Assembly (NCBI RefSeq): GCF_000332095.2
Contig: NZ_KI913949.1
Coordinates: 410,163 to 474,162, forward strand
DNA: 64,000 nucleotides
Direction of reading: 5' to 3'
Source of the DNA: Leptolyngbya sp. PCC 6406
GTDB taxonomy: Bacteria > Cyanobacteriota > Cyanobacteriia > Phormidesmidales > Phormidesmidaceae
Part shown: one piece after another, positions 1 to 64,000 of the stretch
Layout: each line of letters begins with the position of its first letter
How positions within the stretch are numbered: position 1 is the stretch's first letter
Position numbers and translations under genes: made by a program
The notes under the pieces: model-generated
Told to the model about the DNA's origin: nothing
Seen by the model: the letters and a program-made list of their open reading frames with translations, nothing else
Database searches by the model: none

Positions 1-6
1 GGGTAG

Positions 7-25
7 GGGCGAGCGGTGCTCGCCC
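7..25. repeat. GC-rich hairpin downstream of tilS
   Basis: GGGCGAGC and GCTCGCCC form a perfect 8-bp stem around a 3-nt loop. It lies about 45 nt beyond the tilS stop codon. There is no T tract on either side, so it is more likely a small dispersed palindrome than a classical intrinsic terminator. Confidence 0.35.
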
Positions 26-70
26 TGCCGGGGTGTGGGGTTGGCTCGTATCTACTGGACAATTCAGGGG

Positions 71-1075
71 TTAACGCTCAAAACCTGCCTTACCCGGTGC
101 CGGAAAATCCAGAATAATCCAATCTGCTTCTACCCGTGCGATCGCATTACCGGGAAAGGGATCGGTTTGACTGTGGTTGGGAGCCTGAATCAGGGCGATG
201 ACCTTTTCCACATGGTCAAAAAGGGGGGGACTGGGGAGCTGGTGGTGTAGGAGCCGTCGCACGATTCGACGCTGGAGGGCGAGGGGGAGGGCTTGGAGGG
301 CTTGCCGCTGCCATCGGGGAGGATCCCAGGCGACGCAGGTGGCCATGAGGCGATCGGTTTCTGCCTCCAGGTAGGCGACCTCAGCGGAGAGCATTTCGGC
401 GGTGTGGGCCAGGGTGGTTTCCACCTGGGGGTTGAAGGTGCGGAGGAGGGGCAACAGGTCTAGGCGGATGCGGTTGCGGGTGTAGGTGCGGTCCTCGTTG
501 GTGGTGTCTAGCCACAGGGGAATGCCTTGGTTCTGGCAGAATTCCCCGGTCTGGACCCGTGTGACCGCTAGCAAAGGCCGGACTAGGGAGATGTCTGGAT
601 GTCGGGGATGCAGGGGCCGCTGCCAGGTCAGGGCTTGCAGGCCATCGGCTCCACTGCCTCGCATCAGGTTGTAAAGCAGGGTTTCGGCGCGATCGCTGGC
701 GGTGTGGCCTGTGACGCCATGGCTACAGCCCTGGGCTTGGGCCACCGTGGCTAGGGTGTCATAGCGCCAAGTGCGGGCGGCGGCTTCACTGGCGGGTGGA
801 ATTGGGGCGGTGACGACTTCGCAGGGCACGCCCCAATCGGTGGCTAGTTGCACCACAAAGGCGGCATTCTCGGCGGAATCCTGACGCCAGCGGTGGTTGC
901 AGTGGATTGCGACCAGCCGCCAGCCCCATTTGTCCCGCAGATCCACTAATAACCGCAGCAGACAGAGGGAATCTTGGCCACCGGACACCGCCACCAGAAT
1001 GGGGGCTCCCCGAGGTAGGAGTAAGCGCGATCGCAGAATTTGGTGAATCTGGGCGTGGAGGGGAGTCCAGGGCAT
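71..1075 (-). CDS. tilS: tRNA(Ile)-lysidine synthase TilS
   Basis: This enzyme ligates lysine to C34 of the CAU-anticodon tRNA-Ile, using ATP, so that the tRNA reads AUA codons. The PP-loop SGGQDS sits at about residues 31-36 and is followed by the usual N-type ATP pyrophosphatase core (CNHRWR near 60, GHTASD near 125). The product is about 334 aa, normal for the cyanobacterial family, which lacks the long C-terminal domains of E. coli TilS. The ATG at 1075 was chosen because the longer frame to 1135 would overlap nagA by 43 bp and adds only a non-conserved leader. The gene follows nagA on the same strand with a 17-bp gap, so co-transcription is likely. Confidence 0.93.
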   Translation of the reverse strand: MPWTPLHAQIHQILRSRLLLPRGAPILVAVSGGQDSLCLLRLLVDLRDKWGWRLVAIHCNHRWRQDSAENAAFVVQLATDWGVPCEVVTAPIPPASEAAARTWRYDTLATVAQAQGCSHGVTGHTASDRAETLLYNLMRGSGADGLQALTWQRPLHPRHPDISLVRPLLAVTRVQTGEFCQNQGIPLWLDTTNEDRTYTRNRIRLDLLPLLRTFNPQVETTLAHTAEMLSAEVAYLEAETDRLMATCVAWDPPRWQRQALQALPLALQRRIVRRLLHHQLPSPPLFDHVEKVIALIQAPNHSQTDPFPGNAIARVEADWIILDFPAPGKAGFER

Positions 1076-1092
1076 GGCGATCACGTTTCTGG

Positions 1093-2292
1093 CTAAGGAA
1101 AGTCCTGGGGCCACTGGGGCGTGAAGGGGTGCCATTGACCCCGATCTACCACCGCCTGGATCTCTAAATCAGCGTTGAATACCGCCAGATTAGCCCAGTA
1201 GCCCGGAGCCAAACGTCCCAGGTGATGATCCACGCCGATGGCCTGGGCTGGATAGAGGGTGGCCATCCGCAGGGCCTCCTCTAGGGAGATATGGGTCTGG
1301 TGGACACAGTGGGCGATGGCCTCAATCATCGTCAGGGCTGACCCGCCCAAGGTGCCCGTGGCGGAAACACATTGGCCCTGGCGATAAAACACCTCCTGGC
1401 CACCAATTTGGAAGGACTCTATCCCCGTTGTGCCCGCCGGGGGGGTGGCATCGGTGACCAGGAATAAATGGTCTCCCTTAAGCTTTTTCGCAAGCTGAAT
1501 CGAGGGGAAGTGAACGTGGTGACCATCGGCGATGATGCCTGCGTAGACCTCAGGCCGATTCAACACCGCCCCCACCATACCGGGGCTACGGCTCTGCCAA
1601 GGGGACATGGCATTGAACAGGTGGGTGGCCATCGTGATCCCGGCGTCAAAGCCCGCCATCCCTTGCTCATAGCTGGCGTCGGTATGGCCCGCTGAGACGA
1701 CAATTCCCGCCGCGACGAGGCGTTGAATATCCGCTGCCGCCACCTGCTCCGGGGCCAGGGTCAGCAGTTTTACCACCTTGTCCCCCGCCGCCACGAGGGT
1801 TTGGACCATGGCCCCATCTAGCGATCGCACATAGGCTCCATTGTGAATGCCCTTGCGCTTGGGATTCAGGTACGGTCCCTCTAGGTGCAGCCCCAGGACG
1901 GCGGTGGGCTGGTGGTGTCGATAGTCCTGCACGACGGCGATCGCGGCCCGCATATCCGCGTCGGGGGCGGTGATTAGGGTGGGTAAAAAGCTGGTGGTGC
2001 CGCTGCGGAGGTTCGTCGCGTGCATTACCGCCAGGGTATCGGCGGTAATGGCGTCGTTGAACATGACGCCGCCACAGCCGTTCAGTTGCAGATCAATAAA
2101 CCCTGGAGCCACCGAGGCCCCGGCTAGATCCAGACGGGGACAGTCGGAGGGCAATGCCGCCAACGGCAGAATATCGAGAATGCGATCGCGATCTATGACC
2201 AGGGCGCAATCCTCTTGGGGGCGGCTATGCCAATGACCGTTGTGGAGAACCTCCGTACCCGTGTAGAGGGTGCCATGGGTCAGCGCGTACAT
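1093..2292 (-). CDS. nagA: N-acetylglucosamine-6-phosphate deacetylase NagA
   Basis: NagA deacetylates GlcNAc-6-P to glucosamine-6-P in amino-sugar and cell-wall recycling. It belongs to the amidohydrolase superfamily. Visible signatures are APGFIDLQLNG (about residues 62-72), HLEGPYLNPKRKG with its metal-ligand Glu (136-148), SAGHTDA near 205 and THLFNAM near 222, and the catalytic Asp in LVTDA near 278. At 399 aa it has the normal family length. No nagB or nag regulator lies beside it, and it is followed immediately by tilS. Confidence 0.93.
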   Translation of the reverse strand: MYALTHGTLYTGTEVLHNGHWHSRPQEDCALVIDRDRILDILPLAALPSDCPRLDLAGASVAPGFIDLQLNGCGGVMFNDAITADTLAVMHATNLRSGTTSFLPTLITAPDADMRAAIAVVQDYRHHQPTAVLGLHLEGPYLNPKRKGIHNGAYVRSLDGAMVQTLVAAGDKVVKLLTLAPEQVAAADIQRLVAAGIVVSAGHTDASYEQGMAGFDAGITMATHLFNAMSPWQSRSPGMVGAVLNRPEVYAGIIADGHHVHFPSIQLAKKLKGDHLFLVTDATPPAGTTGIESFQIGGQEVFYRQGQCVSATGTLGGSALTMIEAIAHCVHQTHISLEEALRMATLYPAQAIGVDHHLGRLAPGYWANLAVFNADLEIQAVVDRGQWHPFTPQWPQDFP

Positions 2293-2336
2293 GGGGTAAA
2301 TTCCTGAGGGATAAATTCCTGGGAAACCTATGGCTC

Positions 2337-2660
2337 TAAGGAGTAGAGATCAAATAATGTGGGATAGCCGTCCCGGCTGTCCATGGTCAGGCAGGATGTC
2401 TGACACGACTTGGAAGTTTATGTATTGAAACGGGCTGAAAAGCCTGCCATGTCGTTGTCTCCATACAGATATCCAGTTCCCTGAGCGGAGTCGTTGGCTT
2501 TGCCGCCCCAGAGGGGCTAGGGAACGGCAAGAACCCGGTGGTGTGGCTGGCTTCGACTCCGCTCAGCCAGCAGTCAATGGGCTCGGTTCTCCGTAACCTT
2601 CCAAGTCGTGTGCCTGACCCACAAGAATTGCATGTTAAAGAATCCGGGTTCTTCAGAACC
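2337..2660 (+). repeat. Dispersed repeat E, copy 1, split by a MITE
   Basis: The left part (2337-2403) and right part (2611-2660) together match the uninterrupted copies at 39464-39562 and 48394-48487. The shared core starts GAGTAGAGATCAAATAA, carries a GCCG/CGGC palindrome and a GTCAGGC/GCCTGAC hairpin, and ends near CAAGAATTGCA. A MITE-A element sits exactly in the right arm of that hairpin. This fills the gap between nagA and pstS. Confidence 0.75.
2404..2610. mobile_element. MITE-A copy 1 with terminal inverted repeats
   Basis: A roughly 207-bp non-coding element bounded by CACGACTTGGAAG and its reverse complement CTTCCAAGTCGTG. It is flanked by TGTCTGA and TGCCTGA, a near-perfect 7-bp target duplication inside repeat E. 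The interior is closely related to 16116-16290 and to the fragment at 27314-27370. The 95-codon reading frame across it is a by-product and not a gene. Confidence 0.72.
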
Positions 2661-2663
2661 TCC

Positions 2664-3755
2664 CTAAGAACCAATCGTATCCACCGCTGCCAGCGTTCGA
2701 TCTACCACTGACCCCTCCAGAGGCACATAGCCCAACTCTTCGCTGTAGACCTGGCCCTCCGTTAGCGCCCAGCGCACCACCTCCCGCAGCGCCGCCCCCT
2801 GATTGGGGTCGTCATAGCGGGCGTAGGCCAGCAGCCAACTGTAGGTGACGATGGGATAGCCCGCCGCCGGAGTCGGATCGGGCACTACCACCCGCAAATC
2901 CTCGGGAAACACGACCTCCGTCAGGGAAGCCGCCGCCGATTCTACCGTCGGCACAATGTAATTGCCCGCCTGATTTTCTAAGGCCGCCATTGTCATGTCC
3001 AGAGTCTTGGCATAGCTATATTCCACATAGCCGATGCTGCCCACCTCTTGCAAAACCTGGGCGCTCACCCCGGCATTGGACTTGATGCCAATCCCCGCTG
3101 GCCAAACCACACTCAGTCCGGTCCCCACGGTCTCGGCCCACTCGGGGTTCACCATGCTGAGGTGCGCGGTGAAGGCGGCGGTGGTGCCGCTACCGTCGGA
3201 GCGATGGGCCACTACGACGGGCAAGTCCGGCAGATCCAAGTCGGGGTTGAGGGTTGCGATCGCGGCATCATTCCAGGTGGTAATCTTGCCCAAAAAGATA
3301 TCCGCCAGTACCACCCGCGACAACCTGAGTCCACTGTCGATCTCCGGCAGATTGTAGGCCACCGCCACACTGCCCGCCGTCATCGGCAGCAGCACCACCC
3401 CCCGATCTACCGCCGCCATTTCTTCATCGGTCATGGCCACATCGCTGGCCCCAAAATCCGTGGTGCCCGCGATCATCTGCTGGACCCCGACCGCGCTCCC
3501 CGTGGGCTGGTAGTTGATCTGAACCTGGGGATGGGTCTGGTTGTATTCCTGAAACCAGCGCTCGTAGAGCAAATAGGGAAAGGTCGCCCCCGCCCCGTTC
3601 AGCGCGATCCGTTCTAGAGATTCCCCCGCCTCCCCATTAGGGCCATCATCGGGAGGGGGCGCAGCGGATTGGCAGGCCACCACCATCACCAGGGTCACAA
3701 CCAGGGTAAGGAGGCGGGGCCATAGCCGCCGCGATGGCAGCCAAGCCAGGGTCAT
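2664..3755 (-). CDS. pstS: Phosphate ABC transporter substrate-binding lipoprotein PstS
   Basis: This is the periplasmic phosphate-binding component of the Pst importer. An N-terminal hydrophobic stretch ends in a lipobox (VMVVAC, followed by QSA), so the protein is probably membrane-anchored. The family signature GAGATFPYLLYERW follows, with TGSAVGVQQM, FGASDVAM and the phosphate-contacting SDGSGTT segment. The start at 3755 was chosen over the long frame to 3959 because AAGGA lies about 8 nt upstream and the signal peptide then starts at residue 1. pstC, pstA and pstB are not adjacent, so this is an orphan pstS. No clear Pho box was seen. Confidence 0.92.
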   Translation of the reverse strand: MTLAWLPSRRLWPRLLTLVVTLVMVVACQSAAPPPDDGPNGEAGESLERIALNGAGATFPYLLYERWFQEYNQTHPQVQINYQPTGSAVGVQQMIAGTTDFGASDVAMTDEEMAAVDRGVVLLPMTAGSVAVAYNLPEIDSGLRLSRVVLADIFLGKITTWNDAAIATLNPDLDLPDLPVVVAHRSDGSGTTAAFTAHLSMVNPEWAETVGTGLSVVWPAGIGIKSNAGVSAQVLQEVGSIGYVEYSYAKTLDMTMAALENQAGNYIVPTVESAAASLTEVVFPEDLRVVVPDPTPAAGYPIVTYSWLLAYARYDDPNQGAALREVVRWALTEGQVYSEELGYVPLEGSVVDRTLAAVDTIGS

Positions 3756-3887
3756 GCTCATCTTCCTTAAGTAGTAGAAATAGTGCGGTCGATCAAGACC
3801 ATACCCGATCCTGTCTCCAGTCAGGTGAGACAGTTCCAGCCCAATTTCTATTGCCGACAGTTTGAAGGTAGGCTCTGGGAGGAGGCC

Positions 3888-3922
3888 GCAATGGTCATAG
3901 ACCGTCCCCAAGGGGCCATCGC
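3888..3922 (-). repeat. HIP1-split double-hairpin repeat, copy a
   Basis: A 35-bp copy with flanks GCAAT and ATCGC. The minus strand reads GGCC..GGAC then GGTC..GACC. It lies in the divergent pstS/yqeY intergenic region. Confidence 0.7.
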
Positions 3923-3974
3923 GGGAAATCCCCCGATAGGATAGGGATACCATTGACACATTTTCTTCAGTACT

Positions 3975-4433
3975 ATGAGCCTCAAAGACCGCATCACCGA
4001 CGATATCAAAGCCGCCATGAAAGCCAAGGATAAGGTGCGGCTGGAGACCGTCCGCAGCATTAAAAAGGTAATTCTAGAAAAGGAAAGCACCTTACGCGCT
4101 CAGGGCCAGGAGGTGCTGACGGAAACTCAGGATCTAGAAGTGCTAACCCAACTGGCGAAGCAGCGCAAGGATGCAGCGGAGCAATACACCCAGGCAGGAC
4201 GAGCAGATCTGGCAGCGGCGGAAGCGGCGGAGTTGGCCATCATTGAGGAATATCTCCCCGCCCAGATGGCAGATGGGGAGGTTGAAGCAGTGATTGATGG
4301 CTTGATTGCCAAGGTCGGAGCCACTACTGCCAAGGATATGGGCAAGGTCATGGGGCCAGCGATGAAGGCGCTTAAGGGCCGCGCCGATGGAGCCAAGGTG
4401 CAAGCCCTGGTGAAGGCTAAGCTGGGAGCTTAG
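3975..4433 (+). CDS. GatB/YqeY domain protein
   Basis: A 152-aa stand-alone YqeY-family protein, related to the C-terminal tRNA-binding tail domain of GatB. The helical N-terminus begins MSLKDRITDDIKAAMKAKD and carries the family's LRxxxSxIKxxxLEK-like stretch; the C-terminus has the conserved GKVMGPAMKALKGRADG segment. The function of free YqeY proteins is not settled; a link to tRNA amidation or translation is inferred from GatB homology only. gatA lies far away at 38 kb. The gene is divergent from pstS. Confidence 0.9.
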   Translation: MSLKDRITDDIKAAMKAKDKVRLETVRSIKKVILEKESTLRAQGQEVLTETQDLEVLTQLAKQRKDAAEQYTQAGRADLAAAEAAELAIIEEYLPAQMADGEVEAVIDGLIAKVGATTAKDMGKVMGPAMKALKGRADGAKVQALVKAKLGA

Positions 4434-4507
4434 GGACTCGGCTGACTAGGACTTCTGGTTTTTCTATTCCTAATTTCTATTCCTATATAGGGGGAGAGCA
4501 GGCGAAT

Positions 4508-6547
4508 ATGGCGCTAAATTTCGTTCGGCGAACGCTGCTTGTCGGGGCAATTGCACCTACCCTTGCCTTTCCCACCTTGGCGGCAAACACCGCGATGGCC
4601 CCTTTGGGCCGGTCCCTGACCATCGCCAGGTCTGACCCTGCCCTAGAACTACCCGCAGATGTTGCCTACGTGGCGCTGCTCGACACGCGCCCAGAAACCT
4701 GGCAACGGCTAGAGCAATACCTCCTGTTTGAGCAGATCAGTGCCGAGACGGGTGATTCGCCCAATCCCGGCGTCTTACCCTTTTTGCCCCCAGAACTGGA
4801 CTATTCAAGTGCGATCGCACCCTGGGTGGGGGAGACGGTGGCCATCGCCCTGCTGCCCCTACCCCAGCCGCAAGCGGTGGAGATGGCAGATCATCTGGTA
4901 ATGTTGGCCCCCATCGACAACGCCGATACCTTTGCGGCATTCCTCGGGGAAATTGCCAGCTTGCGCCCCGATGCACCGGAGGTTCAGTCCTATGGCGATG
5001 TTGAAATTCAGTACTGGGCACCCCAGTATTTCGATGCGGAGCACAACGGCGATGCGGAGTCCCGACCCGACCCGTCACCACCGAAACTAGAAGAAGAACC
5101 AGAACCAGTCAGCCCCACTGTCCCCAACGGTACTGTCCCCAACGGCACTGACTCCAACGGCACTGACTCCAGCAGCCCATCGCCAGAGGTCAAGGGCAAC
5201 AGGCCCAACCCCCTCAACCAGATTTTCACCAAAGCCCTGCCGGACATTGGGTTTCCTGACATCGCGCTGCCAGTGCCCGAAACCCCCATCCCCGACCTCC
5301 CCGCCATGGCCATCGCCGTAGTGGCCGACTATCTCGTCGTGGCAGAATCCCCCGCCGCCATTCGCCACTGGCTCGACCAACGGCCCCAGGATGCCGATAT
5401 GGCCCTGGCTACCGACCCTCGCTTCCAGCGCACGGTGGAAAATCCCCGCTATGATACGGCCCTGGGCACTCTCCACGGCAATCTGGCGGAACTGGTGAAC
5501 TATGCCTTGGTGGAGACGCCCTTTTCGGGACTTGCCGGTCCCCTGGCCTTGCCGCCTCTGCTGGGGGATCTATCCCCCGCTGAAATTGCCCGCCTTGCCG
5601 CCCTGCAATTGGATAGCGGGTTAGAGATTTTTATCTATCCCCAGGCTGAGGGGCTGCGGCTCCAAGGTCGGGTTTACTACGACAACAGTCCCCTGTTGCG
5701 ACAATTTCCCCAATTCCTATCCCCGGCTAACCCAGAGGTGTTGAACCAAGTACCCGCTGCCACCTACCTCATAGTCAGTGGGCAAAACCTAGCCGGGTTG
5801 TGGGCGACTGTAGCCACCGCCCTGGAACAGAATGAGGACTTGAGTATATTTCTCAACTTGGGGCGGGGCTTGTTTCAAGCCTTTACCGGGCTGAGTCTGG
5901 ATGAGGATGTGTTCCGGTGGATGGAGGGGGGCTTTACCCTATTTCTCTTTCCCACCCGCAATACGCCCCTGGTGCTATTTGACCCGGCCCTAGAGGTGGG
6001 GCTAGGAATGGTGGTGCAAACCCGCGATGGCCAAGGGCCGGTCGGAGACCATCGCGCTGCCGCTGAGGCCATGTTCGCCAAACTCGATCAACACTTTGGG
6101 GCAGACTTTCTCTCCGTTGAATCCCAGCAAATCAACGGTCAACCCGCCTCAATCTGGCACCTGCCGGGAGAGACTAACCCAGCCATTAGCCTTCTAGGTC
6201 ATGGCTGGGCCGATGATAACACCGCCGTCATCACCCTGGGCGGGGGCTCCCTAGAGCCCATCCTGACCCTCTCGGAGCGGCAAACCCTAGCCGGGGCACC
6301 CCTGTTTCGGCGCGCCACACGGGGCTTTCCGACCCCCAATCAAGGCTATGTCTACGCTAATATCAGCGCCACCCTTTCCTTTGTCTTCAATGGACTGGGG
6401 ATTGCTGACGATTCTGAAGCGCCCATTTCCCCAGGGCGGCGCTGGCTGGGGAGCATCCCCGCCGTCAGTAGCAGTTTTTCCGTGGGTGCAGAGGCGATCC
6501 AGTTAGATGGCTTAATGGTGCTGACCCCCAGCCGCCCTGAACGATGA
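4508..6547 (+). CDS. DUF3352 domain protein, exported
   Basis: A 679-aa protein of the cyanobacterial DUF3352 family, whose function is unknown. A signal peptide (about residues 1-26) ends near PTLAANTA. The family body follows, with ADVAYVALLDTRPETWQ near 55 and scattered DUF3352 blocks to the C-terminus. An insertion at about 195-240 is rich in Pro, Glu and Asn and includes a PNGT/SNGTDS minisatellite (DNA 5119-5172). Two HIP1-split double-hairpin repeats lie in frame: 4592-4626, just after the signal peptide, and 6024-6055. A purine-rich ribosome binding site (GGGGGAGAG) precedes the ATG. Confidence 0.85.
   Translation: MALNFVRRTLLVGAIAPTLAFPTLAANTAMAPLGRSLTIARSDPALELPADVAYVALLDTRPETWQRLEQYLLFEQISAETGDSPNPGVLPFLPPELDYSSAIAPWVGETVAIALLPLPQPQAVEMADHLVMLAPIDNADTFAAFLGEIASLRPDAPEVQSYGDVEIQYWAPQYFDAEHNGDAESRPDPSPPKLEEEPEPVSPTVPNGTVPNGTDSNGTDSSSPSPEVKGNRPNPLNQIFTKALPDIGFPDIALPVPETPIPDLPAMAIAVVADYLVVAESPAAIRHWLDQRPQDADMALATDPRFQRTVENPRYDTALGTLHGNLAELVNYALVETPFSGLAGPLALPPLLGDLSPAEIARLAALQLDSGLEIFIYPQAEGLRLQGRVYYDNSPLLRQFPQFLSPANPEVLNQVPAATYLIVSGQNLAGLWATVATALEQNEDLSIFLNLGRGLFQAFTGLSLDEDVFRWMEGGFTLFLFPTRNTPLVLFDPALEVGLGMVVQTRDGQGPVGDHRAAAEAMFAKLDQHFGADFLSVESQQINGQPASIWHLPGETNPAISLLGHGWADDNTAVITLGGGSLEPILTLSERQTLAGAPLFRRATRGFPTPNQGYVYANISATLSFVFNGLGIADDSEAPISPGRRWLGSIPAVSSSFSVGAEAIQLDGLMVLTPSRPER
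4592..4626 (+). repeat. HIP1-split double-hairpin repeat, copy b
   Basis: A 35-bp copy: GCGAT, a GGCCC..GGGCC hairpin, a GGTC..GACC hairpin, ATCGC. It is translated in frame as MAPLGRSLTIA right behind the signal peptide of the DUF3352 protein. Confidence 0.85.
6024..6055 (+). repeat. HIP1-split double-hairpin repeat, copy c
   Basis: A 32-bp copy: GCGAT, GGCC-AAG-GGCC, GGTC-GGA-GACC, ATCGC. It is translated as RDGQGPVGDHR in the DUF3352 protein, a different frame from copy b. Confidence 0.82.
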
Positions 6548-6572
6548 GACTGGTCAAATGAGGTAATGAGGC

Positions 6573-6606
6573 AAAAAAAAGCCCGACGGATCGTCGGGCT
6601 TTTGTG
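6573..6606. terminator. Intrinsic terminator, bidirectional
   Basis: AGCCCGACG, loop GAT, CGTCGGGCT form a 9-bp stem. It is preceded by a run of A and followed by TTTT, so it can act on both strands. It closes the DUF3352 gene. Confidence 0.85.
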
Positions 6607-6782
6607 TATCTGAATTATTGAACGGTTTTATTGACAGTTAGTTTGAACGGTTTGATTTATAGAGTTCTGTCAATTATGCCTGTCTTGCTTACTTTGTCCA
6701 GTATAATCCGCGTCTTTTTCCCGGTAGGAGACGGCGAGATTGAACACTGTGCAGTCGGTCAGCCAACTTATCTTGGTCAAGA

Positions 6783-7097
6783 CTAGCGCGATGGTCTTCG
6801 ACCAACCCTTTGCGATCGCGGTTTTTGTCCCGAGTTCCGTCCCTGCTTCCCTGGCGGTGTGCGATGGTCTCCAAAATACTTTTCACTGCGATAGCGTAGC
6901 CACACCCGCAACACCTGGGGAATCTGCTCCTTTTGCTCCTGATCCAGGGTGTTGTACAGAGCCAACGCCCGCTCCCGTTCCCGACGACAGGCCGCGTTAT
7001 TGTGGGCATCCCAATAGCTGCGCGCCACCCGAATCCGGCGACACACCTCCTTGATCAGCGCCTCCCCCTCCAGCGGCCCCTGCCCCTTTCCCGCCAT
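6783..7097 (-). CDS. Conserved cyanobacterial hypothetical protein
   Basis: A 104-aa, highly charged, soluble protein. A helical core (about residues 12-76) contains EVCRRIRVARSYWDAHN, RRERERALALYNTL and VLRVWLRYRSEKYFG. This reads like a small conserved cyanobacterial family of unknown function, recognised from memory only. The last ten or so codons lie in a HIP1-split double-hairpin repeat (6788-6819), so the C-terminal tail RSQRVGRRPS is repeat-derived. An overlapping minus-strand frame at 6689-7009 is a shadow. Confidence 0.65.
   Translation of the reverse strand: MAGKGQGPLEGEALIKEVCRRIRVARSYWDAHNNAACRRERERALALYNTLDQEQKEQIPQVLRVWLRYRSEKYFGDHRTPPGKQGRNSGQKPRSQRVGRRPSR
6788..6819 (-). repeat. 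HIP1-split double-hairpin repeat, copy i (diverged)
   Basis: A 32-bp diverged copy at the 3' end of the 6783-7097 gene. The GGTC-TTC-GACC hairpin is intact, while the GGCC hairpin has decayed and one end now reads GCGATCGC. On the minus strand it differs from copy c at about five of 32 positions. Confidence 0.6.
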
Positions 7098-7184
7098 GGC
7101 TTCCTCCCTAGCCCCCCCATTGTCGGCAATCCCCTGGGGACATGCAATTACCGCAATTAAATAACACCCACGACCAGCCCAATA

Positions 7185-7245
7185 TCGCTCACCCCCCTAC
7201 CCCCCTACCCCCCTCCTACCCACACACCCTCACACCCCTCCCCCA
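7185..7245. repeat. C-rich tract, G-quadruplex-capable on minus strand
   Basis: A run of CCCCCCTA units followed by more C tracts lies 55-115 nt upstream of the exonuclease III start. The minus strand has at least four closely spaced runs of three or more G. Confidence 0.5.
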
Positions 7246-7299
7246 AACCAGTACCCTAGAAGACGGCACAGATCCTTCACCACCCTGCCGTCATTCGCC

Positions 7300-8106
7300 A
7301 TGCAAATCGCCACCTGGAACGTCAACTCCATCCGTTCTCGGCTCACCCATGTAGTGGACTGGCTCACGACCAACCCAGTGGATGTGTTGTGCCTGCAAGA
7401 AACCAAAGTGGTGGATGGAGACTTTCCCTTGGCACCCTTTGTAGATCTGGGCTACACCGCCGCCATCAGTGGCCAAAAATCCTACAACGGAGTGGCCCTC
7501 CTGAGCCGTGAGCCCCTGACCGCCGTGAGCACTGGGTTTGCCCCCATTGTCGGGGAGGAAGCCACAGGGGATCTCGATACCCAGAAGCGGGTAATCACCG
7601 GCGTTCTCAACACTGATAGCGGCGATATACGCATCGTCAACCTGTACGTGCCCAACGGCTCCTCCGTGGGCAGCGATAAGTATGACTACAAGCTGCGCTG
7701 GCTCACCCTCCTCCGTACCTACCTGGAAACCCTACTGGAGAAACATCCCGCCCTTCTGGTGTGCGGAGATTTCAACATTGCCCTAGAAGATCGCGACATT
7801 CACGACCCGGAGGGCAAAGACACCCACATCATGGCCTCCCCCCAGGAACGGGAAGCACTGCGGGAAATTCTATCCCTAGGGTTGCGGGATGCCTTTCGCA
7901 AGTTCACCGAAGCAAGCGGGCACTACAGTTGGTGGGACTACCGCGCTGCCTCCTTTCGCCGCAATCGGGGCTGGCGCATTGATCACCACTATCTGTCCCC
8001 CATCCTCTACGATCGCGCCACTGACTGCACCATTGATGTAGACCCCCGCAAGCAAGAAAAACCCAGCGACCATACCCCCGTCATTGTTGAAATCGGGCCA
8101 AAGTAA
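7300..8106 (+). CDS. xth: Exodeoxyribonuclease III / AP endonuclease
   Basis: A 268-aa ExoIII-family base-excision repair nuclease, acting at abasic sites and on duplex 3' ends. The endonuclease/exonuclease/phosphatase core is complete: ATWNVNSIRSR at residues 4-14, LQETK with the metal-binding Glu34, GDFNIALEDRD near 155, and the C-terminal RIDHHYLS and SDHTPVIVE motifs with catalytic Asp and His. The ATG at 7300 matches the conserved family N-terminus. The 3' end converges on, and overlaps by 26 bp, the remnant of the duplicated cold-shock/DUF1294 gene, so the island starts directly at the stop codon. Confidence 0.94.
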   Translation: MQIATWNVNSIRSRLTHVVDWLTTNPVDVLCLQETKVVDGDFPLAPFVDLGYTAAISGQKSYNGVALLSREPLTAVSTGFAPIVGEEATGDLDTQKRVITGVLNTDSGDIRIVNLYVPNGSSVGSDKYDYKLRWLTLLRTYLETLLEKHPALLVCGDFNIALEDRDIHDPEGKDTHIMASPQEREALREILSLGLRDAFRKFTEASGHYSWWDYRAASFRRNRGWRIDHHYLSPILYDRATDCTIDVDPRKQEKPSDHTPVIVEIGPK

Positions 8107-8708
8107 TGAAAGCAATGATCACGATCATCCAAAACTCAGCTTGATAAGACGTTTTTCGACTTTTGTGACGCAGTATCCGCTGGGCAATAAACCCGCGCAA
8201 CCATCCCCCTACAAGTTCGCACAAATGTAGCGTTTGTTCAGGAGTCCGCCAATCCTTTCGTTTGGCGCGCGATTTATCATCAGCGTATAGGGCGTAGGTC
8301 ACCAAACTCATTACAGGATAGATAATCAGTGGAAGGGGATTGAGCGTCGTCCATGTAAAATGAATAATTCCAACCAAAGGCAGAAGTGACAACAGAATCA
8401 CTTCAACTATCGGGAATTTTGAAGTGATGGCATCAGAGGGGTTAGCACGATTACTCAAAGACGATGGTTTATTTCTTGCTCCCAGAATAAATGCGTTGCA
8501 AGCGCGAACTTTGCCATCTGAGTCAGTTGTGCAGTAGTAATAAATTGTGTCGTTTTCTTGTGGGCGGCGAGTTGCATTTTTGATTTCGGAAATATGCAAA
8601 AAAAACTTCTTGGCCCCCATCAACGGGTTGGATGAAGCCAAATCCACGCTCATCCTTCCATTTTGCAAGCTTTCCACTGCGGAGGCCACGTTTCAAGAAA
8701 AGTCTCAA
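8081..8708 (-). pseudogene. Cold-shock/DUF1294 protein, frameshifted copy 1
   Basis: Copy 1 of the gene intact at 11153-11794. The N-terminal cold-shock-like part (ERGFGFIQPVDGGQ) is in one frame and the rest, from LHISEIKNATRR on, is in another. The break coincides with an extra A in the A tract near 8598-8605, where copy 2 has one fewer. The 3' end is also altered: homology to copy 2 stops near 8117 and the frame runs into the antisense of xth, replacing the last membrane segment. The gene is very probably inactive unless A-tract slippage rescues it. Confidence 0.8.
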
Positions 8709-8741
8709 TTACGAAAATTTTGTAGTTCTATATTCTGAGTC

Positions 8742-8827
8742 TACTAACGACCCTGTTCACCCGCCACCAGTTTTTCGGAATCACCGACTATACTCGATAC
8801 GGTCGGCGTGCAACGGGATTGTTAGGC
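8742..8827 (-). other. Integron-type attC site behind the GNAT gene
   Basis: On the minus strand the site starts with GCCTAAC, whose TAA is the stop codon of the GNAT gene, and ends with CGTTAGTAG. The two arms pair imperfectly: CTAACGA-CCCTGTT-CACCCGCC against CTAACAATCCC-GTTGCAC-GCC. This is the architecture of an attC site with R and L boxes and extrahelical bases. The last R box is one base off the GTTRRRY consensus. No integrase gene lies in the window. Confidence 0.65.
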
Positions 8828-9373
8828 GGGATACTCTTCAACATGAGCAGAATGAGCGAAGCAGCGATCTCCTAAATCATAGGATTGAAGTTTCGGCCTC
8901 CTACTCGAATCTAACTCCTCGTACTGAAGACGTGTCAGGAGTCGGATGCTCCTCTGGTTGGCTGGATGGACTGTAGCCCACCACTGGGTTCCTGGTACAA
9001 TCGCATTAAGATAATCATGCCACCAAAGCATCGCCTCGAACGCCAATCCCTTTCCCCACCAAGCTTCACCTAATAAGTAGGCGACCTCGCCCCACTCGCC
9101 GTATCTTGTTGCTTCCAGCCGACCAATTGCTTTAGAGCAATCAGCTTTCAAATATATTGCCATATTGAACCATTGCTCGGCGGGCGTGACCAAATTTACT
9201 GGCCCACTCGCACGAGCAGCGTATTCTGCCCTGAGTTCTTCTAAGGTTGGTGGTGTTCCTGTTGGATCGATAAAGGCAAGGACAGAAGGTGTAGTCAGAA
9301 TAGGTAAGAGATCGTCAGCATGGGCGGCAGTGAGTGGCTCGAAATGTAAGTTTTTACTCTGCATTGATCTCAT
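8822..9373 (-). CDS. GNAT family N-acetyltransferase
   Basis: A 183-aa acetyltransferase of the RimJ/RimL-like type (Acetyltransf_3). It begins LHFEPLTAAHADDLLPIL, has the strand pair GRLEATRYGEWGEVAYLLGEAWWGKGLA with the acetyl-CoA-binding GKGLA motif near residue 130, and ends with the typical HPANQRSIRLLTRLQY segment. The substrate is unknown. AAGGA lies at good spacing from the ATG at 9373. The stop codon lies inside an attC-like site, so this is probably a gene cassette. Codon use is AT-richer than the core genes. Confidence 0.85.
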   Translation of the reverse strand: MRSMQSKNLHFEPLTAAHADDLLPILTTPSVLAFIDPTGTPPTLEELRAEYAARASGPVNLVTPAEQWFNMAIYLKADCSKAIGRLEATRYGEWGEVAYLLGEAWWGKGLAFEAMLWWHDYLNAIVPGTQWWATVHPANQRSIRLLTRLQYEELDSSRRPKLQSYDLGDRCFAHSAHVEEYPA

Positions 9374-9382
9374 TTTTTATCC

Positions 9383-9670
9383 TTATACCAGCCGTCGGGT
9401 AAAGGAGGAAGTTTTAGATATTGCTTCCTCTCTTCTCTCAGAACCGTTCATACGACTTTTCTCCGCTGGAGCAACCGACCCAACCCAAAATGTTGGGTAA
9501 TGCTCGGAAGAAACAGAGGGAATTTTCATCGTGAAACCCTCGTGGATCATAAGTCTTAGCAGTTCACCGTTCTTTTTCCCTAACCACCCCATCTTAACAA
9601 CTGTGCGTACCTCGTAATCTGCAACCTCACACTTTAACGGGCGTGGGACAGATTCAAGCCAGATTCGCAT
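9383..9670 (-). pseudogene. DUF5615 (PIN-like) toxin, truncated
   Basis: Codons 1-47 match the start of DUF5615/Mut7-C PIN-like toxins: CEVADYEVRTVVKMGW followed by GKKNGELLRLMIHEGFT. The family then continues with a DNA-binding and catalytic half that is absent here. From about 9530 downwards the frame reads through non-homologous sequence ending in a group II intron-like 3' end (9394-9485). The start overlaps the 9654-9890 gene by 17 bp. A DUF433 antitoxin, the usual partner, is missing here, but an orphan one exists at 53293. Confidence 0.65.
9394..9485 (-). mobile_element. Group II intron 3' remnant (domains V/VI), copy 2
   Basis: On the minus strand a shortened domain V (AAAGTCGTATGAACGGTTCTG) is followed by a domain VI-like hairpin GAGGAAG..CTTCCTC and the end ACCCGAC. 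The block ATATCTAAAAC..CTTCCT..ACCCGAC matches the remnant at 10551-10700 (ATATCTCAAAC..CTTCCT..ACCCGAC). No intron 5' part or reverse transcriptase is present. Confidence 0.45.
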
Positions 9671-9890
9671 AGGCTGTCAGCATTTCCTTTGCTAACTCCA
9701 GAGCTGCGATCGCTACACCTGAACCTGGCATGAGAACGCAGGTCGCTTCAGAATTAGGTCTGCGGGTAGTGACGTTAACGAAGAGATAGTTGCTTCCAGA
9801 AGTTTGTGCAATGGCAATATAAAGATGTTCGCCGTTGGGAGGTGTATCTATCAAAAAAGCATCTCCCAAATTAATGGTGATGCTAGTCAT
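9654..9890 (-). CDS. Small protein paired with Panacea antitoxin (possible toxin)
   Basis: 78 aa. The first 55 residues (LGDAFLIDTPPNGEHLYIAI, YLFVNVTTRRPNSEATCVL) look like a small beta-rich domain that I associate, from memory, with genes next to SocA/Panacea proteins. The last 20 residues (AIAALELAKEMLTAY) do not look like a continuation and may be a fused tail, so the protein could be truncated. Its ATG overlaps the Panacea stop (ATGACTAG), indicating translational coupling. The toxin role is inferred from position only. Confidence 0.5.
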   Translation of the reverse strand: MTSITINLGDAFLIDTPPNGEHLYIAIAQTSGSNYLFVNVTTRRPNSEATCVLMPGSGVAIAALELAKEMLTAYANLA

Positions 9891-10440
9891 TCAAAACCCT
9901 ATCTAAATATGCCTCTCGAATGGCTTCTTGCTGAATCTCTTCTATTTCCTCATCATTTTTACCCAAATTTTTGAGAACTTCTTCTACTAAAATCGGGATA
10001 CAAGAGCCATGGGGATCTTGCCACTCTGGAAGATCGTGAGTCCACTCAGCAACATCAAAGGGGTCAAGATTACCAAAATTCTGATAAACCTGTTGAATGA
10101 TTTTCTCCTCTTCTTCACACAGTTCTCCGCTTCCTGGATCGTCTAGCAAAGAAACGTGGTTCTTATTTCGAGGAGAAATAAATTTAGACCAAAGCGGTAA
10201 AGCATCGGCGGCAGGGTGCCCCTTGATTAGGTCATAAACACCGCTAAGCACAGGACCATAATCCATTGATACATAATGGTCACCAGTAATCGGTTGTTCC
10301 ATGCGTTCTAATGCAATGCGGTCAGCGATGTAAAGCATCTTAAGCAAGCCCAAATATTTCATAGGCTTGCCGTGGAGCTTTAAGAGTGTTGCTGCGGCTT
10401 CAACAGCTTTTTCTGGATGAAACCGAAACATGATTGGCAT
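9883..10440 (-). CDS. Panacea/SocA (DUF4065) domain antitoxin
   Basis: A 185-aa protein with the Panacea (DUF4065) fold: KAVEAAATLLKLHG, then KYLGLLKMLYIADRIALER at about residues 28-46, then MDYGPVLSGVYDLI at about 60-73 and WTHDLPEWQDP near 130. Panacea proteins act as antitoxins fused to or paired with many unrelated toxins. The downstream overlapping gene (9654-9890) would be the cognate partner. The extra acidic C-terminus (GKNDEEIEEIQQEAI) is typical of cyanobacterial members. Confidence 0.82.
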   Translation of the reverse strand: MPIMFRFHPEKAVEAAATLLKLHGKPMKYLGLLKMLYIADRIALERMEQPITGDHYVSMDYGPVLSGVYDLIKGHPAADALPLWSKFISPRNKNHVSLLDDPGSGELCEEEEKIIQQVYQNFGNLDPFDVAEWTHDLPEWQDPHGSCIPILVEEVLKNLGKNDEEIEEIQQEAIREAYLDRVLND

Positions 10441-10442
10441 GG

Positions 10443-10552
10443 TTACCCTGCACAGATTGCTTTACCTACATACCCCCATTGTAAAGCTTCAGCATTTGTC
10501 CAGTCACCAGTAATTCGGTTAACCCCCAAGTATTGGTCGCGGGTTTGTGAGG
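10443..10552 (-). other. Open tail of an unidentified gene
   Basis: The minus strand is open from the intron end near 10552 to a TAA at 10443-10445, two bases before the Panacea ATG. It encodes ITGDWTNAEALQWGYVGK near its end. This could be the 3' exon of whatever gene the intron entered, or the last codons of an operon partner. I do not recognise it. Confidence 0.3.
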
Positions 10553-10700
10553 TCGGGTCAAGGAAGGGGTTTGAGATATAGCCCTTTCGCTGGTTAAGGA
10601 TAGGGAGTCACTTCCCTGCCTCGCCTGCAAAACCGGCCATGAGTATTTCTACTCATCCGTCTTCTCGGTGACTGGAGCAACTGACAAACCCACCTCCAGC
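10551..10700 (-). mobile_element. Group II intron 3' remnant (domains V/VI), copy 1
   Basis: The minus strand shows a domain V hairpin: GACGG, a 7-bp stem ATGAGTA/TACTCAT closed by a GAAA tetraloop, a bulge, then CCGGTTTT. A domain VI-like region follows and the remnant ends in ACCCGACC. The upstream part, including any intron-encoded protein, is missing, as expected for a 5'-truncated retroelement insertion. It cuts the PIN toxin gene. Confidence 0.6.
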
Positions 10701-10813
10701 CAAACCATCTTCGATCTTATTTTTGCCAGAGCCATACATCGAAATGGATTGCCACTCGTAGATAATAGGGCGGAAAGCAAGATATTGGTATCAAAAACGA
10801 CAATATACTGCAT
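10649..10813 (-). pseudogene. PIN-domain toxin, 5' fragment
   Basis: A 54-codon frame starts with a clear PIN N-terminus: IVVFDTNILLSALLSTSGNP, including the first catalytic Asp. After about 33 codons it runs into group II intron sequence and stops. Its ATG overlaps the antitoxin stop (TAATG), the usual toxin-antitoxin arrangement. The remaining catalytic residues are absent, so it cannot be an active nuclease. Confidence 0.75.
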
Positions 10814-11057
10814 TAGTCTTCATGCACCACATCATCAATGAAAGCTTCACGTTCTTCTTCTGATATCGCATCCCAGTCAAGACCTTTCTCTTGAGCAACT
10901 AGCCTTGCTTTTTCAGCTCCGTAACGTGATAACGACTCCCATTTCCCCCACTGTTGGAGAAGTAAGAATCTGAACACCTTGCCTTGGCCTGTTGCTCAAC
11001 TGGCAACTGCTTAACAAGGTCAATAACCTGCTCGTCACTCAAGATTAGTGTTGCTAT
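10813..11057 (-). pseudogene. Antitoxin of the PIN pair, start lost and frameshifted
   Basis: The minus strand encodes SDEQVIDLVKQLPVEQQAKA, then after a frameshift LLLQQWGKWESLSRYGAEKA and GLDWDAISEEEREAFIDD, a typical antitoxin for this PIN family. A strong AAGGAGG site at about 11060-11067 stands before ATA at 11055-11057, where ATG would be expected. The 245-bp span is not a multiple of three. Both defects suggest decay, though ATA can initiate weakly. Confidence 0.7.
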
Positions 11058-11152
11058 TTTTCCTCCTTATAAATGAATGAGATAAAACTCTGTGGCTTCC
11101 TATTGTAAGCCAGATCAAGGTCATGACTCTAACACATAGAACAGAGTTAAAC

Positions 11153-11794
11153 CTATAGCGTTCTTCCCCAAAATAGCCAAAACAGCCATGCAATATAATG
11201 AATAATCACGATCATCCAAAACTCAGCTTGATAAGATTTTTTTCGACTTTTGTGACGCAGTATCCGCTGGGCAATAAACCCGCCCAACCATCCTCCTACA
11301 AGTTCGCATAAATGTAGTGTTTGTTCAGGAGTCCGCCAATCCTTTCGTTTGGCGCGCGATTTATCATCAGCGTATAGGGCGTAGGTCACCAAACTCATTA
11401 CAGGATAAATAATCAGTGGAAGGGGATTGAGCGTAGTCCATGTAAAATGAATAATTCCAACCAAAGGCAGAAGTGACAACAGAATCACTTCAACTATCGG
11501 GAATTTTGAAGTGACGGCATCAGAGGGGTTAGCACGATTACTCAAAGACGATGGTTTATTTCTTGCTCCCAGAATAAATGCGTTGCAAGCGCGAACTTTG
11601 CCATCTGAGTCAGTTGTGCAGTAGTAATAAATTGTGTCGTTTTCTTGTGGGCGGCGAGTTGCATTTTTGATTTCGGAAATATGCAAAAAAACTTCTTGCC
11701 CCCCATCAACGGGTTGGATAAAGCCAAATCCACGCTCATCCTTCCATTTTGCAAGCTTTCCACTACGGAGGCCAGGTTTCATGAAAAATCCCAA
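11153..11794 (-). CDS. Cold-shock-like / DUF1294 membrane protein
   Basis: A 213-aa two-domain protein. Residues 8-70 form a cold-shock-like OB domain (GKLAKWKDERGFGFIQP, the RNP1-like motif, then VFLHISEIKNATRR). Residues 95-213 form the DUF1294 membrane domain: two or three hydrophobic segments (VEVILLSLLPLVGIIHF, LIIYPVMSLVTYALYADDKS), then RTPEQTLHLCELVGGWLGGF and a final aromatic segment. CSD-DUF1294 proteins are widespread but uncharacterised; nucleic-acid binding at the membrane is an inference. This is the intact paralogue of the frameshifted gene at 8081-8708. Confidence 0.85.
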   Translation of the reverse strand: MGFFMKPGLRSGKLAKWKDERGFGFIQPVDGGQEVFLHISEIKNATRRPQENDTIYYYCTTDSDGKVRACNAFILGARNKPSSLSNRANPSDAVTSKFPIVEVILLSLLPLVGIIHFTWTTLNPLPLIIYPVMSLVTYALYADDKSRAKRKDWRTPEQTLHLCELVGGWLGGFIAQRILRHKSRKKSYQAEFWMIVIIHYIAWLFWLFWGRTL

Positions 11795-11817
11795 TTACGA
11801 GAATTTTGTAGTTCTAT
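11205..11817. repeat. Duplicated segment (with 8117-8735)
   Basis: About 615 bp here and at 8117-8735 are nearly identical (a few percent differences by eye) and in the same orientation. Homology covers the CSD/DUF1294 gene and about 25 bp of leader, ending at TTGTAGTTCTATA in both. The two copies bracket the GNAT and toxin-antitoxin block. At 8735 the homology ends about 7 bp from the attC site. Confidence 0.85.
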
Positions 11818-11952
11818 AGGGCTTTTTTCTGCGCTTCTGCGTAGATTCGTAGAGCAGCAGCCATATGTTACTCAGCTTCTTCTCCTCTGAATTGAAACTA
11901 TGATAAAGTCTCAGAGTCAACACGAATAGCAACAGTTGCTAACGAAGAAGAA

Positions 11953-12093
11953 GGGCGTTAATCATCGTTTCGGCAACTCAGACTAAGCAAGGATAGTCTC
12001 CAGGAAGCCGTAGCCCTTGGGGGACAAGGCTTGAGAGTTCAATAGTTTAGATAAACTATCCATGAATGGCCGTAGGTGGCCGAAACGATGACA
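11953..12093 (+). mobile_element. MITE-C, left copy
   Basis: A roughly 140-bp element bounded by CATCGTTTCGGC and GCCGAAACGATG. Outside and inside sequences (GGGCGTTAAT at one end, GGGACAAGGCTT in the middle) match the copy at 13275-13412 in inverted orientation. It lies in the 322-bp gap between the CSD/DUF1294 gene and the NucS-like gene, where I see no other feature. Confidence 0.65.
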
Positions 12094-12117
12094 GTGGCAT
12101 CCCGATTAACTGGTAAA

Positions 12118-13197
12118 TTAATTTTGCAACCCAAAGTGTTGTGACAATTTCTCAATTGTGAAACTGCTGGTCATTCGACAGGCTGTATGTTGAATTGCAA
12201 AGAGTCCTTTCTCCCAATAGGCTGTATTTTTTGGAATGGTTTTAAGCCATTCAACACGCACAACATACTCACATAAATCCAAGTTGTCAGAATTTTCACC
12301 CATATTAGGCGCTGCAAGTGGCGCACTTAGTATGGGTACTTCTTGATCTTCAAGCAATACTTTAAAGTCTTTGACAGGAACAACATTGTCTTTTACTAAA
12401 CCAATTCCAACATAGCCAGCTTTGGGAATATTAACAAAGACACGCGAACCTGGAAATAGCAGCTTAAGTGTTTGACTATACCACTTGCCACCACCACCTG
12501 ATACAAACCCATATTTCTGACAATCATTCCAACTTCTGTGTTCACCATCACCAAGACTGACATAGAAATCTCGTCCGTTCCAAGCCTCACTACCTTTTCT
12601 AACTGTTGATTTACTCACCTTGCGTTCAGCTTCTTCAGGTTCAATTAGCCAAGTTCGAGCTAAGTAACCACGATCTTCATCTCGAAAGAAACGAAAGAAA
12701 ACAGCATTTATGGGTACACCATAATTGTCAGTTAAATAATTGATGATTCTTTCTGTGCTAGTATCGATCTCTGATGCAACTACAATTAACTCATGTTGCT
12801 GATTAATCTGCTCTGGTAAACTCATGCCAAACGAGTCATCAAAGCCCTCTTCCAATTTCTTGCCAGCATTTTTATCTGAATAAATGGCTGCAATCTCTTC
12901 GTAAGAGAGAGATTGAATCCAAGAGGCATAGTCAAGCAATTGTGCCACGACTTCGCGTGGTGTGCGATTTTTCTTCAATTCAATAATGGATAGGTTGCCA
13001 GACATATCCATTGCCAACATATCAATGAACTTGCCATAAGATGTTGAAACCTGTCGCCCAATCAATATTAACTGATCAGACAAAATAGAAATATCTTGAA
13101 CAAGTGCATCTTCTAACCTTGACTCAGAGTCAATCGTAGACATCACAACTTTTTCGGGTTTGTCTCCTAACCGCCAGATTCCAACTTCAATAGGCAT
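12118..13197 (-). CDS. PD-(D/E)XK (DUF91/NucS-like) nuclease-type protein
   Basis: A 359-aa protein. The N-terminal half resembles the DUF91/NucS-like PD-(D/E)XK fold: an ELEDALV-like start (RLEDALVQDISIL), KFIDMLAMDMSGNLSIIELK giving the catalytic D..ExK at about residues 63-75, then RTPREVVAQLLDYASWI. The C-terminal half has WYSQTLKLLFPGSRVFVNIP and AGYVGIGLV, which resembles an EVE/PUA-like beta domain. Such proteins occur in restriction or defence contexts, but a role here is inference. The gene stands alone between inverted MITE-C copies and is AT-rich. Confidence 0.65.
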   Translation of the reverse strand: MPIEVGIWRLGDKPEKVVMSTIDSESRLEDALVQDISILSDQLILIGRQVSTSYGKFIDMLAMDMSGNLSIIELKKNRTPREVVAQLLDYASWIQSLSYEEIAAIYSDKNAGKKLEEGFDDSFGMSLPEQINQQHELIVVASEIDTSTERIINYLTDNYGVPINAVFFRFFRDEDRGYLARTWLIEPEEAERKVSKSTVRKGSEAWNGRDFYVSLGDGEHRSWNDCQKYGFVSGGGGKWYSQTLKLLFPGSRVFVNIPKAGYVGIGLVKDNVVPVKDFKVLLEDQEVPILSAPLAAPNMGENSDNLDLCEYVVRVEWLKTIPKNTAYWEKGLFAIQHTACRMTSSFTIEKLSQHFGLQN

Positions 13198-13274
13198 TCA
13201 ATTTCCTCAAAGAGTTTTACGTAGTAACAACTATAGACACAAACAGATAGCCTACAAGCACGGTCTGGCCTCTG

Positions 13275-13412
13275 TCATCGTTTCGGCCACCTTCATCCAC
13301 TTTGCTGGACAGTTCAAATGAACTGTATGCCTTGAAGCCTTGTCCCACAAAGGTTGCGGATTACTGAGGAGAAGGCTTGTCCAGTCGGAGTGGCCGAAAC
13401 GATGATTAACGC
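13275..13412 (-). mobile_element. MITE-C, right copy (inverted)
   Basis: It starts CTGTCATCGTTTCGGCCA and ends GCCGAAACGATGATTAACGC, the mirror arrangement of the left copy at 11953-12093. Its interior shares GGACAAGGCTT with that copy on the minus strand. Confidence 0.65.
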
Positions 13413-13419
13413 CCACTGT

Positions 13420-13818
13420 CTCAACAGATCACCTAAGCCAGCTAATAACTGTTTAGGCAGATCACAGTCTGTATAAGCACTCAAATTGGTTGATTAGACA
13501 GATTATAGTCTGCCGATTTGGCTGCTGAAGCAATATAGACAGGTCATGCTTTGCCTATATCGCCCCAATGGGGTGTTTAGGCATATCTAGTGTTGGATAA
13601 GCACTGTGATGGGGAGTGTTAGGCAGACGGCCCTACTTGCGGTCTAGGCTGATCTTGGGAAGTCGCTGCTGTGGTGATGGGCGCGTTAGGGGGGGAGTGG
13701 TCTATAGTTCTGCGGCTTTACTGGGGCGGGGGTGCTAATTGCAATGGAGTGGCATTGGCTAATGCTCGCGTGACAATGCCTTTCGCATCTATCATCTGCT
13801 AACAGTCCAGCATTGTGA
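13420..13818. other. Non-coding stretch with degenerate short repeats
   Basis: About 400 bp without a convincing gene. It contains loosely repeated units: TTTAGGCAGATC..ATAAGCACT near 13450 and TTTAGGCATATC..ATAAGCACT near 13577, and AGACAGATTATAGTCTGCC-like palindromes near 13455, 13495 and 13535. GTTAGGC at about 13619 resembles an attC core but has no paired arm. Confidence 0.4.
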
Positions 13819-14436
13819 TTAAACATCACTTTTGAAAATCTGAGCAGTGGTCAATTCTAGGCGAGGAAAAGTAGGGGAAAGGATGAGGTCATCACCCCGA
13901 AATTGTTGTAGCTCATATTCGCCCTCTAGCAATGAGCAAACCGTCAAAGTTGGTTGTTTAGGAGAGCCAATGTAGCGTCGTCCACCAAGGCCCAGATAAT
14001 CAATAATCCAGTATTCTTGAATACCCAATGACTCATAATCCGCCATTTTGACCAAATAATCGTCACGCCAATTGGTGGACACTACTTCTACAGCCAGCTT
14101 GATTGTTTTTCCCCTAGTGATAATGGATTCTCGTTCCCATCGAGTTTCCTGGGCAATTTCATCGTCATCCAATACGACAACATCGGGTTCGTAGCCCGTA
14201 TCATCTGAAATTTTAATCAGACACTCCTTTGGCACAAAGTAGTGTTGCTGTGTTTGTCGAATGGCAGTTCCTAGCTCATAGGCCAAATCGCCTGCAATTC
14301 GGGAGTGTTTTCCCCTTGGTTTTGGCATTTCAGCCACCACCCCACGTCTCAACTCATAGCGATGCTCTGAATCTTCGGGGTACCAAGCCACGAATTCATC
14401 AAACGACCAGAGCTTTTTATCGGATAGGGCAATCAT
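13819..14436 (-). CDS. Uma2 (DUF820) family putative endonuclease
   Basis: A roughly 205-aa Uma2-family protein, a PD-(D/E)XK-like fold greatly expanded in cyanobacteria, with unproven cellular role. Visible blocks are FDEFVAWYPEDSEHRYELRRG near the start, KHSRIAGDLAYELG, GYEPDVVVLDDD with the acidic metal site near 110, and LAVEVVSTNWRDDYLVKMADY with the conserved E..K pair near 140, then EYWIIDY. The ATG at 14436 fits the family start better than 14451. A short upstream frame overlaps its 5' end. Confidence 0.82.
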   Translation of the reverse strand: MIALSDKKLWSFDEFVAWYPEDSEHRYELRRGVVAEMPKPRGKHSRIAGDLAYELGTAIRQTQQHYFVPKECLIKISDDTGYEPDVVVLDDDEIAQETRWERESIITRGKTIKLAVEVVSTNWRDDYLVKMADYESLGIQEYWIIDYLGLGGRRYIGSPKQPTLTVCSLLEGEYELQQFRGDDLILSPTFPRLELTTAQIFKSDV

Positions 14437-14536
14437 GATTCCGCGAGACAAACTGATGGAGTAAATGGGTGATATTTTCTACAGACTTAAGAATCTCTTG
14501 TTCTTCAGGTGTAAGTTGATCATTAATCATTGGCAT
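14417..14536 (-). CDS. Short ORF upstream of Uma2, possible antitoxin-like
   Basis: A 39-codon frame starting MPMINDQLTPEEQEILKSVE, a phrase common to small cyanobacterial antitoxin-like proteins. AGGAG stands directly upstream; spacing favours the second ATG at 14530. The frame soon loses resemblance and stops inside the Uma2 gene, so it may be a decayed 5' fragment. The ISL3 element is inserted a few bases upstream of its Shine-Dalgarno site. Confidence 0.4.
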   Translation of the reverse strand: MPMINDQLTPEEQEILKSVENITHLLHQFVSRNHDCPIR

Positions 14537-14547
14537 CTCCTAAATAT

Positions 14548-15949
14548 GGCTCTTCCGGTCTGGCTATGGACAAAGGGCTACTGAGCAGGGGAAATGGAGA
14601 GAGAAATAAACGCTAGAAAGGCGTGAAGTGTTTGATATACAAGGGATTGGCTAAGAATTAAAGGGTGAGAGAAAGTCGCCATATATGGGTGAGCGCCATG
14701 ATCACAGAATCTGACGCGAGGCAATTGACAGAGCTACTGGGTCTTCCTGAGACAAAAGTAGAGGATATGACAATGATAGATGGGGTGGGGCTATTTTTTG
14801 TAATTAGCCCCACCCGCCGAGATGCAGAGTGTCCCCGGTGTGGGAAGCGAAGTCGTCATTTGCATGAGAATCATCGGTATAACATTGAGGATTTGCCGTG
14901 GAATCAACAGCCCGTAGTGTTGCGAGTCAATCGCCGCCAGTTTTGGTGCCAGGAATGTGGACAAGTGTTTAGCGAAGAACTGGCCTTTGTTAAGAAAAGG
15001 CGGTTGTATACGCAGCGGCTAGCGAAGCAGATTGTCGGCCAAGTGTTAGGGAGTAGCATTCACAGTGTGGCGGCTCGGACAGGGCTGAGTGACGAGCAGA
15101 TTGAGACGATGATAAAGGATGCCGGAAAGGCGTATTTACCCGAGAGCCCAGAACCGATTAGATATCTCGGGATAGACGAGATAGCGGTCGTCAAAGGTCA
15201 GGGTAACTATTATGGGGTGCTAGTGAACCTAGAGACGCACCAGCCGATCACCCTTCTACCCTCACGAACACAAGAGGGATTGCGCCAAGTCCTTAGCCAA
15301 TGGGGACCAGAGGTGCTTGAGGGGATTGAAGGGGTGAGCATAGACCTGTGGAAGCCCTACCAAAGTTTGGTAAAAGAGATGATGCCGAATGCGACCATTG
15401 TCGCGGATAGATTCCATGTCACCAAACTCGTCAATGAGGAGTTAGATAACGAACGGAAAGCGGAGAAGAGAGCGGCCAAGAAGATCGCAAAAAAGGCTGA
15501 GAGGGAGCGCGTCATAGAGGGTCTTAATGGCAGTAAGTATGCGTTACTAAAGAACGAAGGGAATTTGAATGAGAAACAGAAGAAGAAGCTCATAGAAGTG
15601 AGCGAAGTATCCCCTAAATTAGCAACGATGCATCGATTGAAAGAAGAGTTCAGAGAAATCTTTGAATCCTTCGAGAATTGGGCAGAAGGGACGTTAAAGT
15701 TACTGGACTGGATGGCGGATTCATCGACATTTTTCAATCAGAGTTGTGGCACGATTAAACGATGGTTTGATGAGGTGACATCATACTTTGAACTGAGAAT
15801 AACTAATGGGGTTGTGGAGGGAATAAATAACAAGCTTAAGTTGATCAAGAGATTAGGTTATGGCTTTGGCAATTTTGACAATTTCAAGTTAAGAGCTTTG
15901 TTGCCGTGGGTATTTCCTTTTGAAACACCATAGCCAGACCGGAAGAGCC
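14548..15949 (+). mobile_element. ISL3-family insertion sequence, complete
   Basis: A 1402-bp element with perfect 21-bp terminal inverted repeats starting GGCTCTTCCGGTCTGGCTAT. It is flanked by an exact 8-bp target duplication CTAAATAT (14540-14547 and 15950-15957), as expected for ISL3. The transposase is intact, so insertion looks recent. It separates the short ORF and Uma2 gene from their upstream region. Confidence 0.95.
14698..15933 (+). CDS. ISL3 family transposase
   Basis: A 411-aa ISL3 (DDE) transposase. An N-terminal zinc-binding region has CPRCGKRSRHLHE and FWCQECGQVF. Catalytic DDE blocks are LGIDEIAVVKGQGNYYGVLV near 170, ADRFHVTKLVNEELD near 245, and the C-terminal Glu within GVVEGINNKLKLIKRLGYGF. 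A Lys/Glu-rich helical insert at about 260-300 is usual. The ATG at 14698 is preferred; the frame opens earlier at 14665. Confidence 0.93.
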   Translation: MITESDARQLTELLGLPETKVEDMTMIDGVGLFFVISPTRRDAECPRCGKRSRHLHENHRYNIEDLPWNQQPVVLRVNRRQFWCQECGQVFSEELAFVKKRRLYTQRLAKQIVGQVLGSSIHSVAARTGLSDEQIETMIKDAGKAYLPESPEPIRYLGIDEIAVVKGQGNYYGVLVNLETHQPITLLPSRTQEGLRQVLSQWGPEVLEGIEGVSIDLWKPYQSLVKEMMPNATIVADRFHVTKLVNEELDNERKAEKRAAKKIAKKAERERVIEGLNGSKYALLKNEGNLNEKQKKKLIEVSEVSPKLATMHRLKEEFREIFESFENWAEGTLKLLDWMADSSTFFNQSCGTIKRWFDEVTSYFELRITNGVVEGINNKLKLIKRLGYGFGNFDNFKLRALLPWVFPFETP

Positions 15950-15965
15950 CTAAATATTTCTTTTT

Positions 15966-16043
15966 GTAGGTTGGGTGAAACGGAGTGGAACCCAACACTG
16001 GTGGCGATTTCGTTGGGTTATGCTAACGCTCCACCCAACCTAC
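15966..16043. repeat. Palindromic GTAGGTTGGGTG repeat
   Basis: GTAGGTTGGGTG and CACCCAACCTAC bound a 78-bp palindromic unit with inner CCCAACAC/GTTGGGTT. This type of repeat is common in cyanobacterial genomes. It lies directly right of the ISL3 target duplication. Confidence 0.75.
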
Positions 16044-16115
16044 GAAAGAATGAGAGTTTCACGGATTTTGTCAGTCACCCAGGGTAAACATACTGATTGA
16101 TTACAAGGATCAAGA

Positions 16116-16290
16116 CACGACTTGGAAGGTTACGGAGAATCGAGCCCATTGACCGCTGGCTGAGCGGAGTCGAAGCCAGCCACACCACCGGGTTCTGGCC
16201 GTTCCCTTCGACTCCGCTCAGGGAACTGGATGTTTGTATGGATACAACGACGTAGCAAGCTTTTCAGCTTGTTTCAAGAGTCGTTAGGGG
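16116..16290. mobile_element. MITE-A copy 2, right end decayed
   Basis: It begins CACGACTTGGAAGG and follows the same interior as the right half of the copy at 2404-2610 (reverse complemented), including TGGCTGAGCGGAGTCGAAGC and GGGAACTGGAT. The far end has lost the clean inverted repeat. It occupies the gap between the ISL3 element and chlH. Confidence 0.65.
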
Positions 16291-16317
16291 TTTCATTTTT
16301 GTGACTCAACTATAGCG

Positions 16318-16345
16318 AAAAGGGGCGGGCTTGCGCCCACCCCTC
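16318..16345 (-). terminator. Intrinsic terminator of chlH
   Basis: On the minus strand GGGGTGGGC, loop GCAA, GCCCGCCCC is followed by TTTT. It lies just downstream of the chlH stop codon. Confidence 0.8.
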
Positions 16346-16368
16346 TGCTCTAACAGATCGTTGACGGA

Positions 16369-19300
16369 TTACTCAACGCCCTCGATGCGATTCTCCACCT
16401 CCTGGTAGAGTTCCTGGAGCCGCTCCAGGTTTTCATCACTGGTGTCCCAGTAGCCGCGCCCATTCACCTCCAGCAGCGTCGAAACCATGCGGCGGAAGGA
16501 GTTGGGGTTCAGATCCATCAGTCGCTTGCACATTTCTGGATCCTTGATGAAGGTGGTGTTGGTGTCTTCATAGACCCAGTTGTCCACCGCCCCCGCCGTT
16601 GCCGACCAGCCCATGGTGTTCACCAAGCGCTTCGACAGTTCCCGCACCCCCTCGTAGCCGTGGGAGAGCATACCCTCATACCACTTGGGGTTGAGCATTT
16701 TGGTGCGGGCATCCAGGCGCACCGTTTCCGACAGCGTCCGCACCTGGGCGTTCGCGGTCGTCGTATCCGCCACATAGGCAGCGGGTTGCTTGCCGTCTTC
16801 CCGCAGACTGGCCACCACCTTCGTCGGGTCCGAGTCGAAGTAGTGGGATACGTCCGTCAGGGAAATCTCCGAAGAGTCCAGGTTTTGGAAGGTGACATCC
16901 GCCCGCTTCAGGGAAGACTCGAACAACTCGCGGGAATTGTCCATCACCCCTGGATTGTCGGAGTTGAAGGCAAAGGACTTGCGCTTCAGGTACATTTCCT
17001 GGAGTTCGGTTTCCTCTTCCCAACTGCTGTTTTCCACCGCCAAGTTGACGTTGGAGGCGTAGGATCCGGAGGCATTGGAGAAGATGCGGGTGGCGGCGGT
17101 GCGCAGATCCACGCCCAACTCTTCCGCCTGTTCCAAGGCGTGCTTGCGGACAAAGTTCATCTCTAGGGGCTCGTCGGCTTCAGCGGCCATTTTCACGGCC
17201 CGATCCAGCAGGGCCATTTGGTTGATGAACAGATCCCGGAACACCCCGGAGCAGTTGACGACGATATCCACGCGGGGCCGACCCAGTTCCTCTAGGGACA
17301 CCAGTTCCAGCTTGTTGACCCGGCCCAGGGCATCGGGGACGGGTTTGGCTCCAACGAACCAGAGCATTTGGGCCAGGGATTCGCCGTAGGTTTTGATGTT
17401 GTCCGTGCCCCAGAGGACGGTGGCGATGGTTTCGGGGTAGGTGCCGCCATTTTCCTGACGCTGACGCTCCAGGAGGCGATCCACCACGATCTTGGCGGAT
17501 TGCACCGCCGCCAGGGTGGGGATGGACTGGGGATCTAGGGCGTGGAGGTTTTTGCCCGTGGGCAGTACGTCCGGATTGCGAATCGGGTCACCGCCGGGGC
17601 CGGGGATGACATATTCCCCTTCGAGTCCCTTGAGCAGGGCTCCCAGTTCGTTGTCGGCGCACACCTGCTCTAGGCAGAATTCCAAATACTCCATCAAGGG
17701 CTTCAGGTCATCGGTGTTGACCTTGGGGTAGCCCGCTTCGTGGAGGGCTTTGACCCAGGGTTCCTTGCGGCCAATGTTGAGGAAGTTGAGGCGGGAGACC
17801 TTGGAGACACGGCCTTCGGCGTCGATCTGCTCATGGACGAGGGCGGCGACAGACTCGCGACAGCCCTGGTTGATGTCGTAGAGGAGTTGGACATCCGTTA
17901 GCACTCCTTTGTCGCTGTTGGTGTAGATCTCGTCGATATCTCGTCCGAGGCTCTCGGCGATGATGCGCTGGAGGCTCTTGATGCCTTCCTCTTCTCGATC
18001 TAGACCGGCGATGTTAACGAGGGTGGCGATCGCTTCCTCCGCTGTCGGCGGCTTGCCAATAATGTGCAGGCCACAGGGGAGTAGGCGGGACTCGATCTCC
18101 ATCAGCTTGATGTAGATCTTGCCCACCAGGGTATCCCGTTCCTCGGCGGACATTTCCGCCCCGTCCTCTTCTGGCAGGGGCACATCCCGATCCAGATTGC
18201 ACACCCGTGCCGTTTCGATGATGGCGTTGACGATTTGGATGGCGCGGCCACTGTCCTTTTGGGACTGGTAGGAGGCGATCAGTTCGCTCAGCTCCTTCAG
18301 CCCCTTGTACAGTCCGGCGTTTTCCGCTGGGGGGGTGAGGTAGCTGATGGTTTCCGCATAGCCCCGGCGTTTGGCGATGGTGGCTTCGGAGGGATTGTTG
18401 GCGGCGTAGTAGTAGAGGTTGGGCGTGGTGCCGATCAGGTTGTCGGGGTAGCAGGTGCCGGACATGCCCATCTGCTTACCGGGCATAAACTCTAGGGAGC
18501 CGTGGGTGCCGAAGTGCAGCACCGCGTCCGCGCCCCAGATTTTTTCCAAATAGGTGTAGTAGGCGGCGAAGCCGTGGTGGGGGCTGGCGGAGCGGGAGAA
18601 CAGCAGCCGCATGGGGTCGCCTTCGTAGCCGAAGGTGGGCTGGACGCCGATGAAGACATTACCAAAGGCTTTGCCGTATACCAGTAGGTTTTGGCCATCG
18701 GTGTTCAGGTGTCCGGGAGGGGCTCCCCAGTTTTCCTCTAGGCGCACGGAATAGGGGGTGAGTTCTTCGTATTCCGGCACGGACATGCGGTAGGCGATGT
18801 TCAGCTCGGGGCTGTTGTATTGGGCCTGGGCGTCGTGGATTACTTCCAGCATCAGGGCTTCCGGCGACTCAGGCAGATCCTGCACGTCGTAGCCGTTGTG
18901 CTTCATGGCCTCCAGCACCTTGTAAATGGAGCCGAAGACATCCAGGTAGGCGGCGGTGCCCACATTGCCTTTATCGGGCGGGAAGCTGAAGACGGTGATG
19001 GCCAGCTTTTTGTCAATTTTGGGCTTGCGGCGCAGACCGCCCCACTTCATGGCCCGTTGGGCGATCGCACTAATCCGGTCTTGCAGGGAGATGGCCCGTC
19101 CCGTCAGACCATCGCGCCCTGAGAGGACAATGGGCTCGATCGCTCCATCCAGTTCCGGGATCGCCATTTGTAGCGCCACCTGGATCGGGTGCAGCCCCAG
19201 GTCGCTGTCTTCCCATTCCTCCGTGGTTTGGAATACCAGGGGCAGGGCCACCATGTAGGGACGGTTCAGACGCTTCAGGGTTTCGATCGCCTTGGGGTGA

Positions 19301-20367
19301 TCCTGGCGAGCGGGGCCACCCACCAGGGCAAACCCAGTGAGGGAGACGACGGAATCCACAATGGCCTGATCGGGATTGAGGGGATCAAAAAAGAACTGGT
19401 TCACGGGCTTGGAGAAGTCCAGCCCCCCGGAGAAGACGGGGATCACCCGTGCCCCCAGGTATTCCAGCTCCTGCACCATGGCCACGTAATGGGCTTCGTC
19501 CCCGGTGACGAGGTGGGTGCGTTGCAGCACCAGCCCCACACAGGGAGCTAGGGGATCCTTCAGATCCTCCGAGAGATCCTTACGGGAGTCGTACCAGTTC
19601 AGATACTCCTTGACATCCTCAAAGAGCTGGGTGGCCATGGGGTGCCAGATGCCCGTATCGGCAAAGGTGACGGGATCGGCGTACTGGAGGGGAGAGGAGG
19701 TTTCCGAGCCCGCCCCAGATTCCTTCTTCAGGACGTAGCGATCCGCCAGCATCAGCAGGAAGTTTTCCAAATTCTCCGCCGAGCCCCCCAGCCAATACTG
19801 GAAGCTGAGCATAAAGCTACGGGCATCCTGGGCCTTTTCCACCGGCAGGTATTTCAGCACGTTGGGCAGCGTCCGCAGCAGCTTCAGCATGGCATCTTCA
19901 AAGCCGCTGCCCTGCTTCTGGCGGCGCTTTTTCATGAATTCGCCAATGACGCTCTTGGATTGGCCCAACTGGGCCATGGAGAAGGTGCCCAGCTTGTTCA
20001 GGCGCATTACCTGGGGCATGGAGGGGAAGATCACCGCTGCATCCAAGCGATCGCGGTGGGGCTGGACAGCCTCCACCACCTTGTCTGCCAGGTCTTCAAT
20101 GAAAATCAGGGAAGCAACAAAGATATTGGCCTCAGCCACATCCCGTTTGAATGCCTCGTAATTTTCGCGGCTGCGCAGTTCTTCGATCAGATAGCCGCTG
20201 ATTTCCACCGCCACCTGGGGATGTTGGGTATTAATGGCCCGTACCGCCGCCGAGAGGGAGCTTTGGTATTGGGGCTCAAGGACCACATAGACCACCTTGA
20301 CCAGCGACCGCCCGTTGAGATCCTCGGGCACAATGTGGCGCACGGTGGGCTTGACGTGGGTGAACAT
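16369..20367 (-). CDS. chlH: Magnesium chelatase subunit H
   Basis: A 1332-aa protein, the porphyrin-binding subunit of Mg-chelatase. With ChlI, ChlD and ATP it inserts Mg2+ into protoporphyrin IX, the first committed step of chlorophyll synthesis. The length and colinearity match cyanobacterial Chl[15 protein letters not shown] at the start, then the CobN-like body with [16 protein letters not shown] near 420, [20 protein letters not shown] near 620 and a conserved C-terminus. It is monocistronic here, with a 340-bp AT-rich upstream region and a terminator. hemA, earlier in the same pathway, lies 27 kb away. Confidence 0.97.
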
Positions 20368-20710
20368 GCAGGGATGACTCCAGTAAAGAAAGGCAAGAAA
20401 GTAGGCTGCTTTTTCGGGAGAACCTATAGGACGTTGTATCAGAAAAACCTTGCCAGCAAAGGGCTTGGGCCAACATGCTTAACAATTCGCAATATTTTTG
20501 GGGCTTCCACTTGAAAATCTTTTAACAAATGTAAACACACTATGCTCTTGTTTATTATTTTCTCGAAGGTAAATAGTATTGGCCACAGGCTAGTATTGAG
20601 GGCTGTCCACCGTTAAAGCATCTTTGGTCCATTCTGCCTGGGTTGGGCGAGGCAGAAAACGCCGTAACCCCAGACCATCCCCGGTATACTGACCAGGGGA
20701 CGATTGGGAA
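20368..20710. promoter_or_regulatory. Divergent chlH / BMC-gene intergenic region
   Basis: 343 bp without a gene. The chlH-proximal part is AT-rich. A TATACT hexamer at about 20692 could be a -10 element for the plus-strand gene, but no convincing -35 is present and the leader would be very short. I see no repeat or riboswitch here. Confidence 0.35.
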
Positions 20711-21373
20711 TTGGGAGAGAAGACCACCTTGGGCGTTGACCTGCGCAGCTATGTATACATCGACAACCTGCAACCGCAGCACGCCGCCTACATGGGGACG
20801 GTGTCCGTAGGGTTCCTCCCCCTCCCCGGTGATGCCTCACTTTGGCTTGAGATTTCACCGGGTATTGAAATCAACCGCCTGATGGACATTGCTCTCAAGT
20901 CAGCTGTGGTCCGTCCGGCGGTGCTGATGGTAGAACGTCTCTACGGCAATCTGGAAATCCATGCCAGCAAGCAGGGGGAAGTCCATGCCGCTGGCAAGGC
21001 TATGCTCAATGCCCTCGGGGTTAACCGCAATGATTGCCTACGGCCTCGGGTGATTTCTAGCCAGGTGATCCGCAACCTAGACCCCCACCATGTGCAGTTA
21101 ATCAACCGCAGCCGCCGGGGCAATATGATTGTGGCGGGCCAAACCCTCTACGTTTTTGAAGTAGAGCCCGCCGCCTACGCCGCTCTTGCCGCCAACGAAG
21201 CGGAAAAAGCTGCCTTGATCAATATTTTGCAAATTGCGGCTGTTGGCAGTTTTGGCCGTCTTTACCTTGGGGGAGAAGAACGGGATATCCTGGCTGCCCA
21301 ACAGGCGGTCCTCGCTGCCATGGAAGCTCTTCCCGGTCGCCCCCATCCCCTGCAACTCAGCCGCAAGGAATAG
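20711..21373 (+). CDS. Tandem BMC-domain protein
   Basis: A 220-aa protein with two bacterial microcompartment-like domains. The first includes [20 protein letters not shown] and ends in [11 protein letters not shown]; the second includes [20 protein letters not shown] and ends in [15 protein letters not shown]. Both fit the A-x-K-A..G..GxVxAV pattern of BMC proteins, though they diverge from CcmK. Cyanobacteria carry such proteins outside the ccm operon; a role at the carboxysome shell is plausible but inferred. The frame opens with TTG at 20711, and TTG at 20729 is an alternative. The next genes downstream are inorganic-carbon-type transporters. Confidence 0.65.
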
Positions 21374-21546
21374 CGGCAGAGATTCTGTATGCTTGCGATC
21401 GCAACCACCACCTGCCCCCCCGTGGTAAAATGGCTGTCGCCTCAAAGTATCAAAACATCTTCCGAATTGCAGTAGATATAACAGCTTCTTAGAAATTATT
21501 ATTGTGTCTCTATCTGCCAATTCCTCTAGGTCAATCTTCGGTCCAT

Positions 21547-21576
21547 TCAGTCCCCCTTAGGGAGGGCTTTCTTTTC
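21547..21576 (+). terminator. Probable terminator between the BMC gene and sulP
   Basis: AGTCCCCCT and AGGGAGGGCT form an imperfect stem followed by TTCTTTT on the plus strand. It lies downstream of the BMC gene and upstream of the SulP transporter leader. Confidence 0.45.
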
Positions 21577-21661
21577 CATGAATGCTGAGAATAGATCTGA
21601 GAAAAACTGCTTAATCTAGCAGTTCTTTCTGTAGATGTTTCCCTGATGAACTGGAGGAAAG

Positions 21662-23137
21662 TTGAATATCGAGACCTTGAAACGGGAGTGGTTTTCCAAC
21701 GTCCAAGCTGATATTTTGGCAGGTGCAGTTGTTGGACTAGCGCTAATTCCAGAGGCGATCGCCTTTTCGATTATTGCGGGGGTAGACCCGAAAGTGGGGC
21801 TCTATGCCTCCTTTATCATTGCCGTCATGACCGCCTTTCTGGGGGGGAGACCTGGATCGATTTCAGCGGCAACCGGGGCAATGGCCCTGCTGATGATTGA
21901 TTTAGTTAAGGACCATGGCTTGGAATACCTCTTCGCCGTGACCCTTTTGACAGGAATAATCCAGGTTTTATTTGGCGTATTCAAACTAGGTCGCCAGATG
22001 AAATATGTCCCCCGCGCTGTGATGTTGGGATATATCAATGCCCTGGGGGTTTTGATATTCCTGGCTCAACTGCCCCAACTGACGGGTAAACCACCAGCGG
22101 TCTATATTCTCACCGCCCTGTCCTTAGCCATCATCTATATTCTTCCCCGCTTCACCAAAGCAGTTCCCTCTCCCTTGGTGTGTTTGGCGGTGATGACCTT
22201 AGCGGCAATAGCCCTGAAATTAGAAGTTCCCACCGTTGGGGATATGGGGGAATTACCCACAACGCTCCCCTTCTTTGCCTTGCCCCAGGTGCCCTTAACC
22301 CTGGAAACCTGGCAAATTATTTTGCCCTACGCCTTAACCTTAGCCATTGTGGGGTTGTTAGCCTCCTTCTTGACCGCGTCCTTAGTGGATGAGCTAACGG
22401 ATACCCCCAGCGATAAAAACCAAGAAGCAAAAGGTCAAGGCTTTGCCAATATTGTCACTGCTTTCTTTGGTGGTATGGCGGGGTGCGGCATGATTGGGCA
22501 ATCGGTCATCAATGTGCAATCCGGTGGCCGGGGTCGATTATCCACCCTGGCCTCTGGCCTTTTTCTGCTGTTTGCCATCTTGGTAATGCAGGACTGGGTC
22601 AAACAAATGCCGATGGCGGCCCTAGTGGCCATCATGATCATGGTGTCTATCGGGACCTTCCGCTGGTCCTCCTTGAGGGATATTCGCCGCATTCCCCAGA
22701 CTGAAAGCATTGTCATGTTGACGACCATGTTCGTCACAATTTTTACCCGAAATTTTGCCCTAGGGGTCGTAACGGGCATTGTGATGAGTACGGTGTTCTT
22801 TTCTCAAAAAATTGCCCAGCTCGTTTTTGTAGACCAGATTTTAAGCGAAGATGGCAGTCATCGTACTTACCGGGTCAGAGGACAGATCTTTTTCGTCTCG
22901 AAGGATGAGTTTTTTGACCATTTTGACTTTAGAGAAGTTGTCGATCGCGTCACCATTGATCTCTCCCAGGCCCATCTGTGGGATCAGGGGTCAGTCGCCT
23001 TCCTCGATCGCGCCATCTTAAAGTTTCGTCGCAATGGAGCAGATGTGGATGTGGTGGGTTTGAATGAAGCCAGTGCCACATTGGTTGACAGGTTGGCTAC
23101 ATACCCCCAGTCCAACCCCCAGTCCGATACCCAGTAA
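21662..23137 (+). CDS. SulP family anion transporter with STAS domain
   Basis: A 491-aa SulP (SLC26) permease. The transport core spans about residues 15-385, starting [30 protein letters not shown], with [15 protein letters not shown] and [16 protein letters not shown] as the substrate-site repeats. The C-terminal STAS domain is about 400-480 ([20 protein letters not shown]). The start codon is TTG, supported by a strong GGAGG 7 nt upstream; no better ATG exists. The substrate may be sulfate or bicarbonate. It precedes a tandem Usp gene by 31 bp and bicA further on. Confidence 0.9.
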
Positions 23138-23168
23138 AGCCAGGTCTTAACAAGGGAAATCAGTCACG

Positions 23169-24032
23169 ATGAAACAGATTTTGCTATGTACAGATGGCTC
23201 GATTTTTTCCCAAAGTAGTTATCAGTACGGGGCTTGGTTGGCAACACGGCTAGGGGCCACCATCAATGTTTTGTATGTGTCGGATGCCCGCAGTCAGGCG
23301 ACAGCGGAGGCCAAGAACTGGAGTGGCAGTATTGGGGTCAATGCCTCGGATGTCCTGCTTAACCAACTGGTGGCCCTAGAGCATGAGAAGTCAAAACTCA
23401 ACCATCAGCGGGCAAAGTTGGTTTTACACCATGCTGAGCAGGTATTGACCGATCAGGGTGTGGAGGCGATTAAGCTGATGCACAAAACTGGATTTTTGGT
23501 GGATTTTATCCCTGAATTGGAATCCCAAACGGATTTAATTATCTTGGGGAAACGGGGAGAAGCCGCTGAATTTGCCTCGGGCCATCTAGGGGCGAATCTA
23601 GAACGAATTTTGCGCTCCAGCCATAAACCCTGCTTGGTGACCTCACGAAAATTTCACCCTATTGAGCGCTTGTTATTGGCCTATGACGGTAGTGCCGTCG
23701 GTCAAAAATTACTGAAATTTATCAGCGCATCACCGATCTTCAAGGGACTAGAGATTCATGCTGTCACCGTGGCTAAGAGTGACAGCGATGGCATTGCCAG
23801 TTCTCGTCTAGAGGAGGCCAGACAACAGCTCCATGCAGGTGGATTTGAGCCCATCTGTTGCCTGACTCAGGGAAATCCGGAAACGGTGATCGCTCGTTAC
23901 AGTGAGCAACACAACATCAATCTATTGATGATGGGAGCCTACGGCCATAGTCGCATTCGTCATCTGGTTATCGGCAGTACTACGGTCCAAATTCTTCGCA
24001 GTAGCCATATTCCTGTACTGGTATTTCGTTGA
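23169..24032 (+). CDS. Tandem universal stress protein
   Basis: A 287-aa protein with two Usp domains (about residues 1-150 and 160-287). The second ends with the ATP-binding signature GAYGHSRIRHLVIGSTTVQIL (G-x2-G-x9-GS); the first has the related GKRGEAAEFASGHLGANLERIL. SulP genes are often followed by Usp genes and the two may be functionally coupled. The 31-bp spacing to the upstream sulP indicates an operon. Confidence 0.9.
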   Translation: MKQILLCTDGSIFSQSSYQYGAWLATRLGATINVLYVSDARSQATAEAKNWSGSIGVNASDVLLNQLVALEHEKSKLNHQRAKLVLHHAEQVLTDQGVEAIKLMHKTGFLVDFIPELESQTDLIILGKRGEAAEFASGHLGANLERILRSSHKPCLVTSRKFHPIERLLLAYDGSAVGQKLLKFISASPIFKGLEIHAVTVAKSDSDGIASSRLEEARQQLHAGGFEPICCLTQGNPETVIARYSEQHNINLLMMGAYGHSRIRHLVIGSTTVQILRSSHIPVLVFR

Positions 24033-24126
24033 TGACCATAAAGTTCTGGTTTTTTTGACGCCCCCCTTTGCCAATGCCCCCATTCTCCTGCAACCTACAT
24101 CCATTTAAAAAAGAAAGACTCGCACT

Positions 24127-25845
24127 ATGGCGTCCATCAATCTGATCAACAAAATTCACTTGCGCCATTGGCGTGGCGACCTATTTGGGGGGATAACGGC
24201 GGCTATTGTCGCTCTACCCCTCGCCCTCGCCTTTGGGGTGGCCTCTGGGATTGGACCCACGGGTGCGATCGCGGGTCTCTACGGTGCCATTATTGTCGGT
24301 TTTATTGCCGCCCTATTTGGCGGCACCCCCACCCAGATCTCCGGCCCCACAGGCCCCATGACTGTCGTGACGGCCACAGTAGTGGCCTCCCTCGTCGCCC
24401 GCCATCCCGATACGGGACTGGCGATCGCCTTTACTGTGGTGATGCTAGGGGGACTGCTGCAAATTCTGTTTGGGGTAATGCGGTTAGGGCAATACATTAC
24501 CTTGATGCCCTACACCGTCATTTCCGGCTTTATGTCCGGCATTGGCGTCATCATTGTGCTGCTGCAACTGCCGCCGCTCCTGGGACATGAGGCTTCCGGT
24601 GGGGTGCTAGGCACCCTGGAGCAATTGCCGAGCTATTTTCGCGAGCCGAACCTGGTCTCGCTGGGGCTGGGGCTGCTGACCTTGGCTATTGTCTGTGCCA
24701 TCCCCACTCGCTTCAATCGGTTTCTGCCCTCCCCCCTAGTGGCGCTGACGGTGGGTACGGTGGTGTCGGTCGTGGTGTTTGGCGATGCAGATATTGCCCG
24801 CATTGGTGCCATTCCTCGGGGATTGCCCAACCTGCAACTGCCCACCTTCCGACTGGGGGATCTAACGGACATGCTGCGCTATGGGCTGATGCTGGCGGTA
24901 CTGGGGTCAATTGACTCCCTGCTGACTTCCCTTGTCGCCGATAGCCTATCGCGTACCCAGCACGATTCTGACCGGGAACTCATTGGCCAGGGTCTAGGCA
25001 ACCTGCTATCGGGGCTCTGTGGGGGCTTGCCCGGAGCCGGGGCCACCATGCGGACGGTGGTGAATGTGCAGGCGGGGGGCAAAACCCCACTTTCGGGCAT
25101 TATCCACGCCCTAGTACTCCTCCTCGTGGTGTTTTGGGCCGGACCCCTAACGGCCCAGATTCCCTACGCAGTCTTGGCGGGGCTGCTGCTCAAGGTGGGC
25201 TTTGACATTTTGGACTGGGGCTTTATCAAACGGGCTCCCCGCCTCTCGATCAAGGGCACAGGCATCATGTATCTGGTGCTGTTTTTGACGGTCTTTGTAG
25301 ACCTAATTACGGCGGTGCTAGTGGGAGCCTTTGTGGCCAATATTCTGACCATCAAGCGGCTGACGGATGTGCAGAGCAATCGCATTCACGCCATTACCGA
25401 TCCCGCCCAGGGCCAAAATCTGAGCCCAGCAGAGCAGGATATTCTCACTCAGTCCAAGGGAGATATCCTGCTCTTTCAACTCGGGGGGCCGATGAGCTTT
25501 GGGGCGGCTAAGAGTATTTCTCGACGACTGGCGATTGTCCGCAATTATCAAGTTTTAGTGCTGGATCTCAGCGAAGTGCCCACCATCGGCGTCACTGCGG
25601 CCCTCGCCATTGAATCCATGGTGCAGGATGCCCTCAAACGCGGTCGCCATGTGTGGATTGTGGCGGCCCCTGGACAGGTCCAGGACCGGATCCACAGTTT
25701 AGAATTACATTGCTTCTCGGGGCTGCGTACCAAGGCAAGACGAGGCGGAGAGAAGCCCGACTGTCCGCCGGTATACCAAGTAGAAGACCGCCACCAAGCC
25801 TTGCAGTCTGCCCTAGCACTGATCACTCAAGAGGCATCGGTGTAG
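24127..25845 (+). CDS. bicA: Low-affinity bicarbonate transporter BicA (SulP)
   Basis: A 572-aa SulP transporter, strongly similar in blocks to BicA, the Na+-dependent bicarbonate importer of the plasma membrane. The N-terminus NKIHLRHWRGDLFGGITAAI and LFGGTPTQISGPTGPMTVV match BicA motifs, as do LMPYTVISGFMSGIG and GLPGAGATMRTVVNVQAGG. The STAS domain covers about 440-560. The tail contains a short unusual insertion (TKARRGGEKPD) before the last helix. The 3' end overlaps the convergent NDH-2 gene by 19 bp. Confidence 0.85.
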   Translation: MASINLINKIHLRHWRGDLFGGITAAIVALPLALAFGVASGIGPTGAIAGLYGAIIVGFIAALFGGTPTQISGPTGPMTVVTATVVASLVARHPDTGLAIAFTVVMLGGLLQILFGVMRLGQYITLMPYTVISGFMSGIGVIIVLLQLPPLLGHEASGGVLGTLEQLPSYFREPNLVSLGLGLLTLAIVCAIPTRFNRFLPSPLVALTVGTVVSVVVFGDADIARIGAIPRGLPNLQLPTFRLGDLTDMLRYGLMLAVLGSIDSLLTSLVADSLSRTQHDSDRELIGQGLGNLLSGLCGGLPGAGATMRTVVNVQAGGKTPLSGIIHALVLLLVVFWAGPLTAQIPYAVLAGLLLKVGFDILDWGFIKRAPRLSIKGTGIMYLVLFLTVFVDLITAVLVGAFVANILTIKRLTDVQSNRIHAITDPAQGQNLSPAEQDILTQSKGDILLFQLGGPMSFGAAKSISRRLAIVRNYQVLVLDLSEVPTIGVTAALAIESMVQDALKRGRHVWIVAAPGQVQDRIHSLELHCFSGLRTKARRGGEKPDCPPVYQVEDRHQALQSALALITQEASV

Positions 25846-27185
25846 GCCGCTTCTACCTTGTCCACATCCCGCCCGGTGATTAGGCGGGATCCCTGGTTGC
25901 GGGTGAAGTAGCCCCACATCCACTGGGTCATCACTACCACCTTGTTATCAAACTCAATCAGGTAAAAGATATGGACAAAGAGCCAGATCACCCAGGCCGG
26001 AAAGCCCGTGAGTTTGAGCCAATTGAAGTTGACCACCGCTGCGTTGCGGCCAATCACCGCTAGGCTACCCGCATCCCGGTAGTAAAAGGGGGGAATGGGC
26101 TCTGCCTTGAGCCGATGTTGGATCAGCTTGGCCACGTACTTGCCCTGCTGCATAGCCACCGGGGCCACACCGGGGAGGGGCTGACCGCCTTGGTGGGCGT
26201 AGTGGGCCAAGTCTCCTACGACAAAAATGTTGGCATGGTTGGGCAGACTCAGGTCCGCTTCTACGATTACTCGACCAGCGCGATCGCAGTCAGAGCCAGT
26301 CCGATCGGCGATGATTCTTCCCATGGCGGATGCCTTGACCCCAGCCGCCCAGAGTACGGTCTTGGTCCGCAATTCCGTTTCCTCATCCCCACTGCGAAGC
26401 CGAACACGGTCCCCCTCGATAGATGTGACCAAGGTTTTGGTCCGCACCTCCACCCGTTGCTTTTTCAGCGCCGCCTCCGCATGGGCCGACAGTTCCGGCG
26501 GGAAGGGGGGCAACAGCCGATCCATCCCCTCCACCAGGATGATCCGAGTTGCATCGGTGTCAATAGCGCGGAAATCCTGTTTGAGCGTGCTGTAGGCCAA
26601 ATCCGCCAGGGCTCCTGCCAGTTCTACCCCGGTGGGTCCACCCCCCGCCACGAGAAACGTCATCAGGGCTTGGCGCTGCTCCGGATCCGTCTCCTTTTCC
26701 GCCGCTTCAAAGGCTAGAAAAATCCGCCGCCGCACCTCCAAGGCATCCTCCACGGTCTTGATGCTGGGGGCTAGTTTTTCCCAATGGTCATTGCCAAAGT
26801 AATGGTGAGCCCCCCCCGTGGCGATGATCAGGCTGTCATAGGGCACCGCTTGCCCCCGCTTCAACAGCACCTGCTGGGCATCGGGGTCAATGTCCACCAC
26901 ATCCCCTAACAACACCTGGGTATTGTCCTGGTGCTTGAGTACCGCCCGCAGTGGTGACGCAATGTCGCCGGGGGAGAGCCCCCCTGTTGCCACCTGGTAC
27001 AGCAACGGCTGAAACAGGTGAAAGTTGCGGCGATCGATCAGCGTCACATCCACATGGGCGCGTCCCAATGCCTGGGCCGCGTAGAGCCCACCAAAACCAC
27101 CGCCAATGATCACGACTCGATGGGGTGTCGTGGCCGCTGCGGGTGCTGTAGTTTCGGCCTGGGGACGGGTGAGGAGATTAGTCAT
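25827..27185 (-). CDS. Type II NADH dehydrogenase (NDH-2)
   Basis: A 452-aa FAD-dependent NAD(P)H:quinone oxidoreductase that transfers electrons to the membrane quinone pool without proton pumping. FAD-binding GGGFGGLYAAQ is at residues 28-38. The NAD(P)H-binding second Rossmann motif is FLVAGGGPTGVELAGALADL. LPGVAPVAMQQGKY and a C-terminal amphipathic or hydrophobic segment (WVIWLFVHIFYLIEF) for membrane attachment follow. An Ala/Thr-rich extension precedes residue 22. It is convergent with bicA and overlaps it by 19 bp. Confidence 0.93.
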   Translation of the reverse strand: MTNLLTRPQAETTAPAAATTPHRVVIIGGGFGGLYAAQALGRAHVDVTLIDRRNFHLFQPLLYQVATGGLSPGDIASPLRAVLKHQDNTQVLLGDVVDIDPDAQQVLLKRGQAVPYDSLIIATGGAHHYFGNDHWEKLAPSIKTVEDALEVRRRIFLAFEAAEKETDPEQRQALMTFLVAGGGPTGVELAGALADLAYSTLKQDFRAIDTDATRIILVEGMDRLLPPFPPELSAHAEAALKKQRVEVRTKTLVTSIEGDRVRLRSGDEETELRTKTVLWAAGVKASAMGRIIADRTGSDCDRAGRVIVEADLSLPNHANIFVVGDLAHYAHQGGQPLPGVAPVAMQQGKYVAKLIQHRLKAEPIPPFYYRDAGSLAVIGRNAAVVNFNWLKLTGFPAWVIWLFVHIFYLIEFDNKVVVMTQWMWGYFTRNQGSRLITGRDVDKVEAAYTDAS

Positions 27186-27370
27186 AGCCTTGAGGCGAGG
27201 GGAGAAGGATAATTGTAAATATTTCTTGCTTCCCCTAACCTTACACGACCAAGCTAGGCATAACTGCTCATGACTGACGGAATGCTACTGCAAGCGACGT
27301 AAGGTTCATTCATACAACTTGGAAGATTTTGGAAGATTACAGAGAACCGAGCCCGTTGACTGCTGGCTGA

Positions 27371-27526
27371 GGCGTAAATACCCTAACCGTTCCATAGTGG
27401 TACACCTCGGCCCCTCACCGTTCGGCTGAGCGTGCGACTGAGCTCACGCCGAAGTCTCACCCCGAAGCCCTAGCCCTCTCCCCTTGAGACAGGGGACCGG
27501 AAAACGTTGGACTGGTGCGACGATAG
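27371..27526 (+). mobile_element. MITE-B copy, truncated at both ends
   Basis: From GCGTAAATACCCTAACCGTTCC to GGACTGGTGCGAC this matches 57639-57830 and, reverse complemented, 46717-46849. Both terminal repeats are missing; the left end joins directly to the MITE-A fragment. Confidence 0.65.
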
Positions 27527-27536
27527 CGTGCTGTAG

Positions 27537-27584
27537 GGTGCATAACGCTAAGATATTGCTTCGCCTACGCGAAGCAATGCACCG
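27537..27584. repeat. GGTGCAT..ATTGCTTCGC hairpin repeat
   Basis: GGTGCAT at one end and ATGCACC at the other enclose an inner stem ATTGCTTCGC/GCGAAGCAAT. A related copy lies at 37834-37880. The inner GCTTCGC/GCGAAGC stem is a frequent cyanobacterial palindrome. Confidence 0.6.
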
Positions 27585-27834
27585 CAAGGATGTCATGCTC
27601 ACCTATTTGCCAAGGCAGAGCCCCTTGTGTGTCCTGGAATCCCCTTTCATCCTTCTGCCCTCATCCTTCTGCCTTGCGGTACTAGGGGACTAGGCAAGCT
27701 CTGTCCGGGTTGAAAAGTCTTTGATTTACTAAAAAGAGCAGCGTTTCTCGGTAAATTCAGGGGCATACTGGGAGCGCAGGAGCATCCACTTGCAGTCATC
27801 CGTTGAGTAGCAGATCGGTTCGCTATCCGCATCT

Positions 27835-29286
27835 ATGTCTAATCCCCACCCTGAACCTGATTCCGTCACTGATTCCATCACTGAATCTGAATACGATGAG
27901 CTAGCAACCTTAGCGGAGGCAGAATCCTTTGCCCTAGGGACCAAGTCGGTGCTAGCCCAGTTGCCGCTGTGGGAGGCCAGTTTAGATATCGGCGACCCTG
28001 GTCACGAAGCTGCCCACCTCTTTGAGGGGGAGCCCACCCTACCGGGCATCATTCTGACGGATGGTAAACGCTCGGTGGGCATGCTATCTCGCCAGCGCTT
28101 TTTGGAATATTTGCTGCGGCCTAAGGGAATTGATCTATTTCTGGCCCAGCCCCTACGGGTGATGTATAGCTATGCCCGCCTGCCCCCCTTAGTCTTGGCT
28201 CACACCACACCGATTCTGGCGGCGGCGCAGTTGGTCTTGCGGCGACCCTTAGATCAACAGGGGGAACCCTTGGTGGTGACTTCCCCTCGGGGTGATCGGC
28301 TGGTCCATATTCATGACCTGAATCGTGCCCATTGGCAAATTCGCGGCATTGAAACCCAGGTGCGCTATGAACGGGTCCAGGCTCAAATGCTGCAAAGTGA
28401 GAAGATGGCAGCCCTGGGACGGTTGGTAGATGGGGTTTCCCATGAGATTTTGGACCCCCTTGGCTTTATCTGGGGAAATCTAGCCCATTTGGGCCGCTAT
28501 TGTCAGCAGTTGTTGGACCTGATCGCAGTCTATGAAGAGTCGGTGACTCTCCCTTCTGAGGCGGTGGCCCTCCTGCGGGAGGATATTGAACTGGACTATC
28601 TGCAAGAGGATCTGCCCAACACCATTCGTAGTATTCAGGGGGGGGCCGATCGCCTCAAGCGGCTGGCACTCAGCCTGCAAAATTTTTGCCATATCGACGA
28701 TATCTATCCCAAGCCGGCTGACCTGCACGAACTCTTAGATAGTGTGGTGCTATTGCTCAAGAGTCGTCTCACGACCCAAATTGAAGTGGTGCGGGACTAC
28801 GATCCGCTACCGCCTGTTACCTGTTTTGGGGGCCAGTTGAGCCAGGTGTTTATGAATATCCTCACCAATTGCCTAGATGCCCTCCTGGAGCGCACCAGTC
28901 GGCAAGATGCCTCTACTAATCCCTGGGAAGCAGCCCAGGATGGCCAGTCCCTGGAGGCGTTGGAGTCCCCTAAAATCATCATTTCCACCAGTCTCTGTCG
29001 TCCTCCCCAGGAGTTGGCCAATCCCGGTCAACGCTGGATCTCGGTGGTGATTGCTGACAATGGGCCGGGGCTGTCCCCTGCGGCCCAAGAGGAGGTGCTG
29101 CGGTCTTTTTCCATTGAGAAGCGTCTGGAAAAGGAAACCCATCTGGCCATGAGCTATCGCATCATCACGGCCAAGCATGGGGGTCGGTTTTATGTGCGAT
29201 CGCGCAGTTTCTCCGACCACGAGACGGCACCGGGCATCGGCACCGAATTTGAGATTCGTCTCCCCCTGTATCCCCAAGGAGATTAG
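27835..29286 (+). CDS. Sensor histidine kinase with CBS-like N-terminus
   Basis: A 483-aa cytoplasmic histidine kinase. Residues 35-190 resemble a CBS-type sensory region (GIILTDGKRSVGMLSRQRFLEYLLRP; VLAHTTPILAAAQLVLRRP). The H-box MAALGRLVDGVSHEILDPL places the phospho-accepting His at 203. The N-box FMNILTNCLDAL is near 341 and the ATP lid DNGPGLSP near 405; the C-terminal ATPase ends in GTEFEIRLP. No transmembrane segment is visible and no response regulator is adjacent; the LuxR-type regulator at 43 kb is distant. Confidence 0.85.
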   Translation: MSNPHPEPDSVTDSITESEYDELATLAEAESFALGTKSVLAQLPLWEASLDIGDPGHEAAHLFEGEPTLPGIILTDGKRSVGMLSRQRFLEYLLRPKGIDLFLAQPLRVMYSYARLPPLVLAHTTPILAAAQLVLRRPLDQQGEPLVVTSPRGDRLVHIHDLNRAHWQIRGIETQVRYERVQAQMLQSEKMAALGRLVDGVSHEILDPLGFIWGNLAHLGRYCQQLLDLIAVYEESVTLPSEAVALLREDIELDYLQEDLPNTIRSIQGGADRLKRLALSLQNFCHIDDIYPKPADLHELLDSVVLLLKSRLTTQIEVVRDYDPLPPVTCFGGQLSQVFMNILTNCLDALLERTSRQDASTNPWEAAQDGQSLEALESPKIIISTSLCRPPQELANPGQRWISVVIADNGPGLSPAAQEEVLRSFSIEKRLEKETHLAMSYRIITAKHGGRFYVRSRSFSDHETAPGIGTEFEIRLPLYPQGD

Positions 29287-29321
29287 GGTTTTCGGCGAAC
29301 AGTTTTCGGCGAACAAGGGGC

Positions 29322-29499
29322 TTAGGGACTCGCGGAAAAATAAGGTACCCGCTGATCGGGCTTCGACTCCGCTCAGCCCTCGATCACTGAAGGTTGAGCG
29401 AAGTCGTAAGTCTTTCAGACAGGCTCCGCCAACGCGCTTGCGTCTCCCGAAGGGAGAAAACCTGGCCACCTGGCACACCATTAATCCGCAGATCCCTAA
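29322..29499. mobile_element. Repeat D copy 1 (MITE-like)
   Basis: The left end TTAGGGACTCGCGGAAAAAT and the reverse complement of the right end, TTAGGGATCTGCGGATTAAT, form imperfect inverted repeats. The second copy is at 55514-55666. The right end supplies the TAG stop codon of the downstream minus-strand ABC permease gene. A small TCTCCC-GAA-GGGAGA palindrome is inserted in its right half. Confidence 0.65.
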
Positions 29500-30410
29500 T
29501 GCTTCCAGTTCTCTCGGCGCAGCAGGGGGTTAACCCATTCGTTTAGTCCTTCCCCCACCAGAGACAGGCCGGTCACCATCAGCGTCAATGCCAGCCCTGG
29601 GAAAAGGGCCGTCCACCAGATGCCTGTGGGCAGGGCATCTAGGGCTTGACGAATATCGGCCCCCCACTCGGGGGTTTGCTCCGGTAGGCCCAACCCCAGA
29701 AATCCCAGCCCCCCCAGCACCAAAATGGCATCGGCGGCATTCAGGGTAAAGAGGACGGGCACACTCTGCACTACGTTCAAAAACAGGTAACGACTCAGTA
29801 CCGCCCAGGTGGAGGCTCCCATGGCCTGGGCCGCTTCAATGAATAGCTCCGTCTTGACGCTCACGGTATGGTTCCGCACCACCCGGTAGTACTGGGGCAC
29901 ATAGGCAATGCTGAGGGCCACCGCCGCATTCACCACCCCTCTACCCACGACAAAGGCCAGGGTCACCGACAGCAGCAGTCCCGGCAAGGTGTAGATGGTG
30001 TCCATAAAGAACAGCAGTACCCGGTCTAGCTTGCCCCCCAGATAGCCGCTGACCATGCCCAGGGGCACCCCCACCACAACACTCATGGCGGTGGCCAGCA
30101 GCACCACCTGCCAAGCGGCGCGGGTGGCGAACAGAACCCGCGACAGCACATCGTATCCCTGGCGACTGGTGCCCAGCAGATGCTCCGCTGAGGGGGGCTG
30201 GTGGATGGGGTTACTCAGGGAGGTGGTGGGGTCTTGCAAAATGCCCCAGGCTTGGAGCGTGGGGGCCAAAAGTGCGATCGCAATAAAGAGCCCCGTAATC
30301 AGCACCCCCAACACCATAAATAGGACAGAAATATTTGCCCCCTGCCCCTTGGGCTTGAGCAATCGCAGCCAGGATTTTTTCATTGCAGGGGAAGTATCGC
30401 TGGAAGCCAT
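29496..30410 (-). CDS. Peptide/nickel-type ABC transporter permease (DppC/OppC)
   Basis: A 304-aa inner-membrane permease of a dipeptide/oligopeptide ABC importer. Residues 25-50 form the first membrane helix. The DppC hallmark EHLLGTSRQGYDVLSRVLFATR follows, then five more helices. The cytoplasmic EAA loop is EAAQAMGASTWAVLSRYLFL. Cyanobacteria often have single unlinked permease genes, and no ATPase or binding protein is adjacent. The stop codon lies in a repeat D terminus. Confidence 0.9.
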   Translation of the reverse strand: MASSDTSPAMKKSWLRLLKPKGQGANISVLFMVLGVLITGLFIAIALLAPTLQAWGILQDPTTSLSNPIHQPPSAEHLLGTSRQGYDVLSRVLFATRAAWQVVLLATAMSVVVGVPLGMVSGYLGGKLDRVLLFFMDTIYTLPGLLLSVTLAFVVGRGVVNAAVALSIAYVPQYYRVVRNHTVSVKTELFIEAAQAMGASTWAVLSRYLFLNVVQSVPVLFTLNAADAILVLGGLGFLGLGLPEQTPEWGADIRQALDALPTGIWWTALFPGLALTLMVTGLSLVGEGLNEWVNPLLRRENWKH

Positions 30411-30510
30411 GGCACAAATCCATCACAGGGCACCCCATTATCCCAGACTCCCCAAGTCCCCAACCACCCGGCATTAAAATGACCAAAATGACCGGGCTAA
30501 TCGCTGCCGC

Positions 30511-30660
30511 TCTCTAAAGAGAACTCAATGCTCAGGAGTCCTCTTTAAGAGGACGGTAGCTATGAGCGCCGGAATTCCATTCCGGCGCAGGGTCGCAGCA
30601 CTGAGGTGGACGAATGCCACCTCACTCTATAGGAGCCTGGGGCAGGTCGCCGGAGGCAGG
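30511..30660 (+). other. Cluster of hairpins upstream of pcrA (possible structured RNA)
   Basis: Successive perfect inverted repeats occur within about 115 bp: TCTCT/AGAGA at 30511-30522, GTCCTCTT/AAGAGGAC at 30538-30554, GCGCCGGAAT/ATTCCGGCGC at 30566-30588, and TGAGGTGG/CCACCTCA at 30602-30624. CCTGGGGCAGG follows. No T tract follows any of them, so they are not classical terminators. The block ends about 40 nt before pcrA. Confidence 0.45.
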
Positions 30661-30702
30661 ATGTCATACTAAGGGGATGTTTGCACCGCACCTTGTCTGC
30701 CC

Positions 30703-33700
30703 ATGACGGCCTCCACCGACTTCCTTGCCCAGCTCAACCCCTCCCAACGCCGCGCCGTCGAGCATTTTTGCGGTCCTCTGTTGGTGGTAGCGGGGGCGGG
30801 TTCCGGCAAGACCCGCGCCCTCACCTTCCGTATTGCCAACCTGGTCCTGAACCACCGGGTAGACCCGGAAAACATCCTGGCGGTCACCTTCACCAACAAA
30901 GCCGCCAAGGAAATGAAGGCCCGTATTGAGGTGCTCTTTGCCGAACAGGAAGCCCGCGCCAAACATGGCAAGGGACTCTCAGCCCTACCGGAGTATGAGC
31001 AGACCAAACTGAAATCCCAGGTCTATAAAACCGTTACCAAATATCTGTGGATTGGCACCTTCCACGCCCTCTGCTCCCGCATTTTGCGGTTCGACATCGA
31101 GAAATATCAGCACCCCCTTGGTTATAAATGGACCAAAGAATTCTCGATTTTCGATGAATCCGACGCCCAGGGTTTAGTCAAAACCATCGTCACTAAAACC
31201 CTGAGTCTCGATGACAAGAAATTCAACCCCCGCTCCGTCCGCTACGCCATTAGCAACGCCAAGAACCAAAATTTCACCCCCGATGAATTTGAGCGCGATC
31301 AACCCAACTACCGGGGTCGGGTGATTGCCGATGTCTATCGCCACTACGAAAAGGCATTGGCGGAAAATAATGCCCTAGACTTTGATGATCTGATTCTGCT
31401 GCCGGTGAAACTGTTGCAGCAAAACGAACAGCTCCTAGCCTATTGGCACAAGCGTTTTCGTCACATTCTGGTAGATGAGTACCAAGACACCAACCGCACC
31501 CAATATGATCTGATTCGCCTACTCTCCACCAACGGTGAAGATATTGAAAGCTTCAATAATTGGGAACACCGATCTACCTTTGTCGTAGGGGATGCGGACC
31601 AGTGCCTGCCGCCGGAAACCGAAATCCTCACGCCCCAGGGCCAAGTACCCATCCAATCGCTTCGGGTGGGGGATGAGGTGCTGTCTACCCTAGGGCAACG
31701 GACGCTGCACTCGGCCAAGATCACCCAGATTAAAACAGGGCGATTTAGCGGGGTGTTGTGGTGTGTAAAAGTAGGCGATGGCCCGGAGCCGGTCTCTGAC
31801 CATCGCACCCTACGCGGCACCCCCCACCACATTGTCCTAGCCCGTGTGGTGCCCCTAGAAAATCGCCACTACGTCTACCTGATGTTTCGGGAAGACCGGG
31901 GCTACCGCATTGGCATCACCACCGGGCAGCGCTCCAACGACTACGGCAAAAAGGAAATCGGCTTTAAGGTGCGGGTTGCTCAGGAAAATGCCGACAAGCT
32001 CTGGGTGCTCAAAGCCACTGATAGCTATGAAGAGGCTGCTTACTACGAAGCCTATTTTGCGGCCAAGTACGGCTTACCCACGATGGTTTTCCACAGCGTG
32101 GGGCGCAAGCTTAGCATTTCAGACGAAACCATCTTCAAGTTGTTTTCTGAACTGGACACGTTCACCAGGGCCGAAGCCCTCATGCAGGATTTTTGGCTGC
32201 ACCCGGAGTTTCCCCATTACCGACCCCAAAATGGGCTGCGACGACAGACCATTAACCTGACTATGTTTGGGAACGTCAGAAAGGAAAGACGCCCTCCCAA
32301 GGCTGACCATCGTATTCAGTGGTCCTCCAACCGGGCTGACATTGCTACCAATTTGACCGAGGCTGGATATCCTATCCGGGCTGGTAAGTTGCCGGGTACC
32401 TACCGCTTTGAAACAGCGAGAGCTGCCTATCCCGAAGCGGTTTCCACCGTGAAAGCGGTGGCCCAGGCAGGACGACTAGAGGTCCGCCGTCGCGCCCAGA
32501 TTGACAGCGCAATCTATGATTTTTTGCCCCTGTCGCACCTTCATCCTGGGATGCGGGTGCTGGTGGACGTGGGGGGACATCTGGAGGAACAGGAAGTCAC
32601 CCAGGTCTGGCAGGAGGAGTATGACGGTGAAGTCTATGACCTAGAGATCGATCGCAGCCATAGCTACGTCGCAGAGGGCATGCTTGTCCACAACTCCATC
32701 TACTCTTTTCGGGCGGCAGATTTTACCATTCTGATGAATTTTCAGAATGACTTTGGCGATGGCCTGCCGGACGACGATACCCGCAGCATGGTCAAGCTGG
32801 AGGAAAACTATCGCTCCACCGCCAATATTCTAGAGGTGGCTAACCACCTGATTGAAAATAACACCGAGCGCATTGACAAAATTCTGCGGGCTACGCGGGG
32901 TGAGGGGGAACCCATTCTTTGCTACCGGGCGGAGGATGAAACCTATGAAGCGGATTTTGTGGTTACCCAAATCCGCAATTTAGAGACCCAACATCCAGAG
33001 CTGAACTGGGGCCATTTCGCTATTCTCTACCGCACCAATGCCCAGTCTCGGGCCTTTGAAGAAGTCCTGACCCGCTACAGTGTCCCTTACCAAGTCGTGG
33101 GGGGGCTGCGGTTCTACGATCGCCGCGAAATTAAGGATGTGCTGGCCTATCTACGCGCGATCGCAAATCCCGCCGACACCGTCAGCCTCAAGCGCGTGAT
33201 CAACGTACCCCGCCGGGGGGTGGGCAAAGGCACCCTAGACAAACTGGACCAGGCCACCCAAACCCTGGGGGGCATTCCCCTGTGGGAAATCCTCAGTGAT
33301 GAAACCTCAGTCAAAACCCTGGCAGGGCGATCGGCCAAGGGAGTGCTGGAATTTGCCAACCTGATCAAGAAATATCGAGCGCGACTGGATACCGCCAAGG
33401 GTTCCGAAATTATCCAAGAACTGCTGGAGGACTCAGGCTACATCCAGGATTTGCAACGGGAGGGCACCGACGAAGCCCTAGAGCGGGCGGGCAACGTGCA
33501 GGAACTCTACAACGCTGTCCTCCAATTTGAAGAAGATACAAACAATGAAGATTCCTCCCTGATTGCCTTCCTCGCCAATGCCTCCCTGGCCTCTGATCTG
33601 GATGATGTCCAGGAAGGCGGCAAGGCCGTCTCGCTGATGACGCTGCATTCCTCTAAGGGATTGGAATTTCCCGTCGTCTTTCTGGTGGGCTTAGAACAGG

Positions 33701-34164
33701 GCTTGTTTCCCAACTTCCGGTCTTTGGAAGACCCCGCCTCCGTTGAAGAAGAACGCCGTCTTTGCTATGTGGGCATCACCCGCGCCCAGGAACGGCTGTT
33801 CATTTCCTATGCCCGCGCCCGTCGTCTCTACGGCACTCGGGAACCCGCCAGCCCTTCTCTGTTTTTGGCAGAACTGCCCCCGGACTACATCACAACAAAT
33901 GTAGGGGGAGGAATGCCCAAGCGTATGGCCACGCCCCTACGAGCGGCCCGCCATCAGCAGGAAACCAGTGCTCGACCGGGGAGTGGAGCCCACGAGTCGG
34001 ATTGGACAGCGGGGGATGTGGTGGTCCATCCCGCCTATGGAGCAGGGGAAGTCACCCATATTTTTGGGGCAGGCAACAAGATTTGCCTAGCGATTCAGTT
34101 TCCCGGCCAGGGTCGCAAGATTATTGACCCCAAGCTGACGAAACTCCAACGCGCCTCCCCCTAA
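30703..34164 (+). CDS. pcrA: PcrA/UvrD-type DNA helicase with in-frame intein
   Basis: 1153 codons encode a superfamily 1 3'-5' helicase of about 789 aa after removal of a 364-aa intein. Walker A GAGSGKT is at residues 31-37, motif II VDEYQDTNR at about 257-265, and motif III GDADQ / SIYSFRAAD is split by the intein between Q300 and S665. Motifs IV-VI follow (LEENYRST, LMTLHSSKGLEFPVVF, CYVGITRAQERLF). The C-terminal Tudor-like PcrA domain, DVVVHPAYGAGEVTHIFG, ends the protein. It serves repair and replication-fork maintenance. Confidence 0.95.
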   Translation: MTASTDFLAQLNPSQRRAVEHFCGPLLVVAGAGSGKTRALTFRIANLVLNHRVDPENILAVTFTNKAAKEMKARIEVLFAEQEARAKHGKGLSALPEYEQTKLKSQVYKTVTKYLWIGTFHALCSRILRFDIEKYQHPLGYKWTKEFSIFDESDAQGLVKTIVTKTLSLDDKKFNPRSVRYAISNAKNQNFTPDEFERDQPNYRGRVIADVYRHYEKALAENNALDFDDLILLPVKLLQQNEQLLAYWHKRFRHILVDEYQDTNRTQYDLIRLLSTNGEDIESFNNWEHRSTFVVGDADQCLPPETEILTPQGQVPIQSLRVGDEVLSTLGQRTLHSAKITQIKTGRFSGVLWCVKVGDGPEPVSDHRTLRGTPHHIVLARVVPLENRHYVYLMFREDRGYRIGITTGQRSNDYGKKEIGFKVRVAQENADKLWVLKATDSYEEAAYYEAYFAAKYGLPTMVFHSVGRKLSISDETIFKLFSELDTFTRAEALMQDFWLHPEFPHYRPQNGLRRQTINLTMFGNVRKERRPPKADHRIQWSSNRADIATNLTEAGYPIRAGKLPGTYRFETARAAYPEAVSTVKAVAQAGRLEVRRRAQIDSAIYDFLPLSHLHPGMRVLVDVGGHLEEQEVTQVWQEEYDGEVYDLEIDRSHSYVAEGMLVHNSIYSFRAADFTILMNFQNDFGDGLPDDDTRSMVKLEENYRSTANILEVANHLIENNTERIDKILRATRGEGEPILCYRAEDETYEADFVVTQIRNLETQHPELNWGHFAILYRTNAQSRAFEEVLTRYSVPYQVVGGLRFYDRREIKDVLAYLRAIANPADTVSLKRVINVPRRGVGKGTLDKLDQATQTLGGIPLWEILSDETSVKTLAGRSAKGVLEFANLIKKYRARLDTAKGSEIIQELLEDSGYIQDLQREGTDEALERAGNVQELYNAVLQFEEDTNNEDSSLIAFLANASLASDLDDVQEGGKAVSLMTLHSSKGLEFPVVFLVGLEQGLFPNFRSLEDPASVEEERRLCYVGITRAQERLFISYARARRLYGTREPASPSLFLAELPPDYITTNVGGGMPKRMATPLRAARHQQETSARPGSGAHESDWTAGDVVVHPAYGAGEVTHIFGAGNKICLAIQFPGQGRKIIDPKLTKLQRASP
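31603..32694 (+). mobile_element. Intein in helicase motif III, with GIY-YIG-like endonuclease region
   Basis: 364 codons. The N-terminal splicing block begins with Cys1 (CLPPETEILTPQGQVPIQSL, block A), and RTLRGTPHHIVL gives block B. The C-terminal blocks are YDLEIDRSHSYVAEGMLVHN (F and G), ending in His-Asn before extein Ser. Between them, HYVYLMFREDRGYRIGITTG and a downstream YYEAYFAAKYGLP resemble a GIY-YIG nuclease core (VYL..YRIG..E). No LAGLIDADG or HNH motif is visible. All splicing residues are present. Confidence 0.88.
31775..31806 (+). repeat. HIP1-split double-hairpin repeat, copy d (inside intein)
   Basis: A 32-bp copy: GCGAT, GGC-CCGGA-GCC, GGTC-TCT-GACC, ATCGC. It is translated as GDGPEPVSDHRT between intein splicing blocks A and B. 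Confidence 0.8.
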
Positions 34165-34316
34165 AACCTCGGAGGTCTAAGCTCGCTGGGGTGTAGACCC
34201 GTACCTCTGAGGTGGCAGTTTCGCCCTTCTGCAACCAGAAAGTCCTTACCTACAATCAAGCCATGGGATTCAGCCCTATTGCTGTCCATCCCTCGTTAGC
34301 CGGAGGCAAGAACACC

Positions 34317-35180
34317 ATGAATCAATTCAAAACCGTGGCGCTGTTGGGTCTACTGAGCGCCCTGCTGATTTCCATCAGTTACAGCGTTTTAGGCGGCACC
34401 CTAGGCGCGATCGCGGGGATTGCCCTGGCCGCCGTCACCAACCTGGGAGCCTGGTACTACTCTGACCGCATTGCCTTGGCCGCCTATAGCGCCCAGCCCA
34501 TCACGCCCCAGCAAGCGCCCGAACTCCACCGCATGGTTAAGCGTCTTGCTCAAAAAGCTGGGATTCCTACCCCAGCGGTGTATGTGATTCCCCAAGCATC
34601 GGCCAATGCCTTTGCCACCGGGCGCGACCCGCAACATGCCGCCGTCGCCGTCACCCAGGGCATTGTGGACATGCTCCCCGCTGATGAACTGGAGGGGGTC
34701 ATCGCCCATGAACTCACCCACATTCTCAACCGAGATACCCTGACCCAGGCCGTCGCCGCCACCATCGCCGGGGCAATCTCCTTCCTGGCCCAAATCCTTA
34801 GCTATGCTATGTGGTTTGGTGGCGGCTCTCGGGACAATGAAGGGCAAAATCCCCTGGCGCTACTAGCGACAGTTCTCCTAGCCCCCATTGCCGCCACCGT
34901 GATTCAGTTGGGCATTTCCCGTACCCGCGAGTTTTCCGCCGATGCCGGAGCCGCCAAGCTGACGGGAAATCCCCAAGCCTTGGCCCGTGCCCTGCGCCGA
35001 TTGGAGGCCGGAGCCCAGCGTGTTCCCATGGCTGGCAACCCCGCCTTTGCGCCTCTGATGATTGTGAATGGGCCGTCTAAACAGTTTCTCAGCAACCTCT
35101 TCGCCACCCACCCCGCCACCGATCAGCGCGTGGAGCGCCTGCTATCCATTGACGTAGCCCCCAGTTCCTCGCTGGTTTGA
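34317..35180 (+). CDS. htpX: M48 family zinc metalloprotease HtpX
   Basis: A 287-aa membrane-bound HtpX-type protease for quality control of membrane proteins. Two N-terminal hydrophobic segments (about residues 6-45) and a second pair near 150-200 flank the active site. The zinc motif HELTH has H131, E132 and H135, and EFSADAGAAKLTG supplies the third ligand. The ATG at 34317 follows a good GGAGG site; the frame opens earlier at a GTG at 34212 but that leader is not conserved. Confidence 0.93.
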   Translation: MNQFKTVALLGLLSALLISISYSVLGGTLGAIAGIALAAVTNLGAWYYSDRIALAAYSAQPITPQQAPELHRMVKRLAQKAGIPTPAVYVIPQASANAFATGRDPQHAAVAVTQGIVDMLPADELEGVIAHELTHILNRDTLTQAVAATIAGAISFLAQILSYAMWFGGGSRDNEGQNPLALLATVLLAPIAATVIQLGISRTREFSADAGAAKLTGNPQALARALRRLEAGAQRVPMAGNPAFAPLMIVNGPSKQFLSNLFATHPATDQRVERLLSIDVAPSSSLV

Positions 35181-35196
35181 TTCTTAGCCTCATCTC

Positions 35197-35240
35197 TGAA
35201 TCATGGGCAGCACTAGTGCTGCCCATGATTCAGTTTTTCT
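35197..35240 (+). terminator. Intrinsic terminator of htpX
   Basis: TGAATCATGGGCAGCA and its exact complement TGCTGCCCATGATTCA around a CTAG loop form a 16-bp stem, followed by GTTTTTCTTTT. Confidence 0.9.
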
Positions 35241-35642
35241 TTTGCCAGCGAAAATTAGCGGTGTCTTGTAAGTAGATGGGCGCAATGATTTATAAGACCG
35301 GGCTTGCTCCTTGGGCTAGATGCTTGCGTCTCCCGGAGGGAGAAACCCCAACAGGAAGGTCAATGTAATTTGACCCATCTACTGAGTTGCTTTGTTAGTT
35401 ACTCTAGTAACCGTCCCTAGGATCCTCGTTAAAACCGCTACAGATTCCTGGGCCAGGGTTTAGGAAACTTTACAAAACATGGGATCTGGGGCACGATCTC
35501 AGAGATATAGCAAATGTCAATGCGTCCTAGCTACGGCATGATAGCCAGACTGGCTTGAAGCTAGAGTTTTCCCTGCGGCAAGACTCTGATTCTGAGCTTG
35601 GGGTTATCAGGGTGGCTTAGGGGCAGTTTGAGGGTTTTGGTC
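35241..35642. other. Gap with a 113-bp MITE-like element
   Basis: AGTAGATGGG at 35271-35280 and its exact complement CCCATCTACT at 35374-35383 bound a short element. The inside includes a TCTCCC..GGGAGA palindrome also present in both repeat D copies. The remaining roughly 260 bp before cruF show GTTACTCTAGTAAC but no gene; a cruF promoter probably lies here. Confidence 0.5.
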
Positions 35643-36560
35643 ATGGATCGCTTGAGGCTGATAGAGAAGTGGTGCCTGTGGGGGCACATCGTGTCAATGG
35701 CATTTGGTTTGGCAGGGTTGCTGCTGGTGATGCCCCATCCAGAGATTCTGGAGTATTTGCCCGCTGGTCCTTTCATGTACCGCTGGAGTCTAGCGGGGGG
35801 TGGGGTGATTTATATCCTGCTGGGGACGATCGCGGTAGCTCTGTACACCTATCGCGTGCTGGGACTCCGAACTCTGCTCACCTTCCTGATTCCCGCTGTG
35901 GGGTTATCTCTGAGTAGTGAACTTCTGGGCACGAGTACGGGCTTTCCCTTTGGCGACTACACTTACCTCAATGGTCTCGGTTATAAGATTGCGGCTCTGG
36001 TGCCCTTCACAATTCCCCTGTCTTGGTTCTATCTGGGAATTTCGGCTTATCTACTAGCGCGGGGGGGCATTCTTGCGGGATTGCGATCGGGGCTGCTGCG
36101 ACAGATGGCCGCGATCGCAACTGGAGCCCTGCTGCTGATGTCCTGGGACTTTGTGTTGGATCCGGCCATGAGCCAGACCGCCATGCCCTTTTGGTACTGG
36201 CACACCCCCGGCGCGTTCTTTGGGATGCCCTATCAGAACTTCTTCGGCTGGTTTGGAACTGGGGTGGTGTTCATGACCGTAGCCGCCTTGTTTTGGCGCA
36301 GTAGCGATCGCCCCACCACCCTAGAGCGATCGCAGTTGACCAGTCCCCTAGTGATCTACCTGGCTAACTTCGCCTTTGCCATGGTGATGAGCCTCGCCAG
36401 CGGCATGTGGGTGCCCGTGGGCCTAGGGATTGTAGTGGGGGCGATTCCCGCTGTCCTCTGTTGGCGCGCCGCCGATGAGGGTAGCGATCACCCCGCTGTC
36501 ACCGAAAACCTAGATGCCCTGCGGATGCCTGCTACGACCGCTGGCGCTGGCACCAAATAG
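35643..36560 (+). CDS. cruF: Carotenoid 1,2-hydratase CruF
   Basis: A roughly 305-aa polytopic membrane protein of the DUF422/CruF family, which hydrates the psi end of gamma-carotene derivatives to the 1'-hydroxy form in myxol synthesis. Six to eight hydrophobic segments are visible. Family motifs are LGTSTGFPFGDYTYLNGLG near 110, PFTIPLSWFYLGISAYLLARG near 135 and SWDFVLDPAMS near 185. The ATG at 35643 was chosen; the earlier opening at 35598 adds a non-conserved leader. cruG starts on the very next base after its stop, so they form one operon. Confidence 0.9.
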   Translation: MDRLRLIEKWCLWGHIVSMAFGLAGLLLVMPHPEILEYLPAGPFMYRWSLAGGGVIYILLGTIAVALYTYRVLGLRTLLTFLIPAVGLSLSSELLGTSTGFPFGDYTYLNGLGYKIAALVPFTIPLSWFYLGISAYLLARGGILAGLRSGLLRQMAAIATGALLLMSWDFVLDPAMSQTAMPFWYWHTPGAFFGMPYQNFFGWFGTGVVFMTVAALFWRSSDRPTTLERSQLTSPLVIYLANFAFAMVMSLASGMWVPVGLGIVVGAIPAVLCWRAADEGSDHPAVTENLDALRMPATTAGAGTK

Positions 36561-37787
36561 ATGGAGACTGCTAATCTCGGTGACCTACTGCCCAGTGGGC
36601 TCTGGATCAGTGCGATCGCACTTTTGCTGTTAGTCCTGCAATTTCCAGCGGTAATGGTACTGCTATCTCGCCTCTTGCAGGGGCCACGCCGCCGTCCCCC
36701 ACTGCAACCCCGACGGGCAGAACCCCACCACATCGGCTCCGTTAGCGTCGTCATCCCCACCCTAAACGAAGTCACACGCCTGTCCCCTTGCCTAGAGGGC
36801 ATTGGCCGACAGACCTATGAGGTGCGGGAGGTGCTGGTGGTAGACAGTCGCTCCCAGGACGGCACGCCGGCACTGGTTAAGCAGGCCCAATCCCGCGATC
36901 CCCGCTTTCGGCTGTTGACGGATGATCCCCTGCCCCTGGGCTGGGTGGGTCGGCCCTGGGCATTGCATACCGGCTTTCTCCACAGTTCGACCCAGAGCGA
37001 GTGGATTTTGGGGGTAGATGCCGATACTCAGCCCCAGCCCGGTTTGGTCGCGGCACTCATCGCAACTGCCGAAGCGGAGGGCTACGATCTGGTTTCCCTA
37101 TCCCCCCAGTTCATTCTGAAAACACCGGGGGAGTTATGGTTGCAACCCGCCCTACTGATAACCCTGGTTTATCGCTTTGGTCCCACGGGCTCCCAGGCGG
37201 TGGATGCGGAGCGGGTGATGGCCAATGGCCAATGTTTTCTCTGTCGCCGCACTCTCCTGGAGTCCCTGGAGGGCTACACCAGTGCCCGCCAATCCTTTTG
37301 CGATGATGTCACCCTGGCCCGCTACGCCGCTCAGCAGGGGGCGCGGGTGGGCTTTTGGGACGGGGCATTACTACTCAAGGTCCGCATGTATGAGGGGTTT
37401 CAGGAAACCTGGCGGGAATGGGGCCGTTCCCTAGACCTCAAGGATGCGTCTTCTCGGGGACAGGTATGGGGCGATCTCTGGTTTCTCACCAGTATTCAGG
37501 CCCTCCCTTGGCTGGCCCTCCCTTGGCTCATTGGCGCAGCCCTGGGGGGATCTATCACCCTGCCGGTGCAGATTGCCCTAGGCATCAATGCCAGCCTGGT
37601 GGCGGTGCGCTTTGCTCTGCAATGGGCCATTTTGCCTTCCTATGATCTGAGTCAGGCACGGAGCCGCTGGATCTTTTGGCTGTCGCCCCTGGCAGATGCG
37701 ATCGCAGTAGCCCGGATTTGGCGCTCTTCCCTGCGTACTCCGACCCGTTGGCGAGGCCGGGAGTATGACTCGGGGGTGAGGGGGTGA
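36561..37787 (+). CDS. cruG: Carotenoid 2'-O-glycosyltransferase CruG
   Basis: A 408-aa family 2 glycosyltransferase that glycosylates the 2'-hydroxyl of myxol, forming myxoxanthophyll-type glycosides. It has an N-terminal membrane helix (about residues 12-40), the GT2 core with SVVIPTLNEVTRLSPCLEG near 62, the DXD-like WILGVDADTQPQPG near 150, QSFCDDVTLARYA near 250, and two or three C-terminal membrane segments. The position directly behind cruF supports the assignment. Confidence 0.9.
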   Translation: METANLGDLLPSGLWISAIALLLLVLQFPAVMVLLSRLLQGPRRRPPLQPRRAEPHHIGSVSVVIPTLNEVTRLSPCLEGIGRQTYEVREVLVVDSRSQDGTPALVKQAQSRDPRFRLLTDDPLPLGWVGRPWALHTGFLHSSTQSEWILGVDADTQPQPGLVAALIATAEAEGYDLVSLSPQFILKTPGELWLQPALLITLVYRFGPTGSQAVDAERVMANGQCFLCRRTLLESLEGYTSARQSFCDDVTLARYAAQQGARVGFWDGALLLKVRMYEGFQETWREWGRSLDLKDASSRGQVWGDLWFLTSIQALPWLALPWLIGAALGGSITLPVQIALGINASLVAVRFALQWAILPSYDLSQARSRWIFWLSPLADAIAVARIWRSSLRTPTRWRGREYDSGVRG

Positions 37788-37890
37788 GGGGGTATGGGAG
37801 TGTGAGGGTGTGGGGGTATTGGGGTATTGGTAGGGTGCATAGCGCTAGGGCGCGGCTTCGCCAACGCGAAGCAATGCACCGCAATGCACC
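37775..37890. repeat. G-rich tract followed by GGTGCAT hairpin repeat
   Basis: Roughly 55 bp of GGGGTGAGGGGG-type sequence is capable of forming G-quadruplexes on the plus strand. A second copy of the GGTGCAT..GCGAAGCAATGCACC repeat follows (see 27537-27584), here with the terminal GCAATGCACC duplicated. Confidence 0.55.
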
Positions 37891-37981
37891 GCTAAGGCTG
37901 GTACCTTGATGACGGGGACTTCGGTTCCCGATTCCCCTGCGCTATTCCGCTGTTTGACAAGGCATTTGAAAAGGCAGATCT

Positions 37982-39436
37982 ATGTCGTTGATTCGCGATC
38001 TACACCGCCAACTGGTGCAAAAGGAACGCTCCGCCGTTGAAGTCACCCAAGCCTATCTGACTCGTATTGAGCAGCTAGAGCCAACCCTCCACAGCTTTTT
38101 GACGGTGACGGTGGACCAAGCCCTAGCCCAGGCCCAGCGGGTAGATGCCCAAATTGCCGCTGGGGATGATGTGGGCCTCCTCGCAGGGATTCCCATTGCC
38201 CTCAAGGACAACCTCTGTACCCAGGGAATTCCCACCACCTGCGGCTCGCGGGTACTAGAGGGGTTTGTCCCCCCCTATAGTTCGACGGTGACTGCGCGGC
38301 TGGCGGCGGCAGGTGCGATCGCACTGGGCAAAACCAATCTGGATGAGTTTGCCATGGGCAGCTCTACGGAAAACTCCGCCTACCAGGTGACGGGGAATCC
38401 CTGGGATCCCTCCCGTGTTCCGGGCGGCTCCTCCGGGGGATCGGCGGCGGCGGTGGCGGCGGATGAAGCCCCCATTGCCCTCGGGTCTGACACCGGCGGA
38501 TCAATTCGCCAGCCTGCGGCCTTCTGTGGTGTCGTGGGGCTGAAACCCACCTATGGCCTGGTTTCCCGCTATGGCCTCGTAGCCTATGCCTCTTCCCTAG
38601 ACCAAATTGGCCCCTTCGCCCGCACCGTGGAGGATGCCGCCATCCTGTTGGGTGCGATCGCGGGTCATGATCCCCGCGACTCCACCAGTCTCCAGGTCAA
38701 GATTCCCGACTATACGGCGGCGCTGAAACCGGGTCTCGACTGCAAGGGACGCAAGGTAGGGGTGATTCAAGAAACCTTTGGTGAAGGGCTCGATCCAGAG
38801 GTGGAAACTGCGGTGCGAACTGCGATCGCGCAACTGGAAGCCCTAGGCGCAGAGGTAGTCCCCATTTCCTGCCCCCAGTTTCGTTACGGGGTGCCCACTT
38901 ACTACATCATTGCCCCCTCCGAAGCCTCCTCAAACCTGGCCCGCTATGACGGCGTCAAGTATGGCCTACGGGCGGATAACGACAGCCTGCTGTCCATGTA
39001 CAGCAAAACCCGCGCCCAGGGGTTTGGCTCCGAGGTCAAACGCCGGATCATGATCGGCACCTATGCCCTATCGGCAGGCTACTACGACGCCTATTATCTC
39101 AAGGCCCAAAAGGTTCGTACCCTGATCAAGCAGGACTTTGAGCGGGCCTTTGAGCAAGTGGATGTGTTGGTGTGTCCCACCGCCCCCACTACCGCCTTCA
39201 AAGCGGGGGAAAAGGTGGATGATCCCCTCAGCATGTATCTGTCGGACCTCATGACAATTCCCGTAAACCTAGCAGGGCTACCGGGCATGAGTCTTCCCTG
39301 TGGCTTCGACCGGGGGGGAATGCCCATCGGCCTACAACTGATTAGCAATGTGCTGCGGGAAGATGTGCTGTTTGAGGTGGGCTATACCTATGAGCAGGCC
39401 ACCGACTGGCATCGGCGGTCACCGAATCTGGCCTAA
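37982..39436 (+). CDS. gatA: Glutamyl-tRNA(Gln) amidotransferase subunit A
   Basis: A 484-aa amidase-family subunit of GatCAB, which releases ammonia from glutamine to convert Glu-tRNA-Gln (and Asp-tRNA-Asn) to the amidated form. The catalytic Ser-cisSer-Lys triad is visible: the Lys in [20 protein letters not shown] near 79, the serines in [33 protein letters not shown] near 152-178. The length is standard. gatB and gatC are not adjacent, usual for cyanobacteria. Confidence 0.96.
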
Positions 39437-39463
39437 GCCTATTCCCAGGGATGAAGCATTCCT

Positions 39464-39562
39464 TTAGGAGTAGAGATCAAATAATGTGGGATAGCCGTCC
39501 CGGCTGTCCACGGTCAGGCCAGATGCCTGACCCAAAAGAATTGCACATTACAAGGATCCGGT
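39464..39562 (+). repeat. Dispersed repeat E, copy 2 (intact)
   Basis: An uninterrupted copy between the convergent ends of gatA and pyrC. It begins GGAGTAGAGATCAAATAATG, contains the GCCG/CGGC palindrome and the GTCAGGC/GCCTGAC hairpin, and ends near AAGGATCC. It can be compared with the MITE-split copy at 2337-2660. Confidence 0.8.
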
Positions 39563-39590
39563 TTCCTTAATGCCGTCACCCCTGTCCCCC

Positions 39591-40919
39591 TCAGTTGTCC
39601 CCAAAACTGAGGGCACGTCCCCGCACCGATAGGTCAAACTGGCCCCGGTTATAGACCACTTGGCCGTTCACCAAGGTCATCACCGGCCATCCGGTCAGGG
39701 GCCAGCCCTCAAAGGGGCTCCAGCCACATTTCGTCTGCAATCCCTGGCGGGTGACGGGAGCCACCGTTTCATAGTCCACCAGCACCAGATCCGCATCGTA
39801 GCCCGGTGCGATTTTGCCCTTGTTGGCAATGCCGTAGGCGGCGGCAGGGGCGGCAGACATCCAGTGGGCCACCTGGGCCACGGTGCAGCGGCCCGCCTTG
39901 GCCTGGGTCAGCATCAGGGGCAGAGAGGTTTCTACCCCCGGCATTCCAGAAGGACTGTGGGGGTAGGGTTTGGCTTTTTCCTCTAGGGTGTGGGGAGCGT
40001 GGTCCGTGGCGATGAAGTCGATCACCCCATCCAGTAACGCCTGCCACAGAGTTTCATTATCTTGCTGCGATCGCAGGGGCGGATTCATCTGGGCCAGGGT
40101 ACCGATGGTGCCGTAGGCATCGGTATTCAGCACCAAGTGCTGGGGCGTCACCTCCGCCGTCACCCAGGCGGGCTTGTCCTGCCGCAGCAGGTCCGCCTCA
40201 ATACCCGTAGAAAGATGCAGAATATGCAGCCGCCGCTGGTATTTCTTCGACAGCTTCAGCGCCAGTTGGGTTGCCTCTAGGGCTGCTTGGCAATCTTGGA
40301 TTTGGGAATGGATCGCTGGGTCCGTCTGGCCAGCAAACTGCTGCTTGCGAGCCAGAATCCGGGCCTGATTTTCCGCATGGACGGCGATCAGGCGATGGCC
40401 GGTGGCAAAAATAGGCTCAATCGCCGCCTCCGTATCCACCAACAGCGCTCCATGGTTAGATCCCATGAAGATCTTGATGCCGCAGGTGGGGTTCGCAGTG
40501 CGGAGGTCTGGCAGATTTTCCGCCGTTGCCCCAATAAAAAAGCCATAGTTCACTAGACATTTCTCTGCCGCCAGGGCCAACTTAGCCGTCAGCACCTCCT
40601 GGGTAATGGTCAGGGGGCGCGTATTGGGCATTTCCAAAAAAGAGGTGACTCCGCCCTTGGCGCAGGCACGGGTGGCGGTGTGTAGGTCTTCCTTGTGCTC
40701 CAGCCCCGGTTCTCGGAAATGAACTTGGGGATCAATCACACCGGGCAGCAGCAACAACCCCGTGGCATCAATATCCGTAGCATCCGAACTCGCTGTCACT
40801 GTCCCTACGGATCCCACGTCGGCAATACGATCCCCCACAATCCGCACATCTCCAAGCTCCACCTCCCCGGAGGGCATCACAATCTGAGCATTGCGGATGA
40901 GCTGCTCTTGGGTCGCCAT
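39591..40919 (-). CDS. pyrC: Dihydroorotase
   Basis: A 442-aa amidohydrolase cyclising carbamoyl aspartate in pyrimidine synthesis. The barrel motifs are PGVIDPQVHFREPGLEHKED near 62-80, FLEMPNTRPLT near 105, AVHAENQARI near 190, LHILHLST near 240 and IATDHAPHTLEEK near 312 with the catalytic Asp. The first metal motif reads D-x-Q-x-H instead of D-x-H-x-H; I recall this variant in other cyanobacterial and proteobacterial sequences, so loss of function need not follow. pyrH lies at 61 kb. Confidence 0.9.
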   Translation of the reverse strand: MATQEQLIRNAQIVMPSGEVELGDVRIVGDRIADVGSVGTVTASSDATDIDATGLLLLPGVIDPQVHFREPGLEHKEDLHTATRACAKGGVTSFLEMPNTRPLTITQEVLTAKLALAAEKCLVNYGFFIGATAENLPDLRTANPTCGIKIFMGSNHGALLVDTEAAIEPIFATGHRLIAVHAENQARILARKQQFAGQTDPAIHSQIQDCQAALEATQLALKLSKKYQRRLHILHLSTGIEADLLRQDKPAWVTAEVTPQHLVLNTDAYGTIGTLAQMNPPLRSQQDNETLWQALLDGVIDFIATDHAPHTLEEKAKPYPHSPSGMPGVETSLPLMLTQAKAGRCTVAQVAHWMSAAPAAAYGIANKGKIAPGYDADLVLVDYETVAPVTRQGLQTKCGWSPFEGWPLTGWPVMTLVNGQVVYNRGQFDLSVRGRALSFGDN

Positions 40920-41055
40920 GGCTATCTGTCCTCAAATGTGGTGGCCTGCACGGTACATCCACACTATCGGATTAGCCATACGACTTGGCAAGTAACGGGC
41001 AGAAAAATCAGGGAGAGAAGAACTTGGCGTTGGAAGCTCTAGCATCTTCCTGGCC

Positions 41056-41886
41056 TCAGGCTTCCGTGCCTGGACTGGGGAGGGTTTCCAGGTACAGCAA
41101 AAACTCCAGTAGTTCTTCGTCACTGAGATCATGGCGCGATCGCTTATTGTAGGTGGCCTCTAGGTACTCCCGCCCCTCGGCGACGGACCATCCGAGACGC
41201 TGCAATTCAACCCCAGTTTGGGCAATCACATCTGAAAGGTCAACAGGGGCAGGGGATGACAGATGGGCAGGCAGTTCTGATGCTGCTGGGGATTCTGGCA
41301 GTTCTGGCGGTTTCGTGACGGCAGTTGGGATGGTTAGGGACCGGCCCAAAGGGGCCATCGCGGTTTTGGGAGTTGTGGCCTGATCTGGAGTCTGAGTGGG
41401 TATTGGATTTGAGTTCTGGGCCGGAATCTGGGTCGCTTCGGGAGGGCTGGCCTTGGACTTCGGGGGCGGCGGTACAATCGCCATGGGAACCACTGGGGCG
41501 AAGGATTCTGGTGGCACCGGCATCCCATCCTCCTCTGGCCAAGAGGGTACTGCCTCTGGAGACGGTAGGGGGTCTAGGGATGTCAGGGGTGGCTTCAGCG
41601 GCGATAGGGACAATCTTTCCGGCACAGACGGTAGGGTTGCAGGAGAGAAAGCGAATTCGGCGGTTAGTCCTAGCATCTCCAGAGCCCGGTGGCGGGCTTT
41701 GTCTTCGGCGGTTTCTAGGTGGCTATCTGCCGCCAGGGCCGTGGCCAGCACCACAGCGGTGGGGCTGTACTGTCGCAATTCGACCCGAACCAGAAATTGG
41801 CTATTGTGAATGCCTAGGAGTTCGCTGATCAATGCCCCGTTGGGATAGCGATCGCGAAATCGTTGCCATGGAGAAGCCATTGTCAT
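41056..41886 (-). CDS. Conserved cyanobacterial hypothetical protein with Pro-rich linker
   Basis: A 276-aa soluble protein. The N-terminal domain (about residues 1-75: WQRFRDRYPNGALISELLGI, FLVRVELRQYSPTAVVLATA) and the short C-terminal helical domain (about 215-265: GVELQRLGWSVAEGREYLE, RHDLSDEELLEFLLYLE) look conserved among cyanobacteria. The 140-residue linker is rich in Pro, Ser and Thr and contains a HIP1-split double-hairpin repeat translated as TAMAPLGRSLTI, the same peptide as in the DUF3352 protein. The function is unknown. Confidence 0.75.
   Translation of the reverse strand: MTMASPWQRFRDRYPNGALISELLGIHNSQFLVRVELRQYSPTAVVLATALAADSHLETAEDKARHRALEMLGLTAEFAFSPATLPSVPERLSLSPLKPPLTSLDPLPSPEAVPSWPEEDGMPVPPESFAPVVPMAIVPPPPKSKASPPEATQIPAQNSNPIPTQTPDQATTPKTAMAPLGRSLTIPTAVTKPPELPESPAASELPAHLSSPAPVDLSDVIAQTGVELQRLGWSVAEGREYLEATYNKRSRHDLSDEELLEFLLYLETLPSPGTEA
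41327..41361 (-). repeat. HIP1-split double-hairpin repeat, copy e
   Basis: A 35-bp copy. On the minus strand: GCGAT, GGCCC..GGGCC, GGTC..AACC, then ATCCC, with the last flank mutated. It is in frame in the linker of the 41056-41886 protein. Confidence 0.78.
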
Positions 41887-42081
41887 ACGTACTGCCAGAA
41901 CTCTGGGAGAGATGTCCAGATTCCTTTACCTTAGAGGTATGGTGGCAGATTGGAGCGCAAAACCTGGAAAGCCCCAGGCTCACCATGGGCTCAACCCTAG
42001 GATCTACCGAGCCCATTCTAAAATCCTCAGTTCCCTACCCCATTCATCAACAAACACCCACTGTGATCAAGGCCCACCGGA

Positions 42082-42849
42082 ATGCTGGATCAACTCCTTA
42101 ACTTTTCCTCCAATATCGGGGTCGATACCCTGCTATTGCTACCAGTCCTAATCGCGTTGGAAGTGGTGCTGTCTGCCGATAATGCCATTGCTCTAGCCGC
42201 GATTGCCCAGGGGCTAGATTCAGAGGTTCTCCAGCGGCGTGCCCTCAACATTGGCTTGGTAATTGCCTTTGGGTTGCGGATGACGCTGATCTTGACCGCC
42301 ACTTGGGTTCTCCGGTTTTGGCAGTTTGAGGTGATGGGGGCTGCTTACCTACTGTGGTTGGTATATCAGCATTTTCGGGGGGCTGTGGATGATAAACACC
42401 ATCACCATGGCCCTCGCTTTGCGTCCCTATGGCAAGCCATTCCCATCATTGCCATGACGGACTTAGCCTTCTCTCTGGATAGTGTCACTACTGCGATCGC
42501 ACTGTCCCGTGATCTGTGGGTCGTACTTCTGGGGGGCACCATCGGTGTCGTCACCCTACGATTCATGGCAGGGCTTTTTATCCGCTGGTTAGAAGAGTTT
42601 GAGTATTTAGAAGACGCCGGCTTTGTCACCGTAGCCGTCGTTGGGGTACGCCTGCTGGTGCGGGTAATCAATCCCGACTGGGTTCCCCCCGAATGGGCTA
42701 TGGTGGCGGCGATTGGTCTGTTGTTTGCCTGGGGGTTCTCGAAGCGCTGTCCGCCCCAGGAAGCGAGTGAGGCCAATGCCAAAACCGCCATAGCCTCAGG
42801 AATATCCCAGTCCGTAGCCGAAGCTGCTGCCACCTCCGATCAGCGCTAG
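42082..42849 (+). CDS. TerC family integral membrane protein
   Basis: A 255-aa TerC-family protein with about seven membrane helices. The family acidic signatures are EVVLSADNAIALAAIA at about 28-43 and MTDLAFSLDSVTTAIAL near 128-145. A His cluster (KHHHHG) lies in the loop near 108. Members are linked to metal export or tellurite resistance, and the plant homologue to thylakoid membrane insertion; the exact role here is unknown. A 16-bp inverted repeat follows the gene. Confidence 0.9.
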   Translation: MLDQLLNFSSNIGVDTLLLLPVLIALEVVLSADNAIALAAIAQGLDSEVLQRRALNIGLVIAFGLRMTLILTATWVLRFWQFEVMGAAYLLWLVYQHFRGAVDDKHHHHGPRFASLWQAIPIIAMTDLAFSLDSVTTAIALSRDLWVVLLGGTIGVVTLRFMAGLFIRWLEEFEYLEDAGFVTVAVVGVRLLVRVINPDWVPPEWAMVAAIGLLFAWGFSKRCPPQEASEANAKTAIASGISQSVAEAAATSDQR

Positions 42850-42868
42850 CCCCAGATCAGAACTACTT

Positions 42869-42912
42869 CCACTAGAGAACGCCGCCCTGTCAAGGTCGGC
42901 GTTCTCTAGTGG
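42869..42912. terminator. Strong inverted repeat after terC
   Basis: CCACTAGAGAACGCCG and CGGCGTTCTCTAGTGG form a perfect 16-bp stem around a 12-nt loop. No T run follows, so termination is plausible but a palindromic repeat is an alternative. Confidence 0.55.
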
Positions 42913-42982
42913 AGTTCTACCGAGCTCAGTATTCCTGCCTCTGTCCCCTGTCCCCTCTCCCCTGTCCCCTAAATTTAGATCC

Positions 42983-43648
42983 CTAATCCACCAGATGGTG
43001 ATCCATGGCGAAGCGCACTAATTCTGCCCGATTGGTGGTGTCAGTTTTGCGCAGAAGACTACTGACATGTTTTTCTACGGTGCGGGGGCTGAGATAAAGC
43101 CGATCGGCAATTTGGGCATTCGAGAGCCCCTCCGACAGCAGATCCAGCACACTATGCTCCCGTGCCGTAAAGGCTAAGTTTCTCTCCAAGGTATGGGCAA
43201 GGGGATCGGGAGCACTGGAGGCAGCTTGAGAGGGCTGAATAGCAAGGCTGTACTGCAATAAAGCCGCTTGCACCAACTGCGATCGTTCCAGTAAATTCCG
43301 CACCACTGCCCCTAGCTCATCTAGCTCAAAGGGCTTTTCTAAATAGGCATCACAGCCGGTTTGATATCCCCGCACCCGTTCTCGGGTTTCACTGTGGGCG
43401 GTCAAAAACACCACAGGCAATAGTCGCCAGGCAGGACGCTGCCGTAGGGATTTCAGCAAGGCATACCCATCCAGACGCGGCATAGTGATGTCCGTAATGA
43501 TGAGCTGGGGCTGGAGGGTTTCCACCCGTTCCAGAGCATCCCAGCCATCCTTGGCGGTCATTACAGAATAGCCCTCTAGCTCTAGATAACCCTGAATGGA
43601 GAGACGAGTGCCCTCGTCGTCTTCTACAACGAGAATGGTCAGCGGCAT
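42983..43648 (-). CDS. LuxR-type response regulator (Ycf29-like)
   Basis: A 221-aa response regulator. The receiver domain (residues 3-120) has LVVEDDEGTR with the acidic pair, the phospho-Asp in LIITDITMPRLDGYAL near 52, and the Lys in YLEKPFELDEL near 103. The C-terminal LuxR/NarL HTH spans about 155-215 (LTAREHSVLDLLSEGLSNAQIADRL). The receiver resembles the conserved cyanobacterial/plastid Ycf29 type, judged from memory. No partner kinase is adjacent. Confidence 0.9.
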   Translation of the reverse strand: MPLTILVVEDDEGTRLSIQGYLELEGYSVMTAKDGWDALERVETLQPQLIITDITMPRLDGYALLKSLRQRPAWRLLPVVFLTAHSETRERVRGYQTGCDAYLEKPFELDELGAVVRNLLERSQLVQAALLQYSLAIQPSQAASSAPDPLAHTLERNLAFTAREHSVLDLLSEGLSNAQIADRLYLSPRTVEKHVSSLLRKTDTTNRAELVRFAMDHHLVD

Positions 43649-43754
43649 GAAGTTTGGCCAGAATGCAGCAGATGGGCAAAAAAATTCCCTAACTATAGGC
43701 TAAGGGCTGCACCTCTACTCGGGAGCTTCCGGAGCAGAAGTTAAAGTAACTTAG

Positions 43755-45344
43755 CTATTTTCGGTAGGTTACCGTTATTGTCATGGGTCGTTGCCGCTCT
43801 CCCTGCAACTGCACTCCGCGATCGTTGGCTTCTAGATGCCGCAGAATTCGATACACCGTCTCGATCTGATCCTGGGCTTGGGCCTGGGTCACCAGTTCCC
43901 CCAGGGACAGGGATCCCTGACTGGCCTGAAGGACAGACAGGATCTGGTTTTGTAGGGCCAGGATGGAGGCACCAGCCTTTTTCCCAGCTTCCACACCGGG
44001 CTGGTGGTAGGCGTTGATATTCACCAGGCAGGCATAGAGGCTGACAGCTCGCTCATAAAGGGCAATCAGGGCTCCAATTATGGGGGGTGTGACCGCTGGA
44101 ATGGTGACGGTAATAGAATCCCGTTGGTTGTCATACAGCGCTTGCCGAGTGCCCTGGAGCAGCCCCGAAAGGTAGTCGCCAGCGGTGACCCCCGGTTCCA
44201 TTTCCAGGGACGGGCCTTGTCGGTCTTGCAGCACTTCGATGAAGGTGACAAAGAAGTTATTGACTCCCTCCCGCAGTTGCTGCACGTAGGCGTGCTGATC
44301 TGTGGAGCCCTTGTTGCCGTAGACAGCGATGCCCTGGTGAACGACGTTGCCGTCTAGATCGGTCTCCTTGCCCAGGGACTCCATCACGAGTTGCTGGAGG
44401 TAGCGGCTAAACAGCAGCAGACTGTCCTTGTAGGGCAGTAACACCATGTCCTTTTCCCCTTTTCCCTTGCCCGTGTAATACCAACTCAGGGCCAAGAGCG
44501 CAGCGGGATTTTGCTTCAGGTTCGGAATACGGGTGGCCTCATCCATTTCCTTGGCCCCCGCCAGCATGGCCCGAATATTGATCCCCTCTAGGGCAGCAGG
44601 GAGCAGCCCCACAGCAGAGAGTTCTGAGGTGCGTCCCCCCACCCAGTCGCGCATGGGAAAGGTTTCCAGCCAACCCTCGGCCTGGGCACGTTGGGCTAAA
44701 TTGCTGTCTAGGCCGGTAACGGCCACCGTCTGGCGGGGAAAGTTGAGTCCCCGCTGCTGGAAGCGGTGCTTCACTTCCTCCATGCCATTGCGGGTTTCGG
44801 GGGTGCCGCCGGATTTAGAGATGACGAGGACTAGGGTTGTGGCAAGGCGATCACCCAAGCTATCTAGGACGTGATCAATCCCGGCTGGGTCGGTGTTGTC
44901 GATAAAGTGCAACCGCAGTAGGGGTTTAACCCCGCTCAGGGCTTGAGAGACGAACTGGGGGCCTAGGGCCGATCCGCCAATGCCAATAGATAGGACATCG
45001 GTGAAATGTTCCTGGCCGGGGGGATAGATATTACCGGTATGGATTTGTTTGGTGAAGGTTTCAATCTTGTCTAGGGTACTGAGGATGTCTTGTTTTAAGT
45101 CAGGGGTTGGGGCGAGGTCTGCATCCCGTAGCCAGTAGTGGCCCACCATGCGCCCTTCGTCTGGGTTTGCGATCGCACCCCCTTCTAAAGCCGCAATCGC
45201 TTCAAATGCCTGGGCAAATTTGGGCTGCATCTGAGCCACAAAGCCATCATCAAAGCGAACCCGACTGATATCCAGATAGAGCCCCAACCCTGGGTGGTAA
45301 TAGAGCCAGTCCTGGTAGCGCTGCCACAGTGCTGTGGAATCCAT
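43755..45344 (-). CDS. pgi: Glucose-6-phosphate isomerase
   Basis: A 529-aa enzyme interconverting glucose-6-P and fructose-6-P. Signatures are [17 protein letters not shown] near 118, [15 protein letters not shown] near 180, [18 protein letters not shown] near 238 and the catalytic [15 protein letters not shown] near 350. The length is typical for cyanobacterial Pgi. It is divergent from glpX with a 220-bp gap, and both act on fructose-6-P, so shared regulation is possible. Confidence 0.95.
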
Positions 45345-45566
45345 CTAAAGCGGTCCTCTTAAATCGTAAAACGGCTGGGGGAATGCTCTCCGACATGCAG
45401 TTTAAGGGACAGACGCAGGCGATGGTGTTTTTGCGCAACTGGATTTTAGATTTCCCCACTCCCCCAGCCCAATACCTCAACCCGATCCCACCGTCTGATA
45501 GACTTAAATCTTGAGAGAAGACAGGTCAAAGCCACGAGAATTGGGCAGTTTTGGAGGATAGAGGCC

Positions 45567-46604
45567 GTGGAGAGCACCCTAGGATTAGAGATTATTGAAG
45601 TCGTTGAAAAAGCTGCGATCGCGTCTGCGCGCTGGATGGGTAAGGGCGACAAAAACACGGCGGATGAGGTCGCAGTGGAAGCCATGCGGGAACGCATGAA
45701 TCAAATCCACATGCGGGGCCGCATCGTCATTGGGGAAGGGGAGCGGGACGACGCCCCCATGCTCTACATCGGCGAAGAAGTGGGCATCTGTACGCAACCC
45801 GATGCCACATCCTACTGCAACCCTGATGAGTTGATGGAGATCGACATCGCCGTTGACCCCTGTGAAGGCACCAATCTCTGTGCCTACGGGCAGCCCGGTG
45901 CCATGGCGGTATTGGCGATTTCCGAAAAGGGGGGACTATTCCACGCTCCTGATTTCTATATGAAGAAGTTAGCTGCCCCTCCCTTGGCTAAAGGCAAGGT
46001 GGACATTCGTAAATCCGCCACCGAAAATCTGAAAATTTTGGGCGAGTGCCTAAACCGCGCCATTGATGAACTGGTAGTGGTGGTCATGAAGCGCGATCGC
46101 CACACCGAGTTAATCAAAGAAATTCGGGACGCTGGGGCGCGGGTACGCTTAATTTCTGATGGCGATGTGTCCGCTGCCATCTCCTGTGCCTTCTCTGGGA
46201 CCAATACCCACGCCCTAATGGGCATTGGGGCAGCACCGGAAGGGGTCATTTCCGCTGCCGCCATGCGTTGCCTAGGTGGTCACTTCCAGGGCCAGCTCAT
46301 CTACGACCCTGCCGTGGTCAAAACTGGGCTGATTGGGGAAAGTCGAGAGAGCAACATTGCCCGCCTAACGGAAATGGGCATCACCGATCCGGACAAGGTG
46401 TACGAAAGTGAGGAACTGGCCTCCGGTAACACGGTTCTCTTTGCCGCCTCGGGTATCACCCCCGGCACCCTAATGGAGGGCGTTCGATTCTTCCATGGGG
46501 GTGTCCGGACCCAGAGTCTGGTTATTTCTAGCCAATCCAAGACCGCCCGCTTTGTGGATGCCATCCACATGGTAGAAGAACCCAAATTGCTGCAACTGAG
46601 ATAG
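45567..46604 (+). CDS. glpX: Class II fructose-1,6-/sedoheptulose-1,7-bisphosphatase
   Basis: A 345-aa GlpX-type enzyme, the main cyanobacterial Calvin-cycle F/SBPase. Family motifs are [21 protein letters not shown] near 22-42, [22 protein letters not shown] near 52, [19 protein letters not shown] near 95-113, and [18 protein letters not shown] near 222. It starts with GTG at 45567, preceded by GGAGG at suitable distance. Confidence 0.96.
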
Positions 46605-46716
46605 TGGACACCCCTACCGAAGTGCACAGCTATCCACCCCTAGGAGATGCCTACTCAATCCAGGGCAATCGTCCTAAACAGGGACCACCCTGGAAATTGA
46701 GAAGGTCTACCTAGTA

Positions 46717-46849
46717 CCGCAGGGCGTAAATCAGCCCACTATTGTCGCACCAGCCCAACCTTTTCCGGTCCTCTCTCCCCTTGGGAGAGGGAGAGGGTGA
46801 GGGGCCGAGGGTGCCACGATGGAACGGCCAGGGTATTTCCGCCGCCCAG
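46717..46849 (-). mobile_element. MITE-B copy, internally deleted, flanked by TA
   Basis: 133 bp flanked by TA on both sides. The minus strand starts CTGGGCGGCGGAAATACCCT, closely matching the IS630 terminus CTGGGTGGCTGAAATGACCT, and the other end is CCGCAGGGCGTAAATC. The interior matches 57639-57830 with a deletion. It lies in the glpX-hemA gap. Confidence 0.7.
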
Positions 46850-46866
46850 TACTAGTCCGCCTACTG

Positions 46867-46923
46867 ATAGGGATGATGCGATGGTCTAAAGACCGGCCCA
46901 GAGGGCCATCGCGTCATCCCTAT
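46867..46923. repeat. HIP1-split double-hairpin repeat, copy f, with extended stem
   Basis: The 35-bp copy (46878-46912) reads GCGAT, GGTCT-AA-AGACC, GGCCC-AGA-GGGCC, ATCGC. It is enclosed by ATAGGGATGA and TCATCCCTAT, which extend the outer stem by 10 bp. TTTT follows at the right. The whole folds as a three-way junction and could end transcripts. Confidence 0.85.
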
Positions 46924-47095
46924 TTTGTGGGTATAGGTTAGGCTTGATGGACTTTTGTTGAGTTTCCTTGAGTCCCGCTAGCGTTGTTATTTAACTTCAG
47001 AAATGCTGGTGAGGGAACCGATCATCGTCAGATAGGTTCAGCTACCATCCCCTTTTCATTCGCTGGATAACAAAAAACCTTAGTTGGGAGGACAC

Positions 47096-48388
47096 ATGAA
47101 TATTGCTGTTGTGGGCTTGAGCCATAAAACTGCCCCGGTAGAAGTTCGCGAAAAACTCAGCATTCCCACGCCTCAAACCGGAGAAGCGATCGCCCAACTC
47201 ACCAGCTCCCCCCATATCGACGAAGTTGCCATTCTCAGCACCTGCAACCGTCTTGAAATCCTCATCGTCACCCAGGAAACTGAGCAGGGCGTACGGGCCG
47301 TCACCCAGTTTCTCTCCGACTACGGCAAAGTGCCCCTAGCAGCTCTCCGAGAACACCTATTTATCCTCCTGCACCAAGACGCCGTCATGCACTTGATGCG
47401 GGTCTCAGCGGGCCTCGACAGTTTGGTACTTGGGGAAGGGCAAATCCTCTCCCAGGTTAAGCACGCCCATAAACTGGGTCAACAACACAAGGGTGTCAGC
47501 CGCATCCTCAACCAGCTCTTGAAGCAGTCTATCTCCGCAGGCAAACGGGTCCGCACTGAAACCAGTATTGGCACTGGTGCGGTCTCTATTAGTTCCGCTG
47601 CTGCGGAGCTAGCCAAAATGAAAGTCCCCCACCTAGAGGGTTGTCGCATCAGTATTCTAGGGGCAGGGAAAATGGCGCGCCTGTTAGTGCAACACCTTCT
47701 GGCCAAGGATTCCTGCAAGATCACCATCCTCAACCGCACTCTCCAACGGGCAGATGAACTGGCGGCCCAGTTCAACGGAGCGGGCATCCAAACGGGCACC
47801 CTCGACACCATGGTAGAGACAGTGTGCAACTCCGATGTGGTTTTCACCTGCACCTCGGCAACGGAGCCTATTCTCGACCGAGCTACCCTAGAGCCGTTGC
47901 TAGGCGCAAAACAGTCCTTGATGCTGTTTGACATTGCTGTCCCCCGCAACGTCCACACCAATGTCAACGAACTGGAGGCAGTACAAGCCTTCAATGTGGA
48001 CGATCTCAAGGCGGTGGTGGCCCAAAACCAAGAGAGCCGTCGGCGTATGGCCATGGAGGCAGAGGCGCTACTGGAGGAAGAAGTGGAAGCCTTTATCGAC
48101 TGGTGGCGTTCCCTGGATACGGTTTTCACCATCAGTAGCCTGCGAAACAAGGTGGAGTCAATCCGTAAGCAGGAGCTAGAGAAGGCACTTTCTCGCATGG
48201 GCAATGAGTTTGCCGGGAAAAACCAAGAGGTCGTGGAAGCCCTTACCCGAGGCATCGTCAACAAGATTCTCCACGACCCCATGGTGCAACTGCGGGCACA
48301 GCGGGATATCGAAGCCCGACAGCAGGCCATGCACATTCTGCACACCCTCTTTGACCTGGATCCTCTGCCCAACAGCAAGTTCGGCTAA
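47096..48388 (+). CDS. hemA: Glutamyl-tRNA reductase
   Basis: A 430-aa enzyme reducing glutamyl-tRNA-Glu to glutamate-1-semialdehyde, the first step of the C5 pathway to heme, chlorophyll and bilins. Catalytic Cys50 is in [16 protein letters not shown]-binding [17 protein letters not shown] is near 182, and the C-terminal dimerisation helix [16 protein letters not shown] near 385. The ATG at 47096 has GGGAGG upstream; the frame opens 12 bp earlier. Confidence 0.96.
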
Positions 48389-48393
48389 GGAAC

Positions 48394-48487
48394 CTGGATC
48401 CTTTAATTTGCAATTCTTGTGGGTCAGGCATCTTGCCTGACCTTGGACAGCCGGGACGGCTATCCCACGTTATTTGATCTCTACCCC
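48394..48487 (-). repeat. Dispersed repeat E, copy 3 (inverted)
   Basis: The reverse complement of the copies at 39464 and 2337, with GGTCAGG/CCTGACC hairpin and GATAGCCGTCCCGGCTGTCC core on the minus strand. Like copy 2, it sits between converging genes (hemA and the CHAT gene). Confidence 0.8.
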
Positions 48488-48532
48488 TAATTGGACCTCC
48501 CCTACCATCGGGCTTCGCCTAAAAGGCGATAA

Positions 48533-51500
48533 CTACAACCCATTCCCAATCAGGATAAAGGGTGCCCAGTAATAGGGATGGGTCAGGTTATTGATAACAG
48601 TTGCCGGTAATCCCTGATGGCGGCTACTGACCACCTCAATCGAGCCCCTGGGATCCAGGCCACTGGTCGCGGTAAAATCCCCACTAATCAAGGCCACCTG
48701 GGCTTGGCGCAGGGCTTCCGCCTTACTCATACCCTGGTCGAGATACCCATAGAAGGCGTTCATCAAGACCTGAGTGCCGCCATCGTTGACCTGCCATAGG
48801 GACGCGATCGCAGCCCGCGCTCCCGCCGCCTGCATCAGATAGCCAAACCCCAAAATCTCTTCCCCACTGCCCAGGGCATCTCCCCCCAGCCCCGTCTCGC
48901 AGGCACTCAACACCACCAGTTCTACCCGGTTAAAGCGCCCCTGCCAGGTATCTCGAATCTCTTGCAGTGAGAGGCGATCGCCATTGCCAAACAAAATGAA
49001 GGAATCCCAAGGAGCACCGGGGACAAAGGCGGCATGGGTAGCCAGATGGACAATGGTATGGCTATCCATAGCCAGTTCCACCACGGAGCGGCTGAACTCG
49101 TCATTGTTGAACGTCGTGGTGCCAGGGAAAGCCGCCGCCAAGTTCTCTACCTCCACCCCGGCAAAGGGCAACCCCCCAAAGGAAAAAGAGCGCTGTCCCA
49201 CCTGAAACTCAAAGAAGCCCTGACTAAAGGCCGCTGCCAAGATCTGGGGCTGGCTGTTGGGAAGCAGTCCCAGGTTTTGCAAACTGGCGGCGGTGATGTG
49301 GTTGATGCGATACTGCTCCACCAGCCATTGTTCCCCATCGTGGAGCGCCGCTAGGGGGATGTAGCGCAGTGCTCCATCGGGGGCGTAGAGCAGGGTTTCG
49401 GCCCCAATGGCGGCTAGGTCGTCGGCCATGGGGGCAATCAGCCATTGATAAAGCTGTTGGGCAATGGGTCGGGGATCGCTGAAGGGATCATCCAAGGCTT
49501 GCCGAAACGCCAGAATCGCCTCGTTCAACTCTCCCTGGCTGACGGCAACGGGGTAGCGGGCTGGTTCGCTGAAGGGGGTGAGCAGCACCAATTCCAACCG
49601 ATCCGGCAGAATCACGGGATAGATCATCACCGCATTCTGATCTAGCGCTGCGAGGCTCTGTTGCAGATTCACAAAACTCTCCAGTTCCGCCAGCAAATCC
49701 TGGCTCTGGTTTCCTGGGGCCAGTTGGGCCACTAGGCTCTGAATCTCAGGGCTGGTAATAAATCCCCGAAAGTCCTGGATCTGCTGCTGCTGCTGCGTAT
49801 CCAACGCCGCCAGTTGCTGTCGCTGGGCTTCGGAAAGCTGCCCGAAGGGAATCGCCCGCAACTGCGCCAACTGGTAGCCAATGGCCACGGTGCGGTTACT
49901 AATCTCGGTCTCTGCCCCCCGTAGGTCAACGCCGCTCTGGGTCTGGGCATTGCTGCGCACGCCCCCCAGGTAATCGTCTAGTTCCTGCACTCGCAGCAAG
50001 TCCAAAACCCGCTGCGCCTCCAGCACCCGATTCTGCTGAAGCAGCAGGTCAGCCAGGGCACGGTAGTTGTTGGCGATAGTAGAAACGTAGGCTTGCTGTA
50101 AGCCAGGAGTAAGCGGGCGATTAGCAGCTCGAATCTCTTCCCAAATATTGATAGCATTCTTGTAGAAAACAATAGCCAACTTATGATCAAGCTGCCGCCG
50201 CAAAGCATCAGCAATTCCTGCCAGAGAAGCCGCCTCACCTTCCTTACTCAAATATGACCGATGTATTAGAAGAGCCTCCTGATTTAAGCGGATACTCTCC
50301 TCGAAATCCATTAACTCAAGCTTGAAAGAGGCTAAATCGTTATACATAAAAGCAATTTGATCTTCGAGTGTATGGGGAGCTTCTCGGAGAGAAGTGATCA
50401 AATCTTCAAGGGATTCAATCGCATCCTGATAATTTTCTAGGCAAGCATGGGTCTGAACAGTTCCGACCATGATTTCATGGGCTGGCTCCCACCAAGAATC
50501 CTGGACAAATCCACCACGCAAAGTATTTGCAGTCTCCAAAATCTCTAAGGCTTGGCTGCATTGATTTAAGTCAAGTAAAATTAGTCCTTGATAGCCAAGT
50601 GAGTAAGCTATTGAACGAATTTCAGTAGGGCAATCATTCCCCGGACAAGTCCCCTCAAATATTAAGAGAGCTTGATCAATAAGAGCTTGAGCAGTACTAT
50701 GGTCGCCCAACGCTCTATAAACCAGAGCCATGTGGTTGAACTGCATGGCCCTGAATTGGTCAATGTCATCATGTCTTACCAAGTCCAAACGATCAGACAC
50801 TTCTCTAGTGGAAGCAAGATCCAATGCTTCTCGATAAAAATCAAGAGCTGCATCGTAACGACCAAGATAATAGCTGGAAACACCCAATCTTTCTATAGTA
50901 AACAGCTTGGGGGTGCCATTTATATTGCTTTCTGCAAAATAAAAAATACGCAGTATTGCGACTGCTTTATTCCAGGATTCTAAAGTGTTAGTGCCTACGG
51001 CTTGCTGATACAGTGAATGATTTGCAAGAATTGATTCAAGAAAGTCGAATAATGTCTTTTTTAGATTGTCGTCATTTTGATTTTTAGAGATCTGAAAAAT
51101 TTCTTGACTCATCTCCAGCAGAAGATCGTAGTTTTCTGATGTGGAGCTAGCGCGCAAAGTCAATCGAAGCAGTGAGCTTATTTCCTCGTATCTCCTTTGA
51201 TTGAAAACTCTTTTGAGTGCATGAACATAGAAGTCGAATGCTCCTTGACAATCATATTGATTATAAAGCCGAGTTCCTATCCAGATAAAGATATCAGCTT
51301 CCAGGGCAGATAGATCTTCGTAAAATTCAATGTCGCCATTGCGATGTACATAGCTTTCATTTGCCTGAAATAATTCAGTCAAAATTTTGATGTATCTAAT
51401 TAAGTCTTGTTCGTGGAAGCTGGTTTCAACGGCAACCGAGGCATTACAACTACTACGAACTCGAACAACAGCAATGCCGGAACGAACTGAGGGAATGACA

Positions 51501-51895
51501 AAATCTTGAAAAATTTCAAGAGCACTGGTGTAGTATGAAATACTCGTGCTGTACTGTCCTTCGTTGCGATGGACTAATCCAATACCAACTTTAGCAACTG
51601 CTTGACCAATTTGACTGGACCGTGGAAAGTAAGCCTGAATTTCTGAATTTTGATAGGCATCTAGTGCCTGTTGCCAGGTCTGAAGTGCTTCAGAAAATTG
51701 ATTATCTTGATAATATTGAGTGCCAAGTTCTAGGAGGCGATCGCCCTCAGCGAGTCTATTAGTTGCCGCTTCGGTATCTGTTGCAATTTCCTCCGCCTGG
51801 GCTGGTGCTGGTAGCAGCAGAGCGATCGGGGTAGCCAGTGATAGACTCAACATCGGCAGCAGCGTAGTCCAAGACCGAAGCGATACAGAGACCAT
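48533..51895 (-). CDS. Exported TPR-CHAT protein
   Basis: A 1120-aa protein. A signal peptide ends near PAPAQA (about residue 34). Residues 45-620 are helical TPR-like repeats (LGTQYYQDNQFSEALQTWQQ; YLGRYDAALDFYREALDL; ALGDHSTAQALIDQAL). The C-terminal CHAT caspase-like protease domain covers about 780-1120. Its catalytic dyad appears intact: His954 in IVHLATHAAF and Cys999 in VLSACETGLGG. Base composition changes sharply near 50.1 kb, the TPR half being AT-rich and the CHAT half GC-rich. Substrate and role are unknown. Confidence 0.88.
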   Translation of the reverse strand: MVSVSLRSWTTLLPMLSLSLATPIALLLPAPAQAEEIATDTEAATNRLAEGDRLLELGTQYYQDNQFSEALQTWQQALDAYQNSEIQAYFPRSSQIGQAVAKVGIGLVHRNEGQYSTSISYYTSALEIFQDFVIPSVRSGIAVVRVRSSCNASVAVETSFHEQDLIRYIKILTELFQANESYVHRNGDIEFYEDLSALEADIFIWIGTRLYNQYDCQGAFDFYVHALKRVFNQRRYEEISSLLRLTLRASSTSENYDLLLEMSQEIFQISKNQNDDNLKKTLFDFLESILANHSLYQQAVGTNTLESWNKAVAILRIFYFAESNINGTPKLFTIERLGVSSYYLGRYDAALDFYREALDLASTREVSDRLDLVRHDDIDQFRAMQFNHMALVYRALGDHSTAQALIDQALLIFEGTCPGNDCPTEIRSIAYSLGYQGLILLDLNQCSQALEILETANTLRGGFVQDSWWEPAHEIMVGTVQTHACLENYQDAIESLEDLITSLREAPHTLEDQIAFMYNDLASFKLELMDFEESIRLNQEALLIHRSYLSKEGEAASLAGIADALRRQLDHKLAIVFYKNAINIWEEIRAANRPLTPGLQQAYVSTIANNYRALADLLLQQNRVLEAQRVLDLLRVQELDDYLGGVRSNAQTQSGVDLRGAETEISNRTVAIGYQLAQLRAIPFGQLSEAQRQQLAALDTQQQQQIQDFRGFITSPEIQSLVAQLAPGNQSQDLLAELESFVNLQQSLAALDQNAVMIYPVILPDRLELVLLTPFSEPARYPVAVSQGELNEAILAFRQALDDPFSDPRPIAQQLYQWLIAPMADDLAAIGAETLLYAPDGALRYIPLAALHDGEQWLVEQYRINHITAASLQNLGLLPNSQPQILAAAFSQGFFEFQVGQRSFSFGGLPFAGVEVENLAAAFPGTTTFNNDEFSRSVVELAMDSHTIVHLATHAAFVPGAPWDSFILFGNGDRLSLQEIRDTWQGRFNRVELVVLSACETGLGGDALGSGEEILGFGYLMQAAGARAAIASLWQVNDGGTQVLMNAFYGYLDQGMSKAEALRQAQVALISGDFTATSGLDPRGSIEVVSSRHQGLPATVINNLTHPYYWAPFILIGNGL

Positions 51896-52244
51896 GGCAC
51901 CAACCCTCCGCAGATAAAAGACACCTTATAGTGTCTCTATTTCTGGATGGATGCCACTTATTCAACGGACGATTTCTGCTGCAAATGCCGCAACAGGCGG
52001 GGAACCAGCTCTTTTTCTTCGTCCCGTCCCTAAAAAAACCGCAGGTCAGGCACCGGGTCGCTGTAAATCAATGCTACTTTTTGCGCTTCATGGATGGTGA
52101 CGTTATTGGTCTGACCATAGACCGTCCCTAGATTCACCACCCCGATTTTATTCGCCAACGGTTCTGTCATGGCTCTATTTCTGATCTACGGATATTGGGC
52201 GATCGCGATGAGTCGTTCACGCTCTTGCAGGCGATCGGGATGAT
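51896..52244. other. Gap with a decayed ORF start
   Basis: No intact gene. The minus strand at about 52065-52170 encodes a short frame containing NKIGVVNLGTVYGQTNN that stops after about 40 codons. A very similar peptide is encoded at about 52640-52710, on the other side of the next gene. Confidence 0.35.
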
Positions 52245-52598
52245 TTAACTGAAGTTGGCTAGAGCGTGGGTTTTGGCGAGACGCACCAAATGCTCCAGGG
52301 TGAGATATCGCTCTAGCTCGGCTTCTTCCTTGGCAAAAAGTGTTCCGCTTTTACTTTGGGCTAACAGATCGCTGACTCGTGCCTGAAACTCCGGGCTTGG
52401 ACGAATGGCTAGAATTTGCTCTGGGGTCGGCTGACTGGCAAGGAGGCTGATAATGTCCTGCGCATCCAGAAAATTGGATTGTCGTTGCTGAGATTGAAAC
52501 TCCTGCAAACCCAGCTCTAGCACCTGAGGCAGTTGGGCTTGAACCTGCTGAAGGTGTTGGGCAAGGTCATCAGAAATGGCGATCGTGATTTGTACCAT
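52245..52598 (-). CDS. Small hypothetical protein, antitoxin-like
   Basis: A 117-aa acidic, helical protein. It starts MVQITIAISDDLAQHLQQ, a pattern seen in N-termini of cyanobacterial antitoxin-like proteins, and continues with LELGLQEFQSQQRQ and SPEFQARVSDLLAQSKSG. The C-terminus ERYLTLEHLVRLAKTHA is common to several cyanobacterial families that precede toxin genes. No toxin gene is adjacent. Function is inferred from these patterns only. Confidence 0.55.
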   Translation of the reverse strand: MVQITIAISDDLAQHLQQVQAQLPQVLELGLQEFQSQQRQSNFLDAQDIISLLASQPTPEQILAIRPSPEFQARVSDLLAQSKSGTLFAKEEAELERYLTLEHLVRLAKTHALANFS

Positions 52599-53292
52599 AT
52601 CGTTCTGTGAGAAGCACGATGTTATTTAGAGACTAAAACGAGAAATTATTTGTCTGATTCACAGTCGTTCCCTGATTTACCACCCCAATTTTTTCCGCCA
52701 GCTTCGTTAAGTTAACGACTGCTCCGGGCTGCGCTTGCACAGCAGTAGTGTGTTGAGGCAACGTGAGCAGCTAAGGTGTACGCCGCTGTGGCAAAAGAGG
52801 CCATAAAGCTGGCAAAAATCACGGTACTAGCACGAATACTCCCTGCCCAATCCATAACTGAAATGTGGTGGCTTAAGGATAATGGCTCAATTGTATTAGG
52901 TTCTCTGGCTCCTAGTACTGGATGGCAGAAATAGGCGCATACTTCACTCTGTCCCTCGCTCCTAGCCTCTGGCTGGTAGCCGATCTGGGCGGCTCTACCG
53001 CCTGGAGGAGACAGAGCCCTGCTGGGAAGGTGCCCAGACAGAGCCGAGTGCAGCGTCAAGCGTAATTCACCAACGAAGGCAGGAAACAAACCTTAAACAG
53101 CCTCGCCAACAAACTGAACGCCTGACTATACTGAATCTTTCTGTCTAATCGCTCATACCGGGGAGTTAGGCTGACGCATTTCCAGATGGTGTTGTGATTC
53201 AACTTGCCCAGTGGATGACAGAGCCAAACCAGAAACCTTAGTCTAAGATTGTATAAACGGCAAGAACATAATGCCAATCAATAATTTCAATT
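52599..53292. other. Gap with remnants, no intact gene
   Basis: About 690 bp. It holds the second NKIGVVNQGT-like peptide remnant (minus strand, 52640-52710), a structured segment at 52712-52790, and CTGGATGGCAGAAATAGGC near 52917, which resembles an IS630/MITE-B end next to TA. A 125-codon minus-strand frame (52712-53089) and a 73-codon frame (53056-53277) show no recognisable family. Confidence 0.45.
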
Positions 53293-53529
53293 ATGAACTA
53301 CAGAAACTACATCACAATCGAACCAAATAAACGCAAGGGTAAACCTTGTGTACGTGGCTTGCGGATTACGGTTTATGAAGTGCTTGAGTACCTAGCTTTC
53401 GAGATGACCGAAGCGGAAATTCTCGATAATTTCCCCGATCTGACACGAGAAGATTTAAAGGCATCTATTGCTTATGCTACCGATCGTGAGCGTCGGTTTA
53501 TGACCGCTCCAGTAGCAGAGCTTATATAG
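53293..53529 (+). CDS. DUF433 family antitoxin, orphan
   Basis: A 78-aa DUF433 protein (VapB-like, winged-helix type): ITIEPNKRKGKPCVRGLRIT then YEVLEYLAFEMTEAEILDNFPDLTREDL and ASIAYATDRERR, colinear with the family over its full length. DUF433 antitoxins normally precede a DUF5615 PIN-like toxin; here a diguanylate cyclase gene follows 48 bp downstream instead. The toxin is missing. Confidence 0.87.
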   Translation: MNYRNYITIEPNKRKGKPCVRGLRITVYEVLEYLAFEMTEAEILDNFPDLTREDLKASIAYATDRERRFMTAPVAELI

Positions 53530-53577
53530 GACGGGTGATGGGCACCATTAGCTTGCTCTATACAAAGAGAGAGATTT

Positions 53578-54462
53578 ATGAAACCAAAAGATGCAAACAA
53601 AAGCGCGTCCGCCAAGAAAGCATCGCTTGAACACGTGCTGAGGAAAAATGAAAAAATCAAAAAAACTGTCAAAAATGCTGCCAGTGAACTCACATCAGTA
53701 AATGAATCTCTTAATCAAGAAGAGGTTCCTGTCCAGGTTATTAAACAGGCTCTCACTCAGAATGAAAATATTGAACAGAAGGTTACAAAAGCAGCAGTCG
53801 ATTTGAAGCGAGTTAACACCAAACTGGCCAAAGAGTTGGCTGACCGAATAACTATAGAATCTGAACTCGCCGATACGAAGGCCGAGTTGGCCGAAGTGCG
53901 TGTCGATTTATCGAAATCTCAACAAAAAGAAGAAGAAGCGCAGAAAATTGCGCTTCAGGACGCACTCACCGGACTTCCAAACCGTGTGTTATTTGAACAG
54001 GGTCTCGACCACGGATTGATTCAGGCAAAGCGACACAGTTGGAAACTCGCCGTTCTATTTATTGATATAGATAAATTCAAGAGCATTAATGACTCTTATG
54101 GTCATGATGCGGGAGATCAGGTACTCCTGACGGTGGCAAACCGTTTGCAAACTTTTGTCCGAGGTGAAGATAGGGTCAGTCGTTGGGGAGGCGACGAATT
54201 TGTTTGCCTGTTGTTGAAAGTTAAGCAAGAAGCCGACGTGACTTCCCTTGCAGAGGAGATGATAGATCGGATTGCCGAACCCTTCGAGTTTAATGGGAAT
54301 ACTTTTTCTATAAAAGCCAGTATCGGTATTGCTATATATCCCACAGATGGCGAAACGGCCAACATTCTTTTCAAAAATGCCGATACCGCAATGTATAAAG
54401 CCAAGAAAGCAAAGAAGCGAGTTGTGCTGTTCCAAGAATCTGACAAACAAAAATCAGGCTAA
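53578..54462 (+). CDS. Diguanylate cyclase (GGDEF) with coiled-coil N-terminus
   Basis: A 294-aa protein. Residues 1-125 are Lys/Glu-rich and predicted coiled coil (LRKNEKIKKTVKNAASEL; LADTKAELAEVRVDLSKSQ). The GGDEF domain starts at DALTGLPNRVLFEQGL; the active site WGGDEF is at 203-208, and an allosteric I-site RGED is at 195-198, so c-di-GMP synthesis with product inhibition is expected. Codon use is AT-rich and unlike the core genes, suggesting transfer. No sensor domain or membrane segment is present. Confidence 0.9.
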   Translation: MKPKDANKSASAKKASLEHVLRKNEKIKKTVKNAASELTSVNESLNQEEVPVQVIKQALTQNENIEQKVTKAAVDLKRVNTKLAKELADRITIESELADTKAELAEVRVDLSKSQQKEEEAQKIALQDALTGLPNRVLFEQGLDHGLIQAKRHSWKLAVLFIDIDKFKSINDSYGHDAGDQVLLTVANRLQTFVRGEDRVSRWGGDEFVCLLLKVKQEADVTSLAEEMIDRIAEPFEFNGNTFSIKASIGIAIYPTDGETANILFKNADTAMYKAKKAKKRVVLFQESDKQKSG

Positions 54463-54580
54463 TACTCTGTAAAGGTTTTGACGCTTAATCCCGTTACGAT
54501 ATTTGCAACTTCATCCCGGCCCTGGGAGGTCCTGTCCATACTGGAGGCATCAACCCCAGACATGGATGGTGATAGTAATG

Positions 54581-55516
54581 GCCGGGTTTATTGTCAGTAC
54601 CGCTGCCCCTCGATGGGCTGGTATTTTAAGTCTTTGTCTTCTGGCAGGGTGTGGAGCAGCTCCCATCCTGAACTCATCTGATCAGGTCGCAGAATCCTAC
54701 TCCGTTGAGCCCAGTGGCGGGGCTAGCCCTGTAGATCAGGAAGCCGCTGCACCAACGGCCCCAGGGGATGCGGTGGCCCAGTTGGCGAATACCGCCACGG
54801 TGCCCCAGCAGGCTCCCCGTTTGGTGAAGCGGGCCAGTCTGACTGTGAAAATTGCTGATTTGGAAACTGCGATCGCAACAGTTGAAGGGCTACTGACCCA
54901 ACAGCAGGGGGACATTCTCCAGCTCTCAGATGCGGGCACAGCGGCAGCGAATCAAGCCCGTCAAGTCCAGATAGAACTGCGGGTACCAGAGGCCAACCTA
55001 TCCTCCACCCTTGCTGCCTTGAAGGATTTGGGTACGGTTCAGCAGCAGAGTCTCACGGCAGAGGATGTCTCCAATCAACTGGTGGATCTCCAGGCTCGGG
55101 TGCGAAACCTGCGCCAGTCCGAAACCGCCCTACTGGCGATCATGGAGCGATCGGGCTCTATTTCTGAGGTGCTAGAGGTCTCGCGGGAACTGAGCACAGT
55201 GCGCGAGGCGATTGAGCGCACCGATGCCCAGGTGCAAAACCTCCGCAACCAGGTGGCTTTCTCCACCATTTCCCTCACCTTAGCCACGGCGACCTCCCCG
55301 GTGCCGTTAACAGATCCCGTATCAGAAACCCTGGCCCACACCTGGCAAGCCGCCACTCACTCCATGGGAACAGTCTCCCTAGGACTCCTACGATTGGGGT
55401 TGTGGCTATTGGCCTACAGTCCCTACTGGGGGGGAATTCTGCTGGTAGCCCTGGGCTTTCGCCGTTGGCGGCAGCGACCCACACCAACAGCCTCCACGCC
55501 CCCAGCCCAACAGTAA
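54581..55516 (+). CDS. DUF4349 domain lipoprotein
   Basis: A roughly 311-aa membrane-anchored protein. A lipobox LLAGC follows a hydrophobic leader. The DUF4349 body spans about residues 80-290: RLVKRASLTVKIADLETAI, then ELRVPEANLSSTLAALKDLG, the coiled-coil LVDLQARVRNLRQSETAL and VAFSTISLTLATA, and a C-terminal membrane helix (LLRLGLWLLAYSPYWGGILL). The start was placed at ATG 54581; 54566 and the frame opening at 54503 are alternatives. The function is unknown. Its stop codon is the first three bases of repeat D copy 2. Confidence 0.82.
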   Translation, partial: AGFIVSTAAPRWAGILSLCLLAGCGAAPILNSSDQVAESYSVEPSGGASPVDQEAAAPTAPGDAVAQLANTATVPQQAPRLVKRASLTVKIADLETAIATVEGLLTQQQGDILQLSDAGTAAANQARQVQIELRVPEANLSSTLAALKDLGTVQQQSLTAEDVSNQLVDLQARVRNLRQSETALLAIMERSGSISEVLEVSRELSTVREAIERTDAQVQNLRNQVAFSTISLTLATATSPVPLTDPVSETLAHTWQAATHSMGTVSLGLLRLGLWLLAYSPYWGGILLVALGFRRWRQRPTPTASTPPAQQ

Positions 55517-55666
55517 GGGACTCGCGGAAAAATAAGGTACCCGCTGATCGGGCTTTCTCCCTTCGGGAGACGCTACGCGAACGACTCCGCTCAGCCCTCG
55601 ATCACTGAAGGTTGAGCGAAGTCGAAACCTGGCCACCTGGTACACCATTACCCCGCAGATCACTAA
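55514..55666. mobile_element. Repeat D copy 2 (MITE-like)
   Basis: The left end TAAGGGACTCGCGGAAAAAT and the right end, reverse complemented TTAGTGATCTGCGGGG, are imperfect inverted repeats shared with 29322-29499. The first three bases are the TAA stop of the DUF4349 gene. A TCTCCC..GGGAGA palindrome is inserted in the left half, a different place from copy 1. Confidence 0.65.
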
Positions 55667-55748
55667 GGCCCAGCCCTGGGGTTGAATCCCTGAGTGGGGT
55701 CTGGGACACTGAGGGATACGCTTCACCGCCAAGTGAGTCCCCCCATCT

Positions 55749-56150
55749 ATGCCTGACCCTGTCTCAACACCCCAGACCCCAAAGTCCCAAAATGGGGCAG
55801 CACCGGATGGGATTGTCCCAGACCCGCCCCAGGGAGCCATTGCGCTGAATTCCACCTGGAGCCGGATTGGGCGGGCATTTTTAGGATCGGGCATCGCCAC
55901 GACGTTAGCCCTACTGCTCTATAGAATGCTGGCGGGAATCGCCCTTACCTTTGCTAATAAACCCGTGCATTCCGACAACGTTACCGTGGTCAACCTGTCT
56001 GCTGCCGTGCGGACCCTGGTGCTGGGCGTTGTGGCCATGGGCACGGGTGTTTTTGGAATCGCCGCCCTGGGCCTCCTGCTCCTGGGCCTCCAGATGGTCT
56101 GGCAGCGTCTGACGGGTAAATCTCCAGCTACCCCTGAGGGGAAAGCCTAG
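55749..56150 (+). CDS. DUF3082 family small membrane protein
   Basis: A 133-aa cyanobacterial DUF3082 protein with two membrane helices (about residues 48-66 and 88-115: AFLGSGIATTLALLLYRML; LVLGVVAMGTGVFGIAALGLLLLG). The N-terminal 35 residues are Pro-rich and overlap a decayed double-hairpin repeat (PDPPQGAIAL). The function is unknown. Confidence 0.78.
   Translation: MPDPVSTPQTPKSQNGAAPDGIVPDPPQGAIALNSTWSRIGRAFLGSGIATTLALLLYRMLAGIALTFANKPVHSDNVTVVNLSAAVRTLVLGVVAMGTGVFGIAALGLLLLGLQMVWQRLTGKSPATPEGKA
55810..55843 (-). repeat. HIP1-split double-hairpin repeat, copy h (degenerate)
   Basis: On the minus strand, about GCAAT, GGCTCCCTGGGGC, GGGTCTGGGAC, AATCC. Both hairpins have decayed but order and spacing fit the family. 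It lies near the start of the DUF3082 gene. Confidence 0.4.
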
Positions 56151-56159
56151 CACTGGGCA

Positions 56160-56345
56160 ACGTAAGTCCCCCTACTGTCGCGCCAGCTTTGCTCGACTAA
56201 GCTCTTCGAAGTCGAGGATGTGTGGAAAATTAACGAGGAAACCCTTGAGGGGTAGGCATAACCACGCCCGCACGACTGAAGCAAGCTGGGGGCTGTAACC
56301 GCCCATAACCAGGAATCAGGCTTTGATTGTCCACAGCCCCTAGTA
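56160..56345 (+). other. Possible right-end remnant of an IS200/IS605-type element
   Basis: The plus strand contains the ORF tail EVEDVWKINEETLEG then TAG, followed by a compact hairpin-rich GC region. The layout resembles the 3' end of tnpB genes and their right-end RNA in cyanobacterial IS200/IS605 elements, judged from memory. The IS630 element is inserted at its end. Confidence 0.3.
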
Positions 56346-57630
56346 CTGCTTGGCGGAAGTGGCCAAGGCATTTATGCGACCAAGGGCTTACCCGTGTAGT
56401 TCCACTTGAAGGGCTTAGCCATGGTGCGATTGAAGTAATCGACAAACGCTAAAATCTTCGCCTTGAGTTGGGCTTGACTGGTAAAACTCGAACGTCGGAG
56501 TAGCTTACGTACCAGGATGGAGAACCAAAGCTCAATTTGATTGAGCCAGGAGCAATGCTTGGGGGTGAAGTGAACGACCAGTCGATGGCTGGGGTCGCTC
56601 AAGAACGCCGCTCGGGTCGCCATAGACAGGAGAATGCCCGTCTTCCCTTTCTGGCCCAGATGAATCGGTTTTTCCTCGCGTTCCGCCACCAGTCGGACGA
56701 GAGATTCCGATTGATGAGTGTTGAGGCAATCCATGACCAGATGAATCTTGGAGGCATCTGGAACTTGGGCCAGTAAGGCTCTGAGGTGACTCTCGAGGTC
56801 TTGCTCGGTGCGGGTGTCTCCCACGGTGGCCTGATCCACCTGTCCGGTAGCGACATTGAATGAGGCAATCAGGGTTTGAGTGCCATGGCGAATATACTCA
56901 AACTCAATGCGGGTACAGCGTCCCGGCTTCATGGCGATGTCAGGCATCGTCCGTTCCAGAGCCTGGATTCCCGTCATCTCATCCAGGCTGAAGGTCAGCT
57001 CGCCGTGTTCGGCACGAGTGGCAGCCTGTTCGTAGACCTGGCAAATGTCTTTGACTTTGTCCTCGAAGTTAGGGTCGGGGGGGGGGAGAGCCAGTAACGG
57101 CTCTGGGGGGGTTTGAGGTCAGCCTCGGCCAACAGTCGGCCCACATGACGGGGACTGATACTCTCGACAATTCCCTGCTTGCTCAGTTCATCGGCCAGTT
57201 CTCCAGGGGTCCAATGACTGATGGGGCGGCCATACTGCTCGGGCGGTGCACAAGCTAGGGCATAGAGTTGCGTGATTTGTTCGAGGCTAAAGGTAGCCGG
57301 AGCCCCGGGACGAGGGACATCCTGTAGGCGCTCTTCCACAGCGACCTGTTGTTGACTCAACTCCAGCCAACGCCCCCGCCAGCGGCGACTCATCTCTTTG
57401 CTGACCCCCAAGTCTCGGGCGATTTCGCCATGGCCTTTGCCCTCATCAGCTGTGAGGATAATCTTGGCGCGCAAAGCGAGCTGCTGTGACGTCCGCTGAC
57501 GTCGAATCAATTGCTCTAAGTCGCTCCGCTCCGTTTCGCTCAAAGTGAGCCTGGCGGCAGTCAGTCTAGCCATTGTAGAAAAGTCCTCTTTACCCTACCT
57601 CTCAATGGTAAGGTCATTTCAGCCACCCAG
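56346..57630 (-). mobile_element. IS630-family insertion sequence
   Basis: A 1285-bp element flanked by TA dinucleotides (56344-56345 and 57631-57632), the IS630 target. The ends CTGCTTGGCGGAAGTGGCC and (reverse complement of the right end) CTGGGTGGCTGAAATGACC are imperfect inverted repeats. It contains one transposase in two overlapping frames. Confidence 0.85.
56372..57573 (-). CDS. IS630 family transposase, two frames joined by -1 shift
   Basis: The 5' frame (57573-56995) has the helix-turn-helix region: LIRRQRTSQQLALRAKIIL, ARDLGVSKEMSRRWRGRW, and WTPGELADEL. The 3' frame (56977-56372 and upstream) has the DDE domain: SFNVATGQVDQAT, IHLVMDCLNTHQS with the catalytic Asp, and HFTPKHCSWLNQIELWF with the catalytic Glu. 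The frames meet at a run of nine G at 57078-57086 (C on the coding strand); re-reading one base (-1) restores DPNFEDKVKDICQVYEQA. This is either programmed slippage or a disabling indel. Confidence 0.8.
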
Positions 57631-57638
57631 TACTAGTA

Positions 57639-57830
57639 CTGTGCGGCGTAAATACTCTAACCGTTCTATCGTGGTACACCTCGACCCCTCACCGTTCGGC
57701 TGAGCGTTCGACTGAGCTCACGCCGAAGTCTTACGCCGAAGCCCTAGCCCTCTCCCAGAGAGGGGACCGGAAAATGTTGGGCTGGTGCGACAGAGTAGCA
57801 AGCCTATTTCAGCCTAGTTGTACTAGTTGG
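57639..57830 (+). mobile_element. MITE-B copy, flanked by TA, adjacent to IS630
   Basis: 192 bp flanked by TA (57637-57638 and 57831-57832). The left end is CTGTGCGGCGTAAATAC and the right end, reverse complemented, CAACTAGGCTGAAATAGGC; GGCTGAAAT is shared with the IS630 terminus. Only TACTAGTA separates it from the IS630 element. Confidence 0.72.
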
Positions 57831-58219
57831 CCGCAGGCAAAATGCCTGCGTGACAAGCAAATGTCAACAAATTTTCTGTCGGAGGGCAATAAATATTCGC
57901 AACCCTGGGATTAGGACGAACTCTTTTGCGGGTCTGCCATCGGGTAGCCATGGGAAATATAAGTGGCCTCACAGAGGCAATCTTGTCTAGGAGAGGAATT
58001 CCGCAGGCACTTTGGGGCACTTTTAAGGGGATTTACGGGTCATTGATGGGGGCGCTGAAGAGCGCTGTTTATGAGATGAACACAATCTCCCTGCTTATTT
58101 AAAGTTTCCATGAATATCAGGGATATCCCCTTGGCTGTCCGTGATGGGGCCGTTACCTTGGGACTGACAAGGGTAAGTGCATCTCGGAAACTTCTGAGGC
58201 TTACTTGTAGGAGTTCGGA
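57831..58219. promoter_or_regulatory. Leader region of the PEP-CTERM gene
   Basis: About 390 bp without a gene. A GCAGGCA/TGCCTGC hairpin lies at 57840-57856. AT-rich stretches near 57885 and 58090 could hold a promoter; none matches a full consensus. A GGAG motif at 58208 is the probable ribosome binding site. Confidence 0.35.
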
Positions 58220-58867
58220 ATGCTGTTGAAATCGTCCAAGTTATTCATTGCCCTGGGTTTGGGGTTTGCCCTGGCAGCTTCTGCCGTTGCCCCTGCTTGG
58301 GCAAATGGGAAAGGTAAGGATAAAGGTCCAAGCTCAAGTAGTGGATCTAGTTCTGAAGTTTCTTGTCAAGACAGTGTATTAGGCACCTTAGCCAATTTCT
58401 GTGTTGGTCCTGTGAGTGGCAATGATAGTGCTAGCGCTGTGCAATCAGTACTCAAGGATCCTGCATGGACATTCCTTTCTAAGGTGGATGACAGCAGCGG
58501 TAGCGCTAGCTACCTAGATGTTCAACAAGCTGATAATAAAGCTAAGTCTGGTACCTGGGATATTGATATTTCCAAGCTTGTAAGCGAAGGTATCACCGAG
58601 TTGGCAGTTGCCATCAAAGGTGGCCCCACCTACAGTGTTTACGTGTTTGAAGACCTTTCCAAACTGGGAGATGGACAGAACCTAGCTTGGGATACAAAGG
58701 GGGTTTTGACGGGTAGCGGTAAAGCTGAGCCTGGTCTCTCTCATTTTTCGGTTTATGTGAAACGTGGACCAGTGGATCCCGGTCCGAAGCCGGTGCCTGA
58801 ACCCGCTGCTCTTCTGGGTCTAGTGGCTGTTGGCGGTGCGGCAGCATCCCTCAAGCGCAAGCAGTAA
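58220..58867 (+). CDS. PEP-CTERM sorting domain protein
   Basis: A 215-aa exported protein. The signal peptide ends at about residue 28 (APAWA), followed by a Ser/Gly/Lys-rich stretch. The middle (SASAVQSVLKDPAWTFLSKV; GTWDIDISKL; LAVAIKGGPTYSVYVFED) resembles other cyanobacterial PEP-CTERM surface proteins. The C-terminus has the sorting signal VPEPAALLGLVAVGGAAASLKRK: PEP, membrane helix, basic tail. Processing by an exosortase is expected; none is in the window. Confidence 0.9.
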   Translation: MLLKSSKLFIALGLGFALAASAVAPAWANGKGKDKGPSSSSGSSSEVSCQDSVLGTLANFCVGPVSGNDSASAVQSVLKDPAWTFLSKVDDSSGSASYLDVQQADNKAKSGTWDIDISKLVSEGITELAVAIKGGPTYSVYVFEDLSKLGDGQNLAWDTKGVLTGSGKAEPGLSHFSVYVKRGPVDPGPKPVPEPAALLGLVAVGGAAASLKRKQ

Positions 58868-58903
58868 GCCCAGAGCTAATCGTCCCAACCCATCTCGACA
58901 CTC

Positions 58904-58933
58904 CAAAAAGGGGGGCTTAGCCCCCCTTTTTTT
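58904..58933 (+). terminator. Intrinsic terminator of the PEP-CTERM gene
   Basis: AAAAAGGGGGGCT, TA, AGCCCCCCTTTTTTT: a perfect GC stem with flanking A and T runs, potentially bidirectional. Confidence 0.92.
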
Positions 58934-59009
58934 GCGCTCTTTTTTGCGGGCTAGTATCCAGAAGGAGCAGGGTTCTGCTTGGCTAAAGGGAGTCTGTCAT
59001 GGGGAGCCT

Positions 59010-60389
59010 GTGGATATCAACCTGACTTCGGGGACATTGCTGTCTCGTTTTAGTCGCCTTGCGATCGCAAATATCATTGCCAACCTGATGGTGCCGCTGG
59101 CGGGCATCATTGACACCGCCTTCCTGGGCCATTTAGCGGAGATCCATCACCTGGGGGGCGTGGCGCTGGCCACGGTAATTTTCAACGTCGTGTACTGGAG
59201 CTTTGGCTTCCTGCGGATGGGAACCACCGGGCTCACGGCCCAAGCCCAGGGGCGTCGCGATGGCCCTCTGGGTCGATCTTTAGGCCATCGCACCGATCTC
59301 TATTTCGATGTCTATCTGGTGTTAGTGCGCAATGGTCTGGTGGCCCTAGCCATCGGCTTCGCCCTGCTGCTGTTGCAGGAACCCATTCGCGTGGTTGGAT
59401 TTGGACTATTGGGGGGCGATGCCGACCTGCGGCAAGCGGGTGAAGCCTTCTACTATGGTCGCATCTGGGGATCTCCAGCGGTACTGCTGAACTTTGTCAT
59501 TTTGGGCTGGATGCTGGGGCTGGGCCAGGGCCGCCGGGTGATCGTACTCTCTGTCGTAGCGAATGGCAGCAATATTATTCTCGACTACTGGTTTATCCAA
59601 CGGCTGGGCTGGGCCAGTGGTGGAGCCGGAGTAGCAACGAGCTTGAGCCAGTATCTGATGCTGGGGGTGGGGATGATCTACCTGGGGCGATCGCTGCCTT
59701 GGCGAGAATGGCGCACCCTGGGACAGGATCTGTGGCAACCTGAAGCCCTGGGCATCATGGTGCGCCTTAACCGGGATATTTTGATCCGAACCTTTGTTCT
59801 GGTGATGAGTTTCGCCCTCTTTACCCACTGGAGTGCCACCCTGGGCACCACGGTTCTAGCCGCCAATGCCCTGATGTTGCAGGTGTTCACCCTGACCTCC
59901 TATGTGGTGGATGGTATTGCCTTTGCGACGGAGAGTTTTGCGGGCCAGTTTTGGGGGGCGCAGGATTACCAGCAGTTGCGACGGCTATTGGAAATGGGGG
60001 GTGGCTTCAGTCTGGTGGTAGGACTCGGGTTTGCCCTGGGGTTTGCCCTCTGGCCGCGATCGCTGTTTGGCCTAATGACGGACCATGAGGCGGTATTGGT
60101 GACGGTAGAACAGTATGGCTGGTGGCTGGTGCCAGTACTGGGATTAGGCGCGATCGCATTTATGCTAGACGGCTATTTCTTGGGCCTGACCGCAGGGAAA
60201 TGGTTGCGACTTTCCACGGTGTTAGCGACGTTGGTGGGATTTTTGCCGCTGGCACTCCTGGGGCGATGGTGGCACTCTCCCCCTCTTCTGTGGCTTGCCC
60301 TCGTCGGTCTAATGCTAGTGAGATCGCTGATTCTCGCCTCCCGAGTCCCCAGCACTCTGACCCAGCACCCTGAAGTGACCCTGGGATAG
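59010..60389 (+). CDS. MATE family efflux transporter (DinF-like)
   Basis: A 459-aa, 12-helix multidrug/toxin exporter. Motifs include ANIIANLMVPLAGIIDTAFLGHL, GFLRMGTTGLTAQAQG near 70 and, in the second half, DGIAFATESFAGQFWGA. GTG at 59010 with GGGGAG upstream is taken as start, because the frame to 58830 would run through the preceding gene and its terminator. A double-hairpin repeat adds about nine residues (RDGPLGRSLGHRT) in the loop after the third helix, where homologues are shorter. Confidence 0.9.
   Translation: MDINLTSGTLLSRFSRLAIANIIANLMVPLAGIIDTAFLGHLAEIHHLGGVALATVIFNVVYWSFGFLRMGTTGLTAQAQGRRDGPLGRSLGHRTDLYFDVYLVLVRNGLVALAIGFALLLLQEPIRVVGFGLLGGDADLRQAGEAFYYGRIWGSPAVLLNFVILGWMLGLGQGRRVIVLSVVANGSNIILDYWFIQRLGWASGGAGVATSLSQYLMLGVGMIYLGRSLPWREWRTLGQDLWQPEALGIMVRLNRDILIRTFVLVMSFALFTHWSATLGTTVLAANALMLQVFTLTSYVVDGIAFATESFAGQFWGAQDYQQLRRLLEMGGGFSLVVGLGFALGFALWPRSLFGLMTDHEAVLVTVEQYGWWLVPVLGLGAIAFMLDGYFLGLTAGKWLRLSTVLATLVGFLPLALLGRWWHSPPLLWLALVGLMLVRSLILASRVPSTLTQHPEVTLG
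59257..59291 (+). repeat. HIP1-split double-hairpin repeat, copy g
   Basis: A 35-bp copy differing from copy f (reverse complemented) at three positions, which weaken both hairpins. The flanks GCGAT and ATCGC are intact. It is in frame in a MATE loop. Confidence 0.8.
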
Positions 60390-60704
60390 TCTGCATTTTC
60401 TTGGCTTATTGTGGATTAAGGGCAAAAGGGATTGCCCCTACGGCAGCATCCTGCATTGGGCAAGAAACCCCACACCCCTACGGCGGCATCCTGCATTGGG
60501 CGCGGAAACCGCGCCCCCACCCCCACCCCATCACCCCCCTACAGATGGAACTCTATTTGTGGGGTATCAACTCAAAGTGGGACAAATCTCCTGGGGAGGA
60601 GTCAGGTGTCAGATATTGAGAATCCATGAGACTCCTGACTCCTAAATTCCTCGGAAGCAATATTGTCTCGGCTTACGTTGACCCCCCTATTTGTGGGCAC
60701 ACCA
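60390..60704. repeat. Gap with two 40-bp tandem units and an inverted repeat
   Basis: CCCCTACGGC(A/G)GCATCCTGCA starts two direct 40-bp units at 60435 and 60475. Further on, AGGAGTCAGG(T)GTC at about 60596 and its complement at about 60633 form a hairpin downstream of frr. No gene is supported. Confidence 0.6.
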
Positions 60705-62064
<1,360 letters not shown>

Positions 62065-62958
62065 CTAGGGATGGGTTTGCAGGGCCAACCGCGCTGCTCC
62101 CACTACTCCCGCCTGGTTTCCCAGTTCCGCAATTAATATCTGGAGCCCTTCTCGGGAACTGGGGAGTACCCGTTGCTCAATTTCCGCCAGAACTGTGGGT
62201 AGGAATAACTCGGCCCCGGCACTGATGCCGCCCCCTAGAATAATCGCCTCTGGCGTCAGCAGGTAAATGAGACTCGTCAGCCCCGCTCCCAAGTGACGGC
62301 CATACTGCTGCCAATATGCGATCGCAGATTCATCCCCTGCCGCCGCTTGAGCCGCCAACTCCCCCGGCTCGCAGCCCCTATCTCGCCGCACCGCCTGCAC
62401 CGAGCAATATTGCTCCAGAGATCCCCGGTTACCGCTATTGCAGGGGGGGCCATCGGGGTTGAGGGTGATCAGACCGGGCTCCGCTGCTGCCCCCAGCCGT
62501 CCCACGAACAGCTCTCCATTCAAAATCACAGCACCCCCAACCCCGGTACCCAGCGTGAGCACCACTAAATCCTGAAACCGTCTTCCCGCCCCCAACCAGG
62601 CTTCTCCTAAACCAGCACAATTGGCATCATTGGCCAGCACCGTAGGGCGCTGGGTGTGGGTCTCTACCCAGTCAGCCAGAGGAATATCTCGCCAACCGGC
62701 CAAGTTGATGGCGACGCGGGCAATACGTCCGGCCCCATCGGCGGGGCCGGGGGTACCAATGCCAATGGCCTGGGCTGCCCTCTGGGGATCTAATTGTGCG
62801 ATCGCGGCCACCATAGCCTGCAACACCGCATCGGGCGTAGCGGGCTGAGGAGTCGGCACAACTAAGGTTCGGAGACAGGTTCCCGTCGCCGTGTATTGCC
62901 CCAACTTGATGGCGGTGCCCCCCAAGTCGATGCCAATTACCTGTGTTGCTTTTGCCAC
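62065..62958 (-). CDS. ROK family sugar kinase (glucokinase-like)
   Basis: A 297-aa ROK kinase, probably phosphorylating glucose. ATP-binding GIDLGGTAIKLG is at 9-20, catalytic VLANDANCAGLGEAWLG near 105-121, and TLGTGVGGAVILNG near 133. The ROK zinc motif (CxCGxxGCxE with a preceding His) is altered to CNSGNRGSLE, and the GHI/GHL His is replaced (EPGLI). I recall this zinc-less form in other cyanobacterial ROK kinases, so activity may be kept. Confidence 0.87.
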   Translation of the reverse strand: MAKATQVIGIDLGGTAIKLGQYTATGTCLRTLVVPTPQPATPDAVLQAMVAAIAQLDPQRAAQAIGIGTPGPADGAGRIARVAINLAGWRDIPLADWVETHTQRPTVLANDANCAGLGEAWLGAGRRFQDLVVLTLGTGVGGAVILNGELFVGRLGAAAEPGLITLNPDGPPCNSGNRGSLEQYCSVQAVRRDRGCEPGELAAQAAAGDESAIAYWQQYGRHLGAGLTSLIYLLTPEAIILGGGISAGAELFLPTVLAEIEQRVLPSSREGLQILIAELGNQAGVVGAARLALQTHP

Positions 62959-63565
62959 GAGCTACCCTCCAAAACCATGCCCGCCATTGTCCCAGAATTC
63001 AGGAAAGAGACCGATACCTCGATCGTTGACTAGGAACCGTCCCCACCAGCGTCCACCCAGAGCTTGGTCTATGGTGTGGATGCTAGTGCAGTCTAGGGGT
63101 AGAAGCCCCGTATTCTAGTAGACGCAGTTTGTAGTATTTAATACTTGATGCTCCGAAGGATTTCTAAACTATCGTTTTTTTAGGTAAATCTCTGCGTCAT
63201 TTATTTCCATTTTTTGAAGTTTATAGGGAAGAATAGTAGTAGCAGAACCCCTGACCATGTTTCAGTTGTTGCAGATTTCGCAAGTATTTTGTAGGGATTT
63301 TACAGATGTATTTGCAGGGGTTCACCTTTCGCCGTACCTCTGATCTTGAGATGCAAGCCCCCCACAAGACTGGATCCATTGAACCTTGCCCATCTGTAGA
63401 ATCCCATTAAGAGTGTTCCAGCTCAATCCCTGCCCCAGATCTGAGTAGAATCTAAAACATAAACTAAGCTAAGCGATTCCTTTTGCCTCATCAGAGGGTG
63501 ATTCTTTTAGATGGAATACTCTGCCGCGCTATCGCCTCTTCCCAAAACTTCTTGTAGGCGGTGCC
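62959..63565. promoter_or_regulatory. Intergenic region before the PAS protein
   Basis: About 600 bp without a gene. The middle (63120-63330) is AT-rich, with an AGTATTTAATACT palindrome near 63132 and several T runs, and may carry promoters for both directions. No repeat family found elsewhere in the window is present. Confidence 0.35.
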
Positions 63566-64000
63566 ATGAAAATGGGTACTTCTTTCGCATTTCCACCTTT
63601 TTCTGAGTCTTCTAAACATCAATTTGAATTGTCGAACATCAACTTAGACAGTGACGCTTTTCCTGAATACCGTTATCCAGATGCCTCTGTTCTACTGGAC
63701 ATCCTGGATCATAGTGAGGCGGCAATTGTTGTGTTTCGGATGTTCGCAAGTCGCAACTGGGAGTACTTGTACTTCTCTCCAGGCTGTCAACATCTCTACG
63801 ACTATTCCCCTGAGGCGCTGTTGGCAGACAACACCCTCTGGCTGTCACACGTCCATCCTGAAGACCGGGAAACCCTTCTCGAATCCTGCTACGAAGGGAT
63901 CCTATCGGGACAACCCTTTACCCTGGAGTTTCGGTTTCACCATGGTCAGCAGGATCTGCGCTGGATTGCCAGTCACCATTCAGTGCGCCCAGAACCGGAG
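63566..64000 (+). CDS. PAS domain sensor protein (partial, runs off the window)
   Basis: 145 codons are open to the end of the window. Residues 45-145 form a PAS fold (PAS_3 type): ILDHSEAAIVVFRMFAS, YLYFSPGCQHLYDYSPEALL, WLSHVHPEDRETLLESCYEG and FTLEFRFHHGQQDLRWIASH. Such N-terminal PAS domains usually precede histidine kinase or GGDEF domains. ATG at 63566 or 63572 may be the start; the ribosome binding site is weak. Confidence 0.8.
   Translation, partial: MKMGTSFAFPPFSESSKHQFELSNINLDSDAFPEYRYPDASVLLDILDHSEAAIVVFRMFASRNWEYLYFSPGCQHLYDYSPEALLADNTLWLSHVHPEDRETLLESCYEGILSGQPFTLEFRFHHGQQDLRWIASHHSVRPEPE

Follow-up and report, generated by a model that had tools for sequence, protein, structure and literature searches.

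In Leptolyngbya sp. PCC 6406, two copies of a MITE here called MITE-C lie in opposite orientation on either side of a single nuclease-like gene. This arrangement raises the question of whether the gene and its flanking elements form one cargo unit that a transposase supplied in trans could move, as originally predicted, or whether two MITEs inserted there separately, and which transposase would have moved them. The locus was analysed within a stretch of 64,000 nucleotides (the window), and comparisons were extended to the rest of the genome (G000 in the coordinates below) and to other genomes, plasmids and viral contigs.

A MITE-C pair around a candidate defence gene

The predicted inverted pair is present, with both left ends pointing outward and one gene alone between the copies (Table 1). 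The spacing needs adjustment, as the inner ends lie 18 bp past the gene's stop (copy 1) and 69 bp before its start (copy 2) instead of 25 bp and 78 bp. The common outer sequence GGGCGTTAATCATCG is likewise present, but it is not extra sequence shared outside the elements; all but its first G makes up the left end of MITE-C. MITE-C has an inner inverted repeat of about 13-16 bp and similar tips, and carries no transposase gene. Each copy folds far more strongly than shuffled sequence (z about -4.8 to -5.4). The two copies are 74.5% identical to each other, and each has a closer relative elsewhere: copy 1 is 91.1% identical to G000:C1:1901158, its nearest relative, and copy 2 is 89.7% identical to G000:C1:3905138. 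Just outside copy 2, at window positions 13450-13605, there are also two 32-bp direct repeats (TGTTTAGGCA..ATAAGCACT) 124 bp apart.

Table 1. Coordinates of the elements, duplications and gene discussed in the text; positions are those of the window unless a genome or locus is named.
Feature	Position	Strand	Size or product	Ends and duplications
MITE-C copy 1	11954-12099	+	146 bp	left end GGCGTTAATCATCGTTTCGGC, right end ..GGCCGAAACGATGACAGTGGCA
MITE-C copy 2	13267-13413	-	147 bp; opposite orientation to copy 1, different subfamily	
Inner-side target duplication of copy 2	13259-13266			CACGGTCT; 7/8 match with 13414-13421
Outer-side target duplication of copy 2	13414-13421			CACTGTCT
Candidate anti-phage nuclease gene	12118-13197	-	359 aa; PADLOC PDC-S11	
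Complete ISL3 element	14548-15949			ends GGCTCTTCCGGTCTGGCTATGG; duplication CTAAATAT
Autonomous element	G058:C471:1309-3222		1914 bp; 570-aa ORF	
DUF6399 element, Thiodictyon plasmid pTs417	L133 2731-4646			ends GGCCTTGATCATCGTTCCGGCC / GGCCTTGATCATAAATCCGGCC; TSD GTCCAACC, 8/8

From its sequence matches, the gene between the copies encodes a candidate defence nuclease of the PDC-S11 type. The match to PADLOC PDC-S11 extends over the entire protein (residues 1-357, E 2.3e-153), which consists of an N-terminal NucS-like PD-(D/E)xK domain and a C-terminal domain seen in tandem elsewhere. The earlier label "NucS-like" is therefore fair but narrow, since the Pfam NucS_C match covers residues 24-95 only (E 7.8e-6) and the full-length match is to PDC-S11. 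D64, E73 and K75 (D64 / E73-x-K75) do not vary among the five homologues compared, those of a haloarchaeon, Kocuria, Deinococcus, Priestia and the present genome. Of four annotated neighbourhoods fetched, three have BREX, methylase or SNF2-type genes next to the homologue. Among plasmid records, 51 match the protein, 41 of them covering 80% or more of the query and all below 60% identity; relatives of the gene were not found in viral contigs. A single-sequence structure prediction of the protein was unusable (pLDDT 32). The C-terminal domain (residues 204-356) also forms tandem pairs, with no nuclease domain, in frames of 475-513 residues (L027/L047 in G015; L028/L046 in G074).

Several other features of the window were recorded. 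A DUF1294/cold-shock gene is duplicated (8081-8732 and 11153-11818, about 3.09 kb apart, with stretches 94-96% identical), and GNAT and Panacea-domain genes lie between its copies. On the minus strand at 10593-10666, Rfam matches to group II intron domain 5 that fall short of the gathering score (38.3 bits, cut-off 53) probably mark an intron remnant. A Uma2-type gene at 13819-14451 matches PADLOC PDC-S03 (E 1.3e-88).

The MITE-C family and its target duplications

The identification of the two copies as MITEs is borne out by dispersed relatives and by 8-bp target duplications in the family, and MITE-C is a genuine MITE family. BLAST with copy 1 against its own genome (5.78 Mb) returned 13 matches (E 7e-78 to 5e-10). 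Those at 992921 and 993142 belong to opposite ends of a single element that contains an extra insert, so that the matches amount to 12 elements; counting also a solo end (537371-537385) and a partial copy (2441391), this genome has 14 copies. The sequence GGGCGTTAATCATCG occurs there exactly at 6 places and with at most one mismatch at 10, and a reversed control pattern gave no matches. Across the family, element length is 145-148 bp. Three copies (G000:C1:992921-993216, 1900285 and 4320640) have in their interior one and the same junction to a different repeat (TTTGTAGGGTGGGCA...CCACCCTACGACT); these are nested repeats, and the right end is absent in two of the three.

Target duplications were counted in 30 distinct elements from the present genome, G025, Shackletoniella (many), Nodosilinea, others and one Thiodictyon, by reading the flanks outward from GGC at each end and comparing 8 bases. 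Rows were chosen by eye, 11 of 40 being dropped as spurious wide pairings or repeats of one element, and the copy at 1901158 was added by hand because the automatic finder had missed this copy with its 2-base insertion. A duplication matching at 7/8 or better was found in 16 of the 30 elements, perfect in 12, against 6 of 870 left-right cross pairs; with a slip of 1-2 nt allowed, the counts were 19/30 and 11/870. The remaining 11 elements, copy 1 of the window among them, have no duplication even with slip.

When copy 2 was used as query in 63 genomes of the order, matches were obtained in 11, several of them to ends only. Another search yielded 22 stretches: 14 in Shackletoniella, 1 in Nodosilinea and 7 single ends elsewhere, which are taken as chance. 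A phylum-wide search with the end pattern matched 6 of 386 genomes, G000 included; no second end was found in the other five, and these too are counted as chance. MITE-C resembles prokaryotic type II MITEs (reviewed in PMC10969869) in being short and non-coding, with TIRs, target duplications and many copies, and in a likeness to its autonomous element that is confined to the ends. It is unlike the elements described there in that its partner encodes a DUF6399 protein, rather than a protein named as a transposase in the family libraries searched.

DUF6399 elements as the putative source of transposase

The original prediction called for an autonomous element whose ends are those of MITE-C and whose transposase could act in trans, and a candidate for this role was found in a relative (G058) through an end match to copy 2. 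The MITE left end matches the left end of the G058 element at 21/22 positions and its right end at 19/22, and the MITE right end matches the right end at 21/22 and the left at 19/22; similarity between MITE and autonomous element is restricted to these end regions. The C-terminal part of the 570-residue protein matches Pfam DUF6399 (PF19936, "family of unknown function"; E 1.5e-46). The flanks of the G058 element (GCCAATGG / ATTTAGGA) contain no target duplication and the genome is fragmented (84% complete, 6% contamination), so that this element would by itself be weak support.

Further DUF6399 genes lie in elements with clear boundaries. The TIRs of the element on Thiodictyon plasmid pTs417 resemble the MITE-C type, and less than 400 bp from it lies a 160-bp MITE with like ends and its own 8/8 TSD, which is found at 5 places in 2 plasmids. 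A third DUF6399 element, in G064, is 1750 bp long, has different ends and an 8/8 TSD (TCCCGATC), and splits a reading frame; in silico removal of the element and one copy of the duplication restored a frame of 534 residues. No end pair with a duplication was found at the DUF6399 genes of Crinalium and Acaryochloris, and in the latter a second DUF6399 stretch, 96.9% identical, is present on another plasmid.

Five aligned DUF6399 proteins share the invariant residues D161, D215, D235, H238 and E488, and D, D and E in such an order are expected of a DDE transposase. From these residues and the elements that encode them, DUF6399 proteins are very probably DDE transposases. NCBIfam searches with the five aligned proteins gave no transposase family better than E 0.002, a profile search of solved structures gave nothing convincing (best E 0.04), and a literature search for the word DUF6399 returned no paper. 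DUF6399 relatives were found neither in viral contigs nor in phage records, and the single viral-contig match to the end pattern was accompanied by no DUF6399 match with E <0.3. We consider it likely that DUF6399 (PF19936) comprises the transposases of an IS family unrecognised by the libraries searched (Pfam, NCBIfam), with 8-bp duplications, ends of the GGCSTTRATCATCGTTYCGGCC type (at least in cyanobacteria and one purple sulphur bacterium) and MITEs of its own that have outlived their parent here.

In the present genome no DUF6399 gene was found by protein search or by family search, and there is no autonomous copy. A solo end at G000:C1:537385 is identical to the autonomous end at 41 of 46 bases, a likeness that continues beyond the TIR and by which this end is identified as a remnant of the parent element. 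With no DUF6399 gene and only this remnant end, MITE-C would be stranded in this genome, unless another transposase recognises its ends.

Origin of the pair

Taken as a whole, the best explanation, to which we assign a probability of roughly 85%, is a MITE-C family driven by DUF6399, two independent insertions around the gene, and later loss of the transposase. MITE-C would have been moved in trans by an IS-type element with a gene for a DUF6399 DDE transposase, in a cut-and-paste mode that leaves 8-bp duplications, and this transposase would recognise two slightly different ends, GGCSTTAATCATCGTTTCGGCC on the left and GGCCTCTRTCATCGTTTCGGCC on the right. Two members of different subfamilies would then have inserted independently and in opposite orientation, one after and one before the gene, in the surroundings of a horizontally spread candidate defence gene for which the insertions were presumably neutral. 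The transposase gene would since have been lost, with the end at 537385 left behind.

The main alternative is that the pair is a MITE-bounded composite, similar to the TIME-COMP type, that brought the defence gene here and could still move if a transposase were supplied. The inverted pair with left ends outward around one gene fits such a unit, as do the existence of a matching autonomous element and a second close MITE-C pair in the genome. Two inverted MITE copies around a gene are also what TIME-COMP and IMU composites have, and PMC13367494 describes IMU-bounded composites as mobilised in trans even though they lack direct repeats in the plasmids that carry them. In that paper, however, direct repeats, where present, lie outside the whole unit, unlike here, where they belong to copy 2 alone; the TIMEs described there are also Tn3-derived and are tabulated with 5-6 bp repeats, against 8 bp for MITE-C. 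The flanks outside the whole pair (AGAAGAAG and CACTGTCT) match at 1/8, also with slip allowed, whereas copy 2 has its own 7/8 duplication; copy 1, between AGAAGAAG and TCCCGATT, matches at 2/8 and so lacks one. Together with the different subfamilies of the copies, each with closer relatives elsewhere in the genome, and the single copy of the gene, the duplication and the mismatched outer flanks indicate two events and not one. The missing DUF6399 transposase gene also speaks against a cargo unit, and a composite, very unlikely on this evidence, is not supported as the best reading.

Searches for a second unit, an empty site or the gene without MITEs bear on the same choice. The gene occurs once in G000, and relatives do not have the same gene order beside chlH: of 10 genomes searched, 8 have an intact chlH, and the window gene order was kept in none of the 8 fetched flanks, three of which (L161, L165 and L166) span no more than 600-3325 bases. 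Only a Uma2 gene recurs, after chlH in two of the eight (G004 and G017). The MITE end pair is absent from the fetched DNA of all 36 loci that have a relative of the gene, and one Kocuria locus has a single end match with 2 mismatches, which suggests that the gene spreads without these MITEs; the original check for gene loci free of MITEs is answered to this extent, but by distant homologues, many related only in the nuclease domain and none orthologous. The spacing of the pair may not be pure accident. Two close pairs exist among the 14 copies (11954/13267 in the window, and 1900286/1901158 in direct orientation), and random placement of 14 copies gave at least two such pairs in 0.06-0.09% of trials and at least one in about 4%. 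A preference for tolerant intergenic sites, or short-range hopping, would account for this without a composite.

Two further readings concern the function and the parentage of the elements. In the first, the hairpins would have been kept as regulators of the gene, with copy 1 stabilising or terminating the transcript at its 3' end and copy 2 serving as a promoter or other regulatory element. Their distances from the gene (18 bp past the stop, 69 bp before the start) and the strong folding of both strands would suit this reading, but it is very unlikely, as neither copy has a promoter-like site, copy 1 has no terminator-like site, and copies elsewhere adjoin unrelated sequence; the region as a whole has 1 promoter-like site, fewer than the 3.4 expected from shuffled sequence. 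The 8-bp duplications leave no need to invoke integron attC sites or REP-like hairpins, which were considered by eye. It is extremely unlikely that MITE-C belongs to the adjoining ISL3 element and not to DUF6399, even though that element likewise has 8-bp duplications and a start of GGC, its transposase is present in 10 copies of equal score, E-value and frame length (one on contig C3), which suggests recent activity, and one DUF6399 protein has a weak match to an ISL3 domain. The ISL3 ends are unlike those of MITE-C, whereas the G058 element matches both at 21/22. Among three DUF6399 proteins scanned, DDE_Tnp_ISL3 was matched by one (E 0.034; 14.4 bits, below the cut-off of 23) and Zn_ribbon_ISL3 by none. 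DUF6399 elements do resemble ISL3 in their 8-bp duplications (8/8 in Thiodictyon and G064), ends starting GG, a DDE-type signature and a VEGxN-like motif at the glutamate. They differ in that no zinc ribbon was found and that a long insertion precedes the last catalytic residue, and comparison with the ISL3 profile gave no significant match (hhalign probability 0.5%).

Under the preferred reading of two separate DUF6399-driven insertions, the claim of a movable defence cassette falls away with the composite. A protein family of unknown function gains a concrete and testable role, that of a candidate transposase with defined ends and a defined duplication length. The MITE family in turn gains a putative parent, by which annotators may recognise such elements, and the insertions they have caused, in cyanobacteria.
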